NCBI RefSeq assembly: GCF_001610835.1 | Contig: NZ_CP011270.1 | Span: forward strand, 5,412,001-5,476,000 | From: Planctomyces sp. SH-PL14 | Lineage (GTDB): Bacteria > Planctomycetota > Planctomycetia > Planctomycetales > Planctomycetaceae | Direction of reading: 5' to 3' | DNA: 64,000 nt | Part shown: in pieces, positions 1 through 64,000 of the stretch | How the letters are laid out: each line of letters begins with the position of its first letter | Numbering within the stretch: the stretch's first letter is position 1 | Notes under the pieces: generated by a model | Told to the model about the DNA's origin: nothing | Database searches by the model: none | Seen by the model: only the letters and a program-made list of their open reading frames with translations | Made by a program: the position numbers and the translations under genes

Positions 1-15
1 CTCACCAGAGATCCA

Positions 16-97
16 GTAGGGCGCGTTGAGTCTTCGAAACGCACCATGACCGACGCGCGAAGTCCGGTGCGTTTCGCAAAGCCTCAACGCACCCTAC
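16..97. repeat. Palindromic intergenic repeat (GTAGGG...CCCTAC)
   Basis: Two arms of about 30 bases (16-45 and 66-97) are near-perfect reverse complements around a 20-base spacer. The arms read GTAGGGCGCGTTGAG... and ...CCTCAACGCACCCTAC, each with an inner GGTGCGTTTCG or its complement. Similar GTAGGGTGCGTT palindromes are scattered in many bacterial genomes as REP- or MITE-like elements. No gene is visible in it. It lies just before an H320 half copy. Confidence 0.75.
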
Positions 98-162
98 GAA
101 ACTGGACGCTCAATCCACCAAGACCATCCACCGGACAGCCTGAAAGGCTGAACTCCAACAGG

Positions 163-338
163 GCTCCCTCACCCTTCATCGCTCGCTCTGGAATCCTCGC
201 GGGTTGGTGAGGGGGCATACGGCATGGCGTCCGCGCTTGGACACGCCCTCCTTCAGACATCTCCCGACGGTCAAGCCTCCGGCGGGCAAGAGGCATTCTG
301 CCCCCTGCACCCCCTGACCAGGGTCCCCCTGGACCCGG
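163..338 (+). repeat. H320 repeat copy 1 (right half only)
   Basis: This is the right half of the dispersed element. It holds the GCGGGTTGGTGAGGGGGCAT block, the GCGTCC-6-GGACAC hairpin, GCCTCCGGCGGGCAA, the inner hairpin (here GGCA-TTC-TGCC) and the terminal hairpin CCAGGG-TCC-CCCTGG. It ends ACCCGG. The left half is missing or unrecognisable. Its right end lies 2 bases from the TAG stop of the DUF1501 gene at 341, the same junction as copy 2 at 5868-5871. The 5' boundary is approximate. Confidence 0.85.
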
Positions 339-340
339 CT

Positions 341-1765
341 CTAGGTAAACAACTCCGTTCGCACTGTTCCCCCCGGCGCTACCGGCACCGGACGCTCCTG
401 CGCATCCTTGATCTGCGTCTCCGGATCAATCCCCAACGTATGGTAAATCGTCGCCGCCAGATCCTCCGGACTCACCGGCGGACTCAACGCATACGCCGCA
501 CTCGCGTCCGACTCGCCGTAAACAAACCCCCGCTTCATCCCCCCACCCGCCAGCACCGCCGGGAACAACGTCGACCAGTGATCCCGACCCCAGTTCGCAT
601 TCGCCCGCGGCGTCCGACCCATCTCACCCATCGCGACAACGAGCGTGTCATCCAGCCGCCCCCGCTCCTCCAGATCCAGAATCAACGACGACAACGCCCC
701 GTCGAGCGCCGGCAGCAGATGGTTCTTCACGTCGGTACTCGAAACATGCGAGTCCCACCCGTAGCCGTCCGGCGAGTCGAAGTGCACGGTCACAAACCGT
801 GACCCCGCCTCGACCAGCCGCCGCGCCAGCAGCGTCGATTGCCCGAACAGGTTCCGCCCATACCGATCCCGCACGGCATCCGACTCACGGCGGATATCGA
901 GCGCCTCCCGCGTCTTCGGCGAAGTCACCATCGAAAGCGCCCGCGCCTGAAACCGGTCATAGCTCTGCAGCGTCCGGTTCTCCTCCAGCTGCCGACGGGC
1001 TGTGTCAAACTGGTCCAGCAGCGTGGCCCGCTGCTCCAGCCGGGTGAGCGTCATTCCCTTCCCGCCCGACAGCCCCTGAACCTGATAATCCAGCTCATCG
1101 TCGGTGCAGTTCCGCCAGTAAGGATTGTCCTTCGGATCCCGCTTCTCGATCCGCGTCGTCAGCGGGTCATGCCGCCGCCCCAGCCACCCCGCATACTCGC
1201 CGGGCCGGATAAGCTGCACGGAGTACTCCTGCAGCCGCCCCAGGAAGTTCGGAGCCACGACATACCGCGGCAGGTCCGGCATCGCCTCCGGATGCCGCTG
1301 CTGTTCCAGATGATCGACGACCGAGCCCATCGACGGCCAGTCCTTCGGCGTCGCGTTGAACCCCGCCCCGATCGGAATGTGCCACTTCTGGCCCGTCTGC
1401 ACGTAATGCCCGCCGCCGCTGTGGTCATTGAAGCCGTGGGACATCGTCCGCACCACGCACAGCCGGTCCGTCACCTCCGCGATCCGCGGGAGATGCTCGC
1501 AGATCCGCAGCTCGGGCGTCCGGCTCGTGATCGCCCCGAACGGCCCCCGGATCTTGTCCGGCGCGTCCGGCTTCATGTCGAACGTCTCGAGCTGGCTCGG
1601 ACCGCCGAACAGAAACAGGAAGATCACCGACTTCGCCCGCGGGACGATCACCTGCGGATGCTCTTCCGCCCGCAGCACAGGATTCAGCCCCAGACCCAGG
1701 AGCCCCGCTCCCCCGGCCTGGAGCACCGTTCGCCGGCCCACCGCATCGCGCAGCACTCGAAGCAT
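341..1765 (-). CDS. DUF1501 family secreted protein
   Basis: This 474-residue protein belongs to the DUF1501 family (PF07394), a planctomycete-expanded family with a sulfatase/phosphatase-like fold whose substrate is unknown. The N-terminus MLRVLRDAVGRRTVLQAGG looks like a twin-arginine (Tat) signal. The family hallmarks FLFLFGGPSQLETFD, VRTMSHG and, near the end, GEMGRTPR...GRDHW are all visible. I chose the ATG at 1765 over an upstream in-frame start at 1879 because it begins directly at the Tat signal and a good promoter (1812-1840) lies inside the longer version. DUF1501 proteins usually pair with a DUF1549/DUF1553 protein. This one has no partner of its own, but it is divergent from such an operon. 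Its stop codon touches an H320 repeat. Confidence 0.93.
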   Translation of the reverse strand: MLRVLRDAVGRRTVLQAGGAGLLGLGLNPVLRAEEHPQVIVPRAKSVIFLFLFGGPSQLETFDMKPDAPDKIRGPFGAITSRTPELRICEHLPRIAEVTDRLCVVRTMSHGFNDHSGGGHYVQTGQKWHIPIGAGFNATPKDWPSMGSVVDHLEQQRHPEAMPDLPRYVVAPNFLGRLQEYSVQLIRPGEYAGWLGRRHDPLTTRIEKRDPKDNPYWRNCTDDELDYQVQGLSGGKGMTLTRLEQRATLLDQFDTARRQLEENRTLQSYDRFQARALSMVTSPKTREALDIRRESDAVRDRYGRNLFGQSTLLARRLVEAGSRFVTVHFDSPDGYGWDSHVSSTDVKNHLLPALDGALSSLILDLEERGRLDDTLVVAMGEMGRTPRANANWGRDHWSTLFPAVLAGGGMKRGFVYGESDASAAYALSPPVSPEDLAATIYHTLGIDPETQIKDAQERPVPVAPGGTVRTELFT

Positions 1766-2096
1766 GACGACCTCGTCACGGACCACATCTTCGCGAACGC
1801 ATCGACTCTCGTTTATACCGATGTTCGAGGGAAGCGTGAACTGCAAAGCGCGCGAATTTTCAAACGGCGGAGGGGGCATTTTCCGGTCAACAACCGCCCG
1901 CCCGCTGCGTACTCTTGCGGAATAAGAGGTCGAGCCGGCGCATTGCTCATGACGGGCGTGCCGGTGGGACGGCGAGACAGGTTTTTCCGGCGTGAGCTGA
2001 CCGAAAATCCATCCGCGCCTTTGTATCGGATGAAAGTTTTCCGGCTAAACTGAAACGTCCATTCCCGACCGCGCTCACGCAGTCGTTGAGGTGTTC
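1766..2096. other. Divergent intergenic region between DUF1501 and DUF1549 genes
   Basis: About 330 bases without a gene separate the two divergent cytochrome/DUF operons. The minus-strand promoter at 1812-1840 is the only strong signal. On the plus strand TTGTAT (2021) and TAAACT (2046) could form a weak promoter with a 19-base spacer for the gene at 2097. I see no terminator or repeat. Confidence 0.5.
1812..1840 (-). promoter_or_regulatory. Sigma70-like promoter for the DUF1501 gene
   Basis: On the minus strand TTCACG, a 17-base spacer and TATAAA form a good sigma70-type promoter. It would start transcription near 1805, about 40 bases before the ATG at 1765. This supports that start codon. 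Confidence 0.5.
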
Positions 2097-4031
2097 ATGA
2101 AACGTGTCAGCGTGCTCGCCATTCTGGCGGCGCTCATCGTGGCGATGGGCGGAACGTTCTTCTCGGGGTCCGATGCTGCCGCCCAGTCGCGCGGCCGGGC
2201 CAAGCCCAAGGTGAAGTCGGCCAAGGATCAGAAGCCCAAGACCGCGCTCCCGACCGATGTCGAGCGGTCCGACGTCGAGATCGCTCCGGTCGATCCCAAG
2301 CTCAGGGAATCGGCCGTCCGCTCGGCCGCCAAGATCGACGAGATCATCGACGAGGCCCTCAAGAAGGCCAAGGTCGAGCCGAACCCGCTGACCAGCGACG
2401 AGCAGTTCCTCCGTCGCGCCTACCTCGACATCGCCGGCACGATCCCGACGTCCAAGCAGGCGGAGTCGTTCCTCAAGAGCACCAACCCGAACAAGCGGGC
2501 CAACCTCGTCGAGTTTCTGCTGAACCGTCCCGCCTACGCCAGCCAGATGTACAACTGGATGGGGGACATGCTGCGGCTCGTCGACAAGGTCGACTTCTTC
2601 ACCTACATCCGCCCCTATTCGGACTGGGTCAAGGAATCGCTGCGTGAGAACACGCCGTGGAACGACATGGTCCATGACATGCTGACCGCTGAAGGTCAGG
2701 TGTGGGACAACCCGGCCGCCGGCTTCTACGTCCGCGACCAGGGGATGCCGCTCGACAACCTGAACAACTCGATCCGCATTTTCCTGGGGACCCGCATCGG
2801 CTGCGCCCAGTGCCACGACCACCCGTTCGACCGCTGGACCCAGAAGGAGTTCTACCAGCTGGCGGCGTTCGTGGGGGGGATCCAGTACGGCGTGAACCCG
2901 CCGGCGATGAACAAGATCAACAACAAGGAAGTCAACGAGGCGGCCGGCTCGCCGGAGTCGATGGAAGCCCGCCTGGGGCGGTACATCGTCACCGCCAACC
3001 GCAAGGGGGTCCTGGAGAATCCCAAGCGGCAGCTGACCTTCCCGAAGGACTACCAGTACAGCGACGCCAAGCCGGGTCAGGTCGCCTCCCCGGCCGTGCT
3101 GTGGGGCAAGACGACCGCCTCGGTCGCCCCGGAGAACCGCCGGACGGTTTACGCCGACTGGGTTACCTCGGACGACAATCCCCGCTTTGCGATGACGATG
3201 GCCAACCGGCTGTGGGCCAAGGCGATGGGCTACGGCCTGATCGAGCCGATGGACGACATGAAGGACGACACCGTCGCTTCGATCCCGGCCCTGATGGACT
3301 TCCTCTCCAACGAGCTCAAGCGGGTCAAGTACGACCTCAAGGAGTTCCAGCGGATCATCTACCTGACGAAGGCCTACCAGCGGCAGGTGTCGTACGACGG
3401 CGTCGATCCGACGAAGCCGTACCTGTTCCCCGGCCCGGTGCTGCGGCGGATGACCGCCGAGCAGGTGTGGGACTCGCTCCTGACGCTGTCGATCGCGAAT
3501 CCGGACAACATCCTCCGTCCCAGCGACAGCGAGTATGTGACGACGATCACGCTCGATCCGAAGACCTCGATCACCGAGATCCTGGACAAGGCCCGGCAGC
3601 TTGATGCCGTGACCAAGAAGGAGAACGAAGAGCGGCGGAAGCGGCTCTACAAGGGTGAAGAACTGCTGCGGGCGTCCGAGCTGCCGCAGCCCCTTCCCGA
3701 GCGGCATCTCCTCCGGCAGTTTGGCCAGAGCGACCGCGGCCAGATCAACGAGAGCCACACCGACGGGACCGTCCCGCAGCTCCTGACGATGTTCAACGGC
3801 TCGGCGACGCACATGATGCTCGAGAAGGGTTCGGTGATCTTCAACGAGGTCATCGCCGAGCCGTCGACCGACAAGCAGATCGACCGCGTCTTCCTGTGCC
3901 TCCTCTCCCGCAAGCCGACGAAGGCCGAGAAGGCCGCCGCCGCGGCGGAGATCAGCAAGGCCGGACCGGCCGGGATCGGGAACGTCATCTGGGCGCTCCT
4001 GAACACCCGCGAGTTCCTGTTCGTTCCCTGA
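2097..4031 (+). CDS. DUF1549/DUF1553 secreted cytochrome-like protein
   Basis: The 644-residue protein has a Sec signal (MKRVSVLAILAALIVAMGG...AAAQ), then a DUF1549 (PSCyt2) domain at roughly 60-270 and a DUF1553 (PSD1) domain in the C-terminal half. A CAQCHDHPFDRW motif (C236, C239, H240) is the family's CxxCH site and may bind covalent haem. FLRRAYLDIAGTIPT and the C-terminal LLNTREFLFVP are further hallmarks. A GTG at 2091 is also in frame, but the ATG at 2097 begins the signal peptide. The gene forms the standard planctomycete pair with the DUF1501 gene 158 bases downstream. The biochemical role is unknown. The last nine codons and the stop lie in a 29-bp tandem duplication (3999-4056). 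Confidence 0.93.
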   Translation: MKRVSVLAILAALIVAMGGTFFSGSDAAAQSRGRAKPKVKSAKDQKPKTALPTDVERSDVEIAPVDPKLRESAVRSAAKIDEIIDEALKKAKVEPNPLTSDEQFLRRAYLDIAGTIPTSKQAESFLKSTNPNKRANLVEFLLNRPAYASQMYNWMGDMLRLVDKVDFFTYIRPYSDWVKESLRENTPWNDMVHDMLTAEGQVWDNPAAGFYVRDQGMPLDNLNNSIRIFLGTRIGCAQCHDHPFDRWTQKEFYQLAAFVGGIQYGVNPPAMNKINNKEVNEAAGSPESMEARLGRYIVTANRKGVLENPKRQLTFPKDYQYSDAKPGQVASPAVLWGKTTASVAPENRRTVYADWVTSDDNPRFAMTMANRLWAKAMGYGLIEPMDDMKDDTVASIPALMDFLSNELKRVKYDLKEFQRIIYLTKAYQRQVSYDGVDPTKPYLFPGPVLRRMTAEQVWDSLLTLSIANPDNILRPSDSEYVTTITLDPKTSITEILDKARQLDAVTKKENEERRKRLYKGEELLRASELPQPLPERHLLRQFGQSDRGQINESHTDGTVPQLLTMFNGSATHMMLEKGSVIFNEVIAEPSTDKQIDRVFLCLLSRKPTKAEKAAAAAEISKAGPAGIGNVIWALLNTREFLFVP

Positions 4032-4056
4032 ACACCCGTGAGTTCCCGCTCGTTCC
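3999..4056 (+). repeat. 29-bp tandem duplication across a stop codon
   Basis: Two adjacent 29-base units, 3999-4027 and 4028-4056, differ at about three positions. The first encodes the conserved C-terminus NTREFLFVP. The second starts with the TGA stop and would encode a second, slightly diverged copy of that motif if read through. Confidence 0.85.
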
Positions 4057-4189
4057 CTGAACGAGACGGTGCCTGAATCCGGAGCGCGGCCTTCACCGGC
4101 CGCGTTCCCCATCGAATCGCAGTTCCCCTGACATCATCGAGAGCGCCTCCTCGCCGCTCCCGCTTCGCAATCCAGCCCACGAGTCTCCC

Positions 4190-5485
4190 ATGTCGAACCC
4201 ATTCCTCCGTCTCGACGAATTGAGCCGCCGGCAGATGGTGCAGGCCCTGGCCAAGTCCTGCCTGGGCGTGACCCTGATGCCGCTGGCCTTCCAGCAGGTG
4301 TTTGCCGCCGACGCCAAGAAAGCCCCGCAGAAGCTCTCCGGCGGCAAGCCGGCCAAGCACGTCATCTACCTGTACATGCAGGGGGCGATGTCGCAGCTCG
4401 ACACCTTCGATCCCAAGCCCGGCACCAAGGTCCAGGGGGAGACGAAGCCGATCGCGACCGCGCTCTCGGGCGTGCAGTTCGCCGAGTACCTGCCGAACCT
4501 CGCCAAGCAGGCCAAGAAGCTGGCGGTGATCCGGTCGATGACGACCACGACCGCCGACCACACGCAGGCCCGGTACCTCGCCAACACGAGCTTCAAGCCG
4601 ATCGCCTCGATCGCCCATCCGGGCTTCGGCTCGTGGGTCCACAAGGAACTCGGCGGTCTGCACAAGGACCTGCCGGTCGCGGTGCAGATCGGCGGCGGGG
4701 TCGGTCCCGGTTACCTGGGGGCCAAGTACGCTCCGGTTCCCGTGGGTGACCCGGCGCTCGGCCTGCAGAACACGAAGTCTCCGGCGTACATGACGGACGA
4801 CACCTTCGATAAGCGGATGCAGCTCTCCGGGGTCTTTGACCAGAACTTCCGCAAGAAGGCGGAGAAGAACCCGAAGGTGACCGGGTACGACGACCTGTAC
4901 CGGGACGCGATCAGCCTCTTGCGGTCGGAGGACCTGAAGGCGTTCGACATCACGCAGGAGAAGGACGAGCAGAAGAAGGCGTACGGCGACACCAAGTTCG
5001 GCAAGGGGTGTCTCCTGGCCCGCCGGCTGGTGCAGAGCGGCGTGCGGTATGTGGAAGTCTCGTTCGGTTCGTGGGACCACCACTACGAGCTGTGGGACAA
5101 GATCCCGAACATGGCGGGCGAGCTGGACCGCGTCGCTTCGGCTCTGCTGACGGACCTTGAGCAGCAGGGGCTGCTGAAGGACACCGTGGTTGTGATCGGG
5201 ACGGAGTTCGGCCGGCAGCCGGACATCAACATCAACACCGGCCGCGACCATCATCCGGCGGTTTACTCGTGCGTGCTGGCGGGTGGTCCGGTGAAGGGTG
5301 GGCAGGTGTACGGGAAGAGTGATGAGAAGGCGTTCCGGGTCGATACCGATGGGGTGTCGCCGGAGGACTTCAATGCCACGCTCGCGGTGGCGGTGGGGAT
5401 TGATCCGGACAAGGAGATCCACTCGCCAGACGGCCGCCCGTTCACGCTGGGCAATCATGGCAAGGCGTTGACGAAGGTGGTTTGA
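4190..5485 (+). CDS. DUF1501 family secreted protein
   Basis: This 431-residue DUF1501 protein (PF07394) has a Tat-like N-terminus (SRRQMVQALAKSCLG), the family start motif YLYMQGAMSQLDTFDPKPG, VIRSMTTTTADH, and a C-terminal GTEFGRQPDI...GRDHHP block. It lies 158 bases behind the DUF1549/DUF1553 gene in the usual order and is probably cotranscribed. The two products are expected to work together at the envelope. No reaction has been assigned to the family as far as I know. A strong intrinsic terminator (5508-5543) follows. Confidence 0.93.
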   Translation: MSNPFLRLDELSRRQMVQALAKSCLGVTLMPLAFQQVFAADAKKAPQKLSGGKPAKHVIYLYMQGAMSQLDTFDPKPGTKVQGETKPIATALSGVQFAEYLPNLAKQAKKLAVIRSMTTTTADHTQARYLANTSFKPIASIAHPGFGSWVHKELGGLHKDLPVAVQIGGGVGPGYLGAKYAPVPVGDPALGLQNTKSPAYMTDDTFDKRMQLSGVFDQNFRKKAEKNPKVTGYDDLYRDAISLLRSEDLKAFDITQEKDEQKKAYGDTKFGKGCLLARRLVQSGVRYVEVSFGSWDHHYELWDKIPNMAGELDRVASALLTDLEQQGLLKDTVVVIGTEFGRQPDININTGRDHHPAVYSCVLAGGPVKGGQVYGKSDEKAFRVDTDGVSPEDFNATLAVAVGIDPDKEIHSPDGRPFTLGNHGKALTKVV

Positions 5486-5507
5486 GCGAACGCAGAGTTC
5501 CAAAACG

Positions 5508-5543
5508 AAAGCGGGGCACGACAAATCGTGCCCCGCTTTTTTT
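5508..5543 (+). terminator. Intrinsic terminator after the DUF1501 operon
   Basis: A perfect 11-bp stem (GCGGGGCACGA at 5511-5521 with its complement at 5526-5536) has a CAAA loop and is followed by seven T. It starts 22 bases after the stop codon. Confidence 0.9.
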
Positions 5544-5550
5544 ATGTTCG

Positions 5551-5868
5551 AACCGCGTCCTCGCCGGCACGGCTCCGCTACGTCAAACCCATTGTGCGAC
5601 GGCCGCTGGGGTCAAGGGGGTCTCACCCCCTTGCCGCCGGAGGCACTTCCATGAGGAACCGTGGTCAGCAACGGACGTCCATTTTGTGGAACCGGTGTTG
5701 AGGACTCGCCGCTCGTGTCGTAATCCCCGTGGGTTGGTGAGGGGGCATACGGCACGGTGTCCGCGTTTGGACACTCGCTCTTTCAGTGAGATCGAGACGA
5801 GACGGGCCTCCGGCGGGCAAAGGGGCGTTGCCCCTCTGCACTCCCCACCAGGGTGCCCCTGGACCCGG
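5551..5868 (+). repeat. H320 repeat copy 2 (full)
   Basis: Full element of 318 bases between convergent genes. Left hairpin CAAGGGGGT-CTC-ACCCCCTTG, centre hairpin GTGTCC-GCGTTT-GGACAC, inner right hairpin AGGGGC-GTT-GCCCCT, terminal hairpin CCAGGG-TGC-CCCTGG. The left end starts just after the operon terminator. The right end adjoins the TAG stop of the minus-strand gene at 5871. Confidence 0.9.
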
Positions 5869-5870
5869 CT

Positions 5871-7268
5871 CTATCGCGCCGAACCCACCGCCACCACTTC
5901 CTCCTCCAGCGGCAACCGCAACGCTTCCGTGAACCGATCGAACGAGTTCGCATCACACGTCAGGAAGATAATCTCCGCCACCTCGTGATCCGAAAACTCC
6001 TTCCGCAACCCCGCCACATCCGCATCGACCACCGTATGCGGAGCCGACGTCAGCTTGCGGGCAAACGCAAACACCGCCTTCTCCTTCGGCGAGAACGCCC
6101 CCTCATCCCCCCCGACCGCAAACAGCCGATCATCCGCCACACCCATCGCATTCAGCCGCGCCCGGGCATGCGCCGCCGCATACCACGCCCGGTCCTCACG
6201 AGCACAAACCCACCCGATCAGCGCCTTGAGGTTCGCATCCAGCCGACCATCCCGGGCCAGCGCCTGCCGATGCTTCCACAACCGAAGAGCCGACGGAGCC
6301 GAGTACGCGGAAGCCCGCACCCAGTTCGGCGGCAACACGCCCGGTGTATCCGCCGCGATGGCCGCCTGGCCCGCATCCGCCGTGGGGAGCTTCACAGTCG
6401 GCGTCCGGCCACGGCAGGCGGCCATCGCAGCTTCAGCTTCGGAACGAGATTCCCACGCCGGCCGCGGGACATAGTCGATCGGAGCCACCTTCGTCTCGAC
6501 GGAGGTGAACGCCTCCGAAGTCGGCGTGTCGAGCTGGCTCGGCTCATCCCCGCCGAACGACCGGTCCTGCGGAATCCCCGTCGACGCCGTCCAGCGGTTC
6601 GTCGAGTTGTTCCCGCAGATCGTCTGCAGCACGTCGACGATCTGCTCGTCGGAGTAGTGCGCCTTGAGCGCCGCCACATCGGCCGGCGTCACCAGGTGCG
6701 GCGTCAGCGTCAGCTTGCGGGTGAACGCCATCGCGGCCTGCTCGGCGGCAGGGAACTCGCTCCAGCGGGAATCGAGCGAGGCGATCTGGTCCTCCGTCAT
6801 CCCCGCCCGGCGGAGCTTCAGCTCCTGATGCCCCAGGCAGTACTGGCAGTCATTTGTCCGCGAGACGATCCAGAAGAGACGCGTCTTGAACCCGAAGTCC
6901 GGCGCTGCCGCCATCTGGCCCAGCGAGGACGACCCGCCCCCGCGGTTGTTCCCTGCGCCCGAGCTTCCACCCGTCCCGCGTCCACTGCCGCTTCCGCCCG
7001 TCGACGAGCGCGAGGCCAGCCACGATTCGGGAAGGTAGAGCGACCGCAGCCGGCCGTTGTTGACCGAGCGGACCCCGGCCGCAATGTCCTCGGCGCTCAG
7101 CGAGGGGAGCGGCAGGCGGGCTTCGCGCTGCTTCAGGCCTTCGATCCGCTTCTTCATTTCCGGCCGGGTCCGCGCGGGAGCGGGCGCGGCGGGGGAGTCA
7201 TCGGCCCGCAGTCCGGCCGCGGAGCCAAACAGGGCGAGCGAAAGGGCCACCTTGATCGAGAGTCGCAT
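5871..7268 (-). CDS. Carboxymuconolactone decarboxylase (AhpD-like) double-domain protein
   Basis: The 465-residue protein has a signal peptide (MRLSIKVALSLALFGSAAG), a Gly/Ser-rich stretch at about 88-116 and two AhpD-like helical domains. The first has the redox signature NDCQYCLGHQ (C141, C144, H147). The second has CAREDRAWYAAAH, which lacks the second cysteine, so only the first domain looks redox-competent. Family members are peroxidase- or disulfide-reductase-like, and the substrate here is unknown. The start is the ATG at the signal peptide, since the upstream in-frame start at 7349 overlaps the preceding gene. It is the third gene of a minus-strand cluster (DUF1559, lipoprotein, this gene). 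Its stop codon adjoins an H320 repeat. Confidence 0.85.
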   Translation of the reverse strand: MRLSIKVALSLALFGSAAGLRADDSPAAPAPARTRPEMKKRIEGLKQREARLPLPSLSAEDIAAGVRSVNNGRLRSLYLPESWLASRSSTGGSGSGRGTGGSSGAGNNRGGGSSSLGQMAAAPDFGFKTRLFWIVSRTNDCQYCLGHQELKLRRAGMTEDQIASLDSRWSEFPAAEQAAMAFTRKLTLTPHLVTPADVAALKAHYSDEQIVDVLQTICGNNSTNRWTASTGIPQDRSFGGDEPSQLDTPTSEAFTSVETKVAPIDYVPRPAWESRSEAEAAMAACRGRTPTVKLPTADAGQAAIAADTPGVLPPNWVRASAYSAPSALRLWKHRQALARDGRLDANLKALIGWVCAREDRAWYAAAHARARLNAMGVADDRLFAVGGDEGAFSPKEKAVFAFARKLTSAPHTVVDADVAGLRKEFSDHEVAEIIFLTCDANSFDRFTEALRLPLEEEVVAVGSAR

Positions 7269-7341
7269 GACGGGTCGCCTGAGAAAGAGAAGGAAAGGAT
7301 ATGGGCGTGGAGAAACCGCCGGGCGGTCACCCCGGGAAAGG

Positions 7342-7734
7342 TTATTCACGGAAAACGGACACCGCGGGGGAGGTCCCGACGACGTAGGTCACGTCGGTCT
7401 TGGTCTCCTTCCCCTTGGGCTTCTTGAGCGTGAGGCGGGTGGGGATATGGAGGTTCGTGCCGTCGCTCCGTTCGTCGGGAAGCACTTCATAGGCCACGAG
7501 CTCCGCGCCCCCTTCCCAGTCCTCGTCGCGGGCGATGATCGCCGGCAGCAGGTCCTTGACTGTCTTTCCCGCTTTCCAGGCGTCGAGGAACTCGGTGCAG
7601 CTCTTGCGGGCCAGCTCCGGATCGAGCGACAGATTCCGGGCGGAATGTCCGCAGCCGGAACCGGCCAGCACCGCCAGCAGGAGGAAGCCGAAGCCGCGAC
7701 GCGACACCAGGGAAGGACGGGAACTCACGAACAT
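7342..7734 (-). CDS. Small predicted lipoprotein
   Basis: A 130-residue protein with a lipoprotein signal: an Arg-containing n-region, FGFLLLAVLAGSGC as hydrophobic core and lipobox, and the acylated Cys near residue 28. The mature part is hydrophilic and ends with a predicted beta-rich segment. I do not recognise a named domain. It lies 70 bases downstream of the DUF1559 gene. Planctomycete DUF1559 genes are often followed by small lipoproteins, and the same arrangement recurs here at 30436/31652. It is probably anchored in the outer or inner membrane, with unknown function. Confidence 0.75.
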   Translation of the reverse strand: MFVSSRPSLVSRRGFGFLLLAVLAGSGCGHSARNLSLDPELARKSCTEFLDAWKAGKTVKDLLPAIIARDEDWEGGAELVAYEVLPDERSDGTNLHIPTRLTLKKPKGKETKTDVTYVVGTSPAVSVFRE

Positions 7735-7804
7735 GGCTCGCTGCGGAAGAAGGGAGATTCAAATCTCGTAACGGACGACTGATTTCTGACGGCTGCCAAC
7801 TCCC

Positions 7805-8755
7805 TCAGAACTCGCCGATCCGCTCCTTGCCGTTGCGGGTCCCCAGGGCCCGCCAGATGCTCAGATCGACGCTGTTCCCGGCAAAGCGGACCGAGCCGTC
7901 ACACAGGAGCAGGTTGACCCCGCCCGTGTGGCGGCTGTTGGCGGTCGTGGCGATCCGGCTGGGCGGGTACATGCAGGAGCGGTCGTTCGGCGTCAGGATG
8001 TGGTAGTAGTAGGTCGTCGTGTGGTCCGGAGAGAGCCACGGCGCGCCGCCGTTCGACTTCCCCTGCTTGCTCATGTCCGCCACGTTCACGGCGTGGCACT
8101 GGTCGCGGGCCTCGTCCGGCGTATTGGGGTAGGTTCCCGGCTGGAAGGTGTCGCTCTCCGGCGTGCTGACGGTGTTGCTGCCGTCACCCAGCATCCGCTC
8201 CGACATGAGGGCCGTGTTGGTCGTCCCGTCGATGATGTCGGCGATGCGGATGAAGCTGTCCTGGTACATCACGCCGTCGGGCATCGGCAGGCCGTAGTTC
8301 GTGCTGCCGACGGTCGTTCCCGGCAGGCCGTTCATGACCGTCGTTCCGGTGTTCGTGTAGTAGTTGTTCCGGCCGCCGGCCGCCGCCGGGAGCCCGTCGG
8401 TGTCGGAGGGGCAGCGGAACATCTGGATCGTCAGGTCGTACGCGAACTTGTTGTTGGCGTGCGTGGAGACGACGTTGAAGTCGATCCGGTTGTAGACGGC
8501 GGTCTGGTCCATGTGGGGCAGGATGCGGGCCTGCCCGGACAGACTGACGTTCGAGTTCTTCGACATGGGGAAGCCCCCCATGGTCTCGTGGTAGTTGTGC
8601 AGGGCGATGCCGAGCTGCTTGAGGTTGTTGCGGCACTGATTGGCCCGGGCCGCCTCGCGGGCCTGCTGGACGGCGGGCAGGAGGATGGCGACGAGGACGG
8701 CGATGATGGCGATGACGACCAGCAGCTCGATGAGGGTAAAGCCACGGCGTTTCAT
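7805..8755 (-). CDS. DUF1559 protein with prepilin-type N-terminus
   Basis: The 316-residue protein starts [20 protein letters not shown], a type IV prepilin cleavage and methylation motif with a glycine before the [16 protein letters not shown] follows, then the DUF1559 (SBP_bac_10) domain with the C-terminal signature [21 protein letters not shown]. Planctomycetes have many such proteins. They resemble type II secretion or pilus pseudopilins, but the role is unproven. An in-frame start at 8962 exists, but the ATG at the prepilin motif is clearly the right one. It heads a probable operon with the lipoprotein and the AhpD-like gene. Confidence 0.95.
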
Positions 8756-9167
8756 GACGGCTCCAGACGGCGGAAAGACGGGAGTACGAATCGAATGAAA
8801 ATGGACGAAGAGGTGTGGCGGAGCGGAACCGGGGAGCGATCCCCGCGAACGGGTGGCAGCGGACGTTTCTGCCGGGCGGGTGGTTCGGAACCGCCCCTCC
8901 GCGGGCTCTCTTCCGCCACGAAAGAGACACCGCGCGAAGGGGCGACATTCCCGAAAGCGCAACAGGCAGCGAGGCTCAGAGTCACCGGGGGGAGGAGCGA
9001 GAAATCGCGGCGGCGCGGTCCGGCGGAAGCCGCTGGTGGGCGGCTCAATCCGAGGTGGCCGGGGCAGAGCCTTGCGGCGGACCTTCGGACTTCAGCGGGG
9101 ACGTGCGCAGCGGCCGGCCCGGTTCTCGATGGAGATCGGTGGCCGGACTTCCTCCTGGGAGGCGGAA

Positions 9168-9590
9168 TCAGCCTTGCGGCGGGCGGAGGATGCCGTCGAT
9201 CAGCGTGACGGCGCGAAGCAGGTGTTCGATTTCACAGCCCAGGCTCGTCGCGGTGGACGGGCTGACCGGGTCGGAGGGAGCGATGATGAGGTCGCCGACG
9301 GGCGCCGGCTGGACGGACCGCGGCGCCGGGGTGGGGGCGGGGGCTTCCGAGCAGTGCGGGCCGGAGCACTTCGGCGGAATCGGCGATTGCGGGGCGGCGT
9401 CAGGGCCGGCGGGCAGCGTCGATCCGAGCAGCCCGAATTCGGGCTGGAGCATGGCGGCGTGGTCCCAGTTGTGGGGGAGGTTGCCGCAGCGGGCCCAGGC
9501 GGAATCGGCCGTCAGGAAACAGAGCATCCCCACCAGGACCGCGAGGGCGGCTGGAATCTTCGACGGGCGAAGTGAGGGGGATTGAAGCAT
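9168..9590 (-). CDS. Secreted protein of unknown function
   Basis: A 140-residue protein with a clear Sec signal (IPAALAVLVGMLCFLTADSAWA) and a short Pro-rich mature domain. The mature part contains CGNLPHNW near the start and two more Cys in CSGPHC. I recognise no family. I chose the ATG at 9590, close to the signal's hydrophobic core, instead of an in-frame start at 9638. It runs in the same direction as the DUF1559 gene 412 bases downstream, but the long gap suggests a separate transcript. Confidence 0.55.
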   Translation of the reverse strand: MLQSPSLRPSKIPAALAVLVGMLCFLTADSAWARCGNLPHNWDHAAMLQPEFGLLGSTLPAGPDAAPQSPIPPKCSGPHCSEAPAPTPAPRSVQPAPVGDLIIAPSDPVSPSTATSLGCEIEHLLRAVTLIDGILRPPQG

Positions 9591-9715
9591 GAAGACCGGC
9601 TGAAGTGTTCGTGCAACGTACCCGCGAAGTGAGAGCAATGCAAGAAGTGAGTTTGGGAATGAAGATCGTCCGTGGCATACGGAAATCTAAAGCGCAACCC
9701 GTTCACCGGGTCCAG

Positions 9716-9817
9716 GGGCACCCTGGTGGGGGAGTGCAGAGGGGCGAGGGAGGCGGAAGGGGTTCAGGCTGAAGGCGGAAGGTAGAGCGGCGCGACTCTG
9801 GATCGTTTGGCCCTGTT
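9716..9817 (-). repeat. H320 right-end remnant plus about 70-bp extension
   Basis: Bases 9716-9745 are the terminal hairpin and start of a second H320 right end. They are followed by about 70 bases (9748-9817) that are not part of the core repeat but reappear, inverted, right after copy 4 (15573-15642). This gives copies 3 and 4 a longer shared unit. Confidence 0.75.
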
Positions 9818-10130
9818 CGGGTCCAGGGGGACCCTGGTCAGGGGATGCAAGGGGGAGAATCCCCCTTGCCCGCCGGAGGCCGTCTCGTCTCGATCTCTCT
9901 GAAAGAGCGAGGGTCCAATCGCGGACGACGTGTCGTATGCCCCCTCACCAACCCGCGGCGCCTTCAGGGGCGAGCGGTGATCCTCAACGCCGGTTCCACA
10001 AAGCGGACGTCCGTGGCGTCCCACGGTTCCTCATGGAAGCGCCTCCGGCGGCAAGGGGGTGAGACCCCCTTGACCCCGGCTGCCGTTGCACATTGGGTTT
10101 GAGCTATCAGCGTCGTGTCGGCAACAACGG
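9818..10130 (-). repeat. H320 repeat copy 3 (full)
   Basis: Full copy in minus orientation. Its inner right hairpin is a perfect stem of about 10 bp (GCAAGGGGGA-TTC-TCCCCCTTGC), the left hairpin is CAAGGGGGT-CTC-ACCCCCTTG, and the terminal hairpin has loop TCC. The variable middle (GAGGATCACCGCTCGCCCCT) matches copy 4 almost exactly, so these two are close relatives. The left end adjoins the TAA stop of the cytochrome gene at 10133. Confidence 0.9.
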
Positions 10131-10132
10131 CG

Positions 10133-13100
10133 TTACTTGACCTCGGCCGCCGCACCCGGCGGAAGCGCCACCTGGCTGTGGTGCCGCAAATACGCCACCA
10201 GATCCCGAATCTGATCCGCCGTCAACGTCTGCAACTGCCCCTCCGGCATCGGCGACAGATCCGTCGGCCGACTCTCCTCGATGTCGGTCTTGTCGATCGT
10301 CACCTTCTCCGTCAGCGTCTGCAGCGTGATCGTCTTCTCCGTCTGCTGCGTAATGACCCCGTTCAGCACCCGGCCGTCGACGAGGACAACAATCGTCATC
10401 CGGAAGTCCTTGTTCACCACCGCGCTCGGATCGATCACGTTCTCCAGGATGTAATCGAGGTTGCTCCGGTTCGACCCTGTCAGGTCCGGCCCGATCGTCT
10501 GCCCCTCCCCATACAGCTTGTGACACTTGAGGCACGTGTTCCGGAAGACCAGCCGCCCGTTCGAAAGGTCCGCCTTCGCCAGAACCTCATCGGACAACCG
10601 CCCCTTCAGCTCCGCCATCAGCGCCCGCTTCTCAGCCGACGAGTCCCGAAGCTGCCCCCACACCTCCGTCGTCCGCGCACTGAGGGCCGAATCCCCCAGG
10701 CTGTGAATCTGCCGGACATGGAACGACGTCAGATCCTCCCGCGGAATTTTCCCCTCGGCGATCGCTTCCAGCAGCGGCCGGGCAAAGGCCGCACGGGAAA
10801 CGAGGATTGACATGATCTGCGGCCGCTCCGGAGCCCGGAACCCGCGGTATGCCTTCACGAGCTGCTCGCCGATCTTGGGATCGTCAAACAGCGCCAGCCC
10901 CTTGGCGGCGGAAACATTGATGACCCGCTCGCCGACAAGCTGCTGGCAGATGTCGCGGAGATCCGGTGGACGGCTCTCGATGAGCGTCGCCACCGCCGCC
11001 TGCCGCGCGGCCATCGGCGCGGCCTTGTCGAGGGCAATCCGCTTCACCTCATCTAGCGCCCGCCCATCGCCGAACAGCACGTTCAGGTCCCGCGCCATCG
11101 CGACGAGCTTTTCGTCCGATGACGTTTCGAGCAGCGGCAGGATCGTCTTCCAGCTCGCCGGCATCTTCGCCTTCCGCCACCCGCGGAGTCCGTCGCTGAG
11201 TCCCGTCACGATGTCCCGCCGATAGTCCTCGGACTGCGTGGCAGCGAACGTCAGGAGCTCGCTGAGCGGCGCGGGAGTGCGGTCGATCTCCTCGGCAAGA
11301 CGGCGGGCGATGAACGTCCGCGTGGTCGGCCACTGGCAGGCCTTCGCCACCGGCACGAGCGCCGCGGGATCGACGTCCGCCACCGGAATCAGTCCGTACC
11401 AGACGAGCAGCGGCAGGTCGTGGTCGTCCCGATCCTCCGGATGGGAGACGAGCGCCTGCGCCAGCGGAGCCCGCAGGCCAACCGGCAGCCGCTGGAGAGT
11501 CGAAGCGAGCGTCAGCCGCACCAGCCCCGAAGGATCGGTTTGCGCCACCCGCGTCAGGAGCGGGGCGACCGCTTCCGCCGCGTGCGAGATCGTGGCGGTC
11601 GCGCCCGGGTCGTAGGGGACCGGCCCCAGCGGCCCGTCGAGCGGGAACGGATCGGTCAGCATCCGGACCGCCTGCGTCCGGATCGCTTCATCGGTGTGAG
11701 CGAGACACTCGCCCAGGAACGGAGCGTCGAGCGCCCCGATGTTGAACAGCGTCAGGAACGACCGCATCCGCAGCACGCGGTCCTCGGACCGGGCCACCGT
11801 CCGCATCAGCTCCGTGGCGGCGTCGGCCAGCGGCTGTGTCGCCGCCCGCCGCTCCGCCAGGATCAGCCGGGCCTGCCGGACGTACCACTCGTTCGGCGAG
11901 CCATGCAGGGCCACGAGATCGGTGTCGCTCAACCGATGAAGGTCAAACGCCGCGGGGGCCTTCGGACTGCCGTAAACGATCTTGTAGATCCGTCCGCTCG
12001 TGCGATGGACGCCGTTCCGCTCGTGACACTCGCCCGTATCGCTCCAGTCGATGATGTACACCCCGCCGTCCGGCCCATACGACAGATCGAGCGCCCGGTA
12101 CCAGGGATCGTCGCTGAGAAGAAAATCCTTCGCATGCCGGCCCACGAATCCGCCGCCGTGCCGCTCCAGCCGCTCGGTGTTCACGCGGCGGCCGTGGAGG
12201 TTGATCGTGTACAGGAGACCGCGATGCTCGGCCGGCCAGTTGTCGCCGAGATAAATCATGGCGCCGGAGTGAGCGTGTCCGCCGCCGAGGTCGTTCGCCG
12301 CGCCGTCGCGGGAGTTCTGCCATCCCTTGCCGGTGTCGTAGTGAAAGTGATCGGCGTGATGGCTCATCAGGTCATAGACCCGCGGGTTCGGATCGAGCGT
12401 CCCGTTCCGCAGGAAGTGCCCGCCGACAACGTTGTAGAACAGGTGCCCGGTGACGGTGTTGGTATAGAAGAGTTCCCCCAGGGCATCCCAGTCGTGCCCC
12501 CAGGGATTCGTCGTCCCGGTGCAGAGTGTCTCATACGTCTTGCGGATCGGGTGGTACCGCCACATCCCGCCCCGCAGCGGAACCCGCCGCGCGTCGGGCG
12601 TTCCCGGCGGACCGATCTCTCCGGGACACGACCCGCCGCAGCGTCCGTAGAGCCATCCGTCGGGACCGAACCGCAGCCCGTTCGCAAAGTTGTGATAGCT
12701 CTCGCTGAAGACGTTGAATCCGTCGAGGACGGTCTGCGGCGGTCCGTCCGGCACGTCATCCCGGTCGGCGTCGGGGATGAACATCAGCCGCGGCGGGCAC
12801 ATGACCCACACGCCGCCGTGGCCGACTTCGACGCTCGTCAGGATCTGGAGGTTGTCGACGAACACCTTCCGCGAGTCGAACCGCCCGTCGCCGTTCGTGT
12901 CCTCAAAGATCAGGACCCGGTCCCGCAGCCCCAGGTCAAAGCGGGTCTGGCCGTCGGCATAGGTGTAGTTCTCGGCAATCCACAGCCGCCCCCGCGCGTC
13001 CCACGTCATCCCGATCGGGTTCTGAACATCGGGCTCCGCGGCAAACAGCGTCGCCCGGAACCCCTCCGGAAGCCGCAGCCGCTTGACCGCCTCCTCGGGC

Positions 13101-13222
13101 GGCGTCGCGGCCGCCTTGGCATCGTCGAGCGTGTTGAACGGCTGCGGAAAGTCGTCCGCCGCCGCGGCAGCCGCGCAGGCCGAAACGACGGCGATCATCA
13201 GGAGGAGAGCGGGAAAGCGCAT
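10133..13222 (-). CDS. PVC-type membrane-bound dehydrogenase with C-terminal cytochrome c
   Basis: This 1029-residue protein has a signal peptide (MRFPALLLMIAVVSACAAAAAA). An N-terminal beta-propeller resembling glucose/sorbosone dehydrogenase follows at about 45-420, with GMTWDARGRLWIAE, FGPDGWLYGRCGG and YGPDGGVYIIDW. The middle is alpha-helical and HEAT-like (about 430-870). A cytochrome c domain ends the protein with C897-L-K-C-H901, followed by GPDLTGSNR. This is the planctomycete TIGR02604/TIGR02603 arrangement, which is thought to oxidise carbohydrates or alcohols in the periplasm and pass electrons to the haem. Its substrate is unknown. A second, distant relative lies at 15641-18778. 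The stop is directly next to H320 copy 3. Confidence 0.93.
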   Translation of the reverse strand: MRFPALLLMIAVVSACAAAAAADDFPQPFNTLDDAKAAATPPEEAVKRLRLPEGFRATLFAAEPDVQNPIGMTWDARGRLWIAENYTYADGQTRFDLGLRDRVLIFEDTNGDGRFDSRKVFVDNLQILTSVEVGHGGVWVMCPPRLMFIPDADRDDVPDGPPQTVLDGFNVFSESYHNFANGLRFGPDGWLYGRCGGSCPGEIGPPGTPDARRVPLRGGMWRYHPIRKTYETLCTGTTNPWGHDWDALGELFYTNTVTGHLFYNVVGGHFLRNGTLDPNPRVYDLMSHHADHFHYDTGKGWQNSRDGAANDLGGGHAHSGAMIYLGDNWPAEHRGLLYTINLHGRRVNTERLERHGGGFVGRHAKDFLLSDDPWYRALDLSYGPDGGVYIIDWSDTGECHERNGVHRTSGRIYKIVYGSPKAPAAFDLHRLSDTDLVALHGSPNEWYVRQARLILAERRAATQPLADAATELMRTVARSEDRVLRMRSFLTLFNIGALDAPFLGECLAHTDEAIRTQAVRMLTDPFPLDGPLGPVPYDPGATATISHAAEAVAPLLTRVAQTDPSGLVRLTLASTLQRLPVGLRAPLAQALVSHPEDRDDHDLPLLVWYGLIPVADVDPAALVPVAKACQWPTTRTFIARRLAEEIDRTPAPLSELLTFAATQSEDYRRDIVTGLSDGLRGWRKAKMPASWKTILPLLETSSDEKLVAMARDLNVLFGDGRALDEVKRIALDKAAPMAARQAAVATLIESRPPDLRDICQQLVGERVINVSAAKGLALFDDPKIGEQLVKAYRGFRAPERPQIMSILVSRAAFARPLLEAIAEGKIPREDLTSFHVRQIHSLGDSALSARTTEVWGQLRDSSAEKRALMAELKGRLSDEVLAKADLSNGRLVFRNTCLKCHKLYGEGQTIGPDLTGSNRSNLDYILENVIDPSAVVNKDFRMTIVVLVDGRVLNGVITQQTEKTITLQTLTEKVTIDKTDIEESRPTDLSPMPEGQLQTLTADQIRDLVAYLRHHSQVALPPGAAAEVK

Positions 13223-13321
13223 GCGTCACTCACACCAGATTGTCAGGGTTCGCCAAGGTGACAGAATTCCGGCGGCGATACCACCGACTGCGATCGTGCC
13301 GGACCGCCCGGAGAACCCGTG

Positions 13322-13630
13322 ATGGCATTTCGACAAGCGAAATCGGATTCACACCGCGAACAGAAGACGTGGAACGAGTGGATTGAGAAGAATCGGGCTG
13401 CCCTGGTTGCGATGGGACTTCCTCCCGAGGTGATGGTCGACGCCAGCTGCTGGTCTGACTTCCTCGAGAACGGTCACCTGCACTGGCACCCGTCGAGCGG
13501 TTTCGACTTTCATCAGCTGACCCATCATCAGCTGGTTCTCCTGCGAGACTTCCTCGAAAAGGACGCCTTGAAAGATCGAGCTCCCACACTGCTCAGGTGG
13601 CTGCGTACTCGAAATCTGGGACAGAGCTGA
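13322..13630 (+). CDS. Hypothetical protein, 102 residues
   Basis: A short soluble protein that I do not assign to a named family. It is rich in Trp and His (WNEWIEKNRAALVAMG, HLHWHPSSGFDFH, LRWLRTRN) and has no signal or membrane segment. The ATG at 13322 is preferred over the overlapping GTG at 13319. Codon use appears less GC-biased than in the flanking cytochrome and truB genes. With the next gene it forms a small islet between those genes that looks acquired. The two may be cotranscribed, about 80 bases apart. Confidence 0.65.
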   Translation: MAFRQAKSDSHREQKTWNEWIEKNRAALVAMGLPPEVMVDASCWSDFLENGHLHWHPSSGFDFHQLTHHQLVLLRDFLEKDALKDRAPTLLRWLRTRNLGQS

Positions 13631-13708
13631 CAAGGATGCGACTTCGTCCCGATCTTGCGTCCGATGGTCCCGTACGCATTGAGTCACCTAAATCAGCCCG
13701 AGACGCCA

Positions 13709-14287
13709 ATGGATGCGCTGACAAAGGAAATCCTCCTGCGGTCCTTTCAGCATGGTTTTAGTCCCGATTTGACAGCCAGCCTGATCGACGAGTCTCGGGT
13801 CAACGAACACATCACCGGAGTACACGACACTACGGAAGCCGAAGCATCTGATCGCATTCGGATGATGATCGAAGGTGGCCTCATAGGCATTGTGACAACG
13901 GAACTTGCAGACCGGGTTTGGCGGGAGATCGACGAGTGTGGTGACTCGCTGGAAAGCCTCTCCCGAAGAGTGCCGGGTGTCGGCGGAATAATGCCGACCG
14001 GAATGGGGCAGCAGATTCTCAGAGGCTTGGTCCCTCGAAACTGGCATTGCTCCCACGAAACGGATTCCGCGACCGGGTTCCGGTACTACTGGCAACTGGA
14101 GTACGCCGATCGGGAGCAGTGCTGTCCATTTAGCGAGGACTTCTTCCAAGCACCGAACGCACGTTATCGCGACTGCGAGACGAGAGGTTGCCGTGTGACG
14201 GCCTGCGGCCCTTGGTGGTCAACCTGGTGGTGGCGACATCCCACGGGCTATCTGATTCTGTGCAAGAGCCACCAAGACCATACTTGA
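13709..14287 (+). CDS. Hypothetical protein, 192 residues
   Basis: An acidic soluble protein of unknown family. The N-terminal half looks helical (ALTKEILLRSFQHGF, RIRMMIEGGLIGIVTTELAD). The C-terminal half is rich in Cys and Trp (WHCSHE, REQCCPFSED, CETRGCRVTACGPWW), which suggests metal binding or disulfides. Two upstream in-frame starts (13655, 13664) are possible, but the ATG at 13709 begins the conserved-looking part. It follows the 102-residue gene and shares its less GC-biased codon use. A paired accessory function such as toxin/immunity is conceivable, but the sequence does not show it. Confidence 0.6.
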   Translation: MDALTKEILLRSFQHGFSPDLTASLIDESRVNEHITGVHDTTEAEASDRIRMMIEGGLIGIVTTELADRVWREIDECGDSLESLSRRVPGVGGIMPTGMGQQILRGLVPRNWHCSHETDSATGFRYYWQLEYADREQCCPFSEDFFQAPNARYRDCETRGCRVTACGPWWSTWWWRHPTGYLILCKSHQDHT

Positions 14288-14396
14288 CGAACCGTCACCC
14301 ACTTTGCGGCGCTGATTGATTACCTCAATCTGTCATTCAACGCGCCAAGCCGCCACACTGCCGCTTTTGCCCGGGAAATAGCGTCCACGTCGAGTC

Positions 14397-15254
14397 ATGT
14401 TCGGTCTCCTCAACATCAACAAACCCCTCCGTCTCACTTCCCGCGACGTCGTCAACCGCGTCTGCAAACGGGTGCATCCGATCAAGGTCGGACATGCCGG
14501 GACCCTCGACCCGCTGGCCAGCGGAGTGCTCGTCGTGTGCGTCGGACACGCGACGCGGCTCGTGTCGTACATCCAGGACGAGAGCAAGACCTACATCGGG
14601 ACCTTCGTCTTTGGGAAACGGAGCGAGACCGAGGACTGTGAAGGGGTTGTGGAGGACGTGCCTGTCGGGCACATCCCGCGCGAGGAGCTGGAGGCGATCC
14701 TGCCGCGGTTCACGGGGCGGATTCGTCAGCGGCCGTCGCAGTTCTCCGCGATTCGTGTCGGGGGGCAGCGAGCTTATGAGCGGGCGAGGAAGGGGCAGGT
14801 GGTGGAGGTCCCGGAGCGGGATGTGGAGATTCATGCGCTCCGCTGCGTGGAGTACGACTTTCCCACGTTTCGGCTGGAGGTCGAGTGCGGGTCAGGGACC
14901 TATATGCGGTCGCTGGGGCGGGATATCGGGCTGGCTCTCGGGACCCATGCGCTGATGGTGGGCCTGGAGCGGACGCGGATCGGGGACTTTCGGATCGACG
15001 ACGCGCTGTCGATCGAGGATTTGAGTGCGGACGTGATTGCGGCGCATCTCCGCTCGCCGCTGGAGGCTCTGGGGCGGTTTCCGCAGGTGATGCTGAGTTC
15101 ACACGATGTGGCTCAGTTGCGGATGGGGCGGTGCCTGCGGCATGACTGTCTGCTCTACGCGCCTCCCGGTGAGGTTGTGGGGGTTCATGCGGGCGAAGCG
15201 GTGTCGCTGCTGCGGGTCCACAACAACCAGCTCGTGCCGGTCATGGTCTTCTGA
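14397..15254 (+). CDS. truB: tRNA pseudouridine(55) synthase TruB
   Basis: TruB isomerises uridine 55 in the T loop of most tRNAs. The 285-residue protein has the catalytic motif GHAGTLDPLASGVL with nucleophile D38, the N-terminal GLLNINKP block, KTYIGTFVFGKRSET(E)D, and RPSQFSAIRVGGQRAYE. VECGSGTYMRSLGRDIG and a short C-terminal PUA-like tail follow. Length is typical for a bacterial TruB with a reduced C-terminus. In many bacteria truB follows infB and rbfA. Here it stands alone behind two unrecognised genes, and an H320 repeat begins 7 bases after its stop. Confidence 0.97.
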   Translation: MFGLLNINKPLRLTSRDVVNRVCKRVHPIKVGHAGTLDPLASGVLVVCVGHATRLVSYIQDESKTYIGTFVFGKRSETEDCEGVVEDVPVGHIPREELEAILPRFTGRIRQRPSQFSAIRVGGQRAYERARKGQVVEVPERDVEIHALRCVEYDFPTFRLEVECGSGTYMRSLGRDIGLALGTHALMVGLERTRIGDFRIDDALSIEDLSADVIAAHLRSPLEALGRFPQVMLSSHDVAQLRMGRCLRHDCLLYAPPGEVVGVHAGEAVSLLRVHNNQLVPVMVF

Positions 15255-15260
15255 CGTGAC

Positions 15261-15572
15261 ACCGTTCATGCCGGCGCAACGTGGATAGCTCAAACCCAAC
15301 GTGCGACGGCAGCCGGGGTCAAGGGGGCAACCCCTTGCCGCCGGAGGCGCTTCTGTGAGGAACCGTGGGACACAACGGACGTTCCCTTTGTGGAACCGGC
15401 GTTGAGGATCACCGCTCGCCCCTGAAGGCGCCGCGGGTTGGTGAGGGGGCATACAGCACGTTGTCCGCGTTTGGACACGGCGCGCTTCAGACATCTCTCG
15501 ACGGCCAGGCCTCCGGCGGGCAAAGGGGATTCTCCCCTCTGCACTCCCTGACCAGGGTGCCCCTGGACCCGG
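15261..15572 (+). repeat. H320 repeat copy 4 (full, with extension to 15642)
   Basis: Full copy between convergent truB and the second cytochrome gene. Left hairpin CAAGGGG-GCAA-CCCCTTG, centre hairpin core TGTCC-GGACA, inner right hairpin AGGGGA-TTC-TCCCCT, terminal hairpin CCAGGG-TGC-CCCTGG. It continues into the 70-base extension shared with copy 3. Copies 3 and 4 thus form an inverted pair of about 380 bases flanking 5.1 kb. Confidence 0.9.
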
Positions 15573-15640
15573 TGAGGGCCAATGATCCTGAGTTGCGCCG
15601 CTCTACCTTCCGCCTTCAGCCTGAACCCCTTCCGCCTCCC

Positions 15641-18600
15641 TCACTGCGGCACGGGCGCCGCCTGCGACTTGATCAACGCAATCAAATCCGCAATGTCCTG
15701 CGGAGTCACCGTCTTCTCCAAACCCACCGGCATCAACGACACCCCGTTCGCCTTCAACACATCGATTTCAGCGCGAGGAATCGCCTCTTCTTTCCCCTCC
15801 GCCATCCGCAACGTCACCGCGTCCGCCGTGTCCGCCGCGATCAACCCGTTCAGCACCCGCCCCGCATCCGTGATCACGGTATACGACTGGTAAATCGCCT
15901 GCGCCTCCCGGTTCGGATCCAGAATCGCAATCAGCAGATCTTCAGGCGACTTGTTCACCACCGAAACCAGCTGCGGACCCACATTGGCCCCCTCGTTCCC
16001 GACCTTGTGGCACGTCACGCAGTGCTTCGTAAACGCCAGCTTCCCCCGCGCGACATCCCCCGCCAGCTCCAGCGCCGGCCGGTAACTCTCAATCACCTTC
16101 TGCCGGTCCTGATTCGGCATCCCGAACACCGCCGCCGCCTGCTTCCGAATCCCCTCATTGGGATGCGACAACAGCGTCTGCCGCGAAGTCGGATCCACCT
16201 CACCCGGCGAAATCCCCCCGCCACCCACCGCGGTCAGCAGCGCCGTAATCCGCTCGTTCCGCTTCAGCAGCGTCGTCATCGTCACCGTCCGCAAGTGCGG
16301 CCCCATCTGCGGCCAAACCGCCAGCAGCGGCGCGGAGAGGTCCGCGTTGAGCCCCCCCACCGTCGTGATTGCCGCGGCCTGCAGCTCCGGCGGCGTCTGC
16401 GGCGACAGCAGCTTTTCAAGCAGCCCCGCAAACCGATCCGCCGGCAGCGTCGCCACGATCGGCATCACAGCCAGCCGTCCCTTCAAGGGAGCAGCCGAGT
16501 CGGTCGCCCGCCCCTCGGCAGCCGTCCACGCCGTTTCGATCATCGCCTTCGCCGGAGCCGCAAGCTTCGGCGAACCGATGAGGCCCGCCAGCGACTTGCC
16601 CGAGCTCTCCAGCCGCCCGCCCAAGGTCGCGATCATCCCGCTCCGCGCCGGGGAATCGGGGAGCGACGCAATCCGGTTAAGGATTTGCAGCACCCCTTCC
16701 TCCGTCGCCGCCGCACGGGCCAGAAGCCGCCGCCGCCACGTAGAATCCTGGTCCCCCTTCGCCAGCAGTTCGTCGAGAAGCGGCAGAGCCCGGGTCCCGA
16801 TCGAGCTCGTCAGCATCTCAAGCACGTCGGAGTTGAGCCCCGATCGGGTCGCCAGCGCCGTGAGAGCCTTGAGCGACTCCGGCGAATCGATCTCGCCGAG
16901 GGCGTAAGCGACAGCGAACTCGACACGGACGTTGTCCTCGCTCGCGAGTGCGAGGATCGGACCCGCGAGGGCCGGCATCGCCTTCAGTCGCGGCGCGGCG
17001 AGCCACACGGCCCGCTCGCGAATGTGCGGATCGCGATCCGCCAGAGCGGCCAGCATGTCCGCCTCGTCAATCGCATCGAGACCGTCCAGAACCGCCAGCG
17101 CGTGCAGCCGTCCCAGCGGTGTCGCCCCTTCGCGGACCAGCTTTCGAGCGGGCTCGATGGCCGCCTTGTCCTGCCGTTCCCAGAGCAGCCGCTGGGCGGT
17201 CTCCCGCTCCCAGCCGTTCGTCGAGTTGAGGCTCGCAACCAACTCCACGGTGGTCTTCGTCGCCAGGACCGGGAACGGCCGGTGCTTCCAGCCCGGCGGC
17301 GTCAGCCGGTAGATCCGCCCCTTGTCGTCGCCGCTCTCCAGGTTCAGGAACGCCTTGATGTCATCCGGGATCGCGATCGGGTGCTCGATCGTCTCGCGGT
17401 ACATGTCGAGGACGTACAGGCACCCGTCCGGCCCGTTGACGAAGTTCGTCGGACGGAACCACGTGTCGGTCGAGGTGATGAACTCGACCCCCTCATCCGC
17501 CCGCTTGGCCAGGAAGCTCGCGCCGTTCTCGCCGACGGTCTTGCGGTGGATCAGGTTTCCGCCGACGTCGCCGATAAAGGCGTTGCCGAAGAACTCCGGC
17601 GGATAGGCGTCGCCGCGGTAGATCGTGACGCCGGTGGCCGACGTGAAGAAGCCGGTTGCGACGAGCTCGGTCTCCGAGACCCGTTTGCGGAACGCCGGAT
17701 CGGCCGCCCGGCGGCGGGTGCGGACGACGCGCCACGGCTCGGCCGGGCTCGTCCGGAAGACCGGCGCGGCGGCGCCGTCGGCGGCGACGGAGCGGATCGG
17801 CGGGGCGGTGATCCCGGAGTCCTTCCGGTCGAGCGCCTGGCGGGGATAGACGATGTGCTGGATGTGGTTGCTGTTGTTGCAGACGAACCGGTTCCCCCAG
17901 TCGTCATACGAGTGGCCGAACTGCTGGCCGCCGGTGACGCGGGTCAGCTCGTTCGTCTTCGGGTTGAGGGCCCAGTCGCTCGCCCGCAGCGGACCGACGT
18001 CCTTGCCCTCCATGTGCAGGCTGCTCTGGGCGGTCCCGCCGCTGGCGGTGATCCGGTTGTCGAGCCCCCACTTCATGTTGTTCGCCAGCCCCTGCACGTT
18101 GTAACGGCTGAACCCCTCGATGATTTCTTTGCGCTCGTCGGCGACGCCGTCGCCGTTCGTGTCCTTGAAGTAGTACAGCTTGTCCGGCGCGAGGGCGAAG
18201 ACCCCGTCGTCGTAGCAGCAGACACTGACCACCCAGCTCATCTTGTCGGCGTAGACGGTGCTCTTGTCGAAGATCCCGTCGCCATCGGTGTCCTCCAGCC
18301 GGCGGACCTGGCAGGCGTTCTTCTTGCCGAGCGGCATCGGCTGCATCTCGCGGACTTCTTCCGAGTACGGATAGCCCAGCATCTCGGCCACATACTGCCG
18401 GCCGTAAGCGTCGAAGCAGGCATCGACCGGATCGAGGACGTCCGGCTCATGCGCGACGAGCTGCAGCGAGAACCCGTGCTGGACCTTGAACGTCTTCTGA
18501 ACGTCGGCGATCTCCACCGGCGGCAGCCGCTTCATTTCCTCGGCGAGCGAAGGGGGCGCCGCGGGATCGGCAGGGGCCGCAGCCATCGGAGCCGCCGCGG

Positions 18601-18778
18601 GTGCGGGAGCTGGCGTCGTTGCCGGAGCAGCGGGAGCCGCCGCGACGGCAGTCGGAGGCGTCTGGGCCGGTGCGGGAGAGGGGGCCGTCGAGAGGACGAG
18701 GGCGCCGGTGAAGAGACCGAGGGCCAATGCGGCGAACGGAACCGCCAGTGCGGGCGCGGCAGCGGAGCGAGACGACAT
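15641..18778 (-). CDS. PVC-type membrane-bound dehydrogenase with C-terminal cytochrome c
   Basis: A 1045-residue protein with an N-terminal hydrophobic signal or anchor, then an Ala/Pro-rich linker (about 36-80). The dehydrogenase-like beta-propeller covers about 100-480, with FDAYGRQYVAEMLGYPY, GPDGCLYVLDMYRE and NHIQHIVYP. HEAT-like helical repeats lie at about 500-890 and a cytochrome c domain has C920-V-T-C-H924 followed by GPQL. It has the same architecture as 10133-13222, but the sequences are clearly diverged, so this is not a recent duplication. It probably works as a periplasmic oxidase with haem as electron exit. The substrate is unknown. Confidence 0.92.
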   Translation of the reverse strand: MSSRSAAAPALAVPFAALALGLFTGALVLSTAPSPAPAQTPPTAVAAAPAAPATTPAPAPAAAPMAAAPADPAAPPSLAEEMKRLPPVEIADVQKTFKVQHGFSLQLVAHEPDVLDPVDACFDAYGRQYVAEMLGYPYSEEVREMQPMPLGKKNACQVRRLEDTDGDGIFDKSTVYADKMSWVVSVCCYDDGVFALAPDKLYYFKDTNGDGVADERKEIIEGFSRYNVQGLANNMKWGLDNRITASGGTAQSSLHMEGKDVGPLRASDWALNPKTNELTRVTGGQQFGHSYDDWGNRFVCNNSNHIQHIVYPRQALDRKDSGITAPPIRSVAADGAAAPVFRTSPAEPWRVVRTRRRAADPAFRKRVSETELVATGFFTSATGVTIYRGDAYPPEFFGNAFIGDVGGNLIHRKTVGENGASFLAKRADEGVEFITSTDTWFRPTNFVNGPDGCLYVLDMYRETIEHPIAIPDDIKAFLNLESGDDKGRIYRLTPPGWKHRPFPVLATKTTVELVASLNSTNGWERETAQRLLWERQDKAAIEPARKLVREGATPLGRLHALAVLDGLDAIDEADMLAALADRDPHIRERAVWLAAPRLKAMPALAGPILALASEDNVRVEFAVAYALGEIDSPESLKALTALATRSGLNSDVLEMLTSSIGTRALPLLDELLAKGDQDSTWRRRLLARAAATEEGVLQILNRIASLPDSPARSGMIATLGGRLESSGKSLAGLIGSPKLAAPAKAMIETAWTAAEGRATDSAAPLKGRLAVMPIVATLPADRFAGLLEKLLSPQTPPELQAAAITTVGGLNADLSAPLLAVWPQMGPHLRTVTMTTLLKRNERITALLTAVGGGGISPGEVDPTSRQTLLSHPNEGIRKQAAAVFGMPNQDRQKVIESYRPALELAGDVARGKLAFTKHCVTCHKVGNEGANVGPQLVSVVNKSPEDLLIAILDPNREAQAIYQSYTVITDAGRVLNGLIAADTADAVTLRMAEGKEEAIPRAEIDVLKANGVSLMPVGLEKTVTPQDIADLIALIKSQAAPVPQ

Positions 18779-18917
18779 ATTCAGATCCAGCAGGTTGGCA
18801 GCGTGACCACAGGAGCGCGTGCGATCAAACAGCTGAATTCAGGCGGGCGAAGGGGAGGGCGGTGGTAGGGAGTTCAGAGCTTGTCGACGGAGGGATCCTG
18901 GGGCTTCACATCGGGGC

Positions 18918-18948
18918 AAAAAAACGGACGACGCGCAAGCATCGTCCG
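18918..18948 (-). terminator. Intrinsic terminator after ppa
   Basis: On the minus strand a 10-bp stem (CGGACGATGC with GCGTCGTCCG, one G-T pair) with loop TTGC is followed by seven T. It lies 68 bases past the ppa stop. Confidence 0.85.
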
Positions 18949-19015
18949 ATCCAAAGTACCGTCCGCCGCCAGCGGTTCAACTCACCGACCCCTGACGACG
19001 ATTGACTGACGACTC

Positions 19016-19564
19016 TCAGTGCTTCGTCAGCAGGCCGCGGCGGCGGCGTTCGCTGTACGCCTGAAGGCCGTCTTCGATGATCGGAATGCTCGGGGCGGAG
19101 TCCAGGATCTCGTCGACCTCGACCGCCTTCCCTTCGAGCTGCTTGTAGTCCTGGAAGAACCGCCGCAGCATGGCGAGGCGGTGGTAGGGAAGCTCGCTCG
19201 CTTCCCGGAACGAGGCGTACTCGGGGTCGTGCGTGGCGACGGCGAGGATCTTGTGGTCCTTCTTGTCGTTGTCGATCATGGTCATCAGGCCGATCGTACG
19301 GGCCTGGACCAGCGTCAGCGGGGCGACCGGCTCCTGGCAGAGAACGAGGACGTCGAGCGGGTCGTCGTCTTCGGCGAAGGTCTGCGGGATGAAGCCGTAG
19401 TTCGCCGGGTAGTAGACGGCGGAGTAGAGGATGCGGTCGACTTTCAGCAGGCCGGTCTGCTTGTCGAGCTCGTACTTGACGCTCGAGCCCATGGGGATCT
19501 CGATGACCGTCGTGAACTCACGCGGCAGGTTTTCACCCGGGGTCACATCATGCCAGGGATGCAT
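19016..19564 (-). CDS. ppa: Inorganic pyrophosphatase (family I)
   Basis: Cytoplasmic enzyme that hydrolyses pyrophosphate to phosphate and so drives biosynthesis. The 182-residue length fits the bacterial family I enzyme. Visible motifs are [26 protein letters not shown], the metal-binding signature [11 protein letters not shown] (D66-D71), and [12 protein letters not shown]. The start is the ATG at 19564 ([14 protein letters not shown]), although the frame stays open much further upstream. It appears monocistronic: a strong terminator follows and a repeat-containing gap of about 330 bases lies upstream. Confidence 0.97.
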
Positions 19565-19895
19565 TGCGGCTCTTTGGTAGGAAGAGGGTCCAAGCGCTGT
19601 CCCGGCACGATAGTAGGCCCGCGACACGAGTCGCAAGGGACTCCTCGCCGAGCCGCACCACGGGAGGGCGAAGCTCCCGCGAAGTTGCGGACCACGGGAG
19701 GGCGACGCTCCTGCGGAGCCGCAGACGTTGCCGGGCTTCCACTCTCGACACGGCCGAACCTCCGTCTCCGCTTCGGTTGCAGCCGGTCCGGTTGGAATCG
19801 AAGACGCGGGGACGGTTCGCGGCTCAGCAGGAGCTTCGCCCTCCCAAGGTCCCGGCTCGCGCCAATTCCGGAGACGGGACCTTCGGGCCGGACGA
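19565..19895. repeat. Intergenic cluster of EAPAEP-type short repeats
   Basis: The gap between ppa and rlmB holds three copies of a unit of about 28 bases of the form CGGGAGGGCGAAGCTCCTGC: direct at 19661-19690 and 19695-19723, and inverted at 19819-19845. Translated, the unit gives EGEAPAEP or SAGASPS strings, so it can look coding. A single copy also lies at 43698-43727. No gene is evident. Confidence 0.75.
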
Positions 19896-20921
19896 TTACC
19901 GTCGCCGTCCACGGGAGCGATCGGACGGCGGAGGCTCGTGGGAGCGCCGCCAGACTTCGCTGAGCAGGATTCCGCAGGCGACCGAGACGTTGAGGCTCTC
20001 GACGACGCCCGTTCCGGGGATCTGGAGGAGCTGGTCCGCCAGGGCCTCGATCGGGGGGGACATTCCCTCCCCCTCGCTCCCCAGGACGACCACGATCCGC
20101 CGGCCGAGCGGCGCGCCGTAGACCGCATCGCCGTGGTGGCTCGACGTCGCGACGATCCGGAAGCCGAACTCCTTGAGCCGCTCCAGGTCCCCGACCGGGT
20201 CGGTGAGGCCGTAGACCGGCACGAACTCCGCTCCCCCTTCGGCGACGCGGACCGCGGCGGGGGAGAGGGGCGGGAGGTCACCCTTGGCCCCCAGGATCGC
20301 GCTGACTCCGAAGTGGGAGGCGATCCGCAGGATGGAGCCGAGGTTGTGCGGGTTCTGGACGCCGTCGAGGTAGAGGAACGGGCCGGAGAGCCGCTTCTCT
20401 TCCAGCCACCGCATCATGTCGCCGGTCGACCAGCGGCGGTATTCGCGGGCCAGGATCGCGATCCCCTCGTGGTGGATCGAGCCGGTGATCCGTTCGAGGT
20501 TGTCGTCTTCGACGACCTGAAAACCCTTGCGCTCCTGGACACAGTAGTCGAGGAGGGCGGAGAAGTGCCGTCGGCGATCCTCCGTAATATAGACGCGGAT
20601 GACGTCCTTGGGCCGGCGGGCGAAGAGGGCCTCGCAGGCCCGCACGCCGTGGTACTTTTCCTCGGTCTCGCCGACGTGGCGGTCGCGTTCGCGGGCCGGC
20701 CCTTTTGCTGGCAGTCCCTTGGCTGGCAGCCGTTTCGGTGGCGGTCCTTGCGGCGGCGGCCCCTGGGAAGCTCCTTTGGCCGGCGGTCCCTGGGAGGGTC
20801 CCTTCGATGGGGGCCCTTTGGGGGGACGAGGACCGGCGCCGGGAGTGAAGCCGGGGCGGGGACCGCGGTCGGGGCGGGGGCCGCGATCGGAGGGGCGGGA
20901 CGGTTTGCGGGGGGGCTTCAT
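19896..20921 (-). CDS. rlmB: SpoU/TrmH-family 23S rRNA 2'-O-methyltransferase (RlmB-like)
   Basis: This enzyme would transfer methyl from SAM to a ribose 2'-OH, most likely G2251 of 23S rRNA. Of 341 residues, the N-terminal 75 or so are an unusual basic low-complexity tail made of KGPP/QGPP/RLPAKG-like repeats. The substrate-binding domain follows ([15 protein letters not shown]), then the SpoU knot with [26 protein letters not shown] and [17 protein letters not shown]. The catalytic core is intact. The tail is not part of typical RlmB and may be an RNA-binding extension. Assignment to RlmB and not another SpoU member is by best resemblance. Confidence 0.9.
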
Positions 20922-21024
20922 CGAAGGTGCGGAGTGGGACGGGAGGCGACGTTCGGGGTCGCCAATGTCGGGCAGCTTACGGTTCCCGGCAGCGGATCAC
21001 CACGTCCGCGTAGCGATGGAATCA

Positions 21025-21340
21025 AACCGCATCCTTGCCGGCACGACGTGGCTACCTCAAACCCAACGTGCGACGGCCGCTGGGGTCAAGGGGGCCTCGC
21101 CCCCTTGCCGCCGGAGGCGCTTCCATGAGGAACCGTGGGACACAACGGATGTCCCCTTTGTGGACCCGGCGTTGAGAGGTCCTCGCTCGCCTTGCAATCC
21201 CTACGGGTTGGTGAGGGGCATACAGCACGTTGTCCGCGTTTGGACACGGCGCGCTTCAGACATCTCTCGACGGCCAGGCCTCCGGCGGGCAAAGGGGCGT
21301 TGCCCCCTTGCATCCCCCACCAGGGTGCCCCTGGACCCGG
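21025..21340 (+). repeat. H320 repeat copy 5 (full)
   Basis: Full copy between tandem minus-strand genes. Left hairpin CAAGGGGGC-CTC-GCCCCCTTG, where the pair closing the loop is C-G instead of the T-A of copies 2 and 3. Inner right hairpin AGGGGC-GTT-GCCCC, terminal hairpin CCAGGG-TGC-CCCTGG. One G of the GAGGGGGCAT run is lost, which breaks any reading frame. The right end lies 18 bases from the WD40 gene stop. Confidence 0.9.
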
Positions 21341-21357
21341 ATGGGGTGGTGGGAGTT

Positions 21358-23217
21358 CTAGTTTTCTTGCGGCAGGCCCTTCCAAAGCCGGATCGTGCCA
21401 TCCGCCGCCGCGCTTGCCAACCTCGTCCCATCCGGACTGCAAACGACACTCGTCACCGAATCCGTGTGCCCCAACAACCGGACCACCGGCTCACCCGTCT
21501 CGGCATTCCACAAGATCACCTGCCGATCGTTCGCCCCCGAGACAAGCCACTTCCCATCGGGACTGAAGGCAACACTCTCCACCGGCGCCTGATGCCGCGT
21601 CAGCTCCATCACAACCTTCCCGGCCGCCACATCCCAAAGACGGATCGTCCGCGAGTCGCCGCTGCTGGCCAGCCGCTTACCGTCCGGAGCAAAGGCCAGC
21701 GTCCAGACGGGGCCCGTCTGACCCACCAGACTCCCGCGAGTCGAAGGCTTTGGCATGATCGCGTACAGCCCGATCGGCGAGTCTTCACCCCCGCTCGCCA
21801 GACTCATGCCGTCGCGGCTCGCGGCGAGGACTTTGACCTGGCTGCGGTGAATGACCAGGGAGGCCCGCAGTGCGGAGGTGGCCGGATCGCTCAACAGGAC
21901 GGCACCGATCGGCATCCCGAAGGCCAGCAACCGCCCCTCGTCGCACCAGGCCAGGCAGCGGATCGGTCCGTTGCGACCTTCGAAAACGATCCGCTCGAGT
22001 CCCATCTCAACGTTCCACGTCCGCACGATCCCGTCATCGCCCGCGCTGGCCAGCATCCCGGCGCCGTTGAACTGGACGGCACGGACCGGGCCGTGGTGTT
22101 CCTTGAACGTCCGCAGCGATTCGCCCGTCGTCCCATCCCAGACCTGCACAAGCCCCCGGCCATTGCCGCTCGCCAGCCGTTTCCCGTCCGGGTGGAAGGC
22201 GATGCTCAGAAACGCGGACGACGACTCAAACGTCGCCGTCGCCGCCTTCGCCCCCAAATCCCACAACCAGATCATCCCATCCCGGCGCGTCACCGCCTGC
22301 GGGTGTCCCTCGGGATCAAACTCGACCCGCAGGACCGGCGCGGCGGCGACGGAGGTGGCTCGTTCCTGCCCGGAGTCGACCTCCCACAGCCGCAGCGATC
22401 CCCGATCCCCCCCGGCGAAAAGCTGTGCCCCGTCCGGGCTGAATGCGAGCGTCGTGACGGCGTCCGGCAGCGCGGGGAGTTCACGGATCTTCTCGCCGGT
22501 CGCCGCATTCCAGATCCGCACGACCTTGTCCTCACCCCCCGCGGCGACGCGCGTCCCGTCGGGATTCCAGGCGACCGTGTTCACGAAGCTCTTCGCCCCT
22601 TCGAGTCGGCGGGCGATCATGCTCTTCTCAAGATCCCAGATCAGGACGGCATGGTCGTCCCCGCCGCTCGCGAGCTGCTTTCCATCGGGGCGGAACGCGA
22701 GGCACGACACCGCTTCTTCATGGCGCGAAAGCGTGGAGCGCTCCCGGCCGGCGGCAACATCCCACAGCCGGATCGTGCCGTCGTCGCGCCCCTCCGCCAG
22801 GACAGTTCCGTCCGGCGAGAAGGCAACGGTGTTCACGCCGATCCCGTTTCCCTGGAGGACGTGCGTCGACTCCTTCGTCGCGACGTCCCACAGCCGGACG
22901 GTCCCATCGCCGCTGCCACTCGCGATCGTCCGGCCATCGGGCGAGACCGCAACGCTGTTGACCGTATGCGTATGCCCGGCAAGCGTGACAGTGTTCCGCC
23001 CGGTAGCGACATCCCACAGCCGGACCGTGCGATCGAATCCGCCGCTGACGAGCCACTTCCGGTCGCCGCTCCGCGCGACGCAGAAGACTTCGGACGTGTG
23101 CCCCTCGGTCCGGATCACCCGCTCCAGGGTGACCTCCGGCGCCTGCCCAGTAGCGACATTGCCCAGCAGCACGACCGCGGCCAGCCCGCAGACGGCGAGC
23201 ATCGAAAGGAACCGCAC
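21358..23217 (-). CDS. Secreted WD40-repeat beta-propeller protein
   Basis: A protein of about 619 residues with a signal peptide (MLAVCGLAAVVLLGNVATGQA) followed almost entirely by WD40 repeats. About 13 blades of the form VAFSPDGxxLASGGxDxTVRLWDVATG are visible, enough for two propellers. No kinase or other catalytic domain is attached. WD40 propellers are protein-binding platforms, and in planctomycetes many are periplasmic with unknown partners. I prefer the GTG at 23217 because it adds a basic n-region to the signal. The ATG at 23202 is the alternative. It lies 74 bases downstream of the cupin gene and may share its transcript. Confidence 0.88.
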   Translation of the reverse strand: MRFLSMLAVCGLAAVVLLGNVATGQAPEVTLERVIRTEGHTSEVFCVARSGDRKWLVSGGFDRTVRLWDVATGRNTVTLAGHTHTVNSVAVSPDGRTIASGSGDGTVRLWDVATKESTHVLQGNGIGVNTVAFSPDGTVLAEGRDDGTIRLWDVAAGRERSTLSRHEEAVSCLAFRPDGKQLASGGDDHAVLIWDLEKSMIARRLEGAKSFVNTVAWNPDGTRVAAGGEDKVVRIWNAATGEKIRELPALPDAVTTLAFSPDGAQLFAGGDRGSLRLWEVDSGQERATSVAAAPVLRVEFDPEGHPQAVTRRDGMIWLWDLGAKAATATFESSSAFLSIAFHPDGKRLASGNGRGLVQVWDGTTGESLRTFKEHHGPVRAVQFNGAGMLASAGDDGIVRTWNVEMGLERIVFEGRNGPIRCLAWCDEGRLLAFGMPIGAVLLSDPATSALRASLVIHRSQVKVLAASRDGMSLASGGEDSPIGLYAIMPKPSTRGSLVGQTGPVWTLAFAPDGKRLASSGDSRTIRLWDVAAGKVVMELTRHQAPVESVAFSPDGKWLVSGANDRQVILWNAETGEPVVRLLGHTDSVTSVVCSPDGTRLASAAADGTIRLWKGLPQEN

Positions 23218-23291
23218 CGGGCACCCGAACGGGGACGAAGGGCCGGGACCGAGGCTGGTCGTCGCGCCGGCGGCATCGTCCTCCGCGACGG

Positions 23292-23828
23292 TCAAGATTT
23301 GAGGAACTCCATCCCGTACTTGGCGGAGAGGCTGACCGCCTTGGCGATCCACGCTTCCTGCTCCGCGGCGGTCATCGGCGGCGCGGGGGCGGTCCGGCTG
23401 GCGACCGGCGTCCCGGTTTCGAGGAAGAACTCTTCGAGGCCCGCGGGGGAACAGAGGCAGAGCATGCGGGCCGGTTGGTCCGAGACGTTGCGGAACGTGT
23501 GCGGTGCGCTGGACGGGACGTTGGCGGTGTCGCCGGCGCGGAGCGTCGCCTTCTCGCCGCGGAAGGTGACTTCGATCTCCCCTTCGAGGATCCGGAACAT
23601 CTCCTCGAAGTCGTGCCGGTGCGGCGGCGGCCCCCCGCCGGGTGGGACGTACATATCGACCAGACAGTACTGCCCGCCGGTGTCGGCCCCGGTGACGAGG
23701 ATCGTATAGGTGTCCCCGGCGATGGCGACGTGCGGGTGGCGGGCCTCATCGGCGCGAACGACCGTCAGGGTCCGGTCGGTCGAGTCTGGCCGCATGGCGG
23801 ATGGTGACATCGGAGCGTGTTCGGTCAT
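23292..23828 (-). CDS. Cupin-domain protein
   Basis: A 178-residue protein with one cupin barrel at about 45-130. The first cupin motif is PPGGGPPPHRHDFEEMFRILEG and the second is NVPSSAPHTFRNV. The two His, the Glu and the later His give the usual metal-binding set. The C-terminal 45 residues (MTAAEQEAWIAKAVSLSAKYGMEFL) are helical. Single-domain cupins range from isomerases to dioxygenases and sensors, so the reaction is unknown. An in-frame start at 23882 exists, but the ATG at 23828 gives a normal N-terminus. It probably forms a two-gene unit with the WD40 gene. Confidence 0.88.
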   Translation of the reverse strand: MTEHAPMSPSAMRPDSTDRTLTVVRADEARHPHVAIAGDTYTILVTGADTGGQYCLVDMYVPPGGGPPPHRHDFEEMFRILEGEIEVTFRGEKATLRAGDTANVPSSAPHTFRNVSDQPARMLCLCSPAGLEEFFLETGTPVASRTAPAPPMTAAEQEAWIAKAVSLSAKYGMEFLKS

Positions 23829-23893
23829 GGCAGAAGGTTCTCGCTGTTGGGCAACGGATTCGGTTTTGTCTCTGGAATGCATTCCTTGGCTCG

Positions 23894-24226
23894 AACCACG
23901 TCCTTGCCGGCGCGGCTATGCCACCTCAGACCCAATGTGCGACGGCAGCCTGGGGTCAAGGGGGCCACGCCCCCTTGCCGCCGGAGGCATTTTCTATGAG
24001 GAACCGTGGGACACAACGGATGTCCCCTTTCTGGTACCAGCGATGAGGACTCCCTCACATCACACCGCTGGCTTTGCAATCCCCGCGGGTTAGGTGAGGG
24101 GGCATCCGGCACGGTGTCCGCGCTTGGACGCGATCTCCTTCAGACAGTGTCCGACGAGACAAGCCTCCGGCGGGCAAGGGGGATTCTCCCCCCTGCACCC
24201 CCTGACCAGGGTGCCCCTGGACCCGG
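23894..24226 (+). repeat. H320 repeat copy 6 (full)
   Basis: Full copy between two minus-strand genes. Left hairpin CAAGGGGGC-CAC-GCCCCCTTG, centre GTGTCC-GCGCTT-GGACGC, inner right GGGGGA-TTC-TCCCCC, terminal CCAGGG-TGC-CCCTGG. The right end lies 58 bases from the stop of the gene at 24284. Confidence 0.9.
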
Positions 24227-24283
24227 TGATTGGGCCGGTGAAGTTGGGGGTATTGACTCGTCCTGTGATTCAAACATCCCGGA

Positions 24284-25549
24284 TCAGCCGATCTTCAACG
24301 ACTGCCGAAGCGTCCCCATCGTCGCCTTTTGCCGCTGCTGAACGAACTCACGGGCCGCCTGGACGCGGGCCGCAGCAAGCGCCGGATCCTTCGCGATCCC
24401 AAGGACAGTCGGAACGATCCGCGCCACCTCGTCCTCCTTATCCATATCGAACAGCCAGTCCTCCAGGCCGATATCCCGCCACATGAACCCCTTGCTTGTC
24501 TGTTCGCTGAACCGGCAGACGACCGCCGGGACGCCGTTCCCGATGCACATGATCGGAGAATGCATCTCCAGGCCGAACAGCCCCGCCGAGCGGACGTAGG
24601 TGCTGAGGGCCTCGTCGGTCAGCCAGTAAGTCGAGCGGTGGACCACCCGCTTGCGGACATCCTCCGGCAGCGGATCGAAAAGCATCTCCTTCGCCACGTC
24701 CATCTGGCTCTGGTCCTCGGGGCAGAGGAGGACCTTCATGTCGGTGTTGCGGACCACCTCGATGATCGCCTGCCGCAGCGGGGCATGGTCATGTTCCTTC
24801 AGCGACGTGCTGTGGGCAAAGCGGCGGACGTCCTCTTCGGTCTGCTTGCGGTTGTGGATCTTCCAATACGGCGTGTAGCGGAGCCGCGGGATGCAGCAGA
24901 GGAATTTTCCGCGCGCGAGGTCGTGCTCCTTCAGGAACTTTTCGGCGGCGTCGTCGTTCCGGAGGTCGACCGCAAAGGCTCCGTCGGGACCGAACTCCAT
25001 CACCGGGCAGGTGACGCCGTTGTCCTTCGCGAACTGGAGCGAGACGGTGTCCCGGAAGAAGGCGAACCGGGCCGCGGTCAGGAGGCCGCGAAGCTCGTCG
25101 GTCATCGCCCCGATCGTGATGCCATAGACGCCGTACGGTTTGCCGGTCTTGGCCTTCCACTCGGCGACTTGCTTCTGTCCCACGAGCGACGGCCCCGAGC
25201 CGTGGAGGAGGAAGTCGCACTCGTCGAAGGCGCGGGCCACCGTCTCCTTGTCGAGCGCGAAGCGGACCTTGGGGAACCGCCGGCGGAGCATCGCCTCGAC
25301 CCCGTTGCCGACGTTGCCGGGCCAGAGGGTCACCTCCGCCTCGGGGAGGTGGTCCTCCAGGAGCCGCAGCACGCCCGGCGTGTGGGCGATGTCGCCGATG
25401 TTGACCGTCTGCCAGCTGGACCGCAGGAGGATCCGGGGCGGACGACCGTCAGCAGCGGCGGCCGTGGTGGCCCGAAGCGAAGCCGCAAGCGTGGCCGCGA
25501 GGCCGGCCGAGAGAAACTGCCGGCGGTTGAGCGAGGCGAGTGGAGACAT
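24284..25549 (-). CDS. Polysaccharide pyruvyl transferase-family protein with Tat signal
   Basis: A 421-residue protein with a Tat signal (NRRQFLSAGLAATLAASL). The body matches the polysaccharide pyruvyl transferase family (PF04230): an N-terminal SWQTVNIGDIAHTPG block, DFLLHGSGPSLVG, FFRDTVSLQFAKDNG and the C-terminal GLEMHSPIMCIGNGVPAVV. Characterised members add ketal pyruvate to exopolysaccharide sugars in the cytoplasm. A Tat-exported version would have to act outside the cytoplasm, so its role may differ. It stands alone between an H320 repeat and csrA. Confidence 0.85.
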   Translation of the reverse strand: MSPLASLNRRQFLSAGLAATLAASLRATTAAAADGRPPRILLRSSWQTVNIGDIAHTPGVLRLLEDHLPEAEVTLWPGNVGNGVEAMLRRRFPKVRFALDKETVARAFDECDFLLHGSGPSLVGQKQVAEWKAKTGKPYGVYGITIGAMTDELRGLLTAARFAFFRDTVSLQFAKDNGVTCPVMEFGPDGAFAVDLRNDDAAEKFLKEHDLARGKFLCCIPRLRYTPYWKIHNRKQTEEDVRRFAHSTSLKEHDHAPLRQAIIEVVRNTDMKVLLCPEDQSQMDVAKEMLFDPLPEDVRKRVVHRSTYWLTDEALSTYVRSAGLFGLEMHSPIMCIGNGVPAVVCRFSEQTSKGFMWRDIGLEDWLFDMDKEDEVARIVPTVLGIAKDPALAAARVQAAREFVQQRQKATMGTLRQSLKIG

Positions 25550-25633
25550 ATTGGGTGACCGAATGCGCGAGGTCGGGGCGCAGCTTCATCGCCGGCTGCG
25601 CACCTCGCAGAGTATTCGAATCGCCCGAGCCCG

Positions 25634-25831
25634 TTAAGCGGGTTCCGCGCCCGGCTTTTCGGCGGACGGTCCCGCCTTGATCGCCTGACAGAGCTCCTCG
25701 CGGACGATGTTCATATCCCGCGGAGCGTCGATCCCGATCTTCACTGTGTTGGGACCGATCCGGACCACCGTGATCGCGATGTCTTCGCCGATCAGGATCC
25801 GCTCACCAGCCTTGCGTGACAACACCAGCAT
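25634..25831 (-). CDS. csrA: Carbon storage regulator CsrA
   Basis: CsrA is a small dimeric RNA-binding protein that binds GGA motifs in mRNA leaders and changes translation or stability. The 65-residue sequence MLVLSRKAGERILIGEDI...IGIDAPRDMNIVREEL is typical, with the conserved R-E pair in the RNA-binding edge strands (R6, E46). The frame stays open upstream to 26215, but only the ATG at 25831 gives a normal CsrA. The purine-rich AAGGAAAGGGG before that ATG serves as ribosome-binding site and holds a GGA, so autorepression is possible. Confidence 0.95.
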   Translation of the reverse strand: MLVLSRKAGERILIGEDIAITVVRIGPNTVKIGIDAPRDMNIVREELCQAIKAGPSAEKPGAEPA

Positions 25832-26232
25832 GGCCAACCCCTTTCCTTGACGGGGAGTGCCGCACTCGGCTCGAGGACCAGAAAACCATTTCTGAGGGCT
25901 AAAGCGCCCGGAAAACTCGAACCGCTGGGCACCATCCTGACGCAATCGGGAAGCAATACAAGGGGCAGACCCAATCCAACCCGCATGAATCAATCTGACT
26001 GCGTTATCAAAAGGATAACGGCACGCCCCCGCAACGCCAGCCCAATCCGGCGCAATTTCCAGCGGCCAATTTTCCAACAGCCCAAAACTTGAGCAGTGGC
26101 GATCGGTGCCTGCTTTTTGAGCAGCTGGCGGCGACTGGAACTGGTTTAGCTGCACTTGGTGTGCAGGTGTCGGTGGTCCGTCCGGCAGTTTGTGCCTGCT
26201 GGGCCCCTGTTCCATCGGCTATCCTGTTTCCC
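25832..26232. other. Intergenic region upstream of csrA and the ABC permease
   Basis: About 400 bases separate the divergent csrA and permease genes. The clearest structure is a 7-bp inverted repeat, CGTTATC-AAAAG-GATAACG, at 26002-26020, which could be an operator or a small hairpin. I see no convincing sigma70 promoter and no complete gene. Open frames here give atypical protein sequence. Confidence 0.45.
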
Positions 26233-27066
26233 ATGCCCCAGGAACAACCTTTCCGCCCGAATTACCGGCGCGTCTGGCTGACGTGTCTGAAGAATTCCTT
26301 TGCGCGCGAACTGTCGTTCCGCGGGAACTTTCTGATCGAGCTGTTCACGAACGCGTTCTGGATCACGTCGCAGGTGCTGCTGTTCGAGATCATCTACGCG
26401 AAGACGCCGGGTGTGGCGGGGTGGACGCGGGAGCAGTACATGGGGTTTATGGGGACGGGGCTGTTGATCAATGCCCTGGTCGAGTTCTTCTTCATGCCCA
26501 ACTGCGCGAACTTCAGCGAGCTGGTGCGGACGGGGAATCTGGACTTCCTGCTGCTGAAGCCGATCGACACGCAGTTTCTGGTGTCGCTGCAGTCGGTGGA
26601 TCTGGGGGTGATCTCGGAGATTGCGGGGGCGGCGTTGCTGTTGGGGTATTCCGTGATTTACTCGGCGGGGTCGATCACGCTGATGCAGGTGGTGCTGTAT
26701 CTGTTGCTGGTGGCGGTGGCGGTGGCGTTTTACTACAGCCTGATGATTGCGCTGGCGAGTACGGCGATCTGGCTGGGTCGGAACCAGACGGTGTATGAGT
26801 TCTGGTTCTACATCACGGTGTTTGGTCGGTATCCGTCGAACATTTACCGGCAGCGTCCGCTGGGTGAGGTGATCTGGTTCGGGTTCTCGTTCATTGTTCC
26901 GATTCTGGTTGTGGTGACGGTTCCGGCGCAGGTGCTTCTGGGGAAGGTGTTGGAGCCGAATCGGTGGATTCTGGTGGTGGCGCCGTTGGCTGCGGTGGCG
27001 GGTTTGTTTTTGTCGAGGCGCGTGTTCAACACGGCGCTGGCGAGTTATCGCAGCGCGAGCAGTTAA
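26233..27066 (+). CDS. ABC-2 family transporter permease
   Basis: A 277-residue integral membrane protein with about six helices, for example VISEIAGAALLLGYSVIYSAG, LMQVVLYLLLVAVAVAFYY and the last IFGFSFIVPILVVVTVPAQVL-like segment. It resembles the ABC-2 (DUF990, PF06182) permeases, which normally work as a pair of permeases with one ATP-binding subunit. No ATPase or second permease is next to it, so its partners must be elsewhere or missing. The start is the ATG at 26233 (MPQEQPFRPNYRRVW), just before the cytoplasmic N-terminus. H320 copy 7 begins 28 bases after its stop. Confidence 0.85.
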   Translation: MPQEQPFRPNYRRVWLTCLKNSFARELSFRGNFLIELFTNAFWITSQVLLFEIIYAKTPGVAGWTREQYMGFMGTGLLINALVEFFFMPNCANFSELVRTGNLDFLLLKPIDTQFLVSLQSVDLGVISEIAGAALLLGYSVIYSAGSITLMQVVLYLLLVAVAVAFYYSLMIALASTAIWLGRNQTVYEFWFYITVFGRYPSNIYRQRPLGEVIWFGFSFIVPILVVVTVPAQVLLGKVLEPNRWILVVAPLAAVAGLFLSRRVFNTALASYRSASS

Positions 27067-27093
27067 ACCGCGCGTTACTGGCGGCTCCAAGAT

Positions 27094-27272
27094 CCGGGGT
27101 CCAGGGGGGCACCCCTGGTGGGGGATGCAAGGGGGCAACGCCCCTTTGCCCGCCGGAGGCCCGTCTCGTAGGGGATTTTCTGAAGGAGCACTTGTCCAAG
27201 CGCGGACGCCGTGCCGGATGCCCCCCACACCAACCCGCTCTGATTCCAGGCCGAGCTGTGCAGGGAAACCGG
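27094..27272 (-). repeat. H320 repeat copy 7 (right half only)
   Basis: Right half in minus orientation. The terminal hairpin is lengthened on both sides to CCAGGGG-GGCA-CCCCTGG and the inner hairpin is GGGGC-GTT-GCCCC. The similarity fades near 27272, without the left half. It faces copy 8 as an inverted partner. Confidence 0.8.
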
Positions 27273-27570
27273 GTTCTCATCGCAGGCATCTTCTCGTTGG
27301 AGTTCATGCTTCGGCGTGCCCCGCTGGCGTCGTCCGCTCGAAGACCACCCGGTAGGCAGCCTGAAGCATGAGCTCCAGCGCCGCCCCCCTTCTTCAACAC
27401 CGGCCGCCGCCAGGAAGTCCCGCCAGGGACGGCCGAAAATAGCCCACCCTTTCAAGGGTGGGTCTCAGGTCCCGTTCGCCGGCGCAGTCCCGTCAGGGAC
27501 GAAAGAACTCCTCTCCGCGGAACCACGACGCAGCGCGGCACACAAATAAGAGGAGCACTCCCTGGCGCGA
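27273..27570. other. Intergenic segment with REP-like palindromes
   Basis: This segment lies between two inverted H320 half copies. It holds three compact palindromes: GTCCCGCCAGGGAC (27417-27430), the 9-bp hairpin CCCACCCTT-TC-AAGGGTGGG (27443-27462) and GTCCCGTCAGGGAC (27487-27500). The order GTCCC-GGGAC followed by AAAATAGCCCACC hairpin resembles REP units linked to RAYT (IS200-like) transposases. No transposase gene and no coding sequence are visible. Confidence 0.6.
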
Positions 27571-27730
27571 CAACGCTTGCTCTGCACTCAAGGCGGGTTG
27601 ATGTGGGGCATCCGGCACGGCGTCCGCGCTTGGACACTCACTCCTTCAGGCATCTCTCGACGGCCAGGCCTCCGGCGGGCAAAGGGGCCTTGCCCCTCTG
27701 CACTCCCGACCAGGGGATCCCTGGACCCGG
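27571..27730 (+). repeat. H320 repeat copy 8 (right half only)
   Basis: Right half in plus orientation. Centre hairpin GCGTCC-GCGCTT-GGACAC, inner hairpin AGGGGC-CTT-GCCCCT, terminal hairpin CCAGGG-GAT-CCCTGG with a different loop. It lies 118 bases before the GH2 start codon. It is the only copy whose right end faces the start of a gene. Confidence 0.8.
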
Positions 27731-27847
27731 TTGGCTGACAACGATAGCGCCCGCCTCCCCATCGCTGGGCAGAACACTCCCCCATCTGCCAAGATGCCCC
27801 TCCACTTCCCCCGGACCAGCTCGTTCTCGCTCCGATCGAGGTCTGAC

Positions 27848-30274
27848 ATGCGAATCATCGCCGCACTCGCGCTCCTCCTCTCGCTCCTCCCCGCCCCCCT
27901 CCCGGCCGAATGGAAACCGGCCGACTCACCACTAATGACCCGCTGGGCCAAAGACGTCCGCCCCGGCGCCGTCCTCCCCGAATACCCCCGCCCCCAACTC
28001 CGCCGCGACGCCTGGCAAAACCTCAACGGACTCTGGGACTACGCCATCACCGACCGGAAAGCCGGCCTCCCCACCCAATGGGACGGCCAGATCCTCGTCC
28101 CCTTCGCCATCGAGTCCGCTCTCTCCGGCGTCAAAAAACGCCTCGAACCCAACCAGGCCCTCTGGTACCACCGCACCTTCACTCTCCCCCAGACCGACGC
28201 CTGGAAAGACCGCTCCATCCAGCTCCACTTCGGCGCCGTCGACTGGGAATGCGACGTCTACCTCAACGGCCAGCGCGTCGGCGGCCCCGACGCCCACCCC
28301 CACCGCGGCGGCTTCGACCCCTTCACCCTCCGCCTCGACGGCCCCGGCGCCACCCTCAACCGCACAGGCGAAAACCACCTCGCCGTCCGCGTCTACGACC
28401 CCAGCGACGACGCCCCTCAGCCCCGCGGCAAACAGGTCCGCAAGCCCGAAGGGATCTGGTACACCCCCGTCTCCGGCATCTGGCAGACCGTCTGGCTCGA
28501 ACCGGTCCCGGAAACCTACATCCGCGGCGTCAAGTTCACCCCGGACCTCGACGAGATGGCCATCTCGGTCCAGCTCGACGTCGTGAACCCCAAGCCCGGC
28601 ATGAAAGCGGGGATCTTCGTCCGCAGCCTCCCCAACGGAGTCTCCGGGGTCTTCGCCAAGTCGTGGCACATGGAGCTCGACAAGCCCTTCGTCATTGAGT
28701 GCTCCAAGTTCAGCGGCAAGTTCGGTCAGCCGGACCCCAAGGATCTCAAACCGCACCTCTGGAGCCCCGACCACCCGCACCTGATCGACGTCCTGGTCGG
28801 ACTGGTCGAAGACCCCAAGGCGGACCTCGGAGGCTTTGGGAAGGATTGGACGGCCAAGCTCGACGTCCCCGGCGAGGACAAGAACGTCCCTGCCGTCGCC
28901 CTCGTCGACTCCGTCCAGAGCTACACCGCCCTCCGCAAAACCGCGGTCCAGAAGGACGAGCGGGGGATCAACCGGATGTTTCTCAACAACGAGCCGGTCT
29001 TCCAGTTCGGCCCGCTCGACCAAGGATGGTGGCCGGACGGGCTCTACACCGCCCCGACCGACGAGGCCCTCAAGTTCGACATCGAGGCGACGAAGGAACT
29101 GGGCTTCAACATGGCCCGCAAGCACGTGAAGGTCGAGCCGGACCGCTGGTACTACTGGTGCGACAAGCTTGGCCTCCTCGTCTGGCAGGACATGCCCAGC
29201 GGCGACCGCAACATCAACCCAAACGAGCCGGACCACCAGCGGACCGCGGAGTCCGAGGCGATCTACCGCCGCGAGTGGGAGGCGATCATGAAAGCCCTCC
29301 ACAACCACCCGTCGATCGTCGTGTGGGTCCCGTTCAACGAAGGCTGGGGCCAGTTCAAGACGAACGAGATCCTGGAGTGGACGAAGAAGCAGGACCCCTC
29401 GCGCGTCGTCGACGGCCCCAGCGGCTGGGCCGACCGGGGCGAAGGGGACATGCATGACATGCACCACTATCCCGGCCCGTCGATGTTCCCGGTCAGCGAG
29501 AAGCGGGCCACCGTCCTCGGCGAGTTCGGCGGCCTCGGCCTCCCGGTCGAAGGGCACACCTGGCTCCAGAAGGGGAACTGGGGCTACCGCTCCTTCGAGA
29601 ACAAGGAAGCCCTGACGGCGGAGTACGACCAGTTCATCGCCCAGCTCCCGATCCTGATCGGCGAAGGTCTGGCGGCGGCGGTCTACACCCAGACGACCGA
29701 CGTCGAGATCGAGGTCAACGGCCTGCTCACCTACGACCGTGCCATCTACAAGATGGACCCCAAGCACGTCGCCGAGACGAACCGCGCCGTCTACGCCCCC
29801 CCGCCGCGGGTCAGCACGCTCGTCCCGACCTCCGAGGAGAAGCCGCAGGAGTGGTCCTTCACCACGGACAAGCCGGCCGACGGCTGGGAAGCGGCCGACT
29901 TCAACGCGTCCGGATGGAAGAAGGGCCCCGGAGGCTTCGGGGCTCTCAACCCGCCGGGCTCGAAAGTCCGCACGACATGGGACACGAAGGAGATCTGGGC
30001 CCGTCGTGAGTTCGATCTCCCGGCCGCGGAGGTGGAGAACCTCTGGCTCCGGATCCATCACGACGAAGACACGGAGATCTATCTCAACGGCAAGAAGATC
30101 GGGGAGACCCACGGCTACACGACGCGCTACATCCAGATCCCCGCGATCGCCGGCAGCGGCAAATCGCTCCGGCCGGGCCGCAACGTCCTGGCAGTCCACT
30201 GCCGCCAGACGGGAGGCGGCCAGTACATCGACGTCGGGCTCCTGGACGTCCGGAAGGAAAGTCCGGCCCGCTAG
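27848..30274 (+). CDS. Glycoside hydrolase family 2 protein (beta-galactosidase/glucuronidase-like)
   Basis: A secreted 808-residue glycosidase with signal peptide MRIIAALALLLSLLPAPLPA. The GH2 order is complete. A sugar-binding jelly roll (about 60-220, WYHRTFTLP, VYLNGQRVGG) and an immunoglobulin-like domain (about 220-370) lead to the TIM barrel with acid/base E498 in PFNEGWGQ and nucleophile E559 in LGEFGGLG. A further jelly-roll-like domain at about 670-800 (WARREFDLP, EIYLNGKKIG) could bind carbohydrate. Family members hydrolyse beta-linked Gal, Man or GlcA, and the exact specificity cannot be read from sequence. The start is the ATG at the signal peptide, not the in-frame codon at 27731. 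Confidence 0.93.
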   Translation: MRIIAALALLLSLLPAPLPAEWKPADSPLMTRWAKDVRPGAVLPEYPRPQLRRDAWQNLNGLWDYAITDRKAGLPTQWDGQILVPFAIESALSGVKKRLEPNQALWYHRTFTLPQTDAWKDRSIQLHFGAVDWECDVYLNGQRVGGPDAHPHRGGFDPFTLRLDGPGATLNRTGENHLAVRVYDPSDDAPQPRGKQVRKPEGIWYTPVSGIWQTVWLEPVPETYIRGVKFTPDLDEMAISVQLDVVNPKPGMKAGIFVRSLPNGVSGVFAKSWHMELDKPFVIECSKFSGKFGQPDPKDLKPHLWSPDHPHLIDVLVGLVEDPKADLGGFGKDWTAKLDVPGEDKNVPAVALVDSVQSYTALRKTAVQKDERGINRMFLNNEPVFQFGPLDQGWWPDGLYTAPTDEALKFDIEATKELGFNMARKHVKVEPDRWYYWCDKLGLLVWQDMPSGDRNINPNEPDHQRTAESEAIYRREWEAIMKALHNHPSIVVWVPFNEGWGQFKTNEILEWTKKQDPSRVVDGPSGWADRGEGDMHDMHHYPGPSMFPVSEKRATVLGEFGGLGLPVEGHTWLQKGNWGYRSFENKEALTAEYDQFIAQLPILIGEGLAAAVYTQTTDVEIEVNGLLTYDRAIYKMDPKHVAETNRAVYAPPPRVSTLVPTSEEKPQEWSFTTDKPADGWEAADFNASGWKKGPGGFGALNPPGSKVRTTWDTKEIWARREFDLPAAEVENLWLRIHHDEDTEIYLNGKKIGETHGYTTRYIQIPAIAGSGKSLRPGRNVLAVHCRQTGGGQYIDVGLLDVRKESPAR

Positions 30275-30435
30275 GAAAATCCTCCCGCCGGCGGATCGAA
30301 TCGGGAGATTGTGTTTGACCCCGTGAAATCCAGCGCTGATACTCCGAAGACCCCTTCAATGCGTTCGTCTCCACTCGCGCTCAGACGAGTGACGAAGTTG
30401 CAGCCGGTTCCGGCCTTCCGTCTGGAGTTCTCCAC

Positions 30436-31461
<1,026 letters not shown>

Positions 31462-31651
31462 CGGATGGTGATCGGCCCGGACTCGATCAGGGTCCGGATT
31501 GTCGCCGCCTGATCCCGAACCGGGGCCCGCGCCTCCTTCGGGATCGGGCGCGTCGCCGCTCGGCGCATCCGGCCGTTGCGTGTCGGCCTGATCGTTCGCC
31601 TCGTCTCCCCTCTGCGATCGATTCCAACTCCGCTTTTCCAGGACAGTCTTT

Positions 31652-32167
31652 ATGCCGTTGCTGCCATCGCCGCGTTGTGGCCGGGGGGCCGTTTCCGTCA
31701 CGGCGCTCCGCCTCGTGCCTCGTGCTCTTGTAGTCGTGGCACTCGTGATGAGCGGGTGCGGAGGGAGCAAGAAGCCGGACCGGGGAACCGTCCCGGTATC
31801 GGGGACCATCACCTACCAGGGAAAGCCCCTCCCGGACGCCAGCATCTACTTCTTCTCCGACAAGTTCTCCGCCTACGGCAAAACGGACGCGGAAGGAAAG
31901 TACCGCATTGCCCAGGGAGCGATCCCCGGGGAAAACAAGGTCTTCGTCTCCAAGATCACGGGAGATGCGAAAGCGATTCCCAACCAGATCGCCGACGACC
32001 CAGGGCAGGTCGCGGCCGCGAACGCCGCCACGATGAACGACCCCAATCGCCCCAGGAAGGTCCCCCGGGGCGAGCTCCTCCCCCCGGAAATGAGCGATCC
32101 GGAGCGAACTCAGCTGACGTTCAAGGTTCCCGCGGAGGGGACCGAGATGGCCAACTTCAGCTTCTGA
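31652..32167 (+). CDS. Lipoprotein with carboxypeptidase-regulatory-like domain
   Basis: A 171-residue predicted lipoprotein. The signal ends in VVVALVMSGCGGSKKPDRG, with the lipobox Cys near 36. The mature part starts VPVSGTITYQGKPLPDASIYFF, a carboxypeptidase regulatory-like or transthyretin-type beta-sandwich typical of small planctomycete lipoproteins, and ends with a short strand (LTFKVPAEGTEMANFSF). Downstream of a DUF1559 gene is its usual place in this phylum. It may stabilise or anchor the pilin-like protein, though no partner has been shown. Confidence 0.82.
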   Translation: MPLLPSPRCGRGAVSVTALRLVPRALVVVALVMSGCGGSKKPDRGTVPVSGTITYQGKPLPDASIYFFSDKFSAYGKTDAEGKYRIAQGAIPGENKVFVSKITGDAKAIPNQIADDPGQVAAANAATMNDPNRPRKVPRGELLPPEMSDPERTQLTFKVPAEGTEMANFSF

Positions 32168-32284
32168 CCTCGTCCGCTCATCGCTGCAGCGACGCCCTCT
32201 CCCCTTGACCGGCGCAGCTCGCCCGTAACTGGCCCGCGGATCGGACGCGCCTCATACTGGGCGACGGGTCCAGAGGAGCGCGCC

Positions 32285-34135
32285 ATGAGACGACGGGCAG
32301 TGGGGCTGATGGTGGGAACATGGGGGGCGCTGTGCGCCGGGTTCGTGCCGGCTCAGGGCCAGCCCTCTCAACCCCCGGTCGCGGCCGAGACCCGCGCGCC
32401 GGACGCCGCCGCCGCGGTGCCGTGGACGACGCGGTACGCTCCCCCTTCCGACCAGGTGAAAGAACTCCAGCAGATCGTCTCCTGGAATTTTCAGGAGCAG
32501 TCGTTGGAAGAGGTGGCGAAGGCGATCGGGGAGAAGACCGGCCTTACCGTCGTCATTGCCCCGGCTGTCGCCGCTTCGGGGCTCGCTCCTGAGGAGTTTG
32601 TTGGCGGCGGATTCTTCTTCAGCGGTGGAACGGGAAAGCCGCGTGATCCGAACCAACCGCTCAAGGAGACGGTGACGTCCCGCGTGGACGAAGTCCCTCT
32701 CTGGTCCGCGCTCTGCGCCCTCGTGACCGACGCCCACTATGGAGAGGACATCGCCTGGGAGTACCGGGACGGCGTGATCACGCTGAGTGTCGCCTGGGCC
32801 TCGGAGGAGCACCGCCGCCCCCGGCACTACGATCTCGCGCCTCTCGTCGATCGAAAGGTGGATCTCACCCGGCTCAAGCGGATCCTGGAGCGGTCCATCG
32901 TGGGACCGTGGGACTTTGAGGAACCCGGAACCTCGAATTCCTCTGTGATCGGCCGGACGCTCGTCGTGAATGCGTCGCAGAGAACGCAGCGCGAAATCGA
33001 GTCTCTGCTGGCGGGACTGCTCCGGCCGGAGGCGTCGGAAGTCATCCTCAACGAGCCCCCGCAGAACGAACGGATCCGCGCGGCGCTCGCCCGCCCGTTC
33101 ACCGCCAATTTCCGCGGAGCCACGCTCCAGGAGGTCGCGGCGGAGATCGAGCGGCAGATGTCGATCCCGGTCAGCGTCCACCGCAACTGCGAGCCGGTCC
33201 TCCCTGGCGATCCCGTGCCGCGGATCACTCTCCAGCTGCGGGGCAAGCCGCTCAGCCGCTTCCTGGAACTCATGCAGGCGACGACGACCGGCCTCGACGA
33301 AGACATCGATGTTTTTCCCGACAGCGGCCGCCTCCTGTTCAAGAGGAGTACACTCAAGTTCGCGTTACTCGAGCCCCGGCTCTACGACCTCCGGGACTTC
33401 GAACGGGCGGGGCAGACGGAGGCCCTGGTGGAATCGATGCAACTGCTCGTCTATGGCCCCTGGGACGTGGACGAGCCGGGGACGGGAACACTGGCGATGC
33501 TTTCCCCGGACCAGCTCCTTGTCCGACAATCGCACGCGACACACGTGCGGGTCGCCGAATTCCTCCGGAGCCAGCGGGCCCTTCTGAGCCGCAATCCCAC
33601 CACCGGCCGACGGATCGAGACCCGGGCCTACTTCGTCAAAGCGTCCGACGCCGAAGCGCTGCGAGGACTGATCGTCGGAACCGTGGCCCCGGGCACCTGG
33701 GGCGCCGGTGGCCCGGGGACGCTCAGGGGGTTCCCCATTCCTCGCGGAAAGTTCCATCCCTACTTTGGCGAGTCGCTCTTTGGCCTGGGCTGTTGCTCGA
33801 AGGACCCGTACGTCCCACCCCCCAAGGAGCCCGAGCCGAACCCGGCCAAGCCGGTCGAAGAACTAATTCCCAAGGCCTTCAAGAACACCACGGCGGACCA
33901 CTACGGGCACGAGGAGAACGCGCTGCGAGCCCGCGCGGCCCTGCTGGGGGCCGAGACGCTGCCGCACACCGTCCTTGTCGTTCGCCATGAGTACGATGTC
34001 CACCGCCAGATCGACATGCGGATCACGCAGTTTTTCGTCGATCGTCCGTATGAGATCTGCCTCGGCCTCGCATCCCAGTACTCCTACCTGATGGACGACG
34101 TCGAACTGCCGCCGGCCGAATCCAGGCCGCAGTGA
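32285..34135 (+). CDS. Secreted protein with repeated secretin/TonB N-terminal (STN)-like segments
   Basis: A 616-residue protein with a short signal (MGTWGALCAGFVPAQGQP region). Two segments resemble STN domains, the short N-terminal domain of secretins and TonB receptors: FQEQSLEEVAKAIGEKTGLTVVIAP (about 60-90) and FRGATLQEVAAEIERQMSIPVSV (about 275-300). Between and after them are repeats of the form LYDLRDF...YGPWDVDEPGTGT. No secretin pore domain is visible, so it is not a normal secretin. It ends with a Pro-rich linker and a helical tail. It may bind a secretion or pilus component, but this is only inferred from STN similarity. I chose the ATG at 32285. Confidence 0.7.
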   Translation: MRRRAVGLMVGTWGALCAGFVPAQGQPSQPPVAAETRAPDAAAAVPWTTRYAPPSDQVKELQQIVSWNFQEQSLEEVAKAIGEKTGLTVVIAPAVAASGLAPEEFVGGGFFFSGGTGKPRDPNQPLKETVTSRVDEVPLWSALCALVTDAHYGEDIAWEYRDGVITLSVAWASEEHRRPRHYDLAPLVDRKVDLTRLKRILERSIVGPWDFEEPGTSNSSVIGRTLVVNASQRTQREIESLLAGLLRPEASEVILNEPPQNERIRAALARPFTANFRGATLQEVAAEIERQMSIPVSVHRNCEPVLPGDPVPRITLQLRGKPLSRFLELMQATTTGLDEDIDVFPDSGRLLFKRSTLKFALLEPRLYDLRDFERAGQTEALVESMQLLVYGPWDVDEPGTGTLAMLSPDQLLVRQSHATHVRVAEFLRSQRALLSRNPTTGRRIETRAYFVKASDAEALRGLIVGTVAPGTWGAGGPGTLRGFPIPRGKFHPYFGESLFGLGCCSKDPYVPPPKEPEPNPAKPVEELIPKAFKNTTADHYGHEENALRARAALLGAETLPHTVLVVRHEYDVHRQIDMRITQFFVDRPYEICLGLASQYSYLMDDVELPPAESRPQ

Positions 34136-34219
34136 GCCCGTTCGCCGGGCGGCGGTGTTAATTGAGTCGAGCGTTGCCGGTTCCGAGTCGTCGTGAACCC
34201 GGGGAGGTAGCGGAATCCG

Positions 34220-35251
34220 ATGATCGACGACGAGCGACCTGCAGAGGACGACCGCGGTTTCTTCCGCGTTCTGATCGGCGATGGGCGGCCGCTCATCACG
34301 CTGACGGGGTTGTGCCTCGCGCTCTCGGGAGCCTTTGCGATCTTCCAGTCGGCGACCGGGCACTTCCTGCCGCACGACATTTCGTTTCTGCGGATGTCGG
34401 CAGAGGAGCTGTGCGGGATCAATGAGTGCCGGATCGTTCACTTCATGTTCCATGACCGGGTCAGCTTCGGCGGGTCGCTGATTGCGATCGCTGCGCTCTA
34501 CCTGTGGCTGGCCGCCTTCCCGCTGGCGGCGGGGGAGGCGTGGGCGTGGTGGGCGCTCGCGGCGAGCGGGTTGACGGGATTCGGGAGCTTTCTGACGTAT
34601 CTCGGGTACGGCTATCTCGACACCTGGCACGGCGCGGCGACGCTCTGCCTTCTGCCGTGTTTTGCCGGGGGGCTGCGGCTCTCGCGGCGACTTGTGACGG
34701 AGCACGCGGGTGAGACCGGACGCGAGGTCTCGCTGCGGTCGTTTCCGTGGCTGGCCCCGGAGCCGCGGTGGTTCTCGACCGCCGGCTTCGGACGGCTGGC
34801 CCTGGCGGCGACGGCGGTTGGGATGATCGGCGGCGGGCTGACGATCCAGACGATCGGGATGACGCAGGTTTTCGTGGAGACTGATCTCGTCTACATGGGG
34901 CTGAGTCGCCAGACGCTGGCCGCGATCAATCCGCAGCTCATTCCGCTCATCGCGCATGACCGGGCGGGCTTTGGCGGCGGTGTGGCGACGGCGGGGCTGT
35001 TGTTCCTTGCGAGTGTCTGGTGTGCCCCGATGACCCGCTCGCTCTGGCAGGCGCTCATGACGGCGGGGCTTGTCGGTTGGATGACGGCGATCGGCGTTCA
35101 TCCCGCGATTGGTTACAACGACGCGTGGCATCTGGCTCCGGCGGTTGGTGGAGCGAGTCTTTTTCTGTTGGGGATGCTTTGTGCGTGGGATGGTCTTGGC
35201 AGCTCTGCGCGAGACGCCGACCTCACGCCAGAACCGCGTACTTACAGCTGA
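34220..35251 (+). CDS. Polytopic membrane protein of unknown function
   Basis: A 343-residue protein with about eight transmembrane helices, such as PLITLTGLCLALSGAFAIFQ, LIAIAALYLWLAAFPLAAG, ALAASGLTGFGSFLTYLGYG and LGRLALAATAVGMIGGG. The two halves look like an internal duplication. Each has an FLPHDISFLRMS/VFVETDLVYMG-type loop, then AEELCGINE or AAINPQLIP, then HDRxxFGG followed by helices. The shared HDR motif suggests an active or ligand-binding site on one face. I know no named function. It ends 25 bases before an H320 repeat. Confidence 0.75.
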   Translation: MIDDERPAEDDRGFFRVLIGDGRPLITLTGLCLALSGAFAIFQSATGHFLPHDISFLRMSAEELCGINECRIVHFMFHDRVSFGGSLIAIAALYLWLAAFPLAAGEAWAWWALAASGLTGFGSFLTYLGYGYLDTWHGAATLCLLPCFAGGLRLSRRLVTEHAGETGREVSLRSFPWLAPEPRWFSTAGFGRLALAATAVGMIGGGLTIQTIGMTQVFVETDLVYMGLSRQTLAAINPQLIPLIAHDRAGFGGGVATAGLLFLASVWCAPMTRSLWQALMTAGLVGWMTAIGVHPAIGYNDAWHLAPAVGGASLFLLGMLCAWDGLGSSARDADLTPEPRTYS

Positions 35252-35275
35252 ACGTCGTGCGCCTCGTTGGCCTCA

Positions 35276-35603
35276 CCGGGTCCAGGGGCACCCTGGTCAG
35301 GGAGTGCAGAGGGGAGAATCCCCTTTGCCCGCCGGAGGCCTGGCCTGGATCGCTCTCTCTGAAGGAACGCGTGTCCAAGCGCGGACAACGTGCCGTATGC
35401 CCCCTCACCAACCCGCGGGGATTGCAAAGCCAGCGGTGTATTTTGAGGGAGTCCTCAACACTGGTCCCACAAAGGGAGCGTCCGTTGTGTCCCACGGTTC
35501 CTCATGGAAGCGCCTCCGGCGGCAAGGGGGCGAGGCCCCCTTGACCCCGGCGGCCGTCGCACGTTGGGTTTGAGCTAACGACGCTGTGCCGGCAAGGACG
35601 GTG
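35276..35603 (-). repeat. H320 repeat copy 9 (full)
   Basis: Full copy filling the whole space between convergent genes. Left hairpin CAAGGGGGC-CTC-GCCCCCTTG, inner right AGGGGA-TTC-TCCCCT, terminal CCAGGG-TGC-CCCTGG. The right end lies 25 bases after the membrane-protein stop. The left end touches the TAA stop of the DUF1552 gene at 35604, as copy 3 does at 10133. Confidence 0.9.
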
Positions 35604-36944
35604 TTACAACCCCGTCAGCGTCCCCGTCGAATCCGCAAACGCCTCCACCTCCACACCCATCTTCTGCACCAGCGTCAACAACACATTCGACATCGGCGGA
35701 TGCTTTTCCACATCAAACGCCAGATGCCGCCCATGCGTTAGCCCCAGCTTCTGCCCTCCAGCCACCAGCAACGGCAGATTCTTCGGCGAGTGCTCGCCCC
35801 CCTTACCCGAGTTCATCCCGCTCCCATAAAGGACCATCGTCCGATCCAGCATCGCCCCATCCCCTTCCTCCGTCGAACGAAGCATCCCCAGAAACCGCCC
35901 CAGCCGCGACAAGTGAAACTTGTCGATCACAGCGAGCTTCGACAGCATCCCGGCATCGCCCCCGTGGTGCGAAAGCTCATGGTGGTTCTCCCCACCGCCG
36001 CCATACCCCCCCGCCTCGCGGGACCATTCAAAGGTAATGACCCGCGTCGTGTCCGTGATGAACGCCAGATAGGCCAGCTCCAGCATCACATCAATCCACA
36101 TCGGCCGGTCATGCGCGTTCCCCGGCTGACTCGAAAGCTGCAACCCCGTCTCCGGCACCTCCGCCTTCGGCCGGTCGATCCACGACTGCAGCCGCTCCAC
36201 CTGCTTCTCGGTCTCCCGGACACTCGAAAGGTACTCGTCCATCTTCCTCCGGTCGCCCGTCCCCAGCCGCCGATCGAGCGTCTGGGCATCGGCCGCAATG
36301 TCATCCAGGATCGACCGCCGCTCGGCATACCGCTTCATCGTCGCCGCCCGGTCCCCCGCCGACTCCGCCACAAACAGCCGCTCGAACAACCGCCGCGGCG
36401 AGTTCTCCGTCGGCAGCGGCGTCCCGTTGATGTCGAACGACAGCGTATGACTATGCCCCGCCGCCCCCGTCCCCGACATATCGCCCAGCTGCAGCGACGG
36501 GTACCGCGTCTCCCGCCCATGCTTCGCGGCAGCGAGCTGATCGGCTGACAACGTGTTGGTGTAGTCCGCCCCCGGCTTGCTCTTGAGGTGCGCCGCGGTC
36601 AGCCACGTATCGGCCCCGCTGTGCCCCCCTTCGGAGTGCGGATGCCCCAGCCCCGAGAGCACCGAAAACTCGCCGCGGTGCTCCTTCAGGGCTTCGAGCG
36701 TCGGCGAAAGCGTGTATCCCGTCCCGGCGTCCTGCGGCACCCATTCGACGATGTTGACCCCGTTGGGGACATAACAGCAGATCATCCGCGGATGGCTGAG
36801 GTTCGACTTCTCCCACGACTTGAACGTCGACGGAGCCGCCAGCGCATGCGGCAGCATGGCGTCGAGAAACGGCAGCGCCACCGCAGCCCCGGCAGCGCGG
36901 AGCAGATGTCGACGGGAGAGAGCGGGGCGGCGGATATGGAACAT
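35604..36944 (-). CDS. DUF1552 family secreted protein
   Basis: A 446-residue DUF1552 (PF07586) protein with a Tat signal (LSRRHLLRAAGAAVALPFLD). Family marks are MICCYVPNGVNIVEWVP, GLGHPHSEGGHSGADTWLT, the HXXSHH-type motif NHHELSHHGGD near residue 320, and YGSGMNSGKGGEHSPKNLP. DUF1552 resembles DUF1501 and has no assigned reaction. It lies 101 bases downstream of the DUF1592 gene, its usual partner in planctomycetes, and is probably cotranscribed with it. The gap between them holds a GC-rich near-palindrome (GACGAGGTCTAGGG...CCCTAGTCCCTCGTC). Confidence 0.93.
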   Translation of the reverse strand: MFHIRRPALSRRHLLRAAGAAVALPFLDAMLPHALAAPSTFKSWEKSNLSHPRMICCYVPNGVNIVEWVPQDAGTGYTLSPTLEALKEHRGEFSVLSGLGHPHSEGGHSGADTWLTAAHLKSKPGADYTNTLSADQLAAAKHGRETRYPSLQLGDMSGTGAAGHSHTLSFDINGTPLPTENSPRRLFERLFVAESAGDRAATMKRYAERRSILDDIAADAQTLDRRLGTGDRRKMDEYLSSVRETEKQVERLQSWIDRPKAEVPETGLQLSSQPGNAHDRPMWIDVMLELAYLAFITDTTRVITFEWSREAGGYGGGGENHHELSHHGGDAGMLSKLAVIDKFHLSRLGRFLGMLRSTEEGDGAMLDRTMVLYGSGMNSGKGGEHSPKNLPLLVAGGQKLGLTHGRHLAFDVEKHPPMSNVLLTLVQKMGVEVEAFADSTGTLTGL

Positions 36945-37045
36945 GGTGGGGGGGGGGCTAGGGGCTGGGGACGAGGTCTAGGGAAAGAGAGGAGGGAGAG
37001 CTGTGTCTGATCCCTCGTCTCTAGACCCTAGTCCCTCGTCCGTCT

Positions 37046-39661
37046 TCACTTCCTCGTGAACGGCTCACTCTGCACGATGAACTGAATCAGCGCACCGAGC
37101 GCATACTTGTTCTGCTTCAGGTTCCCGACGGCCGCCTGGACTGTCGGCTGGTCCGCCAGGCCGAGTTCGCGGCCGCAGGCGTAGGTCAAAAGCTTGGACG
37201 ACAGGCAGCCGAGGAACTGGTCCTCGCGCTTCAGCATCGCGGCCTGGAGTCCCGCCACGCCGCGGATCTCCTCGCCGTCGGGCATTTTGGATGAGGCGTC
37301 GATCACCGGGTCATCCCGGCCGACCCGTCCCTTGTAGCCGAACCCTTCCTGCGAGCGCCATTCGCCCGCCGCGTTGAAGTTTTCGAGGGCGAACCCGAGC
37401 GGGTCGATCTTGTTGTGGCAGCGGGCGCACTGCGGCAGCTCGCGGTGAATCTCCAGTCGCTTGCGAACCGTCGCCTTGTCGATCCCCGGCACCTTGGGAG
37501 CGATCTCGCCCGCGTTCGCCACCGGCAGTCCGGGGTCGGTCCCGAGGAGCGTCTTGAGGATCCACGTGCCCCGCTTTACGGGCGAGGTCCGGGTCCCGTT
37601 CGAGGTCGTGGTCAGGATCGAGGCCTGCGTCACGATCCCGCCCCGCTCGACTCCCTTCGGAACGGCCACGCGGCGGAACTCGTCCCCGCGGACATCCGGG
37701 ATGTCGTAGAACCGGGCCAGCCGCTCGTTGATCGTCACAAAGTCCGAACGGATCATCTGCCGCACGTCGAGGTCGTGCCGGAGGAACTCCGCAAAGTACG
37801 CCTCCGACTCGCCGACGATCGACGTCTCCAGGTGCCGGTCGTACTGCGGGTAGAGGTCGGCGGCGGGCGGGTTCGCTCCCACGTCCCGCAGCCCCAGCCA
37901 CTGCCCGGCAAAGTTCGTCACCAAGGCGTCCGACCGGGAATCGGCGAGCATCCGGTCGACCTGCTTCCGGCGGACCGCGGGGTTCTTGAGCTGCCCCTTT
38001 TCGGCGAGCGACAGCAGTTCTTCGTCCGGCATGCTCGACCACAGGAAGTACGACAGCCGCGACGCCAGCTCGACATCGCTGAGCGACTCGGCCGTCGGTG
38101 CCGCAGCCTTTGCCGTGGAGGCCACTTTGTCGATGCGCGGCGTCTCGACGAGGTAGAGAAAGTGCGGCGACGTCAGCACCGCAACGAGCGGGAGCTTGAT
38201 GGCCTCGACGAAAGCTTTCTCCTTCCGCGCCGCCGCGAACAGCTTGAGCTTCGCATCGACTTCGGAGGGGGCGACCGGCCGGCGGAACGCGCGACGCATG
38301 AACTTCGTCAGGACCTCGCGGGCGTACTCGGTCTCGTTCGACTTCTGTTTCGGCGAGGGGAAGAGGATCGCGGTGTGCGACGTCGGGGGCCACGCGTCGT
38401 AGAGCGGCCCCTCGATCTCGAACCATCCGAGCAGCAGTTCCGGCCGGGCAAAGGAGTCGTGCCCCTGCATCCAGAAGTTTTCCAGGACGCGCGGGAGGGC
38501 ATAGGCGTACTCGAAGCCGATCCCGGCCGACTCGGTCGTCATCCGCGTCCGGTACTCGTAGACCTTGGGAGCATCGGCCGGGGCGTCGACGTCGAACTCC
38601 GCGATCGTCCGGGGCTGGGAGCCGAGCTGCACGTTCAGCTTCACCCGCGGTGGGCCGTAGTCGTACATCCGGTCGGCGCGGAAGTGGGCCAGGTCGTTGT
38701 CGTACGCCTCCTGCGTCCACCGCTTCCCCTTGGGGTTCTTGGCGTCCTGCTCGTCGCGACGGTGGGCCAGCATCTTCTCCGCCGCGGCGACGACCGCGTC
38801 GCGTTTCGGCACGCGGCCGGCGGCCTGGAGGCGGATGACGTAGGTCCCCGCGGTCGGGACGCGGAAGTCACGGGCCCCGACCCCCTTGTCCCACGAGTTG
38901 TGATGGACGACGACCCAGTCCTCTTCCTGCTGGTTGTTGCCGCCGTTGACGAGGGGGTTGTTCCGTTCATCGAGCCGTTTGCGAGTGCGGTCGGCGGGAC
39001 CGACGCGGGGCTCGAACCGCCAGCGGATCGACTTCGGCTGGTCCCCTTCGACGAGGGCCCGGTCGAGGATCTGCTGGGCGGCGGCGAGAGTCATCTCGAC
39101 GTGCAGGGGGGAGACCGTGAGGGCTCCGCCGTTGTTGTCGAAGCCTCCGGCGGGTGGGTCCTGAGGGAATCCGGAGACGTCGAAGTCGATGCCGATGAGG
39201 TCGCGGATCGTATTGTGGTATTCGTTGCGGTTGAGTCGGCGGAGGACGGCGCGGTTCTCGCGGGCGACCAGTTCGGCGCGGACGGTCTGCTGGGTGATCC
39301 AGTCGACGACGGCCGCCACCTGCTGCGGGGTGGGCTGCTTCTCGTCCTCGGGGGGCATTTCGTGGGAGTTGAGGACGTTGACGATCTCGCGCCAGCGGTT
39401 GCGGGTGGCGGGGTCGGTGAAGTTGTTGGGGAGGCGGTCGGCCGCGACGGAGAAGTTCCCTTCGAGCTTTGTTCCGGCGTGGCACTTTGTGCAGTGGGTC
39501 TTGAAGAACGGGGCGACGACGGTGTCGTAGCCGCGGGTGTCGGCGGTCCAGGCCGGCGGTAGGCTGGCGGTCTTGTCCTGGGCGCGGGCGCGATTCGATC
39601 CGGGGAGCGCGCCGAGCGCAGCCAGACACACAAGAAGCAGAGTGCGGAACGCGGAGCGCAT
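37046..39661 (-). CDS. DUF1592 multi-domain cytochrome-like protein
   Basis: An 871-residue secreted protein with signal MRSAFRTLLLVCLAALGALP. The expected planctomycete order is visible. A PSCyt1-type haem site has C57-T-K-C-H61, DUF1587 covers LRRLNRNEYHNTIRDLIGID, and DUF1595/DUF1592 cover FMRRAFRRPVAPSEVD and LASRLSYFLWSSMPDEELL. DUF1588 has a second CARCHNKIDPLGFALEN haem-like site and DUF1585 ends the protein. The two CxxCH motifs suggest electron transfer. It pairs with the DUF1552 gene downstream. The ATG at 39661 begins the signal. The frame is open further upstream, but that part overlaps an H320 repeat. Confidence 0.94.
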   Translation of the reverse strand: MRSAFRTLLLVCLAALGALPGSNRARAQDKTASLPPAWTADTRGYDTVVAPFFKTHCTKCHAGTKLEGNFSVAADRLPNNFTDPATRNRWREIVNVLNSHEMPPEDEKQPTPQQVAAVVDWITQQTVRAELVARENRAVLRRLNRNEYHNTIRDLIGIDFDVSGFPQDPPAGGFDNNGGALTVSPLHVEMTLAAAQQILDRALVEGDQPKSIRWRFEPRVGPADRTRKRLDERNNPLVNGGNNQQEEDWVVVHHNSWDKGVGARDFRVPTAGTYVIRLQAAGRVPKRDAVVAAAEKMLAHRRDEQDAKNPKGKRWTQEAYDNDLAHFRADRMYDYGPPRVKLNVQLGSQPRTIAEFDVDAPADAPKVYEYRTRMTTESAGIGFEYAYALPRVLENFWMQGHDSFARPELLLGWFEIEGPLYDAWPPTSHTAILFPSPKQKSNETEYAREVLTKFMRRAFRRPVAPSEVDAKLKLFAAARKEKAFVEAIKLPLVAVLTSPHFLYLVETPRIDKVASTAKAAAPTAESLSDVELASRLSYFLWSSMPDEELLSLAEKGQLKNPAVRRKQVDRMLADSRSDALVTNFAGQWLGLRDVGANPPAADLYPQYDRHLETSIVGESEAYFAEFLRHDLDVRQMIRSDFVTINERLARFYDIPDVRGDEFRRVAVPKGVERGGIVTQASILTTTSNGTRTSPVKRGTWILKTLLGTDPGLPVANAGEIAPKVPGIDKATVRKRLEIHRELPQCARCHNKIDPLGFALENFNAAGEWRSQEGFGYKGRVGRDDPVIDASSKMPDGEEIRGVAGLQAAMLKREDQFLGCLSSKLLTYACGRELGLADQPTVQAAVGNLKQNKYALGALIQFIVQSEPFTRK

Positions 39662-39737
39662 GAGCGGCCGATGCGGCGAAGGAGGTCGGGAACCCGAGTC
39701 TGGATCATACGGTCGAGTGCTATCAAGACGCCACAGG

Positions 39738-40063
39738 CCCGCGTCCTCGCCGGCACGACGTCCATAGCTCAAACCCAACGTGCTACGGCAGCCGGGGTCA
39801 AGGGGGCAACCCCTTGCCGCCGGAGGCACTCCTGTGAGGAACCGTGGGACACAACGGACATCCGCTTTGTGGCACCGGCGTTGAGGACTCCCTCAACCTA
39901 CACCGCTCGCTTTGCACTCCCCGCGGGTTGGTGAGGGGGGCATACGGCACGCTGTCCGCGCTTGGACACTTACTCCTTCAGACATCTCTCGACGAGAGGG
40001 CCTCCGGCGGGCAAAGGGGCGTTGCCCCCTTGCATCCCCCACCAGGGGTACCCCCTGGACCCC
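39738..40063 (+). repeat. H320 repeat copy 10 (full)
   Basis: Full copy and the only one in a divergent gap, between the starts of the DUF1592 gene and the gene at 40191. Left hairpin CAAGGGG-GCAA-CCCCTTG, inner right GGGGC-GTT-GCCCC, and a lengthened terminal hairpin CCAGGGG-TAC-CCCCTGG, in which both sides gained one base. Confidence 0.9.
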
Positions 40064-40079
40064 AGTGAAACGGCCTCTT

Positions 40080-40109
40080 ATCTGTGTCCATCTGTGTTCA
40101 TCTGTGGCT
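40080..40109 (+). repeat. Short repeat ATCTGTGTCCATCTGTG-type
   Basis: A 30-base unit that reappears at 45187-45216 with one or two changes. There it sits inside a larger inverted repeat. It is non-coding and lies about 80 bases before the gene at 40191. Confidence 0.7.
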
Positions 40110-40190
40110 AACTCCCTCCATAGACCCGTCACCTCTCGCTAGATATAGTCAACTTGTCTTGACTTCTCCACCGCGTCAAAGGGTCAACGC

Positions 40191-41099
40191 ATGCGGACGC
40201 TCTCCCGCTTCGCTCTCTCGGCCGGCCTCACACTCGCCTGCCTCTGGCCAACCACCCACCTCCTCTTCGGCCAGGACCCCGCCGCCATCGCTCCCAACGA
40301 ACCGGCCACCCTCAAAGCCGAACCCGAGACCGAAGAGAAAACCCTCGCCCGCAAACGACTCGAACTCCAGGCCCAACGCATCGGCACGATGAAAGTCGCC
40401 TGGAAAGAAGCCGATGACGACCTCCCCACCCAGTTCGAAACCACCCCCATCTTCAAATACGACGACCCCGCCCGCGGACTCGTCTCCGCCGGCCTGTGGC
40501 GCCTCGGCCCCAAAGGCCGCCCCCTCGCCATCATCTCCACCGAACTCCAGCCCCGCTTCTACGGCAGCCCCCGCATCATCTACGAATACCTCTCCCTCAC
40601 CCCCAAAGCCTTCAGCATCACCTCGACCGACTCCCGCTGGGCCCCCTCCGCCAGCGAGATCGAATTCAAGCCCATCCCGAACGCCCCCGAACCTGCCGAG
40701 AACGCCCCCCAGCGCCTCATCCAGATGCGGGCCCAGGCCCGCCGCTTCACCGCCTCGGAAGTCGTCAAAGAGCGGTTCGAACTCCGCCTCATGCCCCAGC
40801 CCATCGAACGCTACACCCCGGAGGGATCCGACCGCGCCGACGGCAGCATGTTCCTCCTCGCCTTCGGCCTCAATCCCGAGGCAATCCTGTTCATCGAGTC
40901 CGACGGCAAACAGTGGAACTACGCCATCGGCCGCCTCGCCGGCGCGAGCAAGATGAACGCCGAAATCGACGGCCAGCCCGCCTGGGAAATCGGCCCCGTC
41001 AAATACGGCTGGCAGAACTCCTACACCGCCTCGAACTCTCAGGCCGACATCCCCGGCATCGCTCCCAACGGCACGCCGGTCAAACCGATGGAACCGTGA
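40191..41099 (+). CDS. Secreted protein of unknown function
   Basis: A 302-residue protein with a Sec signal (MRTLSRFALSAGLTLACLW...LLFGQ). The mature part begins with a charged helical stretch (EPETEEKTLARKRLELQAQR). It continues as a mixed beta domain with GLWRLGPKGRPLAIISTEL, YEYLSLTP and VKERFELRLMPQPIERY. I do not recognise a named domain, though WxxGxKGRPxA lines occur in planctomycete-only families. The ATG at 40191 gives a normal signal. It is separated from the next gene by 140 bases and may start its own transcript. Confidence 0.72.
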   Translation: MRTLSRFALSAGLTLACLWPTTHLLFGQDPAAIAPNEPATLKAEPETEEKTLARKRLELQAQRIGTMKVAWKEADDDLPTQFETTPIFKYDDPARGLVSAGLWRLGPKGRPLAIISTELQPRFYGSPRIIYEYLSLTPKAFSITSTDSRWAPSASEIEFKPIPNAPEPAENAPQRLIQMRAQARRFTASEVVKERFELRLMPQPIERYTPEGSDRADGSMFLLAFGLNPEAILFIESDGKQWNYAIGRLAGASKMNAEIDGQPAWEIGPVKYGWQNSYTASNSQADIPGIAPNGTPVKPMEP

Positions 41100-41239
41100 T
41101 CGGACAACATCGTCCGGGGCGGGCCGTTCCCGCTCCCCCCCTTGACGATGCCATTCCAAACGGGGCAGACTGCTGTCGACAGGCCGAATCAGACGGCCAC
41201 CTGCTGAACTTGGACTCGAATCCTCATCGCGAGGGGGCC

Positions 41240-42016
41240 ATGCGATCTCGTCTTCTTTTCGCTCTGGCGGCGCTGAGTGCCTCGACGGCCTTCGGTGAAT
41301 GGAAACCGCCCGCCGACCCCAATCCCAGCGCCATCCTGCAGGAGGCAGTGGCGGACAGGACCGCGCGGCGGTACGAGGACGCGCTCGCCAAGCACGTCTG
41401 GTTCCACGAGCACGCCCTGGAATACGAACAGGCTCAGTACGGCGTCCGCCTCTCGTTTGCCCTCGCATACTGGGCGGAGCTGGGCAAGGTCTATTCGCCG
41501 GCTCAAAAGAAGCTCGAAGAGATCCGCGACGAGACCGAAAAGAAGGTGCTCGCCAATCCGACGGAATCGGCCCCTTTCCACGACCTCACAGCTCTCAACA
41601 AGACCCTCCAGGATGAGATCCGGACCCGGGAAACATTCGAAGCGGTCGAAGCCAAGGATGCGGTCGCGGCCCGCACGCTGTACGACCGCGCCCAGCCCGC
41701 GCTCGTGAAGACCAAGGCCTACAAGCTCTGCGGCAAGTACATCGACGGTCCGCGGGACTTCAAGGCGGCCCAGAAGAGTCTCGAGGAGGGGCTGCAGCTC
41801 GCCAAAGACCCGCGCTTCGGCCCCTCGCTGGAATCGCACTACAGAAATGCGTTCCGAAACAAGGTGACAACCCTCGTGGCGCTTCTCGTCGTCAACGAGC
41901 GCAAGGACGAGGCGGAAACGGTCGCCAAGTCCGCCCGCGCGGCCTCGGACGACACGGTGCTGTCCAAGCAGCTCGACCTCGCTCTCGAAGGCAAAGTCCC
42001 CCCTCCGTGGCCATAA
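41240..42016 (+). CDS. Secreted helical (TPR-like) protein
   Basis: A 258-residue protein with signal MRSRLLFALAALSASTAFG and an almost wholly alpha-helical mature domain. Paired helices such as RRYEDALAKHVWFHEHALEYE, FKAAQKSLEEGLQLAKDP and RKDEAETVAKSARAA suggest three or four degenerate tetratricopeptide-type repeats. These usually hold protein partners. The frame is open well upstream, but the ATG at 41240 begins the signal peptide and follows a GAGGGGG ribosome-binding site. It has no clear operon partner. Confidence 0.78.
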   Translation: MRSRLLFALAALSASTAFGEWKPPADPNPSAILQEAVADRTARRYEDALAKHVWFHEHALEYEQAQYGVRLSFALAYWAELGKVYSPAQKKLEEIRDETEKKVLANPTESAPFHDLTALNKTLQDEIRTRETFEAVEAKDAVAARTLYDRAQPALVKTKAYKLCGKYIDGPRDFKAAQKSLEEGLQLAKDPRFGPSLESHYRNAFRNKVTTLVALLVVNERKDEAETVAKSARAASDDTVLSKQLDLALEGKVPPPWP

Positions 42017-42092
42017 CCCCCTGCAGCCAGGGCGGAGCGGGGCGGGATCGCATTGAGTCGAAGGGCCATCGTTCCGCGGATCGCAGGACAAC

Positions 42093-42398
42093 ATGCATTC
42101 CGGCCAGGTCTTCTTGTATGTGATCCTCGCCGCGGCGGTTCTCCCGCTTCTCCTTTGCAAGGACCCATCCGCCTCACCTGCAGGCCGGGGCGACAACGCG
42201 GACGGAAGGCGCCCCTCCGACGGGGGTGGCGGTGGTGCTGGCCATGACTTCATTACAGGCGACGGCTCCGAAGGGAGCGACGCGGACTGCTCGGGCGGAG
42301 GCGGCGACTTCGGCGACGGAGGAGCGGGCTCCAGCAATGGCGGAGACGGTGGCGGAGGGGGCTGTGGAGACGGCGGTGGTGGAGGTGGCGACGGCTGA
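42093..42398 (+). CDS. Small membrane protein with Gly/Asp/Ser-rich tail
   Basis: A 101-residue open frame: one N-terminal membrane helix (GQVFLYVILAAAVLPLLLC) followed by a tail that is mostly Gly with Asp, Ser and Cys (CSGGGGDFGDGG, GGGGGCGDGGGGG). Short proteins of this build occur in several bacterial groups, with a disordered Gly-rich domain after one helix. The coding call rests on the clean helix and the placement of the ATG. The low-complexity tail could also be chance in GC-rich DNA. Function unknown. Confidence 0.45.
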   Translation: MHSGQVFLYVILAAAVLPLLLCKDPSASPAGRGDNADGRRPSDGGGGGAGHDFITGDGSEGSDADCSGGGGDFGDGGAGSSNGGDGGGGGCGDGGGGGGDG

Positions 42399-42616
42399 GG
42401 AGGTGACGGTGGCGGCGGAGACGGGGGCGGTGGATGGGGCTGAGCGGGGGCGATTCGCGTGGGGAACGGCTCATATCGGCCCACAGGGCCATCCGTTCCC
42501 CCAGCCAGAACCAACGGCCCTGGTTTCGCCGACAGACCGGATGTCGGCCCAACGGGCCAACCATTCGCGTCTCCTCGCGGGCCTGGACGTTTCCGCTCGG
42601 TCACCGTCCGGCAAAC

Positions 42617-42910
42617 CTAGAACAAACCGGCGACAGCACGGAACAGGACAAACGCTCCGGTGAACAGGCAGATCAAGGCCAGAAAGCTCAGAACCGCCGT
42701 GAAAAGCAACCGTAACCGCTCGACCGCGAGAGAGGCGACCGAAGACATCGGTCCCTGGCGGATGAGCTCAACGATGTCGATCCCGTCGATTTCTTCCGCG
42801 AGAGACGGAGCGTCGAGACTCTTCGCCAGCGACTGAAGGGCTGCGGCGTACTTCTCCCGCGGAACTTCGACGTTCAGAATATTCACATCGCGTCGAATCT
42901 GGATGGTCAT
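42617..42910 (-). CDS. Small membrane protein, 97 residues
   Basis: A protein with a soluble N-terminal half (MTIQIRRDVNILNVEVPREK, EEIDGIDIVELIRQG) and one or two C-terminal membrane helices (LLFTAVLSFLALICLFTGAFVLF). I recognise no family. It lies 108 bases downstream of the HdeD-like gene on the same strand and may be cotranscribed. Base composition looks like its neighbours. Confidence 0.6.
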   Translation of the reverse strand: MTIQIRRDVNILNVEVPREKYAAALQSLAKSLDAPSLAEEIDGIDIVELIRQGPMSSVASLAVERLRLLFTAVLSFLALICLFTGAFVLFRAVAGLF

Positions 42911-43018
42911 GGGCTCTCCCGATCGCCTCAGAACTCCAGCATCGCGTCTGGACTCTGGCTGGACGAGTCGCGGTGACGCGATGCCGCCGACGGGCCGCGG
43001 CCCGACCTCTACGGTCGT

Positions 43019-43588
43019 TCAACTCGGGACCGCTTCGCCCGGCCCGCCGCCCCGGTTGGCCAGCCGCTTCAGCCGCACCCCCAGCGCGATCGACAGGATC
43101 CCGAACGTGATCGCGTTCGCCCCCACGATCCACGCGATCGTCACCAGCCCCGCCGCCGGCCAGAGCAGGAGCAGCACCCCGAAGGCGACCGAAGCCAGCC
43201 CCGCCAGACCCAGCAGCAGCTCGTCCTCAATCACCTTCCGCAACCGGATCGCCGCCACGATCTCAAAGATCCCCCGCAGGATCGCCCAGATCGCCACAAA
43301 GGCCAGCAGCACCACGGCCGTGATCCCCGGCCACGCAAAGGCCGTGATCCCCGCCAGGATCCCCAGCACTCCCACCAGGATCATTCCCCACCACGCGCCC
43401 CCTTCGACGCGGCCGGTCATCGCAATTCCCAGGACCGTCGCCCCGTCGATGATGACGTGGGCGGCGTACAGCAGGACCAGCGTCAGGACGGTGATCCCCG
43501 GCCAAGCAAACGCCATGATCCCGAAGGCGATGGCGCAGATTCCGCGCACCAGAAACATCCACCAGTTACGAGTGAGTCCGGCCAGCAT
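43019..43588 (-). CDS. HdeD family (DUF308) membrane protein
   Basis: A 189-residue inner-membrane protein with six predicted helices, arranged as three repeated pairs (WWMFLVRGICAIAFGIMAFAW, WWGMILVGVLGILAGITAFAW, LGLAGLASVAFGVLLLLWPAA). Each pair ends with the family's AFAWPGIT/LLWPAAGL motif. HdeD in E. coli contributes to acid resistance, and most DUF308 proteins have no known function. Upstream, in the gap to the NanM-type gene, is one EAPAEP-type repeat (43698-43727). Confidence 0.92.
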   Translation of the reverse strand: MLAGLTRNWWMFLVRGICAIAFGIMAFAWPGITVLTLVLLYAAHVIIDGATVLGIAMTGRVEGGAWWGMILVGVLGILAGITAFAWPGITAVVLLAFVAIWAILRGIFEIVAAIRLRKVIEDELLLGLAGLASVAFGVLLLLWPAAGLVTIAWIVGANAITFGILSIALGVRLKRLANRGGGPGEAVPS

Positions 43589-43697
43589 AGCGACACCTCA
43601 GAAGTGGGAGCACAGGTGAGTCGATATGGTACCACAGGAACAAGTCGAGCGCGATGTTGGCCCGCGCCCTCTCCTCCCTGGCGGACTGGTAAAACCT

Positions 43698-43727
43698 CCG
43701 GGAGGGCGAGGCTCCTGCCGAGCCGCA
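43698..43727 (+). repeat. EAPAEP-type short repeat
   Basis: A single copy (CCGGGAGGGCGAGGCTCCTG then CCGAGCCGCA) of the unit found three times at 19661-19845. It lies in the gap between the HdeD-like gene and the NanM-type gene. Confidence 0.7.
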
Positions 43728-43784
43728 AGCCGGCGCGGGCGTCGATCCCGGTTCGGACGCAACCTCACAACGGACGACTGCACA

Positions 43785-44921
43785 ATGAGAACGACCAAAC
43801 GTCGGTGGGATCGTCAATGGCGGACGAGGATCGTGCTGCTCGCGTGGGTTTTGTCGCTGCTGATCCTCACCACTGTGGGACAGCCTGAGTCCCGCGCCGC
43901 GGAGCCCGTCATGCCCGAGCACTGGATCGAGCGCCCGTCCCTCCCCGACCCGCGAGGCTTCGCCAGCATGTTCGCCGGCGTCTCGAACGGCGCGATCCTC
44001 GCGGCCGGCGGCGCCAACTTTCCCGGGGCCCTGCCGTGGGAAGGGGGCCGCAAGGTCTGGCACGACCGGATCTTCCTCGCCGACGTGAAGGGGGGCGCAT
44101 GGAGACTCGCCGATGAGAAGCTCCCCCGGCCGCTTGCCTACGGTGTCTCGGCGACGTGGCGGGACGAGATCCTCTGCGTCGGCGGCGAAACATCGATCGC
44201 CGATCCCCCGGGATCGCAGTACCGATCGGAAGCGTTCTCTCTCCGCTGGACCGGCCAGGCGATCGAGCGAACCGACCTCCCGCCGCTCCCGCAGCCGATC
44301 TCCAACGCCTGCGGCGCGCTGATCGACTCCCGCCTGTACGTCGCCGGCGGCGCGTCCTCGCCAACCGCCACCAGCACCCTCCACACCTTCCTGATGCTCG
44401 ACCTCGCCGCCCCGGCCGCGGAACGAAAGTGGGCCCCCCTCGACCCCTGGCCCGGCCCCCCGCGGATGCTCGCCATCGCGGCCGTTCATGACGGCGCGTT
44501 CTACCTCCTCAGCGGCACCGACCTCTCCGCCGACGTCGACGGCAAACCCCAGCGCAAGTACCTCCGCGACGCCTACTGCTTTACCCCCGCACACGGCTGG
44601 AAGAAGCTGACCGACCTGCCCCGCGCCGCCGTCGCCGCCCCCACACCCGCCCCGGTCCGCAGCGGCCACATCCTCGTCATCAGTGGAGACGACGCCTCCC
44701 AGCTCCACCTCCCGCAACCGGAGCGAACCGGCTTCCCCGCCGACATCCTCGCCTACGACCCCGCGACAGACCGCTGGCTGAGCGCCGGCCGCAGTCCCGC
44801 CCCCCGCGTCACGGTTCCGACGGTGAAGACCCCGACCGGCTGGCAGATCCTCAGCGGAGAACAACGCCCCGGCGTCCGCTCGCCGCAGGTCTGGGAATTT
44901 CTGAGTACGCCCCCCAAGTAG
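43785..44921 (+). CDS. Kelch-repeat protein, N-acetylneuraminate epimerase (NanM)-like
   Basis: A 378-residue secreted protein with a signal ending near SRAAEP and a six-bladed Kelch propeller. It starts with the NanM-like LPDPRGFASMFAGVSNGAIL, then AAGGANFPGALPWEGGRKVW; later blades have VGGETS, VAGGASSP, LLSGTDLS and ISGDDAS. NanM interconverts alpha and beta anomers of sialic acid in the periplasm. The GGANFPG...W motif at the start is shared with that family. A sialate O-acetylesterase and an MFS permease follow within 4 kb, which supports sialic acid or a related sugar as substrate. A plain Kelch protein with another function cannot be ruled out. Confidence 0.8.
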   Translation: MRTTKRRWDRQWRTRIVLLAWVLSLLILTTVGQPESRAAEPVMPEHWIERPSLPDPRGFASMFAGVSNGAILAAGGANFPGALPWEGGRKVWHDRIFLADVKGGAWRLADEKLPRPLAYGVSATWRDEILCVGGETSIADPPGSQYRSEAFSLRWTGQAIERTDLPPLPQPISNACGALIDSRLYVAGGASSPTATSTLHTFLMLDLAAPAAERKWAPLDPWPGPPRMLAIAAVHDGAFYLLSGTDLSADVDGKPQRKYLRDAYCFTPAHGWKKLTDLPRAAVAAPTPAPVRSGHILVISGDDASQLHLPQPERTGFPADILAYDPATDRWLSAGRSPAPRVTVPTVKTPTGWQILSGEQRPGVRSPQVWEFLSTPPK

Positions 44922-45449
44922 TCCGACCGACACCAGCCCGACGCGCAAGCGAGGGATCACTCCCCTCGCCCTTCGCTTGAGCTTCGGGTGAGTGAGCCAA
45001 AGATGGAACGGTGCGCGGTGTGGGAGACAGCACGACCGCTTTCCAAGGGCACGCCCACAGCTGAGCCGCGCCGGCGTTGTTGCGGTTCATCAGCCTTCGG
45101 GTTTTTGAAACACAGAGACGCAGAGGACACGGAGAGGAAGGATGCAGAGGCCGGGCGGGAGGCCGTGGGGACCACCTTCCTGCCTTGATCTGTGTCCATC
45201 CGTGTTCATCTGTGGCGCCCCCTCTTTCCCTAGACCGCTTGCGAACATCTTCATCTCCTGTCGTCCCTCTCCGTGTCCTCTGCGCCTCTGTGTTTTCCAT
45301 CTCTTCTCATCAGGACCCTGCAGAGCGCCGAGATGGCCTGGGCGCGGTGCTCACTCTGTGGCTCAGTAACGGGATTCCGCCTTAAGCCTTCCGCCTCACC
45401 TCTTCCCTCTCCATCATCCAACTCCCCGGCCACCTCGCGGAGCGCGCTC
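44922..45449. repeat. Intergenic inverted repeat (CACAGAGACGCAGAGG type)
   Basis: The gap of about 530 bases before the MFS gene holds a 30-base inverted repeat. The left arm is 45107-45136 (GAAACACAGAGACGCAGAGG...) and the right arm is 45267-45297, nearly its reverse complement. Between them lies a copy of the ATCTGTGTCCATC...GTGTTCATCTGTGG unit also seen at 40080. Units like this occur in many bacteria as short interspersed repeats. No coding sequence is convincing. Confidence 0.75.
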
Positions 45450-46712
45450 ATGCCTGCAGACCGTCCGTCTCTCTCTCTCTCCCTCCGCACCGCTTGGATG
45501 GTCGTGGCCCTCCTGTGGCCCGTCGCGCTGCTGAACTATCTCGACCGGCAGATGCTCGCCTCCATGAAGTACTCCGTCATGGAAAGCATCCCGACGATCG
45601 GGTCGGACAAGAACTGGGGCTACATGCTCGGCCAGTTCAAATGGGTCTACGCCTTCCTCAGCCCCATCGGCGGCCTCATCGCCGACCGCATCGGCCGCCG
45701 CTACACCATCTGCGGCAGCCTCTTCGTCTGGTCCGCCGTGACGTGGTGGACCGGCCACGTCAACAGCTACACGGAGCTCCTCTGGGCCCGCTCCCTGATG
45801 GGAATCAGCGAAGCCTTCTACATCCCCGCCGCCCTGGCCCTTATCGCCGACTACCACACCGGCCACACCCGCTCCCGTGCTGTGGGCCTCCACCAGATGG
45901 CAATCTACTGCGGCGTCATCGTCGGCGGCTTTGCGGGCTACATCGCCGACGACCCCCAGCTCACCTGGCGGTTCGCCTTCGATGTCTGCGGGATCTTCGG
46001 CATGCTCTACGCGGTTCCGCTCCTCATGATCCTCCGCGACGTCCCCCGCGACACCAGCGCCAACGCGGCCGACACTCCGCGGACCACCTCCGCCGCGGCG
46101 ACGATCACGCAGCTCCTGACGAACGGATCGTTCATCCTCCTCGTTCTCTACTTCACCCTCCCGGCCCTCGCCGGCTGGGTGGTCCGGGACTGGATGCCAG
46201 CGATCCTCAAGGACAAGTTCCACATCGGCCAGGGGCAGGCGGGCGTCTCCGCCACGCTCTACTGGCAGGCGGCGGCGATCTTCGGAGCGATCCTCGGCGG
46301 CTGGATGGCGGACGGCTGGATGCGGCGGAACATCCGCGGCCGGATCTACGTCAGCGCCCTTGGGATGGTCCTGATCATTCCGGCGATCTTCGGACTCGGC
46401 TACGCCTCGACGCTCGGGATGGCGATTGCGCTGCTGGTCCTGTTCGGTCTTGGCTGGGGCCTCTTCGATGGCAACAACATGCCGATCCTTTGCCAGATTG
46501 TTCGTCCCGAGCTCCGGGCGACGGGCTACGGCATCATGAATCTTGTCAGCATCAGTTGCGGCGGACTCGCCGACTGGGGTTTCGGCGAGATGCGCGACCG
46601 TCAGGTCCCGCTGCATCTCATCTTTGGTCTGTTCGCCGCCTGTGCCGCCTTCTCGGCGATCCTCGTCCTCCTGATCCGCCCAAGAGCCGATCTCAGCGGA
46701 ACGCCCTCCTGA
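45450..46712 (+). CDS. MFS transporter (hexuronate/sialate-type permease)
   Basis: A 420-residue major facilitator with 12 membrane helices. Motif A is visible after helix 2 (GGLIADRIGRRYTI), and ARSLMGISEAFYIPAALALIADYH is the helix 4-5 region typical of the anion:cation symporter branch that carries hexuronates, phthalate or sialic acid. LNYLDRQMLASMKYSV at the start fits that branch. Position between a NanM-type protein and a sialate esterase suggests an acidic sugar as cargo. The ATG at 45450 gives the normal short N-terminus. Confidence 0.9.
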   Translation: MPADRPSLSLSLRTAWMVVALLWPVALLNYLDRQMLASMKYSVMESIPTIGSDKNWGYMLGQFKWVYAFLSPIGGLIADRIGRRYTICGSLFVWSAVTWWTGHVNSYTELLWARSLMGISEAFYIPAALALIADYHTGHTRSRAVGLHQMAIYCGVIVGGFAGYIADDPQLTWRFAFDVCGIFGMLYAVPLLMILRDVPRDTSANAADTPRTTSAAATITQLLTNGSFILLVLYFTLPALAGWVVRDWMPAILKDKFHIGQGQAGVSATLYWQAAAIFGAILGGWMADGWMRRNIRGRIYVSALGMVLIIPAIFGLGYASTLGMAIALLVLFGLGWGLFDGNNMPILCQIVRPELRATGYGIMNLVSISCGGLADWGFGEMRDRQVPLHLIFGLFAACAAFSAILVLLIRPRADLSGTPS

Positions 46713-46717
46713 ATAAA

Positions 46718-47034
46718 CCGGGTCCAGGGGCACCCTGGTGGGGAGTGCAGAGGGGCAACGCCCCTTTGCCCGCCGGAGGCCTGGCCGTCGAGAGACGTCT
46801 GAAGGAGCGAGTGTCCAAGCGCGGACACCGTGTCGGATGCCCCCTCACCAACCCGCCGCGGCTGTAAAGCGCGCGGTGAGTTCTCAACGCCGGTTCCACA
46901 AAAGGGACGTCCGTTGCTTACCACGGTTCCTCATGGAAATGCCTCCGGCGGCAAGGGGGCGTGGCCCCCTTGACCCCAGGCTGCTGTCGCACGTTGGGTT
47001 TGAGCAATGGAAGTCCGTCCGGCAAGGACACGGG
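46718..47034 (-). repeat. H320 repeat copy 11 (full)
   Basis: Full copy whose right end begins 6 bases after the MFS stop. Left hairpin CAAGGGGGC-CAC-GCCCCCTTG, centre GTGTCC-GCGCTT-GGACAC, inner right AGGGGC-GTT-GCCCCT, terminal CCAGGG-TGC-CCCTGG. It separates the MFS gene from the small lipoprotein gene. Confidence 0.9.
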
Positions 47035-47177
47035 TTGAGCCCTCGCGACAAGCGGACCCCCAACCCAACCGGCGAAAACTGCGTTTCCCAACACCCCCCC
47101 AACCAACTCCACTGGACGGTTCCCGGCAGCTCCAGCGACAACGACGCCACACGTCGTTCCGCTCGAGGTCCCGCATC

Positions 47178-47429
47178 ATGCCCTGGAAGCCGCTCTGCCT
47201 CCCGCTGCTCGCCCTGCTGCTGAGCGCCGGCTGCGTCACCCCCCTGGGTAAGAGCCGGACCGCGGCCCGCCACTCCGACTCCGAAGACGAGGACGACGAC
47301 GACGCCACCCCGGAAACGATCCGTCGCCACACCGGGAAGCCGACCTACGAGCCGGACCCCTGGAACATCAACAAGTGGCTCAAGGACGAACGGACCGCCG
47401 AGATCGAACGCAACCTCGGAGTCCACTGA
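47178..47429 (+). CDS. Small predicted lipoprotein, 83 residues
   Basis: A short protein with a lipoprotein signal (MPWKPLCLPLLALLLSAGC, Cys at 19), an acidic linker (SDSEDEDDDDATPE) and a conserved-looking end (PDPWNINKWLKDERTAEIERNLG). The clean lipobox and the non-random tail support coding. I do not know a family. The ATG at 47178 begins the signal, although the frame is open to 47007. Confidence 0.65.
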   Translation: MPWKPLCLPLLALLLSAGCVTPLGKSRTAARHSDSEDEDDDDATPETIRRHTGKPTYEPDPWNINKWLKDERTAEIERNLGVH

Positions 47430-47685
47430 CCCCGCCCGGTCGCCGCGTCCCGAGTCGTCCCCCGACATCGCTCCACCGCGTCCCACCCTCCCGCTCCTGA
47501 CCCGCCGCCGCAACGCCGCTCTCCCCCCGGATGAGCCGCCGCGGCCTCTCGGAAAACTCACTCTCGCGGCCGCTTGCTCGCCGCATTCCGCCCCCGTACG
47601 CTCACGCTCCAGATCTTCCTCCGGTCCCGCCACCCCGGCCTGAGATGAGACGCGTGGCGCGATCGGCCCGGCCTCTTTTCCGAGG

Positions 47686-49191
47686 ATGTTCAACATGCTG
47701 TTTCGGTCGCTCTCGATGCTCGTGGGATGGGCCGCCGCCCTCTCCGCCTCCGCTGCCTTCGCGGACGTCAAACTCGGCTCCCCCTTCCAGCACCACATGG
47801 TCCTGCAGCGGGACGCCAACGTCCCCGTCTGGGGCTGGGCCGACGCCGGCGAAGGAGTCACCGTCACCATCCGCGGCCAGGCCAAGTCCGCCAAGGCGGG
47901 CGACGACGGCAAGTGGACCGTCACCCTCGACCCCCTCTCGGCCAGCAGCGAAGCGACCTCGCTGACGGTGAAGGGAAAGAACGAGATCAAGCTCGACGAC
48001 GTCCTCGTCGGCGAAGTCTGGGTCTGCAGCGGCCAGTCCAACATGGAATGGTCCATCGCCGCCTCGATCGATCCCGACCTGGAATCGTCGGGCGCCAACT
48101 TCCCGCAGATCCGCCTCCTCCAGATCCCCAACGTCCCCATGATGGAGCCGCAGCAGACCTGCGGCGGCGAGTGGAAGGTCTGCACGCCGGACGCCGTCCG
48201 CGGCTTCTCCGCCGTCGGCTTCTTCTTCGGCCGGCAGCTCCACCAGACCCTCGGCGTCCCCGTCGGCCTCATCGCCTCGGACTGGGGCGGCACCCCGGCC
48301 GAAGCCTGGACCAGCCCGGAAGCGATGGCCGGCACCGCCGAACTCCAGCCGGTCGTCGACCGCTGGAAGGGAATGGTCGCCAACTATGAGAAGAACAAGG
48401 ACGTCGTCGGCCAGGACGGCAAGAAGCCCCAGGACCCGACCAAGAACCCGCACCACCCCAGCGTCCTCTACAACGGCATGATCGCCCCCATCGCCGGTTA
48501 CGCCATCCGCGGCGCCATCTGGTACCAGGGGGAATCGAACGCCAGCCGCGCCTACCAGTACCGCCTCCTCATGCCGACGATGATCCAGAGCTGGCGGACC
48601 GCCTGGAAGCAGGGAGACTTCTCCTTCTACCAGGTCCAGCTCGCCAACTTCATGGCCCCCAAAGGCGAACCCGGCGACAGCGCCTGGGCCGAACTGCGGG
48701 AAGCCCAGATCGTCGCCACCAAGGCGATCCCGAACGTCGGCGCTGCCTGCATCATCGACATCGGGGCCGAGAAGGACATCCACCCCAAGGACAAGCAGAA
48801 CGTCGGCAAGCGCCTCGCCCGCCTCGCCCTCAACCGGGACTACAACCGCAAGGACGTCGTCCCGCACGGCCCGCTCTACCAGTCCTCCGAGGTCAAGGAG
48901 GACAAGTGCGTGATCAAGTTCGACATCGCCGGCTCCAAGCTGATCCCCTACTACGGCCAGCCCCTCAAGGGCTTTGCCATCGCTGGTGAAGACAAGGCCT
49001 GGAAGTGGGCCGAAGCCAAAATCACCGGTCCGGACACGATCGAAGTCTGGAGCAAGGACGTCCCCGCCCCCAAGTCGGTCCGCTACAACTGGGCCGACAA
49101 CCCGAGCGGCACGCTCTATAACGAGCTCTACCTCCCGGCCTACCCGTTCCGGACGGACGACTGGAAAGGCGTCACGGCTGACGCGAAGTAG
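47686..49191 (+). CDS. Sialate O-acetylesterase (SGNH hydrolase)
   Basis: A 501-residue secreted esterase with signal MLFRSLSMLVGWAAALSASAAFA. It has the SASA-domain layout: a beta-sandwich start (LGSPFQHHMVLQRDANVPVWG), then the SGNH core with nucleophile S118 in CSGQSNMEWS. WGGTPAEAW, IWYQGESNASRAYQYR and the C-terminal DIHPKDKQNVGKRLA supply the catalytic Asp/His. Such enzymes remove O-acetyl groups from sialic acids or plant polysaccharides. The nearby NanM-type and MFS genes suggest sialic acids. Either ATG, 47686 or 47695, could be the start. A strong terminator follows. Confidence 0.93.
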   Translation: MFNMLFRSLSMLVGWAAALSASAAFADVKLGSPFQHHMVLQRDANVPVWGWADAGEGVTVTIRGQAKSAKAGDDGKWTVTLDPLSASSEATSLTVKGKNEIKLDDVLVGEVWVCSGQSNMEWSIAASIDPDLESSGANFPQIRLLQIPNVPMMEPQQTCGGEWKVCTPDAVRGFSAVGFFFGRQLHQTLGVPVGLIASDWGGTPAEAWTSPEAMAGTAELQPVVDRWKGMVANYEKNKDVVGQDGKKPQDPTKNPHHPSVLYNGMIAPIAGYAIRGAIWYQGESNASRAYQYRLLMPTMIQSWRTAWKQGDFSFYQVQLANFMAPKGEPGDSAWAELREAQIVATKAIPNVGAACIIDIGAEKDIHPKDKQNVGKRLARLALNRDYNRKDVVPHGPLYQSSEVKEDKCVIKFDIAGSKLIPYYGQPLKGFAIAGEDKAWKWAEAKITGPDTIEVWSKDVPAPKSVRYNWADNPSGTLYNELYLPAYPFRTDDWKGVTADAK

Positions 49192-49219
49192 TTGACCAGC
49201 GACCGAATCGTCGAACCCC

Positions 49220-49259
49220 CACGCCCCGCCCGGTGTCCCCCAGGCGGGGCGTGTTCATT
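49220..49259 (+). terminator. Intrinsic terminator after the esterase gene
   Basis: A perfect 11-bp stem (CACGCCCCGCC at 49220-49230 with GGCGGGGCGTG at 49243-49253) and 12-base loop are followed by TTCATTT. It lies 29 bases after the stop codon. Confidence 0.8.
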
Positions 49260-49328
49260 TCCTCACCCGTCCGCGTCTGAACCGGTCCGTTCCCGTTCCC
49301 GCCACCTCCAGCGCCGACGGAACCCCCG

Positions 49329-49619
49329 ATGTTGATCCGGTGTCTCGGCTGCGAAGTCATCCACGATTCCGCGGCGGCAGTCTGCCCCGGCTGCGGCCGC
49401 TGCCCGAACTGCGGAGACCGCCGCATCTCCAGCCGGGACCTCCAATCCCACCACCTGTGCCCCCAGTGCCGAACCCCCTACTGCAGCGGCTGCAGCCGCT
49501 GCCACCAATGCGGAACCGTCCGAACGTTCGAAGCCCCACCCTGCCGCTGCGGATTTCCACATCAACCGGGCCTGATCGAAGCCCTGGAGAACCGCTGCGG
49601 AGTCCCCTCCGGCGAATGA
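49329..49619 (+). CDS. Cysteine-rich zinc-ribbon-like protein
   Basis: A 96-residue protein with five or six CxxC pairs: CLGC, CPGCGRCPNCG, CPQC, CSGCSRCHQCG and PCRCG. This pattern is typical of double or triple zinc ribbons. No other domain is attached, and no signal or membrane segment is seen. It could be a small nucleic-acid or protein-binding adaptor. Placed just before the tRNA gene that marks the prophage insertion, it is the last host gene of the window. Confidence 0.75.
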   Translation: MLIRCLGCEVIHDSAAAVCPGCGRCPNCGDRRISSRDLQSHHLCPQCRTPYCSGCSRCHQCGTVRTFEAPPCRCGFPHQPGLIEALENRCGVPSGE

Positions 49620-49662
49620 ATCCGAAGCCCGCCATCAATCATGTCCCACCGCCTCCGCCACC

Positions 49663-49692
49663 TTGACGCTGGCCCGGCGGAAGGACTAACGT
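49663..49692 (+). promoter_or_regulatory. Sigma70-like promoter of the tRNA-Pro gene
   Basis: TTGACG (49663), an 18-base spacer and TAACGT (49687) lie 20 bases before the tRNA 5' end. A promoter here would still transcribe the truncated tRNA into the prophage. Confidence 0.45.
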
Positions 49693-49711
49693 CCGCGACG
49701 CCGCAAGGCAC

Positions 49712-49752
49712 CGGGGTGTAGCTCAGCCTGGCTAGAGCGCCTGCTTTGGGAG
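49712..49752 (+). pseudogene. tRNA-Pro(TGG) 5' half, cut by prophage at the anticodon loop
   Basis: CGGGGTGTAGCTCAGCCTGG, then the rest of the D arm, the 5' anticodon stem CCTGC and loop TTTGGGA with anticodon TGG (49747-49749), match a bacterial tRNA-Pro. The expected 3' stem GCAGG, the T arm (GGTTCGAATCC type) and acceptor strand CACCCCG are absent. Phage sequence follows directly. The crossover lies in or next to the loop. The intact gene is expected at the far prophage end, outside this window. Confidence 0.85.
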
Positions 49753-49812
49753 AGCGTGTTCTCCACAGCGCCCCACCTCTGCGGCCGTGGATTTCTTGGC
49801 ATCAACCCCGTG

Positions 49813-50979
49813 TCAGCCGGTTTTCACACCACTCTGACCCCTTATGGCCTTCGCGACAGCCTCTGCCGTGATCTCGTGGTCTCCGGTCTGCGCGTGTCCG
49901 TAAAGGTCGATCGTGGTACTCGCCAAGGTGTGCCCGAGCATGCTGGAAACCAGATGGACTGGCGTCTGTGCTTTCAGGGCCAGCGTCGCAGTGGTGTGCC
50001 GGGCATGGTGCAAGCCGCGGTGAGCGAGCCCGAGAGTTTTCAGGAGCGGCTTCCACATCCGGTTCCCGAAGTTCGATCGCCGGAGAGGCTTTCCCCGCTC
50101 CCCGATGAACACCCACGGATTCGCTGCCTGCTTTTCCCGCACGGCGAGTTGACGGCGCTCATGCAGGGCGTCGAGGCATATCTCGGACAGACCGATGGTC
50201 CTTTTGCCCGCCGTCGTCTTGGGCTCGCGCTCATGAATGACTCCGGCGACTTCCGATCGCTGCCGTGTGACGGAGATCGTTTTGTCATCCCAGTTGATGT
50301 CCTTCCACTGGAGGGCAAACAGCTCTCCCTGGCGGAGGCCGCAGAAGAACGACATCACGAAGAGGGCATACAGCCGATCATTGCGGACAGACGCCAAGAT
50401 GCGCTGCACCTCTTCGACCGTGAACGGAATGATCGTTGGTCGTGGCATCGACGGGCGTCGCACCCCCGCCGTGAAGTCGTATCCAGTGGCACCCATCTCA
50501 ATGGCGCCCTTTGCCGCCGCGCGAAGAACAGACAGGGCGATCTGTCGAGTGCGAGCCCCAATCTTCGTCGACTTTCCCTTCCTCTCGACGGTTCTCTCTT
50601 TCAGGGACGCCATCCAGCGACTGACCTCGAACGCTGTCAGCTGCGAAAGGTAGTAGTGCCCCAGGTCAGGGATGATGTAGTTGTCGATCGAAAGCCGGTA
50701 GGACTGACGCGTCGCCGGCGCCAGTTCAATTGCCTCCATCCAGTTCTGCAGAAACTCCCTCAGAGTCATTCGCCCAACGGAAACGGATCGCTGGCGAACG
50801 ATTGTCCGCATGGCCTCCAGTTCCTGCAGAGCCTGCTCTCGCGTTGCGGCATATCGCTCAGTTCGCTTCTGCTTGCCATCCAGCAACGTGACGCAGACCC
50901 GGGCCACCCAGCGCCCGTCCTTTCGCCTGAAGACAGAGCCATCACCTCGGCGGCCGCGGCTTTTTCGTTTTCGGTTCAT
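49813..50979 (-). CDS. int: Tyrosine recombinase (phage integrase)
   Basis: A 388-residue integrase that recombines attP with the tRNA-Pro site. An N-terminal arm-binding segment (GDGSVFRRKDGRWVARV) precedes a SAM-like core-binding domain (about 72-170). The catalytic domain has R216 in GLRQGEL, H324 and R327 in HHARHT, H350 in LGH and nucleophile Y360 in TIDLYGH. All residues are present, so it looks active. Its 3' end lies about 60 bases from the crossover point. The first 38 bases overlap the end of the small gene upstream, which suggests translational coupling. Confidence 0.96.
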   Translation of the reverse strand: MNRKRKSRGRRGDGSVFRRKDGRWVARVCVTLLDGKQKRTERYAATREQALQELEAMRTIVRQRSVSVGRMTLREFLQNWMEAIELAPATRQSYRLSIDNYIIPDLGHYYLSQLTAFEVSRWMASLKERTVERKGKSTKIGARTRQIALSVLRAAAKGAIEMGATGYDFTAGVRRPSMPRPTIIPFTVEEVQRILASVRNDRLYALFVMSFFCGLRQGELFALQWKDINWDDKTISVTRQRSEVAGVIHEREPKTTAGKRTIGLSEICLDALHERRQLAVREKQAANPWVFIGERGKPLRRSNFGNRMWKPLLKTLGLAHRGLHHARHTTATLALKAQTPVHLVSSMLGHTLASTTIDLYGHAQTGDHEITAEAVAKAIRGQSGVKTG

Positions 50980-51169
50980 CGCTTGTTATGGTCTCCATGT
51001 TGTCGAGAACGACCGAGCGTTGAAGAAGCAGGTTATGTCCCCACTTCTTGTGGAAAATCCTGTTGGCGTGGACCTTCGAGCGAAACGTCTCCAGCTCCTG
51101 GCCGAAGAACGCCGCGTATTCGGAATCGAGATACCAGTCGGTCCCCTCGAAGGGATTTCTGTTTGACAT
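50942..51169 (-). CDS. Small phage protein upstream of integrase (possible excisionase)
   Basis: A 75-residue soluble protein with a basic C-terminus (TKKPRPPR). The segment DSEYAAFFGQELETFRSKVHANRIFHKKWG could form a helix-turn-helix or winged-helix like those of recombination directionality factors. Position directly before and overlapping int supports an excisionase or regulator, but the sequence match is weak. The putative promoter on the opposite strand (51163-51191) overlaps its start codon. Confidence 0.5.
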   Translation of the reverse strand: MSNRNPFEGTDWYLDSEYAAFFGQELETFRSKVHANRIFHKKWGHNLLLQRSVVLDNMETITSDEPKTKKPRPPR

Positions 51170-51191
51170 GGGCGCGCAGGCTCCGTAGCAT
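51163..51191 (+). promoter_or_regulatory. Strong sigma70-type promoter on the plus strand
   Basis: TTGACA (51163-51168), a 17-base spacer and TAGCAT (51186-51191) make one of the best sigma70-like promoters in the window. Transcription would start near 51198 and run toward the terminator at 51261-51297, opposite to the small gene and int. Confidence 0.6.
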
Positions 51192-51197
51192 CACCCG

Positions 51198-51297
51198 CAC
51201 GCAAGGCGCGAGTAATTCCTGTGAGAGGGAGTCATTCAGCCGCGTTCGAGATGCCGAGCCGCTCCAGAGGATTGCCGTCCTCTGGAGCTTTTCTTTT
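51198..51297 (+). ncRNA. Candidate phage small RNA of about 100 nt
   Basis: The promoter at 51163-51191 and the terminator at 51261-51297 bracket about 100 bases with no good gene. A short transcript from this unit would be divergent from the integrase region. Its 5' part (near 51215-51240) contains GTGAGAGGGAGTC, a Shine-Dalgarno-like or GGA-type element. It could be an antisense or regulatory RNA, or a leader attenuated before the gene at 51609. This is inferred only from promoter and terminator. Confidence 0.4.
51261..51297 (+). terminator. Intrinsic terminator
   Basis: A perfect 11-bp stem, GCTCCAGAGGA (51261-51271) with TCCTCTGGAGC (51278-51288), and a TTGCCG loop are followed by TTTTCTTTT. 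It reads on the plus strand, where no gene precedes it. Confidence 0.88.
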
Positions 51298-51608
51298 GGC
51301 CTGACTGCGGCGACGAAGAGTTGTCCGCGCTACGGGAGCGGGCGGGGGCCGACAGCTGGAGGCGCGCGAAGCCGCGCGAGAGAACACCACGGTGGTTCTT
51401 CCTTGTTAACGCAAGAGAAGATTTGCGCTGCGCGGTCTTGGCGGACCGCCGCGACGCCGTGGCTGATTGTGTCACGTTGTTTCGGAACGTCAACCTTTCT
51501 TCGCAGAACGTTGAGGGTTGTCAACACGCTGTTTTCATAGTCCCGGCTGATCCGCAGCCGTGATCGCCGCGTTACGCTGACTGGTTTGAACCTCTGGAGG
51601 GCCTGGAG

Positions 51609-52004
51609 ATGAGTCAGAACACGATAGCGCCAGCCGGGTCGCATCGCGACAAGGTGGCAACCGCCATTGTCTTCGTGATCATGGGCGGGTTCATTGGATG
51701 CGGACTGCTCGGCTTTGATGCCGCGCAGCCGCCCGGCACGGGGAACCCGTGGGTCCCGGTGGTTGGCTACGGGGTCATTCTCGTGGCCGCGCTCTTCCTC
51801 GGTGTGACGACGTTGAACACGCTCGCCGCCGCCGCGGACTACCTGAAGCAGATCGCCGACCAGCAATCGGCAGCGATCGCGAGAAAGCAGGGTGCAGCCG
51901 CTCCACCGAAGGCTCCGTCTGAGGCCGATCGCTTTGCGGACTCGCTCGCCTCTTCGCCGCCCCCCGCCTACAAGGGGCGTGCTCTCGGCAAGCCGGACCT
52001 GTAG
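51609..52004 (+). CDS. Phage membrane protein with two helices
   Basis: A 131-residue protein with two membrane helices (ATAIVFVIMGGFIGCGLLGF and VGYGVILVAALFLGVTTL) and a polar C-terminal tail with a helical part (AADYLKQIADQQSAAIARKQ) and a Pro-rich end. A GGAGGG ribosome-binding site lies before the ATG. Its size and two helices would fit a holin, but the order around it does not show a lysis cassette, so this is only one possibility. Its strand is opposite to the tail operon. Confidence 0.65.
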   Translation: MSQNTIAPAGSHRDKVATAIVFVIMGGFIGCGLLGFDAAQPPGTGNPWVPVVGYGVILVAALFLGVTTLNTLAAAADYLKQIADQQSAAIARKQGAAAPPKAPSEADRFADSLASSPPPAYKGRALGKPDL

Positions 52005-52154
52005 CCGCACCGGCACGTCCGCCAGGTCGAGGCGGTTGAAGCCGAGGTAGACGACCACGATGAGAGTGTGCATGTTTTGACTTTTGGGTCTTGCGCCAGC
52101 GGGGCGTCGTGGTGAGAATCGGGCCGTTCTTTCCAGTTCTCACCGGAGGCCACC

Positions 52155-52448
52155 ATGGGCGTTTCTGTTGCTCGTTCCGAAACCTTCTACCGGGAGTGGC
52201 TCATGGGCCGTGGCAAGTGGAATCCTGAAGACTTTGGCATTGCGGACCTGACGCGGGAGCAGGCGATCGACGCTATCTGCAACCAGTTCGCCGACACCTT
52301 CCATGGAACGTGGACTGTCGATGAACTGGTCCTTCATCCGGTGGATGCGATTCGGTTTTGCCAGGACGTTCGGTACCGACAGCGGTGGTACGACTGCCCT
52401 GACGACATCATCCTGCGATCCCTCATGAGTCGCCGGAAAAACCCGTAG
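52155..52448 (+). CDS. Small phage protein, 97 residues
   Basis: A compact acidic protein (REQAIDAICNQFADTFHGTW, VDELVLHPVDAIRFCQDVRY, RRYDCPDDIILRSLMSRRK type ends). The sequence looks like small hypothetical phage proteins with a helical fold. A CCGGAGGCC ribosome-binding site precedes the ATG. An open frame on the other strand overlaps it. I judge the plus-strand version as the coding one from its amino-acid composition. Function unknown. Confidence 0.6.
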   Translation: MGVSVARSETFYREWLMGRGKWNPEDFGIADLTREQAIDAICNQFADTFHGTWTVDELVLHPVDAIRFCQDVRYRQRWYDCPDDIILRSLMSRRKNP

Positions 52449-52681
52449 TCCCCGGTTGCGAGCACGAATCCATTCGACCTCCCTCAACGTCAGAGTGATG
52501 TTGTCGCCTTCGATGACTCTCTCCCCGTTGGGGGTGGTGAGAATGGGCATAGGACGGTTCCTGAGCAGTGGGCGCACGGGGGCCCGGAGACGACACCGCG
52601 GCGAAGTGCGCGCGGCGGGACACGGAGTGAATCAGGGATAGAGAGCGACGCGAGCAGGCGCCGCCGGTGGGTCAGCGTACC

Positions 52682-52807
52682 CTAGAGAGACGGCCAGAGC
52701 TGGCGGGCCTGTAGCATCACAGCATGGGCGCGGAGGAACGCGAGCGACCGGCACAGGTCCGGGTCGGTTCTCCAATCGGTGATCTGGTCATCAACAACGT
52801 GGCGCAT
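52682..52807 (-). CDS. Very small phage protein, 41 residues
   Basis: MRHVVDDQITDWRTDPDLCR followed by a helical, hydrophobic end. It has a strong Shine-Dalgarno sequence (GGAGGAA, 6-8 bases before the ATG at 52807). The length makes the call uncertain. It lies on the same strand as the tail operon, 105 bases downstream of the last gene. Confidence 0.4.
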   Translation of the reverse strand: MRHVVDDQITDWRTDPDLCRSLAFLRAHAVMLQARQLWPSL

Positions 52808-52911
52808 GGGGTTCCTCCGATCTTCCTCCAAAGGGGAAACGTGATGTGGGTTTCGGGTCCGATCCAAGAAGCCTGAACATCACAGGCGGCGGCAGCGATC
52901 CAACGCTGTCA

Positions 52912-53064
52912 TCAGTGCAATACGAGAAGAATGCAGTCCCGGATGAGTCGGGTCAAGGACATTTGGTCAGCAGTGGACAGATTGTAGCCTGATCGCGGGA
53001 AACCCAACGTTTCGTCAAGCAGGTCCACAATCACTTGACAGTTTCCATGTGGAGAACGTGTCAA
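52912..53064 (-). CDS. Very small phage protein, 50 residues, TTGA-coupled
   Basis: The last 42 residues (VIVDLLDETLGFPRSGYNLS then TADQMSLTRLIRDC) look like real protein. The frame would start at a TTG overlapping the stop of the upstream gene (TTGA), which suggests translational coupling. ATG is not available at this position. It would be the last cistron of the tail operon. Function unknown. Confidence 0.35.
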   Translation of the reverse strand: MTRSPHGNCQVIVDLLDETLGFPRSGYNLSTADQMSLTRLIRDCILLVLH

Positions 53065-53486
53065 ACCTCGATCCCGGCCGCGGCGGTGAAGATGTCGTCG
53101 AGGGCCGCTTCTAACCCTGGGACCGCAGCCGCAATCAACTGCAGCATCGGCGAGTCCCGGCGGAACGTGAGAGCGTTGCGATAGGCGATCAGGGCTTCCT
53201 CCCCAGCAGACGCGACCGCGGTTTCGACCGCCTCCAGAAACCCCGCGCGGCGGAGGGCGATCTTGGCCTGGAGCGGGGAGACTTCGGCCGGGATGGATGC
53301 GGCATCCCAATTCCACGCGGCAAGGATTCCGTTCGCCAGATTCTGCAGCTCTTGGCTGACGCCCTCCGCGAAGTCGATCCGCTCTTTCGACAGACCGACG
53401 AAGCCGACCCCTTCACGAGTCAGGAGGCGGGACAGGTCGTCCACCCGTCCCCGAAACTGCAGCATTTCTTCCATCGTCGGGATCAT
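53061..53486 (-). CDS. Phage tail-associated helical protein
   Basis: A 141-residue protein. The C-terminal part (SPLQAKIALRRAGFLEAVET, FRRDSPMLQLIAAAVPG, LDDIFTAAAGI) matches a short family common near tail fibres in phages of Gram-negative bacteria, with pattern LQAxxALxxAGLLxAVE and FRRDSP. The N-terminal part is a separate helical domain (about 1-65). Start at the ATG 53486, overlapping the fibre gene stop by four bases (ATGA). Probably a fibre assembly or tail accessory protein. Confidence 0.65.
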   Translation of the reverse strand: MIPTMEEMLQFRGRVDDLSRLLTREGVGFVGLSKERIDFAEGVSQELQNLANGILAAWNWDAASIPAEVSPLQAKIALRRAGFLEAVETAVASAGEEALIAYRNALTFRRDSPMLQLIAAAVPGLEAALDDIFTAAAGIEV

Positions 53487-54439
53487 GCGAGCACCTGCCC
53501 CCCGACGGTGTAGTAGTAGTAGGTCGAGTTCCCGCTCCCTGTGGCGGATTCGGTGACGTAGTAGACCGCGTAGCCAGTGTTGGCATCGACCGTCATCGTC
53601 ATCCCGAAGCCTGGGATGATCGTGCTGTTCCAGTCCATCCACTGCGTGTGCGAGGTCGTGACGGAACCAAGGCCAAGGCGAGCCCCCTGCGATCCCGCTC
53701 CCGATGCGTTGAACGCTCCGTTGAGCCAGAGCATGGTCGAACTGTGGGCCATGCACGAGACCCACTCCATCGTGTGCGTCGAGGCGTTGTTCCACCCTCG
53801 GACCGTCGTGCTGGAGTAGGTGTGGTTCGTGGCGTCCGTGCGATGGAACCGCCTGCTGACGGGGTGCCAGAGATTCGACACGAACCGCTTCGCCAGAGAG
53901 TCCTCGGTTGTGCTGGTGCCGGTGGTCCGGATCGTTCCGAGAAGCGTTCCGCGGTTCGCCGCGACCGTTCCGCCCGCCATGACCGGGGTAAAGGACGACG
54001 TGTTGACCCAGATACCGTTGAGCAGAGAGACCGCCGCCGAGCGGGTCGTGTCGTTCGTCCAGGCCGGGGCCAGGTCAATCACCGGCGCGCCGCCGGAGTC
54101 GTAGGCGAAGACGTCATAGTTCTTCCCCGACGTGAGCCCCGAGAGTGAGCGGCTGAGCTCCGCGAAGGCGTACGGCACCCACAGCGTCCCGTTGTAGATC
54201 GAGACGACGTTCCCCCGCCACGGCGTCAGATAGACGGTTGACTTTGCCGCCTGATCGGCTGTGGAGATCGGAACGCCGGTTTCCAGTGTCAGCCGGCCGC
54301 ACAGGAAGGGAGTCGGATTCGCAAGGGACGCGTTCCCGAGACCCAGGTTGTCCCGAGCGCCGGCCGCCGTAGTCGCGCCGGTGCCCCCTTCCACGATAGG
54401 AAGCCCGGACGGCAGGTCGATCTGCGAGAGGAACTCCAT
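53483..54439 (-). CDS. Phage tail fibre protein
   Basis: A 318-residue structural protein. The N-terminus (LPSGLPIVEGGTGATTAAGA followed by RDNLGLG) has the short GGTGATTAAGARxNLG motif common in tail fibres. The rest is beta-rich with many Ser, Thr and Gly and two segments similar to receptor-binding tips (YSSTTVRGWNNAST, YYVTESATGSGNS). It probably forms the trimeric receptor-binding end. It is close to two further fibre-type genes upstream, with only 3 bases between. Confidence 0.82.
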   Translation of the reverse strand: MEFLSQIDLPSGLPIVEGGTGATTAAGARDNLGLGNASLANPTPFLCGRLTLETGVPISTADQAAKSTVYLTPWRGNVVSIYNGTLWVPYAFAELSRSLSGLTSGKNYDVFAYDSGGAPVIDLAPAWTNDTTRSAAVSLLNGIWVNTSSFTPVMAGGTVAANRGTLLGTIRTTGTSTTEDSLAKRFVSNLWHPVSRRFHRTDATNHTYSSTTVRGWNNASTHTMEWVSCMAHSSTMLWLNGAFNASGAGSQGARLGLGSVTTSHTQWMDWNSTIIPGFGMTMTVDANTGYAVYYVTESATGSGNSTYYYYTVGGQVLA

Positions 54440-54442
54440 CCC

Positions 54443-55228
54443 TTACCCCAGAATGACGACCTTGAGGGCGTTCGACCCGGGAGCGGCGGCGAGAGTCACC
54501 GTTGCCGTCGTCGTGCTGGTCATCTGGATGTCGCAGCCGACGACATTGTCGTTCGAAGCCCGGCGGACCTGGGCGACGAGGTCCTTCGTGCCGAGGTTGT
54601 GCGTGATCGTGTAGACCGTGTCCGACCCGTTGCCGAAGGTCGAGATGTAGCGGAGCTTGCGGTTGGCGTAGCCCGCGAGGGTCTCGGGTGTGACGACTCG
54701 CGTCTGATCGGTCCCAGCGTCGACCTCCCCCTGGGTTGCGAGCTCGACCTTCCCTTTCACTGTCGTCGAGGCGTCCGGCACCGCCGCATCGAATGAGTCC
54801 CAGACGATGTCATCGGTGTCGATCGTCCCGTTGACCTCCGTCTGTCGCCAGCGGGTCTGAGCGTTCGCCGTTCCCTCGTCGACGGTCACGACGGCGTTCT
54901 CGAGCTTGTCGAACGTGTCCGCGTCCGGGCACCGGGTCATCGCGGCCGACGACCCGTTGTAGAAGTAGATCCCGTTCTCGCTCTCGTCGGTCTGGCTCTT
55001 CACCAGAATCCGGTCGTCTGTCGCCGGCGTGACTCCGTCGATGGTCCCCCCGGGCGAGCTCAGATTGACGTTCCCCGTCGTCGCGAGCCGGACATTGTCC
55101 TTCCAGTTCAGGCCTTCAATCTTGGCGTCGACATACGCCTTAGTCGCCGCGTCCTGGGGGTCAACCGGGTTGATGAGGTCTGTCGCCGTTGCGACGTCAC
55201 CGAAGCTGATGTTCGAAAGCTGGTCCAT
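54443..55228 (-). CDS. Phage tail fibre / tip protein
   Basis: A 261-residue protein with an N-terminal shaft (VDPQDAATKAYVDAKIEGLN, ATTGNVNLSSPGGTIDG) typical of fibre proteins, a middle YFYNGSSAAMTRCPDADTFD, and a C-terminal domain with ITHNLGTKDLVAQVRRASND. The same ITHNLG/INHNLG element occurs in the next gene upstream. Probably part of the same fibre as the downstream protein. The gap between the two is 3 bases. Confidence 0.8.
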   Translation of the reverse strand: MDQLSNISFGDVATATDLINPVDPQDAATKAYVDAKIEGLNWKDNVRLATTGNVNLSSPGGTIDGVTPATDDRILVKSQTDESENGIYFYNGSSAAMTRCPDADTFDKLENAVVTVDEGTANAQTRWRQTEVNGTIDTDDIVWDSFDAAVPDASTTVKGKVELATQGEVDAGTDQTRVVTPETLAGYANRKLRYISTFGNGSDTVYTITHNLGTKDLVAQVRRASNDNVVGCDIQMTSTTTATVTLAAAPGSNALKVVILG

Positions 55229-55237
55229 GGCAGGTTC

Positions 55238-55597
55238 CTAAAGCAGCCTTGCCGAACCGGCAACGGCGGTGTTGAAAGTGATCGTCAAGGTGTTGAGGGA
55301 AACGTTGTGGACCGTGCCCCCCATGATCCCACCACCGACGCGGTAGATCGTGACGTCGGGCCAGTAGCCGAGGTTGTGATTGATCGTCCAGACCTCCGCC
55401 GCCGGCGTCTGGGTATGGGTACGGGGAACGATGTTGATCCCGTCACGCCCGCGGGGGCCGCGGTAGGTCTCGACCTCAATTGTCCGTGTGACATCGACGT
55501 TGATGACCTTCGCGACAGGCTCGACCGTGACGCCCCCCTGCACGATGACTTCCGTCACGCGCGGGCGAGGCTCAACGGTCGTGTCGCAGTCGCTCAT
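55238..55597 (-). CDS. Phage tail protein with collagen-like and INHNLG segments
   Basis: A 119-residue protein with a beta-type N-terminus (TEVIVQGGVTVEPVAKVINV), a short collagen-like GPRGRDG and a C-terminal WTINHNLGYWPDVTIYRVGG. The last part is common to small phage tail proteins and to the fibre upstream. The start overlaps the stop of the next gene upstream by four bases (ATGA). Function: likely tail-fibre connector. Confidence 0.72.
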   Translation of the reverse strand: MSDCDTTVEPRPRVTEVIVQGGVTVEPVAKVINVDVTRTIEVETYRGPRGRDGINIVPRTHTQTPAAEVWTINHNLGYWPDVTIYRVGGGIMGGTVHNVSLNTLTITFNTAVAGSARLL

Positions 55598-55986
55598 GAG
55601 GGATCAGCGGAGGTGGGGAGGATGACGAAGTTGCGGCGCGTCCATTCCTTCCAGCGGGGCGGATCTTCCTGTACCTGCTCTTGGACGATCAGAGTCCCCT
55701 GGTCGTAGGACGTACCGAAGGTCTCCTCCTCGTACTGGAAACTGACGCGGCCGACCCCCTTCCGCTCTTCCTCGGTCGCGCCGTCCGGGTTCGGGGCGAT
55801 GTACTCGGCCTCATAGTCAGTCAGTGCCGTATGTCGCGTCTTTCCGTCGAGGCTCTGAACGATCAGCCGCGCGCCGATCCACTCCTCCGTGTTGAGTGGC
55901 ACGCCGTCCTCCCGAAGGCCGAAAACGATCTCATCGACCGTCAGGCGGGGGATCTGTTCCAGTCCGCAGCAGGCACAGCAACTCAT
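55594..55986 (-). CDS. Phage protein, possible fibre assembly or tail accessory
   Basis: A 130-residue beta-rich protein with a Cys-rich start (MSCCACCGLEQIP) and a single domain of strands (GARLIVQSLDGKTRHTALTD, VGRVSFQYEEETFGTSYDQG, TRRNFVILPT). I know no family. It starts at the ATG 55986, four bases inside the stop of the glycosyltransferase gene, and its stop overlaps the start of the next gene, so it is translationally coupled on both sides. Confidence 0.62.
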   Translation of the reverse strand: MSCCACCGLEQIPRLTVDEIVFGLREDGVPLNTEEWIGARLIVQSLDGKTRHTALTDYEAEYIAPNPDGATEEERKGVGRVSFQYEEETFGTSYDQGTLIVQEQVQEDPPRWKEWTRRNFVILPTSADPS

Positions 55987-57737
55987 ACCCACTCCTCCGG
56001 TCCGCTGTAGTGGCGGCAGACGATCGACCAGTCGACGACCGCGGCGAGCTCGGCATCCCAGGCGGCATAGAAACTCGGGTCGTACCATGCAGACCCGCGA
56101 TGGTTCGCGAAGGGGTGCTGCGAGAGGTACGGAGACCGGATCAGCATGCAGCCGAAGCCGCTGCCGTTGATCTCGTCGACGCCCTTCCCCTCCTCGCCGT
56201 CGCGGACGTTCTCCCCCGCCTCCCGCTGAATGTGCCAGTGCCGATCGTCGTGGTGGCGGGTCCGGTAGGCGGCCGTGACGAGGTCGATAACCGGACCGAC
56301 CCGCCGCATCAGCCGTTCGATCACGTCAGCCGGCGGGAGGATGTCGTCCTCCAGGCAGAGGCTCCACGGCGTCGTCAGGCCGCGGGTGAGCTTCGCCCAG
56401 GCACGAGCGACGGCGAGGTTGACCTCTTGCCCGTTCTGCCGGCGGGGGGCATCTGCGACGCCCTGGGGGCCGACAGCCTGCCGGATGTGGCGGACGTCGG
56501 TGTAGCCGCTCCGGCCGATCCACTCCGCGACCGCCCGGGAGAAGTCCGCGTCCTGGGAGGAGTCGAGCAACCGGAGCTCGATCTGGTCGTGCGGCCACGT
56601 CTGGCGGTCGAGCCAGGCGAAGAGTTGTTCCCACGCCCAGAGGCGACCGGCGAGGGGGATCAGGATCGTGATCGTCTCCGTCGAGGCCGAGGCGAGCTCA
56701 TACCAGCTCTTGCACCGGACCTTCGTCAGCATCGAGCCGTCCGGGTGGCGGCGGTAGCGGTAGATCGCGGGGGACTTCCGCCCATGCCAGCCATAGCGGA
56801 GGATCTGCCGCCACAGCCACCAGTCTTCGTGAGCGGACGGTTTCAGGTGCTCCTCGAAGACCTGGGCGAGTTCGAGTGCCTGCCGGCGGACGACCGATCC
56901 CGCATGCAGGTGGTTCTGCCGGTCGATCCAGTACGGGTCCACCCATTCATGGAAGTCCGTCCGGCCAGTCACGTCGCCGAATCGTTCCATGTCGCTGTAG
57001 ACGATCCCGACTTTCGGCTCCTCGTCGAGGATCTTGCACGCCTCCGAGAGGTAGTCCGGGGGGAGGACGTCGTCCGCATCGAGGAAGCAGACGTTCGCCG
57101 CGCGGGTGAGAGCGAAGCCGGCCCCGCGGGTGGCGTGGACGTTCCGATGCTCGACCCGGATGTACTTGACTTGGTGGTACCGGGCGGCCACCTCCGCTGT
57201 GTCGTCCTCGCTGGCGTCGTCCACCACGATGATCTCAGCCGGGTTGGCCGCGATCGCCGACTCAATGCACTCCGCCAGGAACCGTCCGTAGTTGTGACAG
57301 GGGATGACGATGGCGACGTCGTTCCAGGCGGGGAGCGTCTTCTCCTTGACCTCGGCCGGCAGGAACCCGGTCACGAAACCGCTGATCGACAGGGCCAGTT
57401 GCATCGCCAGCGTCTCCGGCTTGCCCTCCGCCTGCAGGATCGCCGCTTCGATGTGGATCCGGGTGACGGTGTCGAACGACGGAAGCCAGACGATCCCCTT
57501 CGACGCTGCGTTCTCCTTCACGCGGTCGAGGATCCAGTCGATGTTCGCCCGGCAGCCGACCGGACCCCACTCGTCCATCTTCGCCGCGACGGAGTTGCAC
57601 CGGCCGCACGTCTCCGAGAAGCCGACCTGCTTGTATCGCTTCTTGAGGAAGAACCCCGGACCGTTCGCCGGGCGCGGCGGCACGTTCCGTCGCCGGCGGC
57701 TGTGAACGACTTCCCCGGGCATCAAGCCTGATTGCAT
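55983..57737 (-). CDS. Phage-encoded protein with two glycosyltransferase family 2-like domains
   Basis: A 584-residue protein. The N-terminal 60 residues include a Cys pattern (CGRCNSVAAKMDEWGPVGC). Domain 1 (about 135-330) is a GT-A fold: AIVIPCHNYGRFLAECIESA, EIIVVDDASEDDT, FLDADDVLPPDYL. Domain 2 (about 355-570) is a second, more diverged GT-A fold: TILIPLAGRLWAWEQLFAWL, RLLDSSQDADF, CLEDDILPPADVI. Both keep a DxD-like motif. A twin-domain transferase inside a tail operon is unusual. It may modify the fibre proteins or the host surface glycan. It lies between the Cys-rich tail gene and small fibre genes and overlaps both, so it is part of the same operon. Confidence 0.85.
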   Translation of the reverse strand: MQSGLMPGEVVHSRRRRNVPPRPANGPGFFLKKRYKQVGFSETCGRCNSVAAKMDEWGPVGCRANIDWILDRVKENAASKGIVWLPSFDTVTRIHIEAAILQAEGKPETLAMQLALSISGFVTGFLPAEVKEKTLPAWNDVAIVIPCHNYGRFLAECIESAIAANPAEIIVVDDASEDDTAEVAARYHQVKYIRVEHRNVHATRGAGFALTRAANVCFLDADDVLPPDYLSEACKILDEEPKVGIVYSDMERFGDVTGRTDFHEWVDPYWIDRQNHLHAGSVVRRQALELAQVFEEHLKPSAHEDWWLWRQILRYGWHGRKSPAIYRYRRHPDGSMLTKVRCKSWYELASASTETITILIPLAGRLWAWEQLFAWLDRQTWPHDQIELRLLDSSQDADFSRAVAEWIGRSGYTDVRHIRQAVGPQGVADAPRRQNGQEVNLAVARAWAKLTRGLTTPWSLCLEDDILPPADVIERLMRRVGPVIDLVTAAYRTRHHDDRHWHIQREAGENVRDGEEGKGVDEINGSGFGCMLIRSPYLSQHPFANHRGSAWYDPSFYAAWDAELAAVVDWSIVCRHYSGPEEWV

Positions 57738-59803
57738 GGTTGCTCCAGATACGGCAGGCCAGTGATATCGCCGGGGTCCTCACACTCTTCGCAGCCGTCC
57801 GGGCAGGGAGTCACGAGGTACATGTACCGCAGGCGGAGCGACGCGAAGCCGTCAGCACAGGCTCCGATCACGACGTCGTACTCCGCGGAGGCGTTCTCCG
57901 GGATCGTGGGTTCCAAGTCCGCAATCGCGTTGTCGATCCCCTCCTGCTGCGGAACGCCATCGACACAGACGACCTGAACATTGGACGTGAAGGCTTCCTC
58001 CCACCGGCAGGTTGCCGTCGGCGGGCAGCTCCCGGCCTCCGTCTCCTCGCCGCTGCAGGTCGATCCAGGCGCCCCGCTGTTCGTCACCTTGGGGAGCGAG
58101 ATGCCTTTGATCTGGACGATGCCCGCCCGCTCAGCCGCGTCAATTCCCGGGTCGTATGCGGGGTTCACGCTGCCCTGATACGACCACGCGGTTTCTCCGG
58201 GCACAGTTGACACGAGGGCCAAGAAAAAGCCTGTGTTGCCCTCTATGGTCGAGTTGATCGACTTCACGGCGAAGAGGTAGTTGTTGAGGTCCCCCTCCAC
58301 GAGCGAGTAGCCGTTTTGGGCCTCCATGTCCTCCTCTGTGTCGTACCAGTATTTCGTCTGGCTGGTCAGGGACCTTCCGTTGTCGAACCAATCCGCCCGG
58401 AGTTCGAGCGTCGGCTCCTGGCACCAGTTCTCCGACTCCTGCCCCTCGTAGGACGGCGTGCCCCCCTCGCCCTCGTGGAGCACGTAGTAGCGGTAGAGCC
58501 GCGGGTTCTGACCCTCCCCGGTGCAGAACTCTTCGTATTCGCACAGATCCTTATCGATGAACGTAGCCGCCGCGAAGACCTCCCCGGGACCGGCTTCGAC
58601 GAAGAGCCAGACCAGCGTCGTCGAGTCCTCGAACTTGTAGGCGTTGCAGTTCCCACCGCGGGGGAGGCGGAGGTTCGCGGGGAAGCCCGGGACAGAGATT
58701 CCCTTGATGTCCGGGCACTCGCCGGCGGAGCTCATCCAGAAGTTGGGATCGTCGACCGGCACGACCCAGTTGTCGCACGCCCCGACCCGCTGGAGGGTGA
58801 TCTTCTTCCCGGCCACACCAATCAGCTTCTCGGTGTACTCCCCGCCGGTCGGGGTGTAGCTGTAGAAGGCCCCATCCGGGACCGTCATCTCGTAGGCTTC
58901 GGGCGGATCCTGCGGGCAGGACCAGCAGGTGTAGAACGGGAGCCGCAGCGTCGGCGTCACACAGATTTCGCAGACCGCCGGGGGCTCGACGTTCCGGAAG
59001 TCCTTCAGCGTCCCCTTCCATACGCCGTTGCACCGCAGACCACACGCGGGGGTCAGGCAGTACTCGACGTAGATTTCCGGGGCGTTCGGGTACTCGACCG
59101 AGCGCCGCCGCAACTTGATCGTGAGCGCCCGCCGGTCGACCTCCCACCGGTAGTCGTCATGGACTGGCTCCGGCGCCTCTTCCCCCTCCCACTCCTCCTC
59201 CGGCGGGATGTAGTCCGGCCCTGCAAACCAGTTCGAGACCCAGAGGCATTCCCCGGAATACTTGAGAGTGACGAGCGACGAGGCGGCCGACCACAGGATC
59301 TTCTCCAAGGCATCCGGCCAGCGGACCCACCACGCCGGCGGATACATGTACCGCGTCTTGTTGATGCAGCCGCATTCCGGCTTGCAGTCGTGGTTCGCTG
59401 TGCCGTCGAGGGAGTCGCCGCAGCCGCAGCCCTGGGAGGCGAAGGGCAGGCCGAAGTAGTTGACGTCGAAGGAGAAGATCTCCCACTGGCCCTTCCGCGG
59501 TGGGTCCTCCCCTTTCTGGGAGGAGATCTCCATCCCTGGCGTCCAGTAGATGATGAACGGCTCGCCGGTGTCGACGTCGCCATTGCGGGCGTAGGCGTCG
59601 ACCTGCATGCCCTCAACGCCGTTGATCTGGACCTTTCCGTAGTAGCCCTTCGTGATCGGCTGAATCGCGTGAGCGAGCGCCGGCGGATCGTCGTACGGGA
59701 CCACGTTGGACCGGCCGGGCGCTTCACCTCGCTGCCGGCTCCGCGCCATGTCGGCCAGCTCGTTACCCAGAGACTCTCCGAAGATGACTCCTCTCTTCTT
59801 CAT
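57722..59803 (-). CDS. Large Cys-rich phage tail protein
   Basis: A 693-residue protein with about 29 Cys, many in short groups (GCGCGDS, CKPECGC, CEICV, CWSCP, PCPDGCEECEDPG). No family is recognised. It has no hydrophobic segment and shows regular beta-rich stretches (EIYVEYCLTPACGLRCNG, YEMTVPDGAFYSYTPTGG). Cys-rich tail proteins could be stabilised by disulfides or metal outside the cell. It lies just after a tail protein in operon order and may form a tail tip or spike. The start overlaps the upstream gene by four bases. Confidence 0.68.
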   Translation of the reverse strand: MKKRGVIFGESLGNELADMARSRQRGEAPGRSNVVPYDDPPALAHAIQPITKGYYGKVQINGVEGMQVDAYARNGDVDTGEPFIIYWTPGMEISSQKGEDPPRKGQWEIFSFDVNYFGLPFASQGCGCGDSLDGTANHDCKPECGCINKTRYMYPPAWWVRWPDALEKILWSAASSLVTLKYSGECLWVSNWFAGPDYIPPEEEWEGEEAPEPVHDDYRWEVDRRALTIKLRRRSVEYPNAPEIYVEYCLTPACGLRCNGVWKGTLKDFRNVEPPAVCEICVTPTLRLPFYTCWSCPQDPPEAYEMTVPDGAFYSYTPTGGEYTEKLIGVAGKKITLQRVGACDNWVVPVDDPNFWMSSAGECPDIKGISVPGFPANLRLPRGGNCNAYKFEDSTTLVWLFVEAGPGEVFAAATFIDKDLCEYEEFCTGEGQNPRLYRYYVLHEGEGGTPSYEGQESENWCQEPTLELRADWFDNGRSLTSQTKYWYDTEEDMEAQNGYSLVEGDLNNYLFAVKSINSTIEGNTGFFLALVSTVPGETAWSYQGSVNPAYDPGIDAAERAGIVQIKGISLPKVTNSGAPGSTCSGEETEAGSCPPTATCRWEEAFTSNVQVVCVDGVPQQEGIDNAIADLEPTIPENASAEYDVVIGACADGFASLRLRYMYLVTPCPDGCEECEDPGDITGLPYLEQPCNQA

Positions 59804-60888
59804 CCGACCAGCACCTCAATCGGGGCGAAGTCGGCGAGGGGGTAGTTGCCCCGATAGATGTAGTTCGGCTCAGGCTTCTCCGTGTCGCTGTTCAGTTCGA
59901 CGGTGTTGCCACCTTCTGGGGACAGCCACTGCGGTGTAGACACGCGGCGGTTTCCGAACATGAAGGGGACCAAGTCATCGGTACCAGCGTCCAGGTAGTC
60001 CATTCCGACGTTGGCGAACTCCGTGTCCCAGTTGATCGCGCGGCGGTATTTTCCAACGTCCGCAAAGGAGTCGATAAAGTGTTCCGCGGTGACGTCGGTC
60101 CACGTGTCACCCGACTTCTGCTCGTCGAGGCTCATGACCACCGTTTCCCCGTCGACTTCTGCCTCGGGGCCGGCCACTTCTCCGAGCCTGAGAATCCGAT
60201 AGCCCGTGATGATGTCGAGCATCCAGCGGACTTCGACGAAGCTGTAGTCGTTCTCCGTCAGTTGCTCCGAGATGCTGATCGGAATGAGGCGGGCGGAGCG
60301 CCGCGGGAAAACCCGCTGGAGGCTATGACCGACGAAGATCGAGCTCTCGTTGATGCAGTCCCCGAGTCCGGTCCAAGACGTGGCCCGACTGAACCACCAG
60401 TCCGGCACGTTGTCGAAGTTCTTTCGGAACGACAGTTGAAGGCGGCTGATCTCGATCGCCGGAGGCGGGTCCAGGGGGACATTCGCCGCGTTCTGATACG
60501 CCTTGCCGTATCGGTCGACCGGCGGAACATAGACCTGTGCGACTCGATTCCCCTCCATGATCGTCGGCCGGTCGAGGGGATTCCGGAACGCGATCTTGTC
60601 CTCTTCCCGCTGGGAGAGGGGGCCGTTCGAATAACTGGCCGTCGCGACGAAGAGCCCCTTGTCTCGGTCCGCGTTCGGGTTGACGCTGACTTCCCGGCAC
60701 CACGCGGTCGACTTCGGATGGGTGGCCCCGCGGGAGACGCCTGTCGCCTCCAGTGCGGCCCGGACGTCCGTTGGATCGTCCTCATCAATCGCATCGCTGT
60801 AGATGTGAAAGACCCGCGTCAGATCCTCCTGCTGAAGGGAGAACTTGCCGGTGTACCGGAACAACTCTTTTATCCAGAGGATGGCCAT
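59800..60888 (-). CDS. Phage tail protein (distal tail-like)
   Basis: A 362-residue protein directly downstream of the tape measure gene, where siphophages usually encode distal tail or tail-tip proteins. It is beta-rich (DLTRVFHIYSDAIDE, GLFVATASYSNGP, IEISRLQLSFRKNF, SRLGEVAG-like ends). Its start shares one base with the tape-measure stop (TAATG). I see no named domain, so the distal-tail role comes from position. Confidence 0.6.
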   Translation of the reverse strand: MAILWIKELFRYTGKFSLQQEDLTRVFHIYSDAIDEDDPTDVRAALEATGVSRGATHPKSTAWCREVSVNPNADRDKGLFVATASYSNGPLSQREEDKIAFRNPLDRPTIMEGNRVAQVYVPPVDRYGKAYQNAANVPLDPPPAIEISRLQLSFRKNFDNVPDWWFSRATSWTGLGDCINESSIFVGHSLQRVFPRRSARLIPISISEQLTENDYSFVEVRWMLDIITGYRILRLGEVAGPEAEVDGETVVMSLDEQKSGDTWTDVTAEHFIDSFADVGKYRRAINWDTEFANVGMDYLDAGTDDLVPFMFGNRRVSTPQWLSPEGGNTVELNSDTEKPEPNYIYRGNYPLADFAPIEVLVG

Positions 60889-62924
60889 TATCGGTCGATC
60901 ACCCCCACGACGCCGGCGTCTTCCCAGAAGGAGCCCATTTCCTTGGCGGCGTCGGTTACCGTCGAAGCAAAGTCCCGGACCTCCTGGCTGTACTTCTCCT
61001 GAGCCGTCATGACGTCGACCATCTTGTCGATCAGCTTTTTCTGCTCGCTCTCCGCGTTCATGCGGTTCCGCGCAGAGGCTTCCTCGACGGTTCCGCGGAC
61101 CATCGCTTGGGCGAGCATCGGCTGGCCCTGCTGCTGCTGAATGTCTCGGGCAAGGGACATACGGACCTGATCCTGGGAGAGCAGACCGGCGGACTGCATC
61201 TTCAGGAGATCGCGGGTTCGCGCGCGTATCGCCTCATCCGGAGTCCGTAGGGAGTCCTGTATCGACTTCGCCTCCAAGGACATCTTCTGCATGACCTGTC
61301 CGAAGACGCGGCCTTGCTCGATGACGAGATCGACCTTCTCTCGACGGAGCTTGTTTTCGAGCTCCATCAACCGCAGGTCTTTGACGGTCACTCCATATTC
61401 AGCAGCCTGCCAATAGAGAGCCGCTGTTTCCGCCTGGGCGTCCGCCAGAACTTGCTTGAGGTTGCCTGTTTCGCCTTTCGAGAACTCCAACGCTGCCGAT
61501 GCTCTCTGGGCCTGCGTGGCCTCCAGTGCAAGCCGCGCTGAGGCAGCCGAAGCATCTAGGGCGGCACGCTCTTTTTGGAGTGCGGCAAGCTCTTCTGTCA
61601 TTCGCGGCTTGTTGGCAGCCTCGTTGATCTGTGCGACGCGGAGTGCCTCACCAGACAAAGCCCCCTGCTCATAGGCGGGTCGCCAATCTAGCGAGTCGAT
61701 CGCCCCTTGCCGCTTCTTGATGAGTTCCCCAAACCGACGAGACGACTCCTCTTGAACCCGTAGGGACTGCTGCTCCTGCTTGTAGCTGTCCGTGAAGTCT
61801 CTGCCCCGCTTGCTCCAGAGTTCCGAAACCTTCTGCGCGGCCTGAGTGGCGGCGGCCGTCTTCTCGACCTCGTCTTTGGTCTTGCTCCATGCCACCCCGA
61901 GTTGAACCGCGGCCACGGTCAAGGCGCCGACGGTTCCTGCCATCGGGTTCACCAACGACAGCATCTGGATCAGGTTGTTCCCACCGGCCATAATCCCGCC
62001 GGCGATGCCGTTCAACTGTGCCCCAACGACGGCATCCTGTAGACCGATGGCCCCCTGCTGGGCGATGAATCCGAGCGGCATCCCCCCGCCCGATCGGCTG
62101 GACATCGCCGAATTCCGCTTGGCGAGAGAGATCGCCTGCGAGAGTTGCAGTTCGGTGATCAGGCCCTGATTGCGGAGCGCCTGCAGCCGTCCCGTCTCCT
62201 TCTCCAAGAGTTCGGCTCGACTCATCAGTGACAACTTGACCTGCGCGGCCTGCTGTGCCATGGCCATCTGCTTGGCCACATTTCGGTCATCGATGCGGTT
62301 CTGGTTCTCCTTGAACTGAGAGATCAACCGTTCCTGCTGAAGGTTGTGCGAGATCACCGCCGCCCGCTGATCCTTCTCCCGCTGCTGATACTGCTGGATC
62401 AGATCGGCCTGCTTCTCGTTGTGGATGCGGTTCGCCTGCCGGCGGGCTTCCTCCTGCTTCGCCAGCTGCTGGACGGCCTGCCGCTCTGCTTCGGCCTGCG
62501 CCTTCGCGGCTGCGGCGGCTTCCGCGGCGGCCCGCGCCTTTGCATCCTTCTCCGCCTGCGCGGCGGCAACTGCCGCATCCCGCGCCGCGGCCTCCTGGGC
62601 AACCTTCTGGGCTGCTGCCTCGGTCTGCGCCTTCTTCACGCTCTCAATCTGGGCGTGAGCCTGCTGGAACCGCTGGACCAGTTCCGGCGATGCTCCGGCC
62701 GCTAGGAACTTCTCAGACGCCATCTGAGCGGCAGACATCTCGCCCGAGAGAATCTTGGCCTGGGCTTCGACCTGCGCGAGGGCTTTTACGAGGCCGGAAG
62801 AGAAGTCGGCCTTTCCAGCGTTCTCGAGCCCCTGCAGACTGGCAGCCCCCTTGTTGACCCCGAGGACAAAGTCATCGAAGTCGCTGCCGGCCTTCCAGAC
62901 GATGTCGTTGTTGCCCGCCGGCAT
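60888..62924 (-). CDS. Phage tail tape measure protein
   Basis: A 678-residue protein with long Ala/Gln/Lys/Glu-rich coiled-coil segments (about 100-230, such as AAAAAKAQAEAERQAVQQLA). A hydrophobic Gly/Ala-rich stretch follows (about 290-345, LGFIAQQGAIGLQDAVVGAQ, GTVGALTVAAVQLGVAW), then more coiled coil. Coiled coil plus hydrophobic patch next to a G/GT chaperone gene is the classic tape-measure arrangement. It sets tail length; at about 1.5 angstrom per residue a tail of roughly 100 nm is expected. Its 5' end overlaps the GT extension by about 50 bases. Confidence 0.88.
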   Translation of the reverse strand: MPAGNNDIVWKAGSDFDDFVLGVNKGAASLQGLENAGKADFSSGLVKALAQVEAQAKILSGEMSAAQMASEKFLAAGASPELVQRFQQAHAQIESVKKAQTEAAAQKVAQEAAARDAAVAAAQAEKDAKARAAAEAAAAAKAQAEAERQAVQQLAKQEEARRQANRIHNEKQADLIQQYQQREKDQRAAVISHNLQQERLISQFKENQNRIDDRNVAKQMAMAQQAAQVKLSLMSRAELLEKETGRLQALRNQGLITELQLSQAISLAKRNSAMSSRSGGGMPLGFIAQQGAIGLQDAVVGAQLNGIAGGIMAGGNNLIQMLSLVNPMAGTVGALTVAAVQLGVAWSKTKDEVEKTAAATQAAQKVSELWSKRGRDFTDSYKQEQQSLRVQEESSRRFGELIKKRQGAIDSLDWRPAYEQGALSGEALRVAQINEAANKPRMTEELAALQKERAALDASAASARLALEATQAQRASAALEFSKGETGNLKQVLADAQAETAALYWQAAEYGVTVKDLRLMELENKLRREKVDLVIEQGRVFGQVMQKMSLEAKSIQDSLRTPDEAIRARTRDLLKMQSAGLLSQDQVRMSLARDIQQQQGQPMLAQAMVRGTVEEASARNRMNAESEQKKLIDKMVDVMTAQEKYSQEVRDFASTVTDAAKEMGSFWEDAGVVGVIDR

Positions 62925-63656
62925 CGGGTTTCACCTTTCCTCGGCTGCGGCCTTGGCGGTACATCGCCAGGACTCGTTTGACGTCCTCCACCGACTGCTG
63001 TTGTGGAGGCTTCTCGATGGCCTTCGCCGTCGCAGGGACCGCGGCGAACGTCGGATCCCAGAACAGCTTTTCCGATCCCTCACGGCCGGCGAGGGCTGAC
63101 GTCTGGGCCGCCCGCCAGTCGGCTCGCTCTTCGCCCCACGGGTCCACCCGTTCCATCGCCAGCAGCTGCTCGAACCGCTCCGGCCCCATCAGGGCTGCGA
63201 GGGCGTCGATATCCCACGGCAGGTAGGGGGTCCCGATGTGCCACGTCGGGTACGTCCGGGTCAGCTTCCAGAGGAAGCGGTATCGGACGCTGAGTCGGGC
63301 TTTTTTGCGGTCTCGGTGTCGCCCTCCCCGGCCGCTTCATCGATCCGGCTCAAGCGGCGCGCCTTGACGAAGATCGGCTCCGTCACGCTCGCGTCGAGGG
63401 CGATCAGCGCCGGCAGGTCGTCCGGGGAGAAGATCCGCTGGCCGTCGTCTCCAACGACCGAGAGGAGGATCAGCCGCGGGGACCGCTCGTTGAACACCTC
63501 GGGCAGGAACTTCCCGTCGGCGCCATGGCGATCGGAGTAGTAGGCCGTCTTCTCCGGCTCGGTCAGGGACTGGATCCGGACTTCGCCGAGGGTCGGGACC
63601 GTGACCGTGTCGTATCGGCGGGCTCCGGCGGCGAAGAACTGCTCTTTGGTCAGCAC
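62872..63656 (-). CDS. Tail assembly chaperone G-T fusion by -1 frameshift
   Basis: When ribosomes slip back one base at A AAA AAG (63300-63306), they enter the -1 frame and read on to 62872. The extension reads RYRFLWKLTRTYPTW, then PWDIDALAALMGPERFEQLL and MERVDPWGEERADWRAA; the last part resembles the T domain of other phage gpGT proteins. No stop interrupts the -1 frame from the slip site. The T domain in lambda binds the tape measure and recruits tail tube protein. An internal ATG at 63189 could also start the T part alone, but the shift is the better explanation. Confidence 0.82.
63253..63306 (-). promoter_or_regulatory. Programmed -1 frameshift signal (slippery heptamer plus stem)
   Basis: In the zero frame the codons GCA-AAA-AAG give the heptamer A-AAA-AAG, the same as in dnaX. 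Ten bases downstream is a two-part stem: an outer CGTCCG (63284-63289) with CGGACG (63253-63258), and an inner hairpin GCTTCC-TCT-GGAAGC (63264-63278). Slippery site, spacing and structure fit an efficient -1 signal. Confidence 0.85.
63261..63656 (-). CDS. Tail assembly chaperone G (zero frame)
   Basis: A 131-residue protein. It has a beta-type start (LGEVRIQSLTEPEKTAYYSD), RSPRLILLSVVGDDGQRIFS and a short tail after the slip site (PDSASDTASSGS) ending at 63261. It begins with GTG. This is the position of lambda gene G: after the tail tube and before the tape measure. The frame-shifted product carries the same first 117 residues or so. It probably keeps the tape measure soluble before tail assembly. 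Confidence 0.82.
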   Translation of the reverse strand: MLTKEQFFAAGARRYDTVTVPTLGEVRIQSLTEPEKTAYYSDRHGADGKFLPEVFNERSPRLILLSVVGDDGQRIFSPDDLPALIALDASVTEPIFVKARRLSRIDEAAGEGDTETAKKPDSASDTASSGS

Positions 63657-63698
63657 GTCAGGGGCTCAGGGTTGGAGGAAGGGGGCGGGCCGCGCGGC

Positions 63699-64000
63699 TC
63701 AGGCGAACGTCGGCAGGCTGTCGAGGCTAATGGTCAGCGAGCCCTTGAGAGCCTGCCCCTGCTGCACGTTGCGGGGGAAGTCGACCAGCGTTCCCTCGAA
63801 GGAGGTCACTTCGTTGTCCTCGTCGTCGACGATCGTCCACGGCAGGGACTCCGGGGCCCCGAGCTTCTGGCGGAGAGCCAGGTGGGTCGCGTCGGCCGCG
63901 TTGGTGAACACCTCCGCCGTCACGTCGCCCGGGTCAGAGATGCCGATGTTCAGCTTCTCGACGAACGTCGAGTCGAGGTCCGGCGTTTCCACGCGAACCG
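63699..64000 (-). CDS. Major tail (tube) protein, partial
   Basis: The C-terminal 100 residues of a protein that continues beyond the window. A short Asp-rich start is visible, then LNIGISDPGDVTAEVFTN, ATHLALRQKLGAPESLPWTI, EVTSFEGTLVDFPRNVQQGQ and ALKGSLTISLDSLPTFA. The pattern and position, before the G/GT gene, fit a siphovirus tail tube protein. A GTG at 63992 is unlikely to be the real start, as the frame stays open to the edge. Confidence 0.72.
   Translation of the reverse strand, partial: VRVETPDLDSTFVEKLNIGISDPGDVTAEVFTNAADATHLALRQKLGAPESLPWTIVDDEDNEVTSFEGTLVDFPRNVQQGQALKGSLTISLDSLPTFA

Follow-up and report, generated by a model that had tools for sequence, protein, structure and literature searches.

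BIME/REPIN and other intergenic repeats bear hairpins and are present in high copy. A Y1 transposase gene between inverted repeats, accompanied by gene-less copies and by single and dimeric repeats, is known as a TIRtron or TIRYT, and REP dimers nested inside other palindromes have been described as well (PMC3733652). Among Y1 transposases, the Y---Q--HH motif marks TnpA-Y1 subclass 1.2, which is reported mostly from Cyanobacteria and Bacteroidetes and generally without typical terminal structures (PMC6006769). Acido-Lenti-1 was published as a candidate RNA (PMC2864571), and its Rfam family, RF01687, has the type sRNA gene; it has been classed among small RNAs since 2010. It is mentioned in passing in PMC10059132 and PMC13298647, the latter a 2026 paper in which its copies are said to be possible regulators of nearby protease genes. 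Nested REP dimers, Y1 genes between inverted repeats and Acido-Lenti-1 as a candidate RNA are thus already in print. The literature searched on Acido-Lenti-1, TIRYT and planctomycete repeats, largely without subscription papers, yielded no link between Acido-Lenti-1 and a transposase, and the accessible text of PMC3733652 makes none.

The locus described here lies in the window, a stretch of 64,000 nucleotides (5412001-5476000 of the single 8.44-Mb contig of Planctomyces sp. SH-PL14), where two inverted half copies of the repeat H320 enclose a short segment, the inside. We read it, with a probability of about 0.6, as a nest of two repeat systems, in which an Acido-Lenti-1 transposon end lies in the centre of an H320 and a second right half arrived, likely by deletion. 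The wider reading is held with the same confidence: Acido-Lenti-1 would be the terminal inverted repeat of widespread subclass-1.2 Y1 transposons that insert one-way in the centre of a thousand-copy repeat and so yield half-repeat composites.

Anatomy of the composite locus

An H320 profile made from 30 oriented seed copies recovered both right halves, inverted and with their right ends outward, as an earlier note on this DNA had described them. The features of the locus are as follows, in window coordinates.

26089-27066, plus: neighbour gene for an ABC-2 family permease (Pfam PF06182; longest frame), with its stop 25 bases before the composite
27092-27286, minus: left arm, H320 right half (nhmmer, model 157-335, 130 bits), outer end toward the ABC-permease gene
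27296-27312 and 27363-27379, no strand: inner palindrome IN_A with imperfect 17-bp arms, read from the sequence
27409-27511, plus: solitary Acido-Lenti-1 unit resembling a transposon end, consisting of palindrome P1, a linker with ATAGCC, the core hairpin and palindrome P2 (custom profile, 94 bits)
27416-27462, minus: match to Rfam RF01687, Acido-Lenti-1 (cmscan 42.9 bits, gathering score 37, E 2.3e-06)
27417-27430, no strand: P1, GTCCC-GGGAC palindrome, read from the sequence
27443-27462, no strand: core hairpin with a 9-bp stem, read from the sequence
27487-27500, no strand: P2, GTCCC-GGGAC palindrome, read from the sequence
27571-27739, plus: right arm, H320 right half (nhmmer, model 172-341, 151 bits), outer end toward the GH2 gene
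27848-30274, plus: neighbour gene for a glycoside hydrolase of family 2 (GH2; Pfam PF02837/PF02836), its assumed ATG 108 bases after the composite
30436-31461: DUF1559/N-methylation protein (PF07596)

The family PF07596 is typical of planctomycetes. On the minus strand, a longer open frame ends in a CsrA domain (window 25634-26215). The gap between the arms is 284 bases in H320 profile coordinates, and home-made gene calls placed no gene within it. The earlier account of the inside, some 300 gene-free bases with GTCCC-GGGAC palindromes and a 9-bp hairpin, was borne out, with two such palindromes; it had not included IN_A.

By score (42.9 against 37 bits) the unit belongs to RF01687, and this was the sole gathering-level Rfam match in the window. 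The earlier note had also raised the insertion of a REP-like unit into an H320. This is supported by the recurrence of the inside at other H320 loci described below. The palindromes lack the GTAG REP tag and belong to an Acido-Lenti-1 unit. Identity with GTAG REP/RAYT was rejected on the finding of neither GTAG nor its complement in 27409-27511. CGTC REPs, which have an unpaired CGTC tag, a stem of 8-9 bp and a CCA-like tail (PMC3733652), were likewise rejected, the stems of P1 and P2 being 5 bp long with GTC taken into the stem.

The H320 repeat and the origin of the two arms

H320 lies between genes, is rich in hairpins and has roughly a thousand genomic copies; it is almost absent from the relatives searched. 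Its 15-base core occurs 983 times genome-wide, and the same letters read backwards do not occur. In the 2.056 Mb examined with the profile (24% of the genome, made up of the window and further stretches) there were 333 matches, comprising 234 full copies, 68 right halves, 22 left halves, 3 tails and 6 others, where the counts of halves include split copies. Among 29 other genomes from the same family and class, 28 had no match to the exact core and one had a single match; a full copy had no match at E 1e-5 in 60 other family genomes, and the left-core pattern had none in the GTDB collection, from which the source genome is possibly excluded. Only 18 of 188 matches in 1.256 Mb overlapped a home-made gene call, and nearly all others could be placed between two called genes; the 112 placed full copies lay a median of 15.5 bp from the left-side gene and 41.5 bp from the right-side gene. 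Among gaps of at least 200 bp in this DNA, H320 was present in 46 of the 79 between convergent genes, 77 of the 193 between co-directional genes and 25 of the 91 between divergent genes. Direct repeats indicative of target-site duplication were in no excess at 224 full copies relative to shuffled pairings, so that H320 lacks this feature of a MITE of a classical (DDE) transposon.

The hairpin of the right half, parsed in 139 of 188 matches, contained 122 A-C mismatches (G-U on the other strand) and 5 G-T mismatches; this excess supports a folded minus strand only weakly because a few inherited variants account for most of the mismatches. Long ORFs were present in the stretches that separate four distant left and right halves. 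Half copies were much commoner at 5.18-6.04 Mb (78 full, 40 right, 11 left and 3 other in 856 kb) than at 1.0-1.4 Mb (49 full, 4 right and 3 left in 400 kb). A AACAACACAG-like loop insert was present in the left hairpin of two copies (L071:2011-2350 and L083:9315-9648), and a similar one, in the same orientation, in the right hairpin of two others (L064:5029-5369 and L106:14142-14484), a sequence pattern that suggests exchange between hairpins. Some full copies have a second right-end tail 66-68 bp beyond them (5391613, 5421697, which is window 9697-9747, and 6000165).

Four outward right-right pairs less than 700 bp apart were found in the 2.056 Mb, with gaps of 167, 208, 284 and 642 bp, and a fused arrangement of right half, Acido-Lenti-1 and right half (L016) is extra to these; among close pairs in the same DNA none was left-left. 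One pair (5411772/5412175) lies across the left edge of the window, with other palindromes between its halves. In the pair with the 642-bp gap (5920099/5920909), a 187-aa ORF lies between the halves, which may be half-copies separate from each other.

The recurrence of outward right-right pairs where no left-left pair was seen, together with the excess of right over left halves (68 vs. 22), would be expected if the right half were a self-spreading unit, two of which landed head-out around Acido-Lenti-1 as REP dimers do. Right halves begin at many points, however, mostly at model positions 114-206 and with no single edge, and 234 of the 333 matches are full copies; we regard such spreading as unlikely. 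Breakpoints scattered in this way, and not at one base, also count against the nested reading that we prefer, as does the lack of the left-left composites that a route by deletion or inversion predicts.

The two arms in the window are 0.82 identical, the median for right-half pairs taken at random being 0.84, and the arms of all four right-right pairs are 0.78-0.82 identical against the same median (171 segments, 1.256 Mb). As partners, the window arms rank 96 and 123 of 170, and the ranks across the four pairs are 73-146; each arm has closer relatives elsewhere. Identity to the corresponding arms of L002, a second composite described below, is 0.79 and 0.79, and crosswise 0.83 and 0.84. That the arms are not close kin argues against fold-back copying and against the spread of a single composite, unless these events are old. 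Fold-back copying during replication would have made one right half as an inverted copy of its neighbour. The halves of H320 have an inverted stretch of about 33 bp in common that could permit strand switching, and the composite folds well relative to shuffles (z -14.7, 20 shuffles), which is expected of any long inverted repeat, but at none of the four pairs are the arms closest relatives and we consider this origin very improbable. Equally little weight is given to the composite as one mobile element copied whole with the right ends as its terminal repeats. The order of right half, inside and right half is common to the window and L002, their insides are related and their Acido-Lenti-1 units are 93% alike; nevertheless, their corresponding arms are no closer than random ones, full H320 copies have no target-site duplication and the inside is gene-free.

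The composite is a rearranged nest and not a self-duplication, which agrees with the earlier description of a composite or rearranged element, the same inside being present at other H320 loci. Judged from sequence identity, the divergence of the arms fits a joining of halves from two different H320 copies, for example by deletion. The earlier proposal of a deletion product of two full copies would fit arms that are not closest relatives. Related genomes were compared, as the note had advised: the permease was present in 25 other genomes, where flanks of about 1.5 kb contained neither tested neighbour gene nor either repeat, and scanning GTDB with the permease gave no confirmed relative. With neighbour genes and repeats not found beside the permease in these 25 relatives, no empty site could be read; nor could an intermediate, since the genomes searched included no second member of the genus.

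Acido-Lenti-1 units beside H320 right halves

Acido-Lenti-1 had at least 37 matches genome-wide among the 150 scored of 1703 first-look candidates, of which 27 were above the cut-off and several formed inverted pairs. With the custom profile, the 2.056 Mb gave 30 units spread over 23 sites, none of them at 1.0-1.4 Mb. Of the 33 Rfam matches in this DNA the profile missed six. One of these (6185821) exceeds the cut-off; the other five score below it and coincide with places of a second, CCTGGGGC-type variant. The 2.056 Mb contain eight sites of this variant, and at three of these an H320 right half is no more than 400 bp away. Pairs consist mostly of two unlike units, the one adjacent to H320 being nearly always of one type, and gene-less pairs are arranged left-minus, right-plus, as at Y1 transposase genes. 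The CCTGGGGC type, which is the variant of the Y1 gene described below, also forms pairs with core starts 113-118 bp apart (5196307, 5533620, 6038424, 2394681, 4508846 and 4999911). Acido-Lenti-1 units, too, were clustered at 5.18-6.04 Mb, where H320 halves abound.

An H320 right half is found within 400 bp at 17 of the 23 sites and within 150 bp at 14. Random placement over the free intergenic bases of the 2.056 Mb gave means of 1.2 and 0.9 and maxima of 5 and 4, respectively, in 1000 runs each. None of the 23 sites was near a full copy where 2.8 were expected, a difference that is not significant alone. Among the six Rfam matches missed by the profile, only 5000027 is near a right half, and the combined tally becomes 18 of 29. 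The orientation of the unit relative to the right half was identical at 16 of the 17 sites, the exception being a weak unit (5805098). At seven sites, one of which (6073323) is weak, the Acido-Lenti-1 unit has the right half on one side and a whole or partial left half on the other, so that it is in the centre of an H320 there.

A search for other composites with the same inside, also advised in the earlier note, was successful. L002 (5318928-5319543) consists of a right half, IN_A, Acido-Lenti-1 and a right half and is a second composite of the window's kind, and L006 (5.7826 Mb) consists of a left-half piece, Acido-Lenti-1, IN_A and a right half. IN_A-like stretches accompany the Acido-Lenti-1 unit at both loci and were also present at 4832911 and 6063922. 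The note had reasoned that the pairing would be chance if the inside were unlinked to H320 everywhere else; this does not hold, as L002 and L006 share the inside, although six of the 23 Acido-Lenti-1 sites are away from H320. The pairing of H320 halves with this inside is not chance, as indicated by the recurrence of the inside with H320 and by the placement test. The idea that two old right halves and a REP-like unit came to lie together by chance could draw on the density of H320 (333 matches in 2.056 Mb) and on the six sites away from it, but these two results speak against it and leave it barely credible.

Where Acido-Lenti-1 lies beside H320 in this genome, it does so as single ends or gene-less pairs. 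On the nested reading, the H320 centre would be a preferred, single-orientation place for Acido-Lenti-1-type units, and these units would be the terminal inverted repeats of small transposons with a Y1 (HuH, IS200-like, subclass-1.2) transposase. From the nearly fixed orientation and position, we infer that the transposase directs Acido-Lenti-1 pairs or ends into the H320 centre in a strand-specific manner. At the present locus, one Acido-Lenti-1 end and a second palindrome may have entered the centre of an H320. The left half would then have been lost at some sites and replaced, at two or three of them, by an inverted right half, which here probably came from a different H320 copy. The likeliest route would be a deletion between two H320 copies whose right ends pointed outward, with breakpoints in their palindrome-filled centres.

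Y1 transposase genes, Acido-Lenti-1 flanks and described systems

The genome contains two Y1-transposase (PF01797) genes. The strong one (6246554-6247006) lies between two inverted Acido-Lenti-1 variant units that score 32.1 and 24.7 bits, below the gathering score of 37, and the second (L198) has no RF01687 match. The GTCCC-type variant of the window flanks neither gene, the strong one carrying the CCTGGGGC variant; having no transposase gene of their own in this genome, GTCCC-type units would be orphans or served in trans, which counts against the nested reading.

Acido-Lenti-1 was present in 78 of 294 genomes of a phylum-wide sample, and 18 of the 78 were taken for a test of Y1 loci, in which 30 of 180 matches were scanned, the best-scoring foremost. 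At E values up to 0.05, RF01687 was found inverted on both sides of the gene at 13 of these 30 loci; a further five had it on one side only (L208 with the orientation reversed), and 12 lacked it. Both flanks reached the gathering score at eight of the 13 two-sided loci. Assuming at most 200 units per 6.5-Mb genome, chance would place units on both sides of roughly fewer than 0.01 of 30 loci. All 14 genes with Acido-Lenti-1 on both sides (the 13 and the one in this genome) have the Y---Q--HH motif, and HuH and WQ motifs were found as well, as judged from motif reading.

The Y---Q--HH signature was present in 26 of 32 Y1 genes, counting three near-matches (L206, L210 and L225). Inverted flanks scoring above 39 bits, a line chosen after the scores were seen, accompanied 23 of the 26 signature genes, four of them without an Rfam match on either side, and three signature genes had none. 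No such flanks were found at 25 permease control loci (best 24.7 bits), three of which (L124, L137 and L138) had flanks cut at misplaced positions where contigs end early, or in 26 cross-locus pairings (best 38.3 bits). Two of six non-signature genes also had inverted flanks above 39 bits, made of different-looking repeats. Where it was read, the order within the flanks was mostly the same, namely palindrome, linker with TAGC, core hairpin and palindrome. These rates say nothing about subclass 1.2 at large because the genomes were picked for having Acido-Lenti-1.

Acido-Lenti-1 could instead be a true small-RNA gene, its closeness to H320 and to Y1 genes being secondary; its authors presented it as a candidate RNA (PMC2864571), in keeping with the Rfam type. 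A small-RNA gene does not readily account for many dispersed copies per genome, often as inverted pairs, or for units placed as the inverted flanks of Y1 genes, and we find this explanation decidedly doubtful. The 'sRNA' Acido-Lenti-1 is, from its sequence context, best read as a transposon end that lies in one orientation at the H320 centre. Such a reading would call for care over Acido-Lenti-1 as a regulator of protease genes, and an RNA family of unknown function becomes a testable part of a transposon. Subclass-1.2 Y1 transposases gain a candidate substrate; Acido-Lenti-1-like flanks would supply the terminal structures that the subclass is generally reported to be without (PMC6006769). 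One means by which half-copies and composites could build up would be a host repeat that serves as an orientation-specific place for another repeat family. As a local rearrangement, the composite is of modest interest; the identity of its inside is of more value.

Compared with described systems, H320 is like BIME/REPIN in being intergenic, hairpin-bearing, high in copy, partly arranged as inverted halves and placed beside gene ends. It differs in its length of about 320 bp, its near absence from the relatives searched and its lack of target-site duplication or a cognate transposase that could be found. The window unit scores over the cut-off of the Acido-Lenti-1 RNA family (RF01687; PMC2864571), but in contrast to the candidate RNA as published, Acido-Lenti-1 is here a dispersed, often paired DNA repeat and a flank of Y1 transposase genes. 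With TIRtrons/TIRYT and REP dimers (PMC3733652) the present case shares a Y1 gene within inverted repeats and nesting in palindromes, and family units were found as inverted Y1 flanks at 13 of the 30 loci and at one of the two genes here, the latter below the gathering score. The 26 examples of PMC3733652 were, however, placed in subclasses 2.1, 2.2 and 2.5, not 1.2, by PMC6006769. TnpA-Y1 class 3 resembles the present case in its distribution in Planctomycetes and Acidobacteria and in its atypical flanking structures in high copy (PMC6006769). It was considered as a partner because of these phyla and rejected on motifs, since its Y motif (Y----Q) and W motif (W[TA]) are unlike those of the genes found here. 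Subclass 1.2 (PMC6006769) has the Y---Q--HH motif found in all 14 two-sided genes, and in contrast to the subclass as reported, most of the genes here have hairpin-rich inverted flanks.
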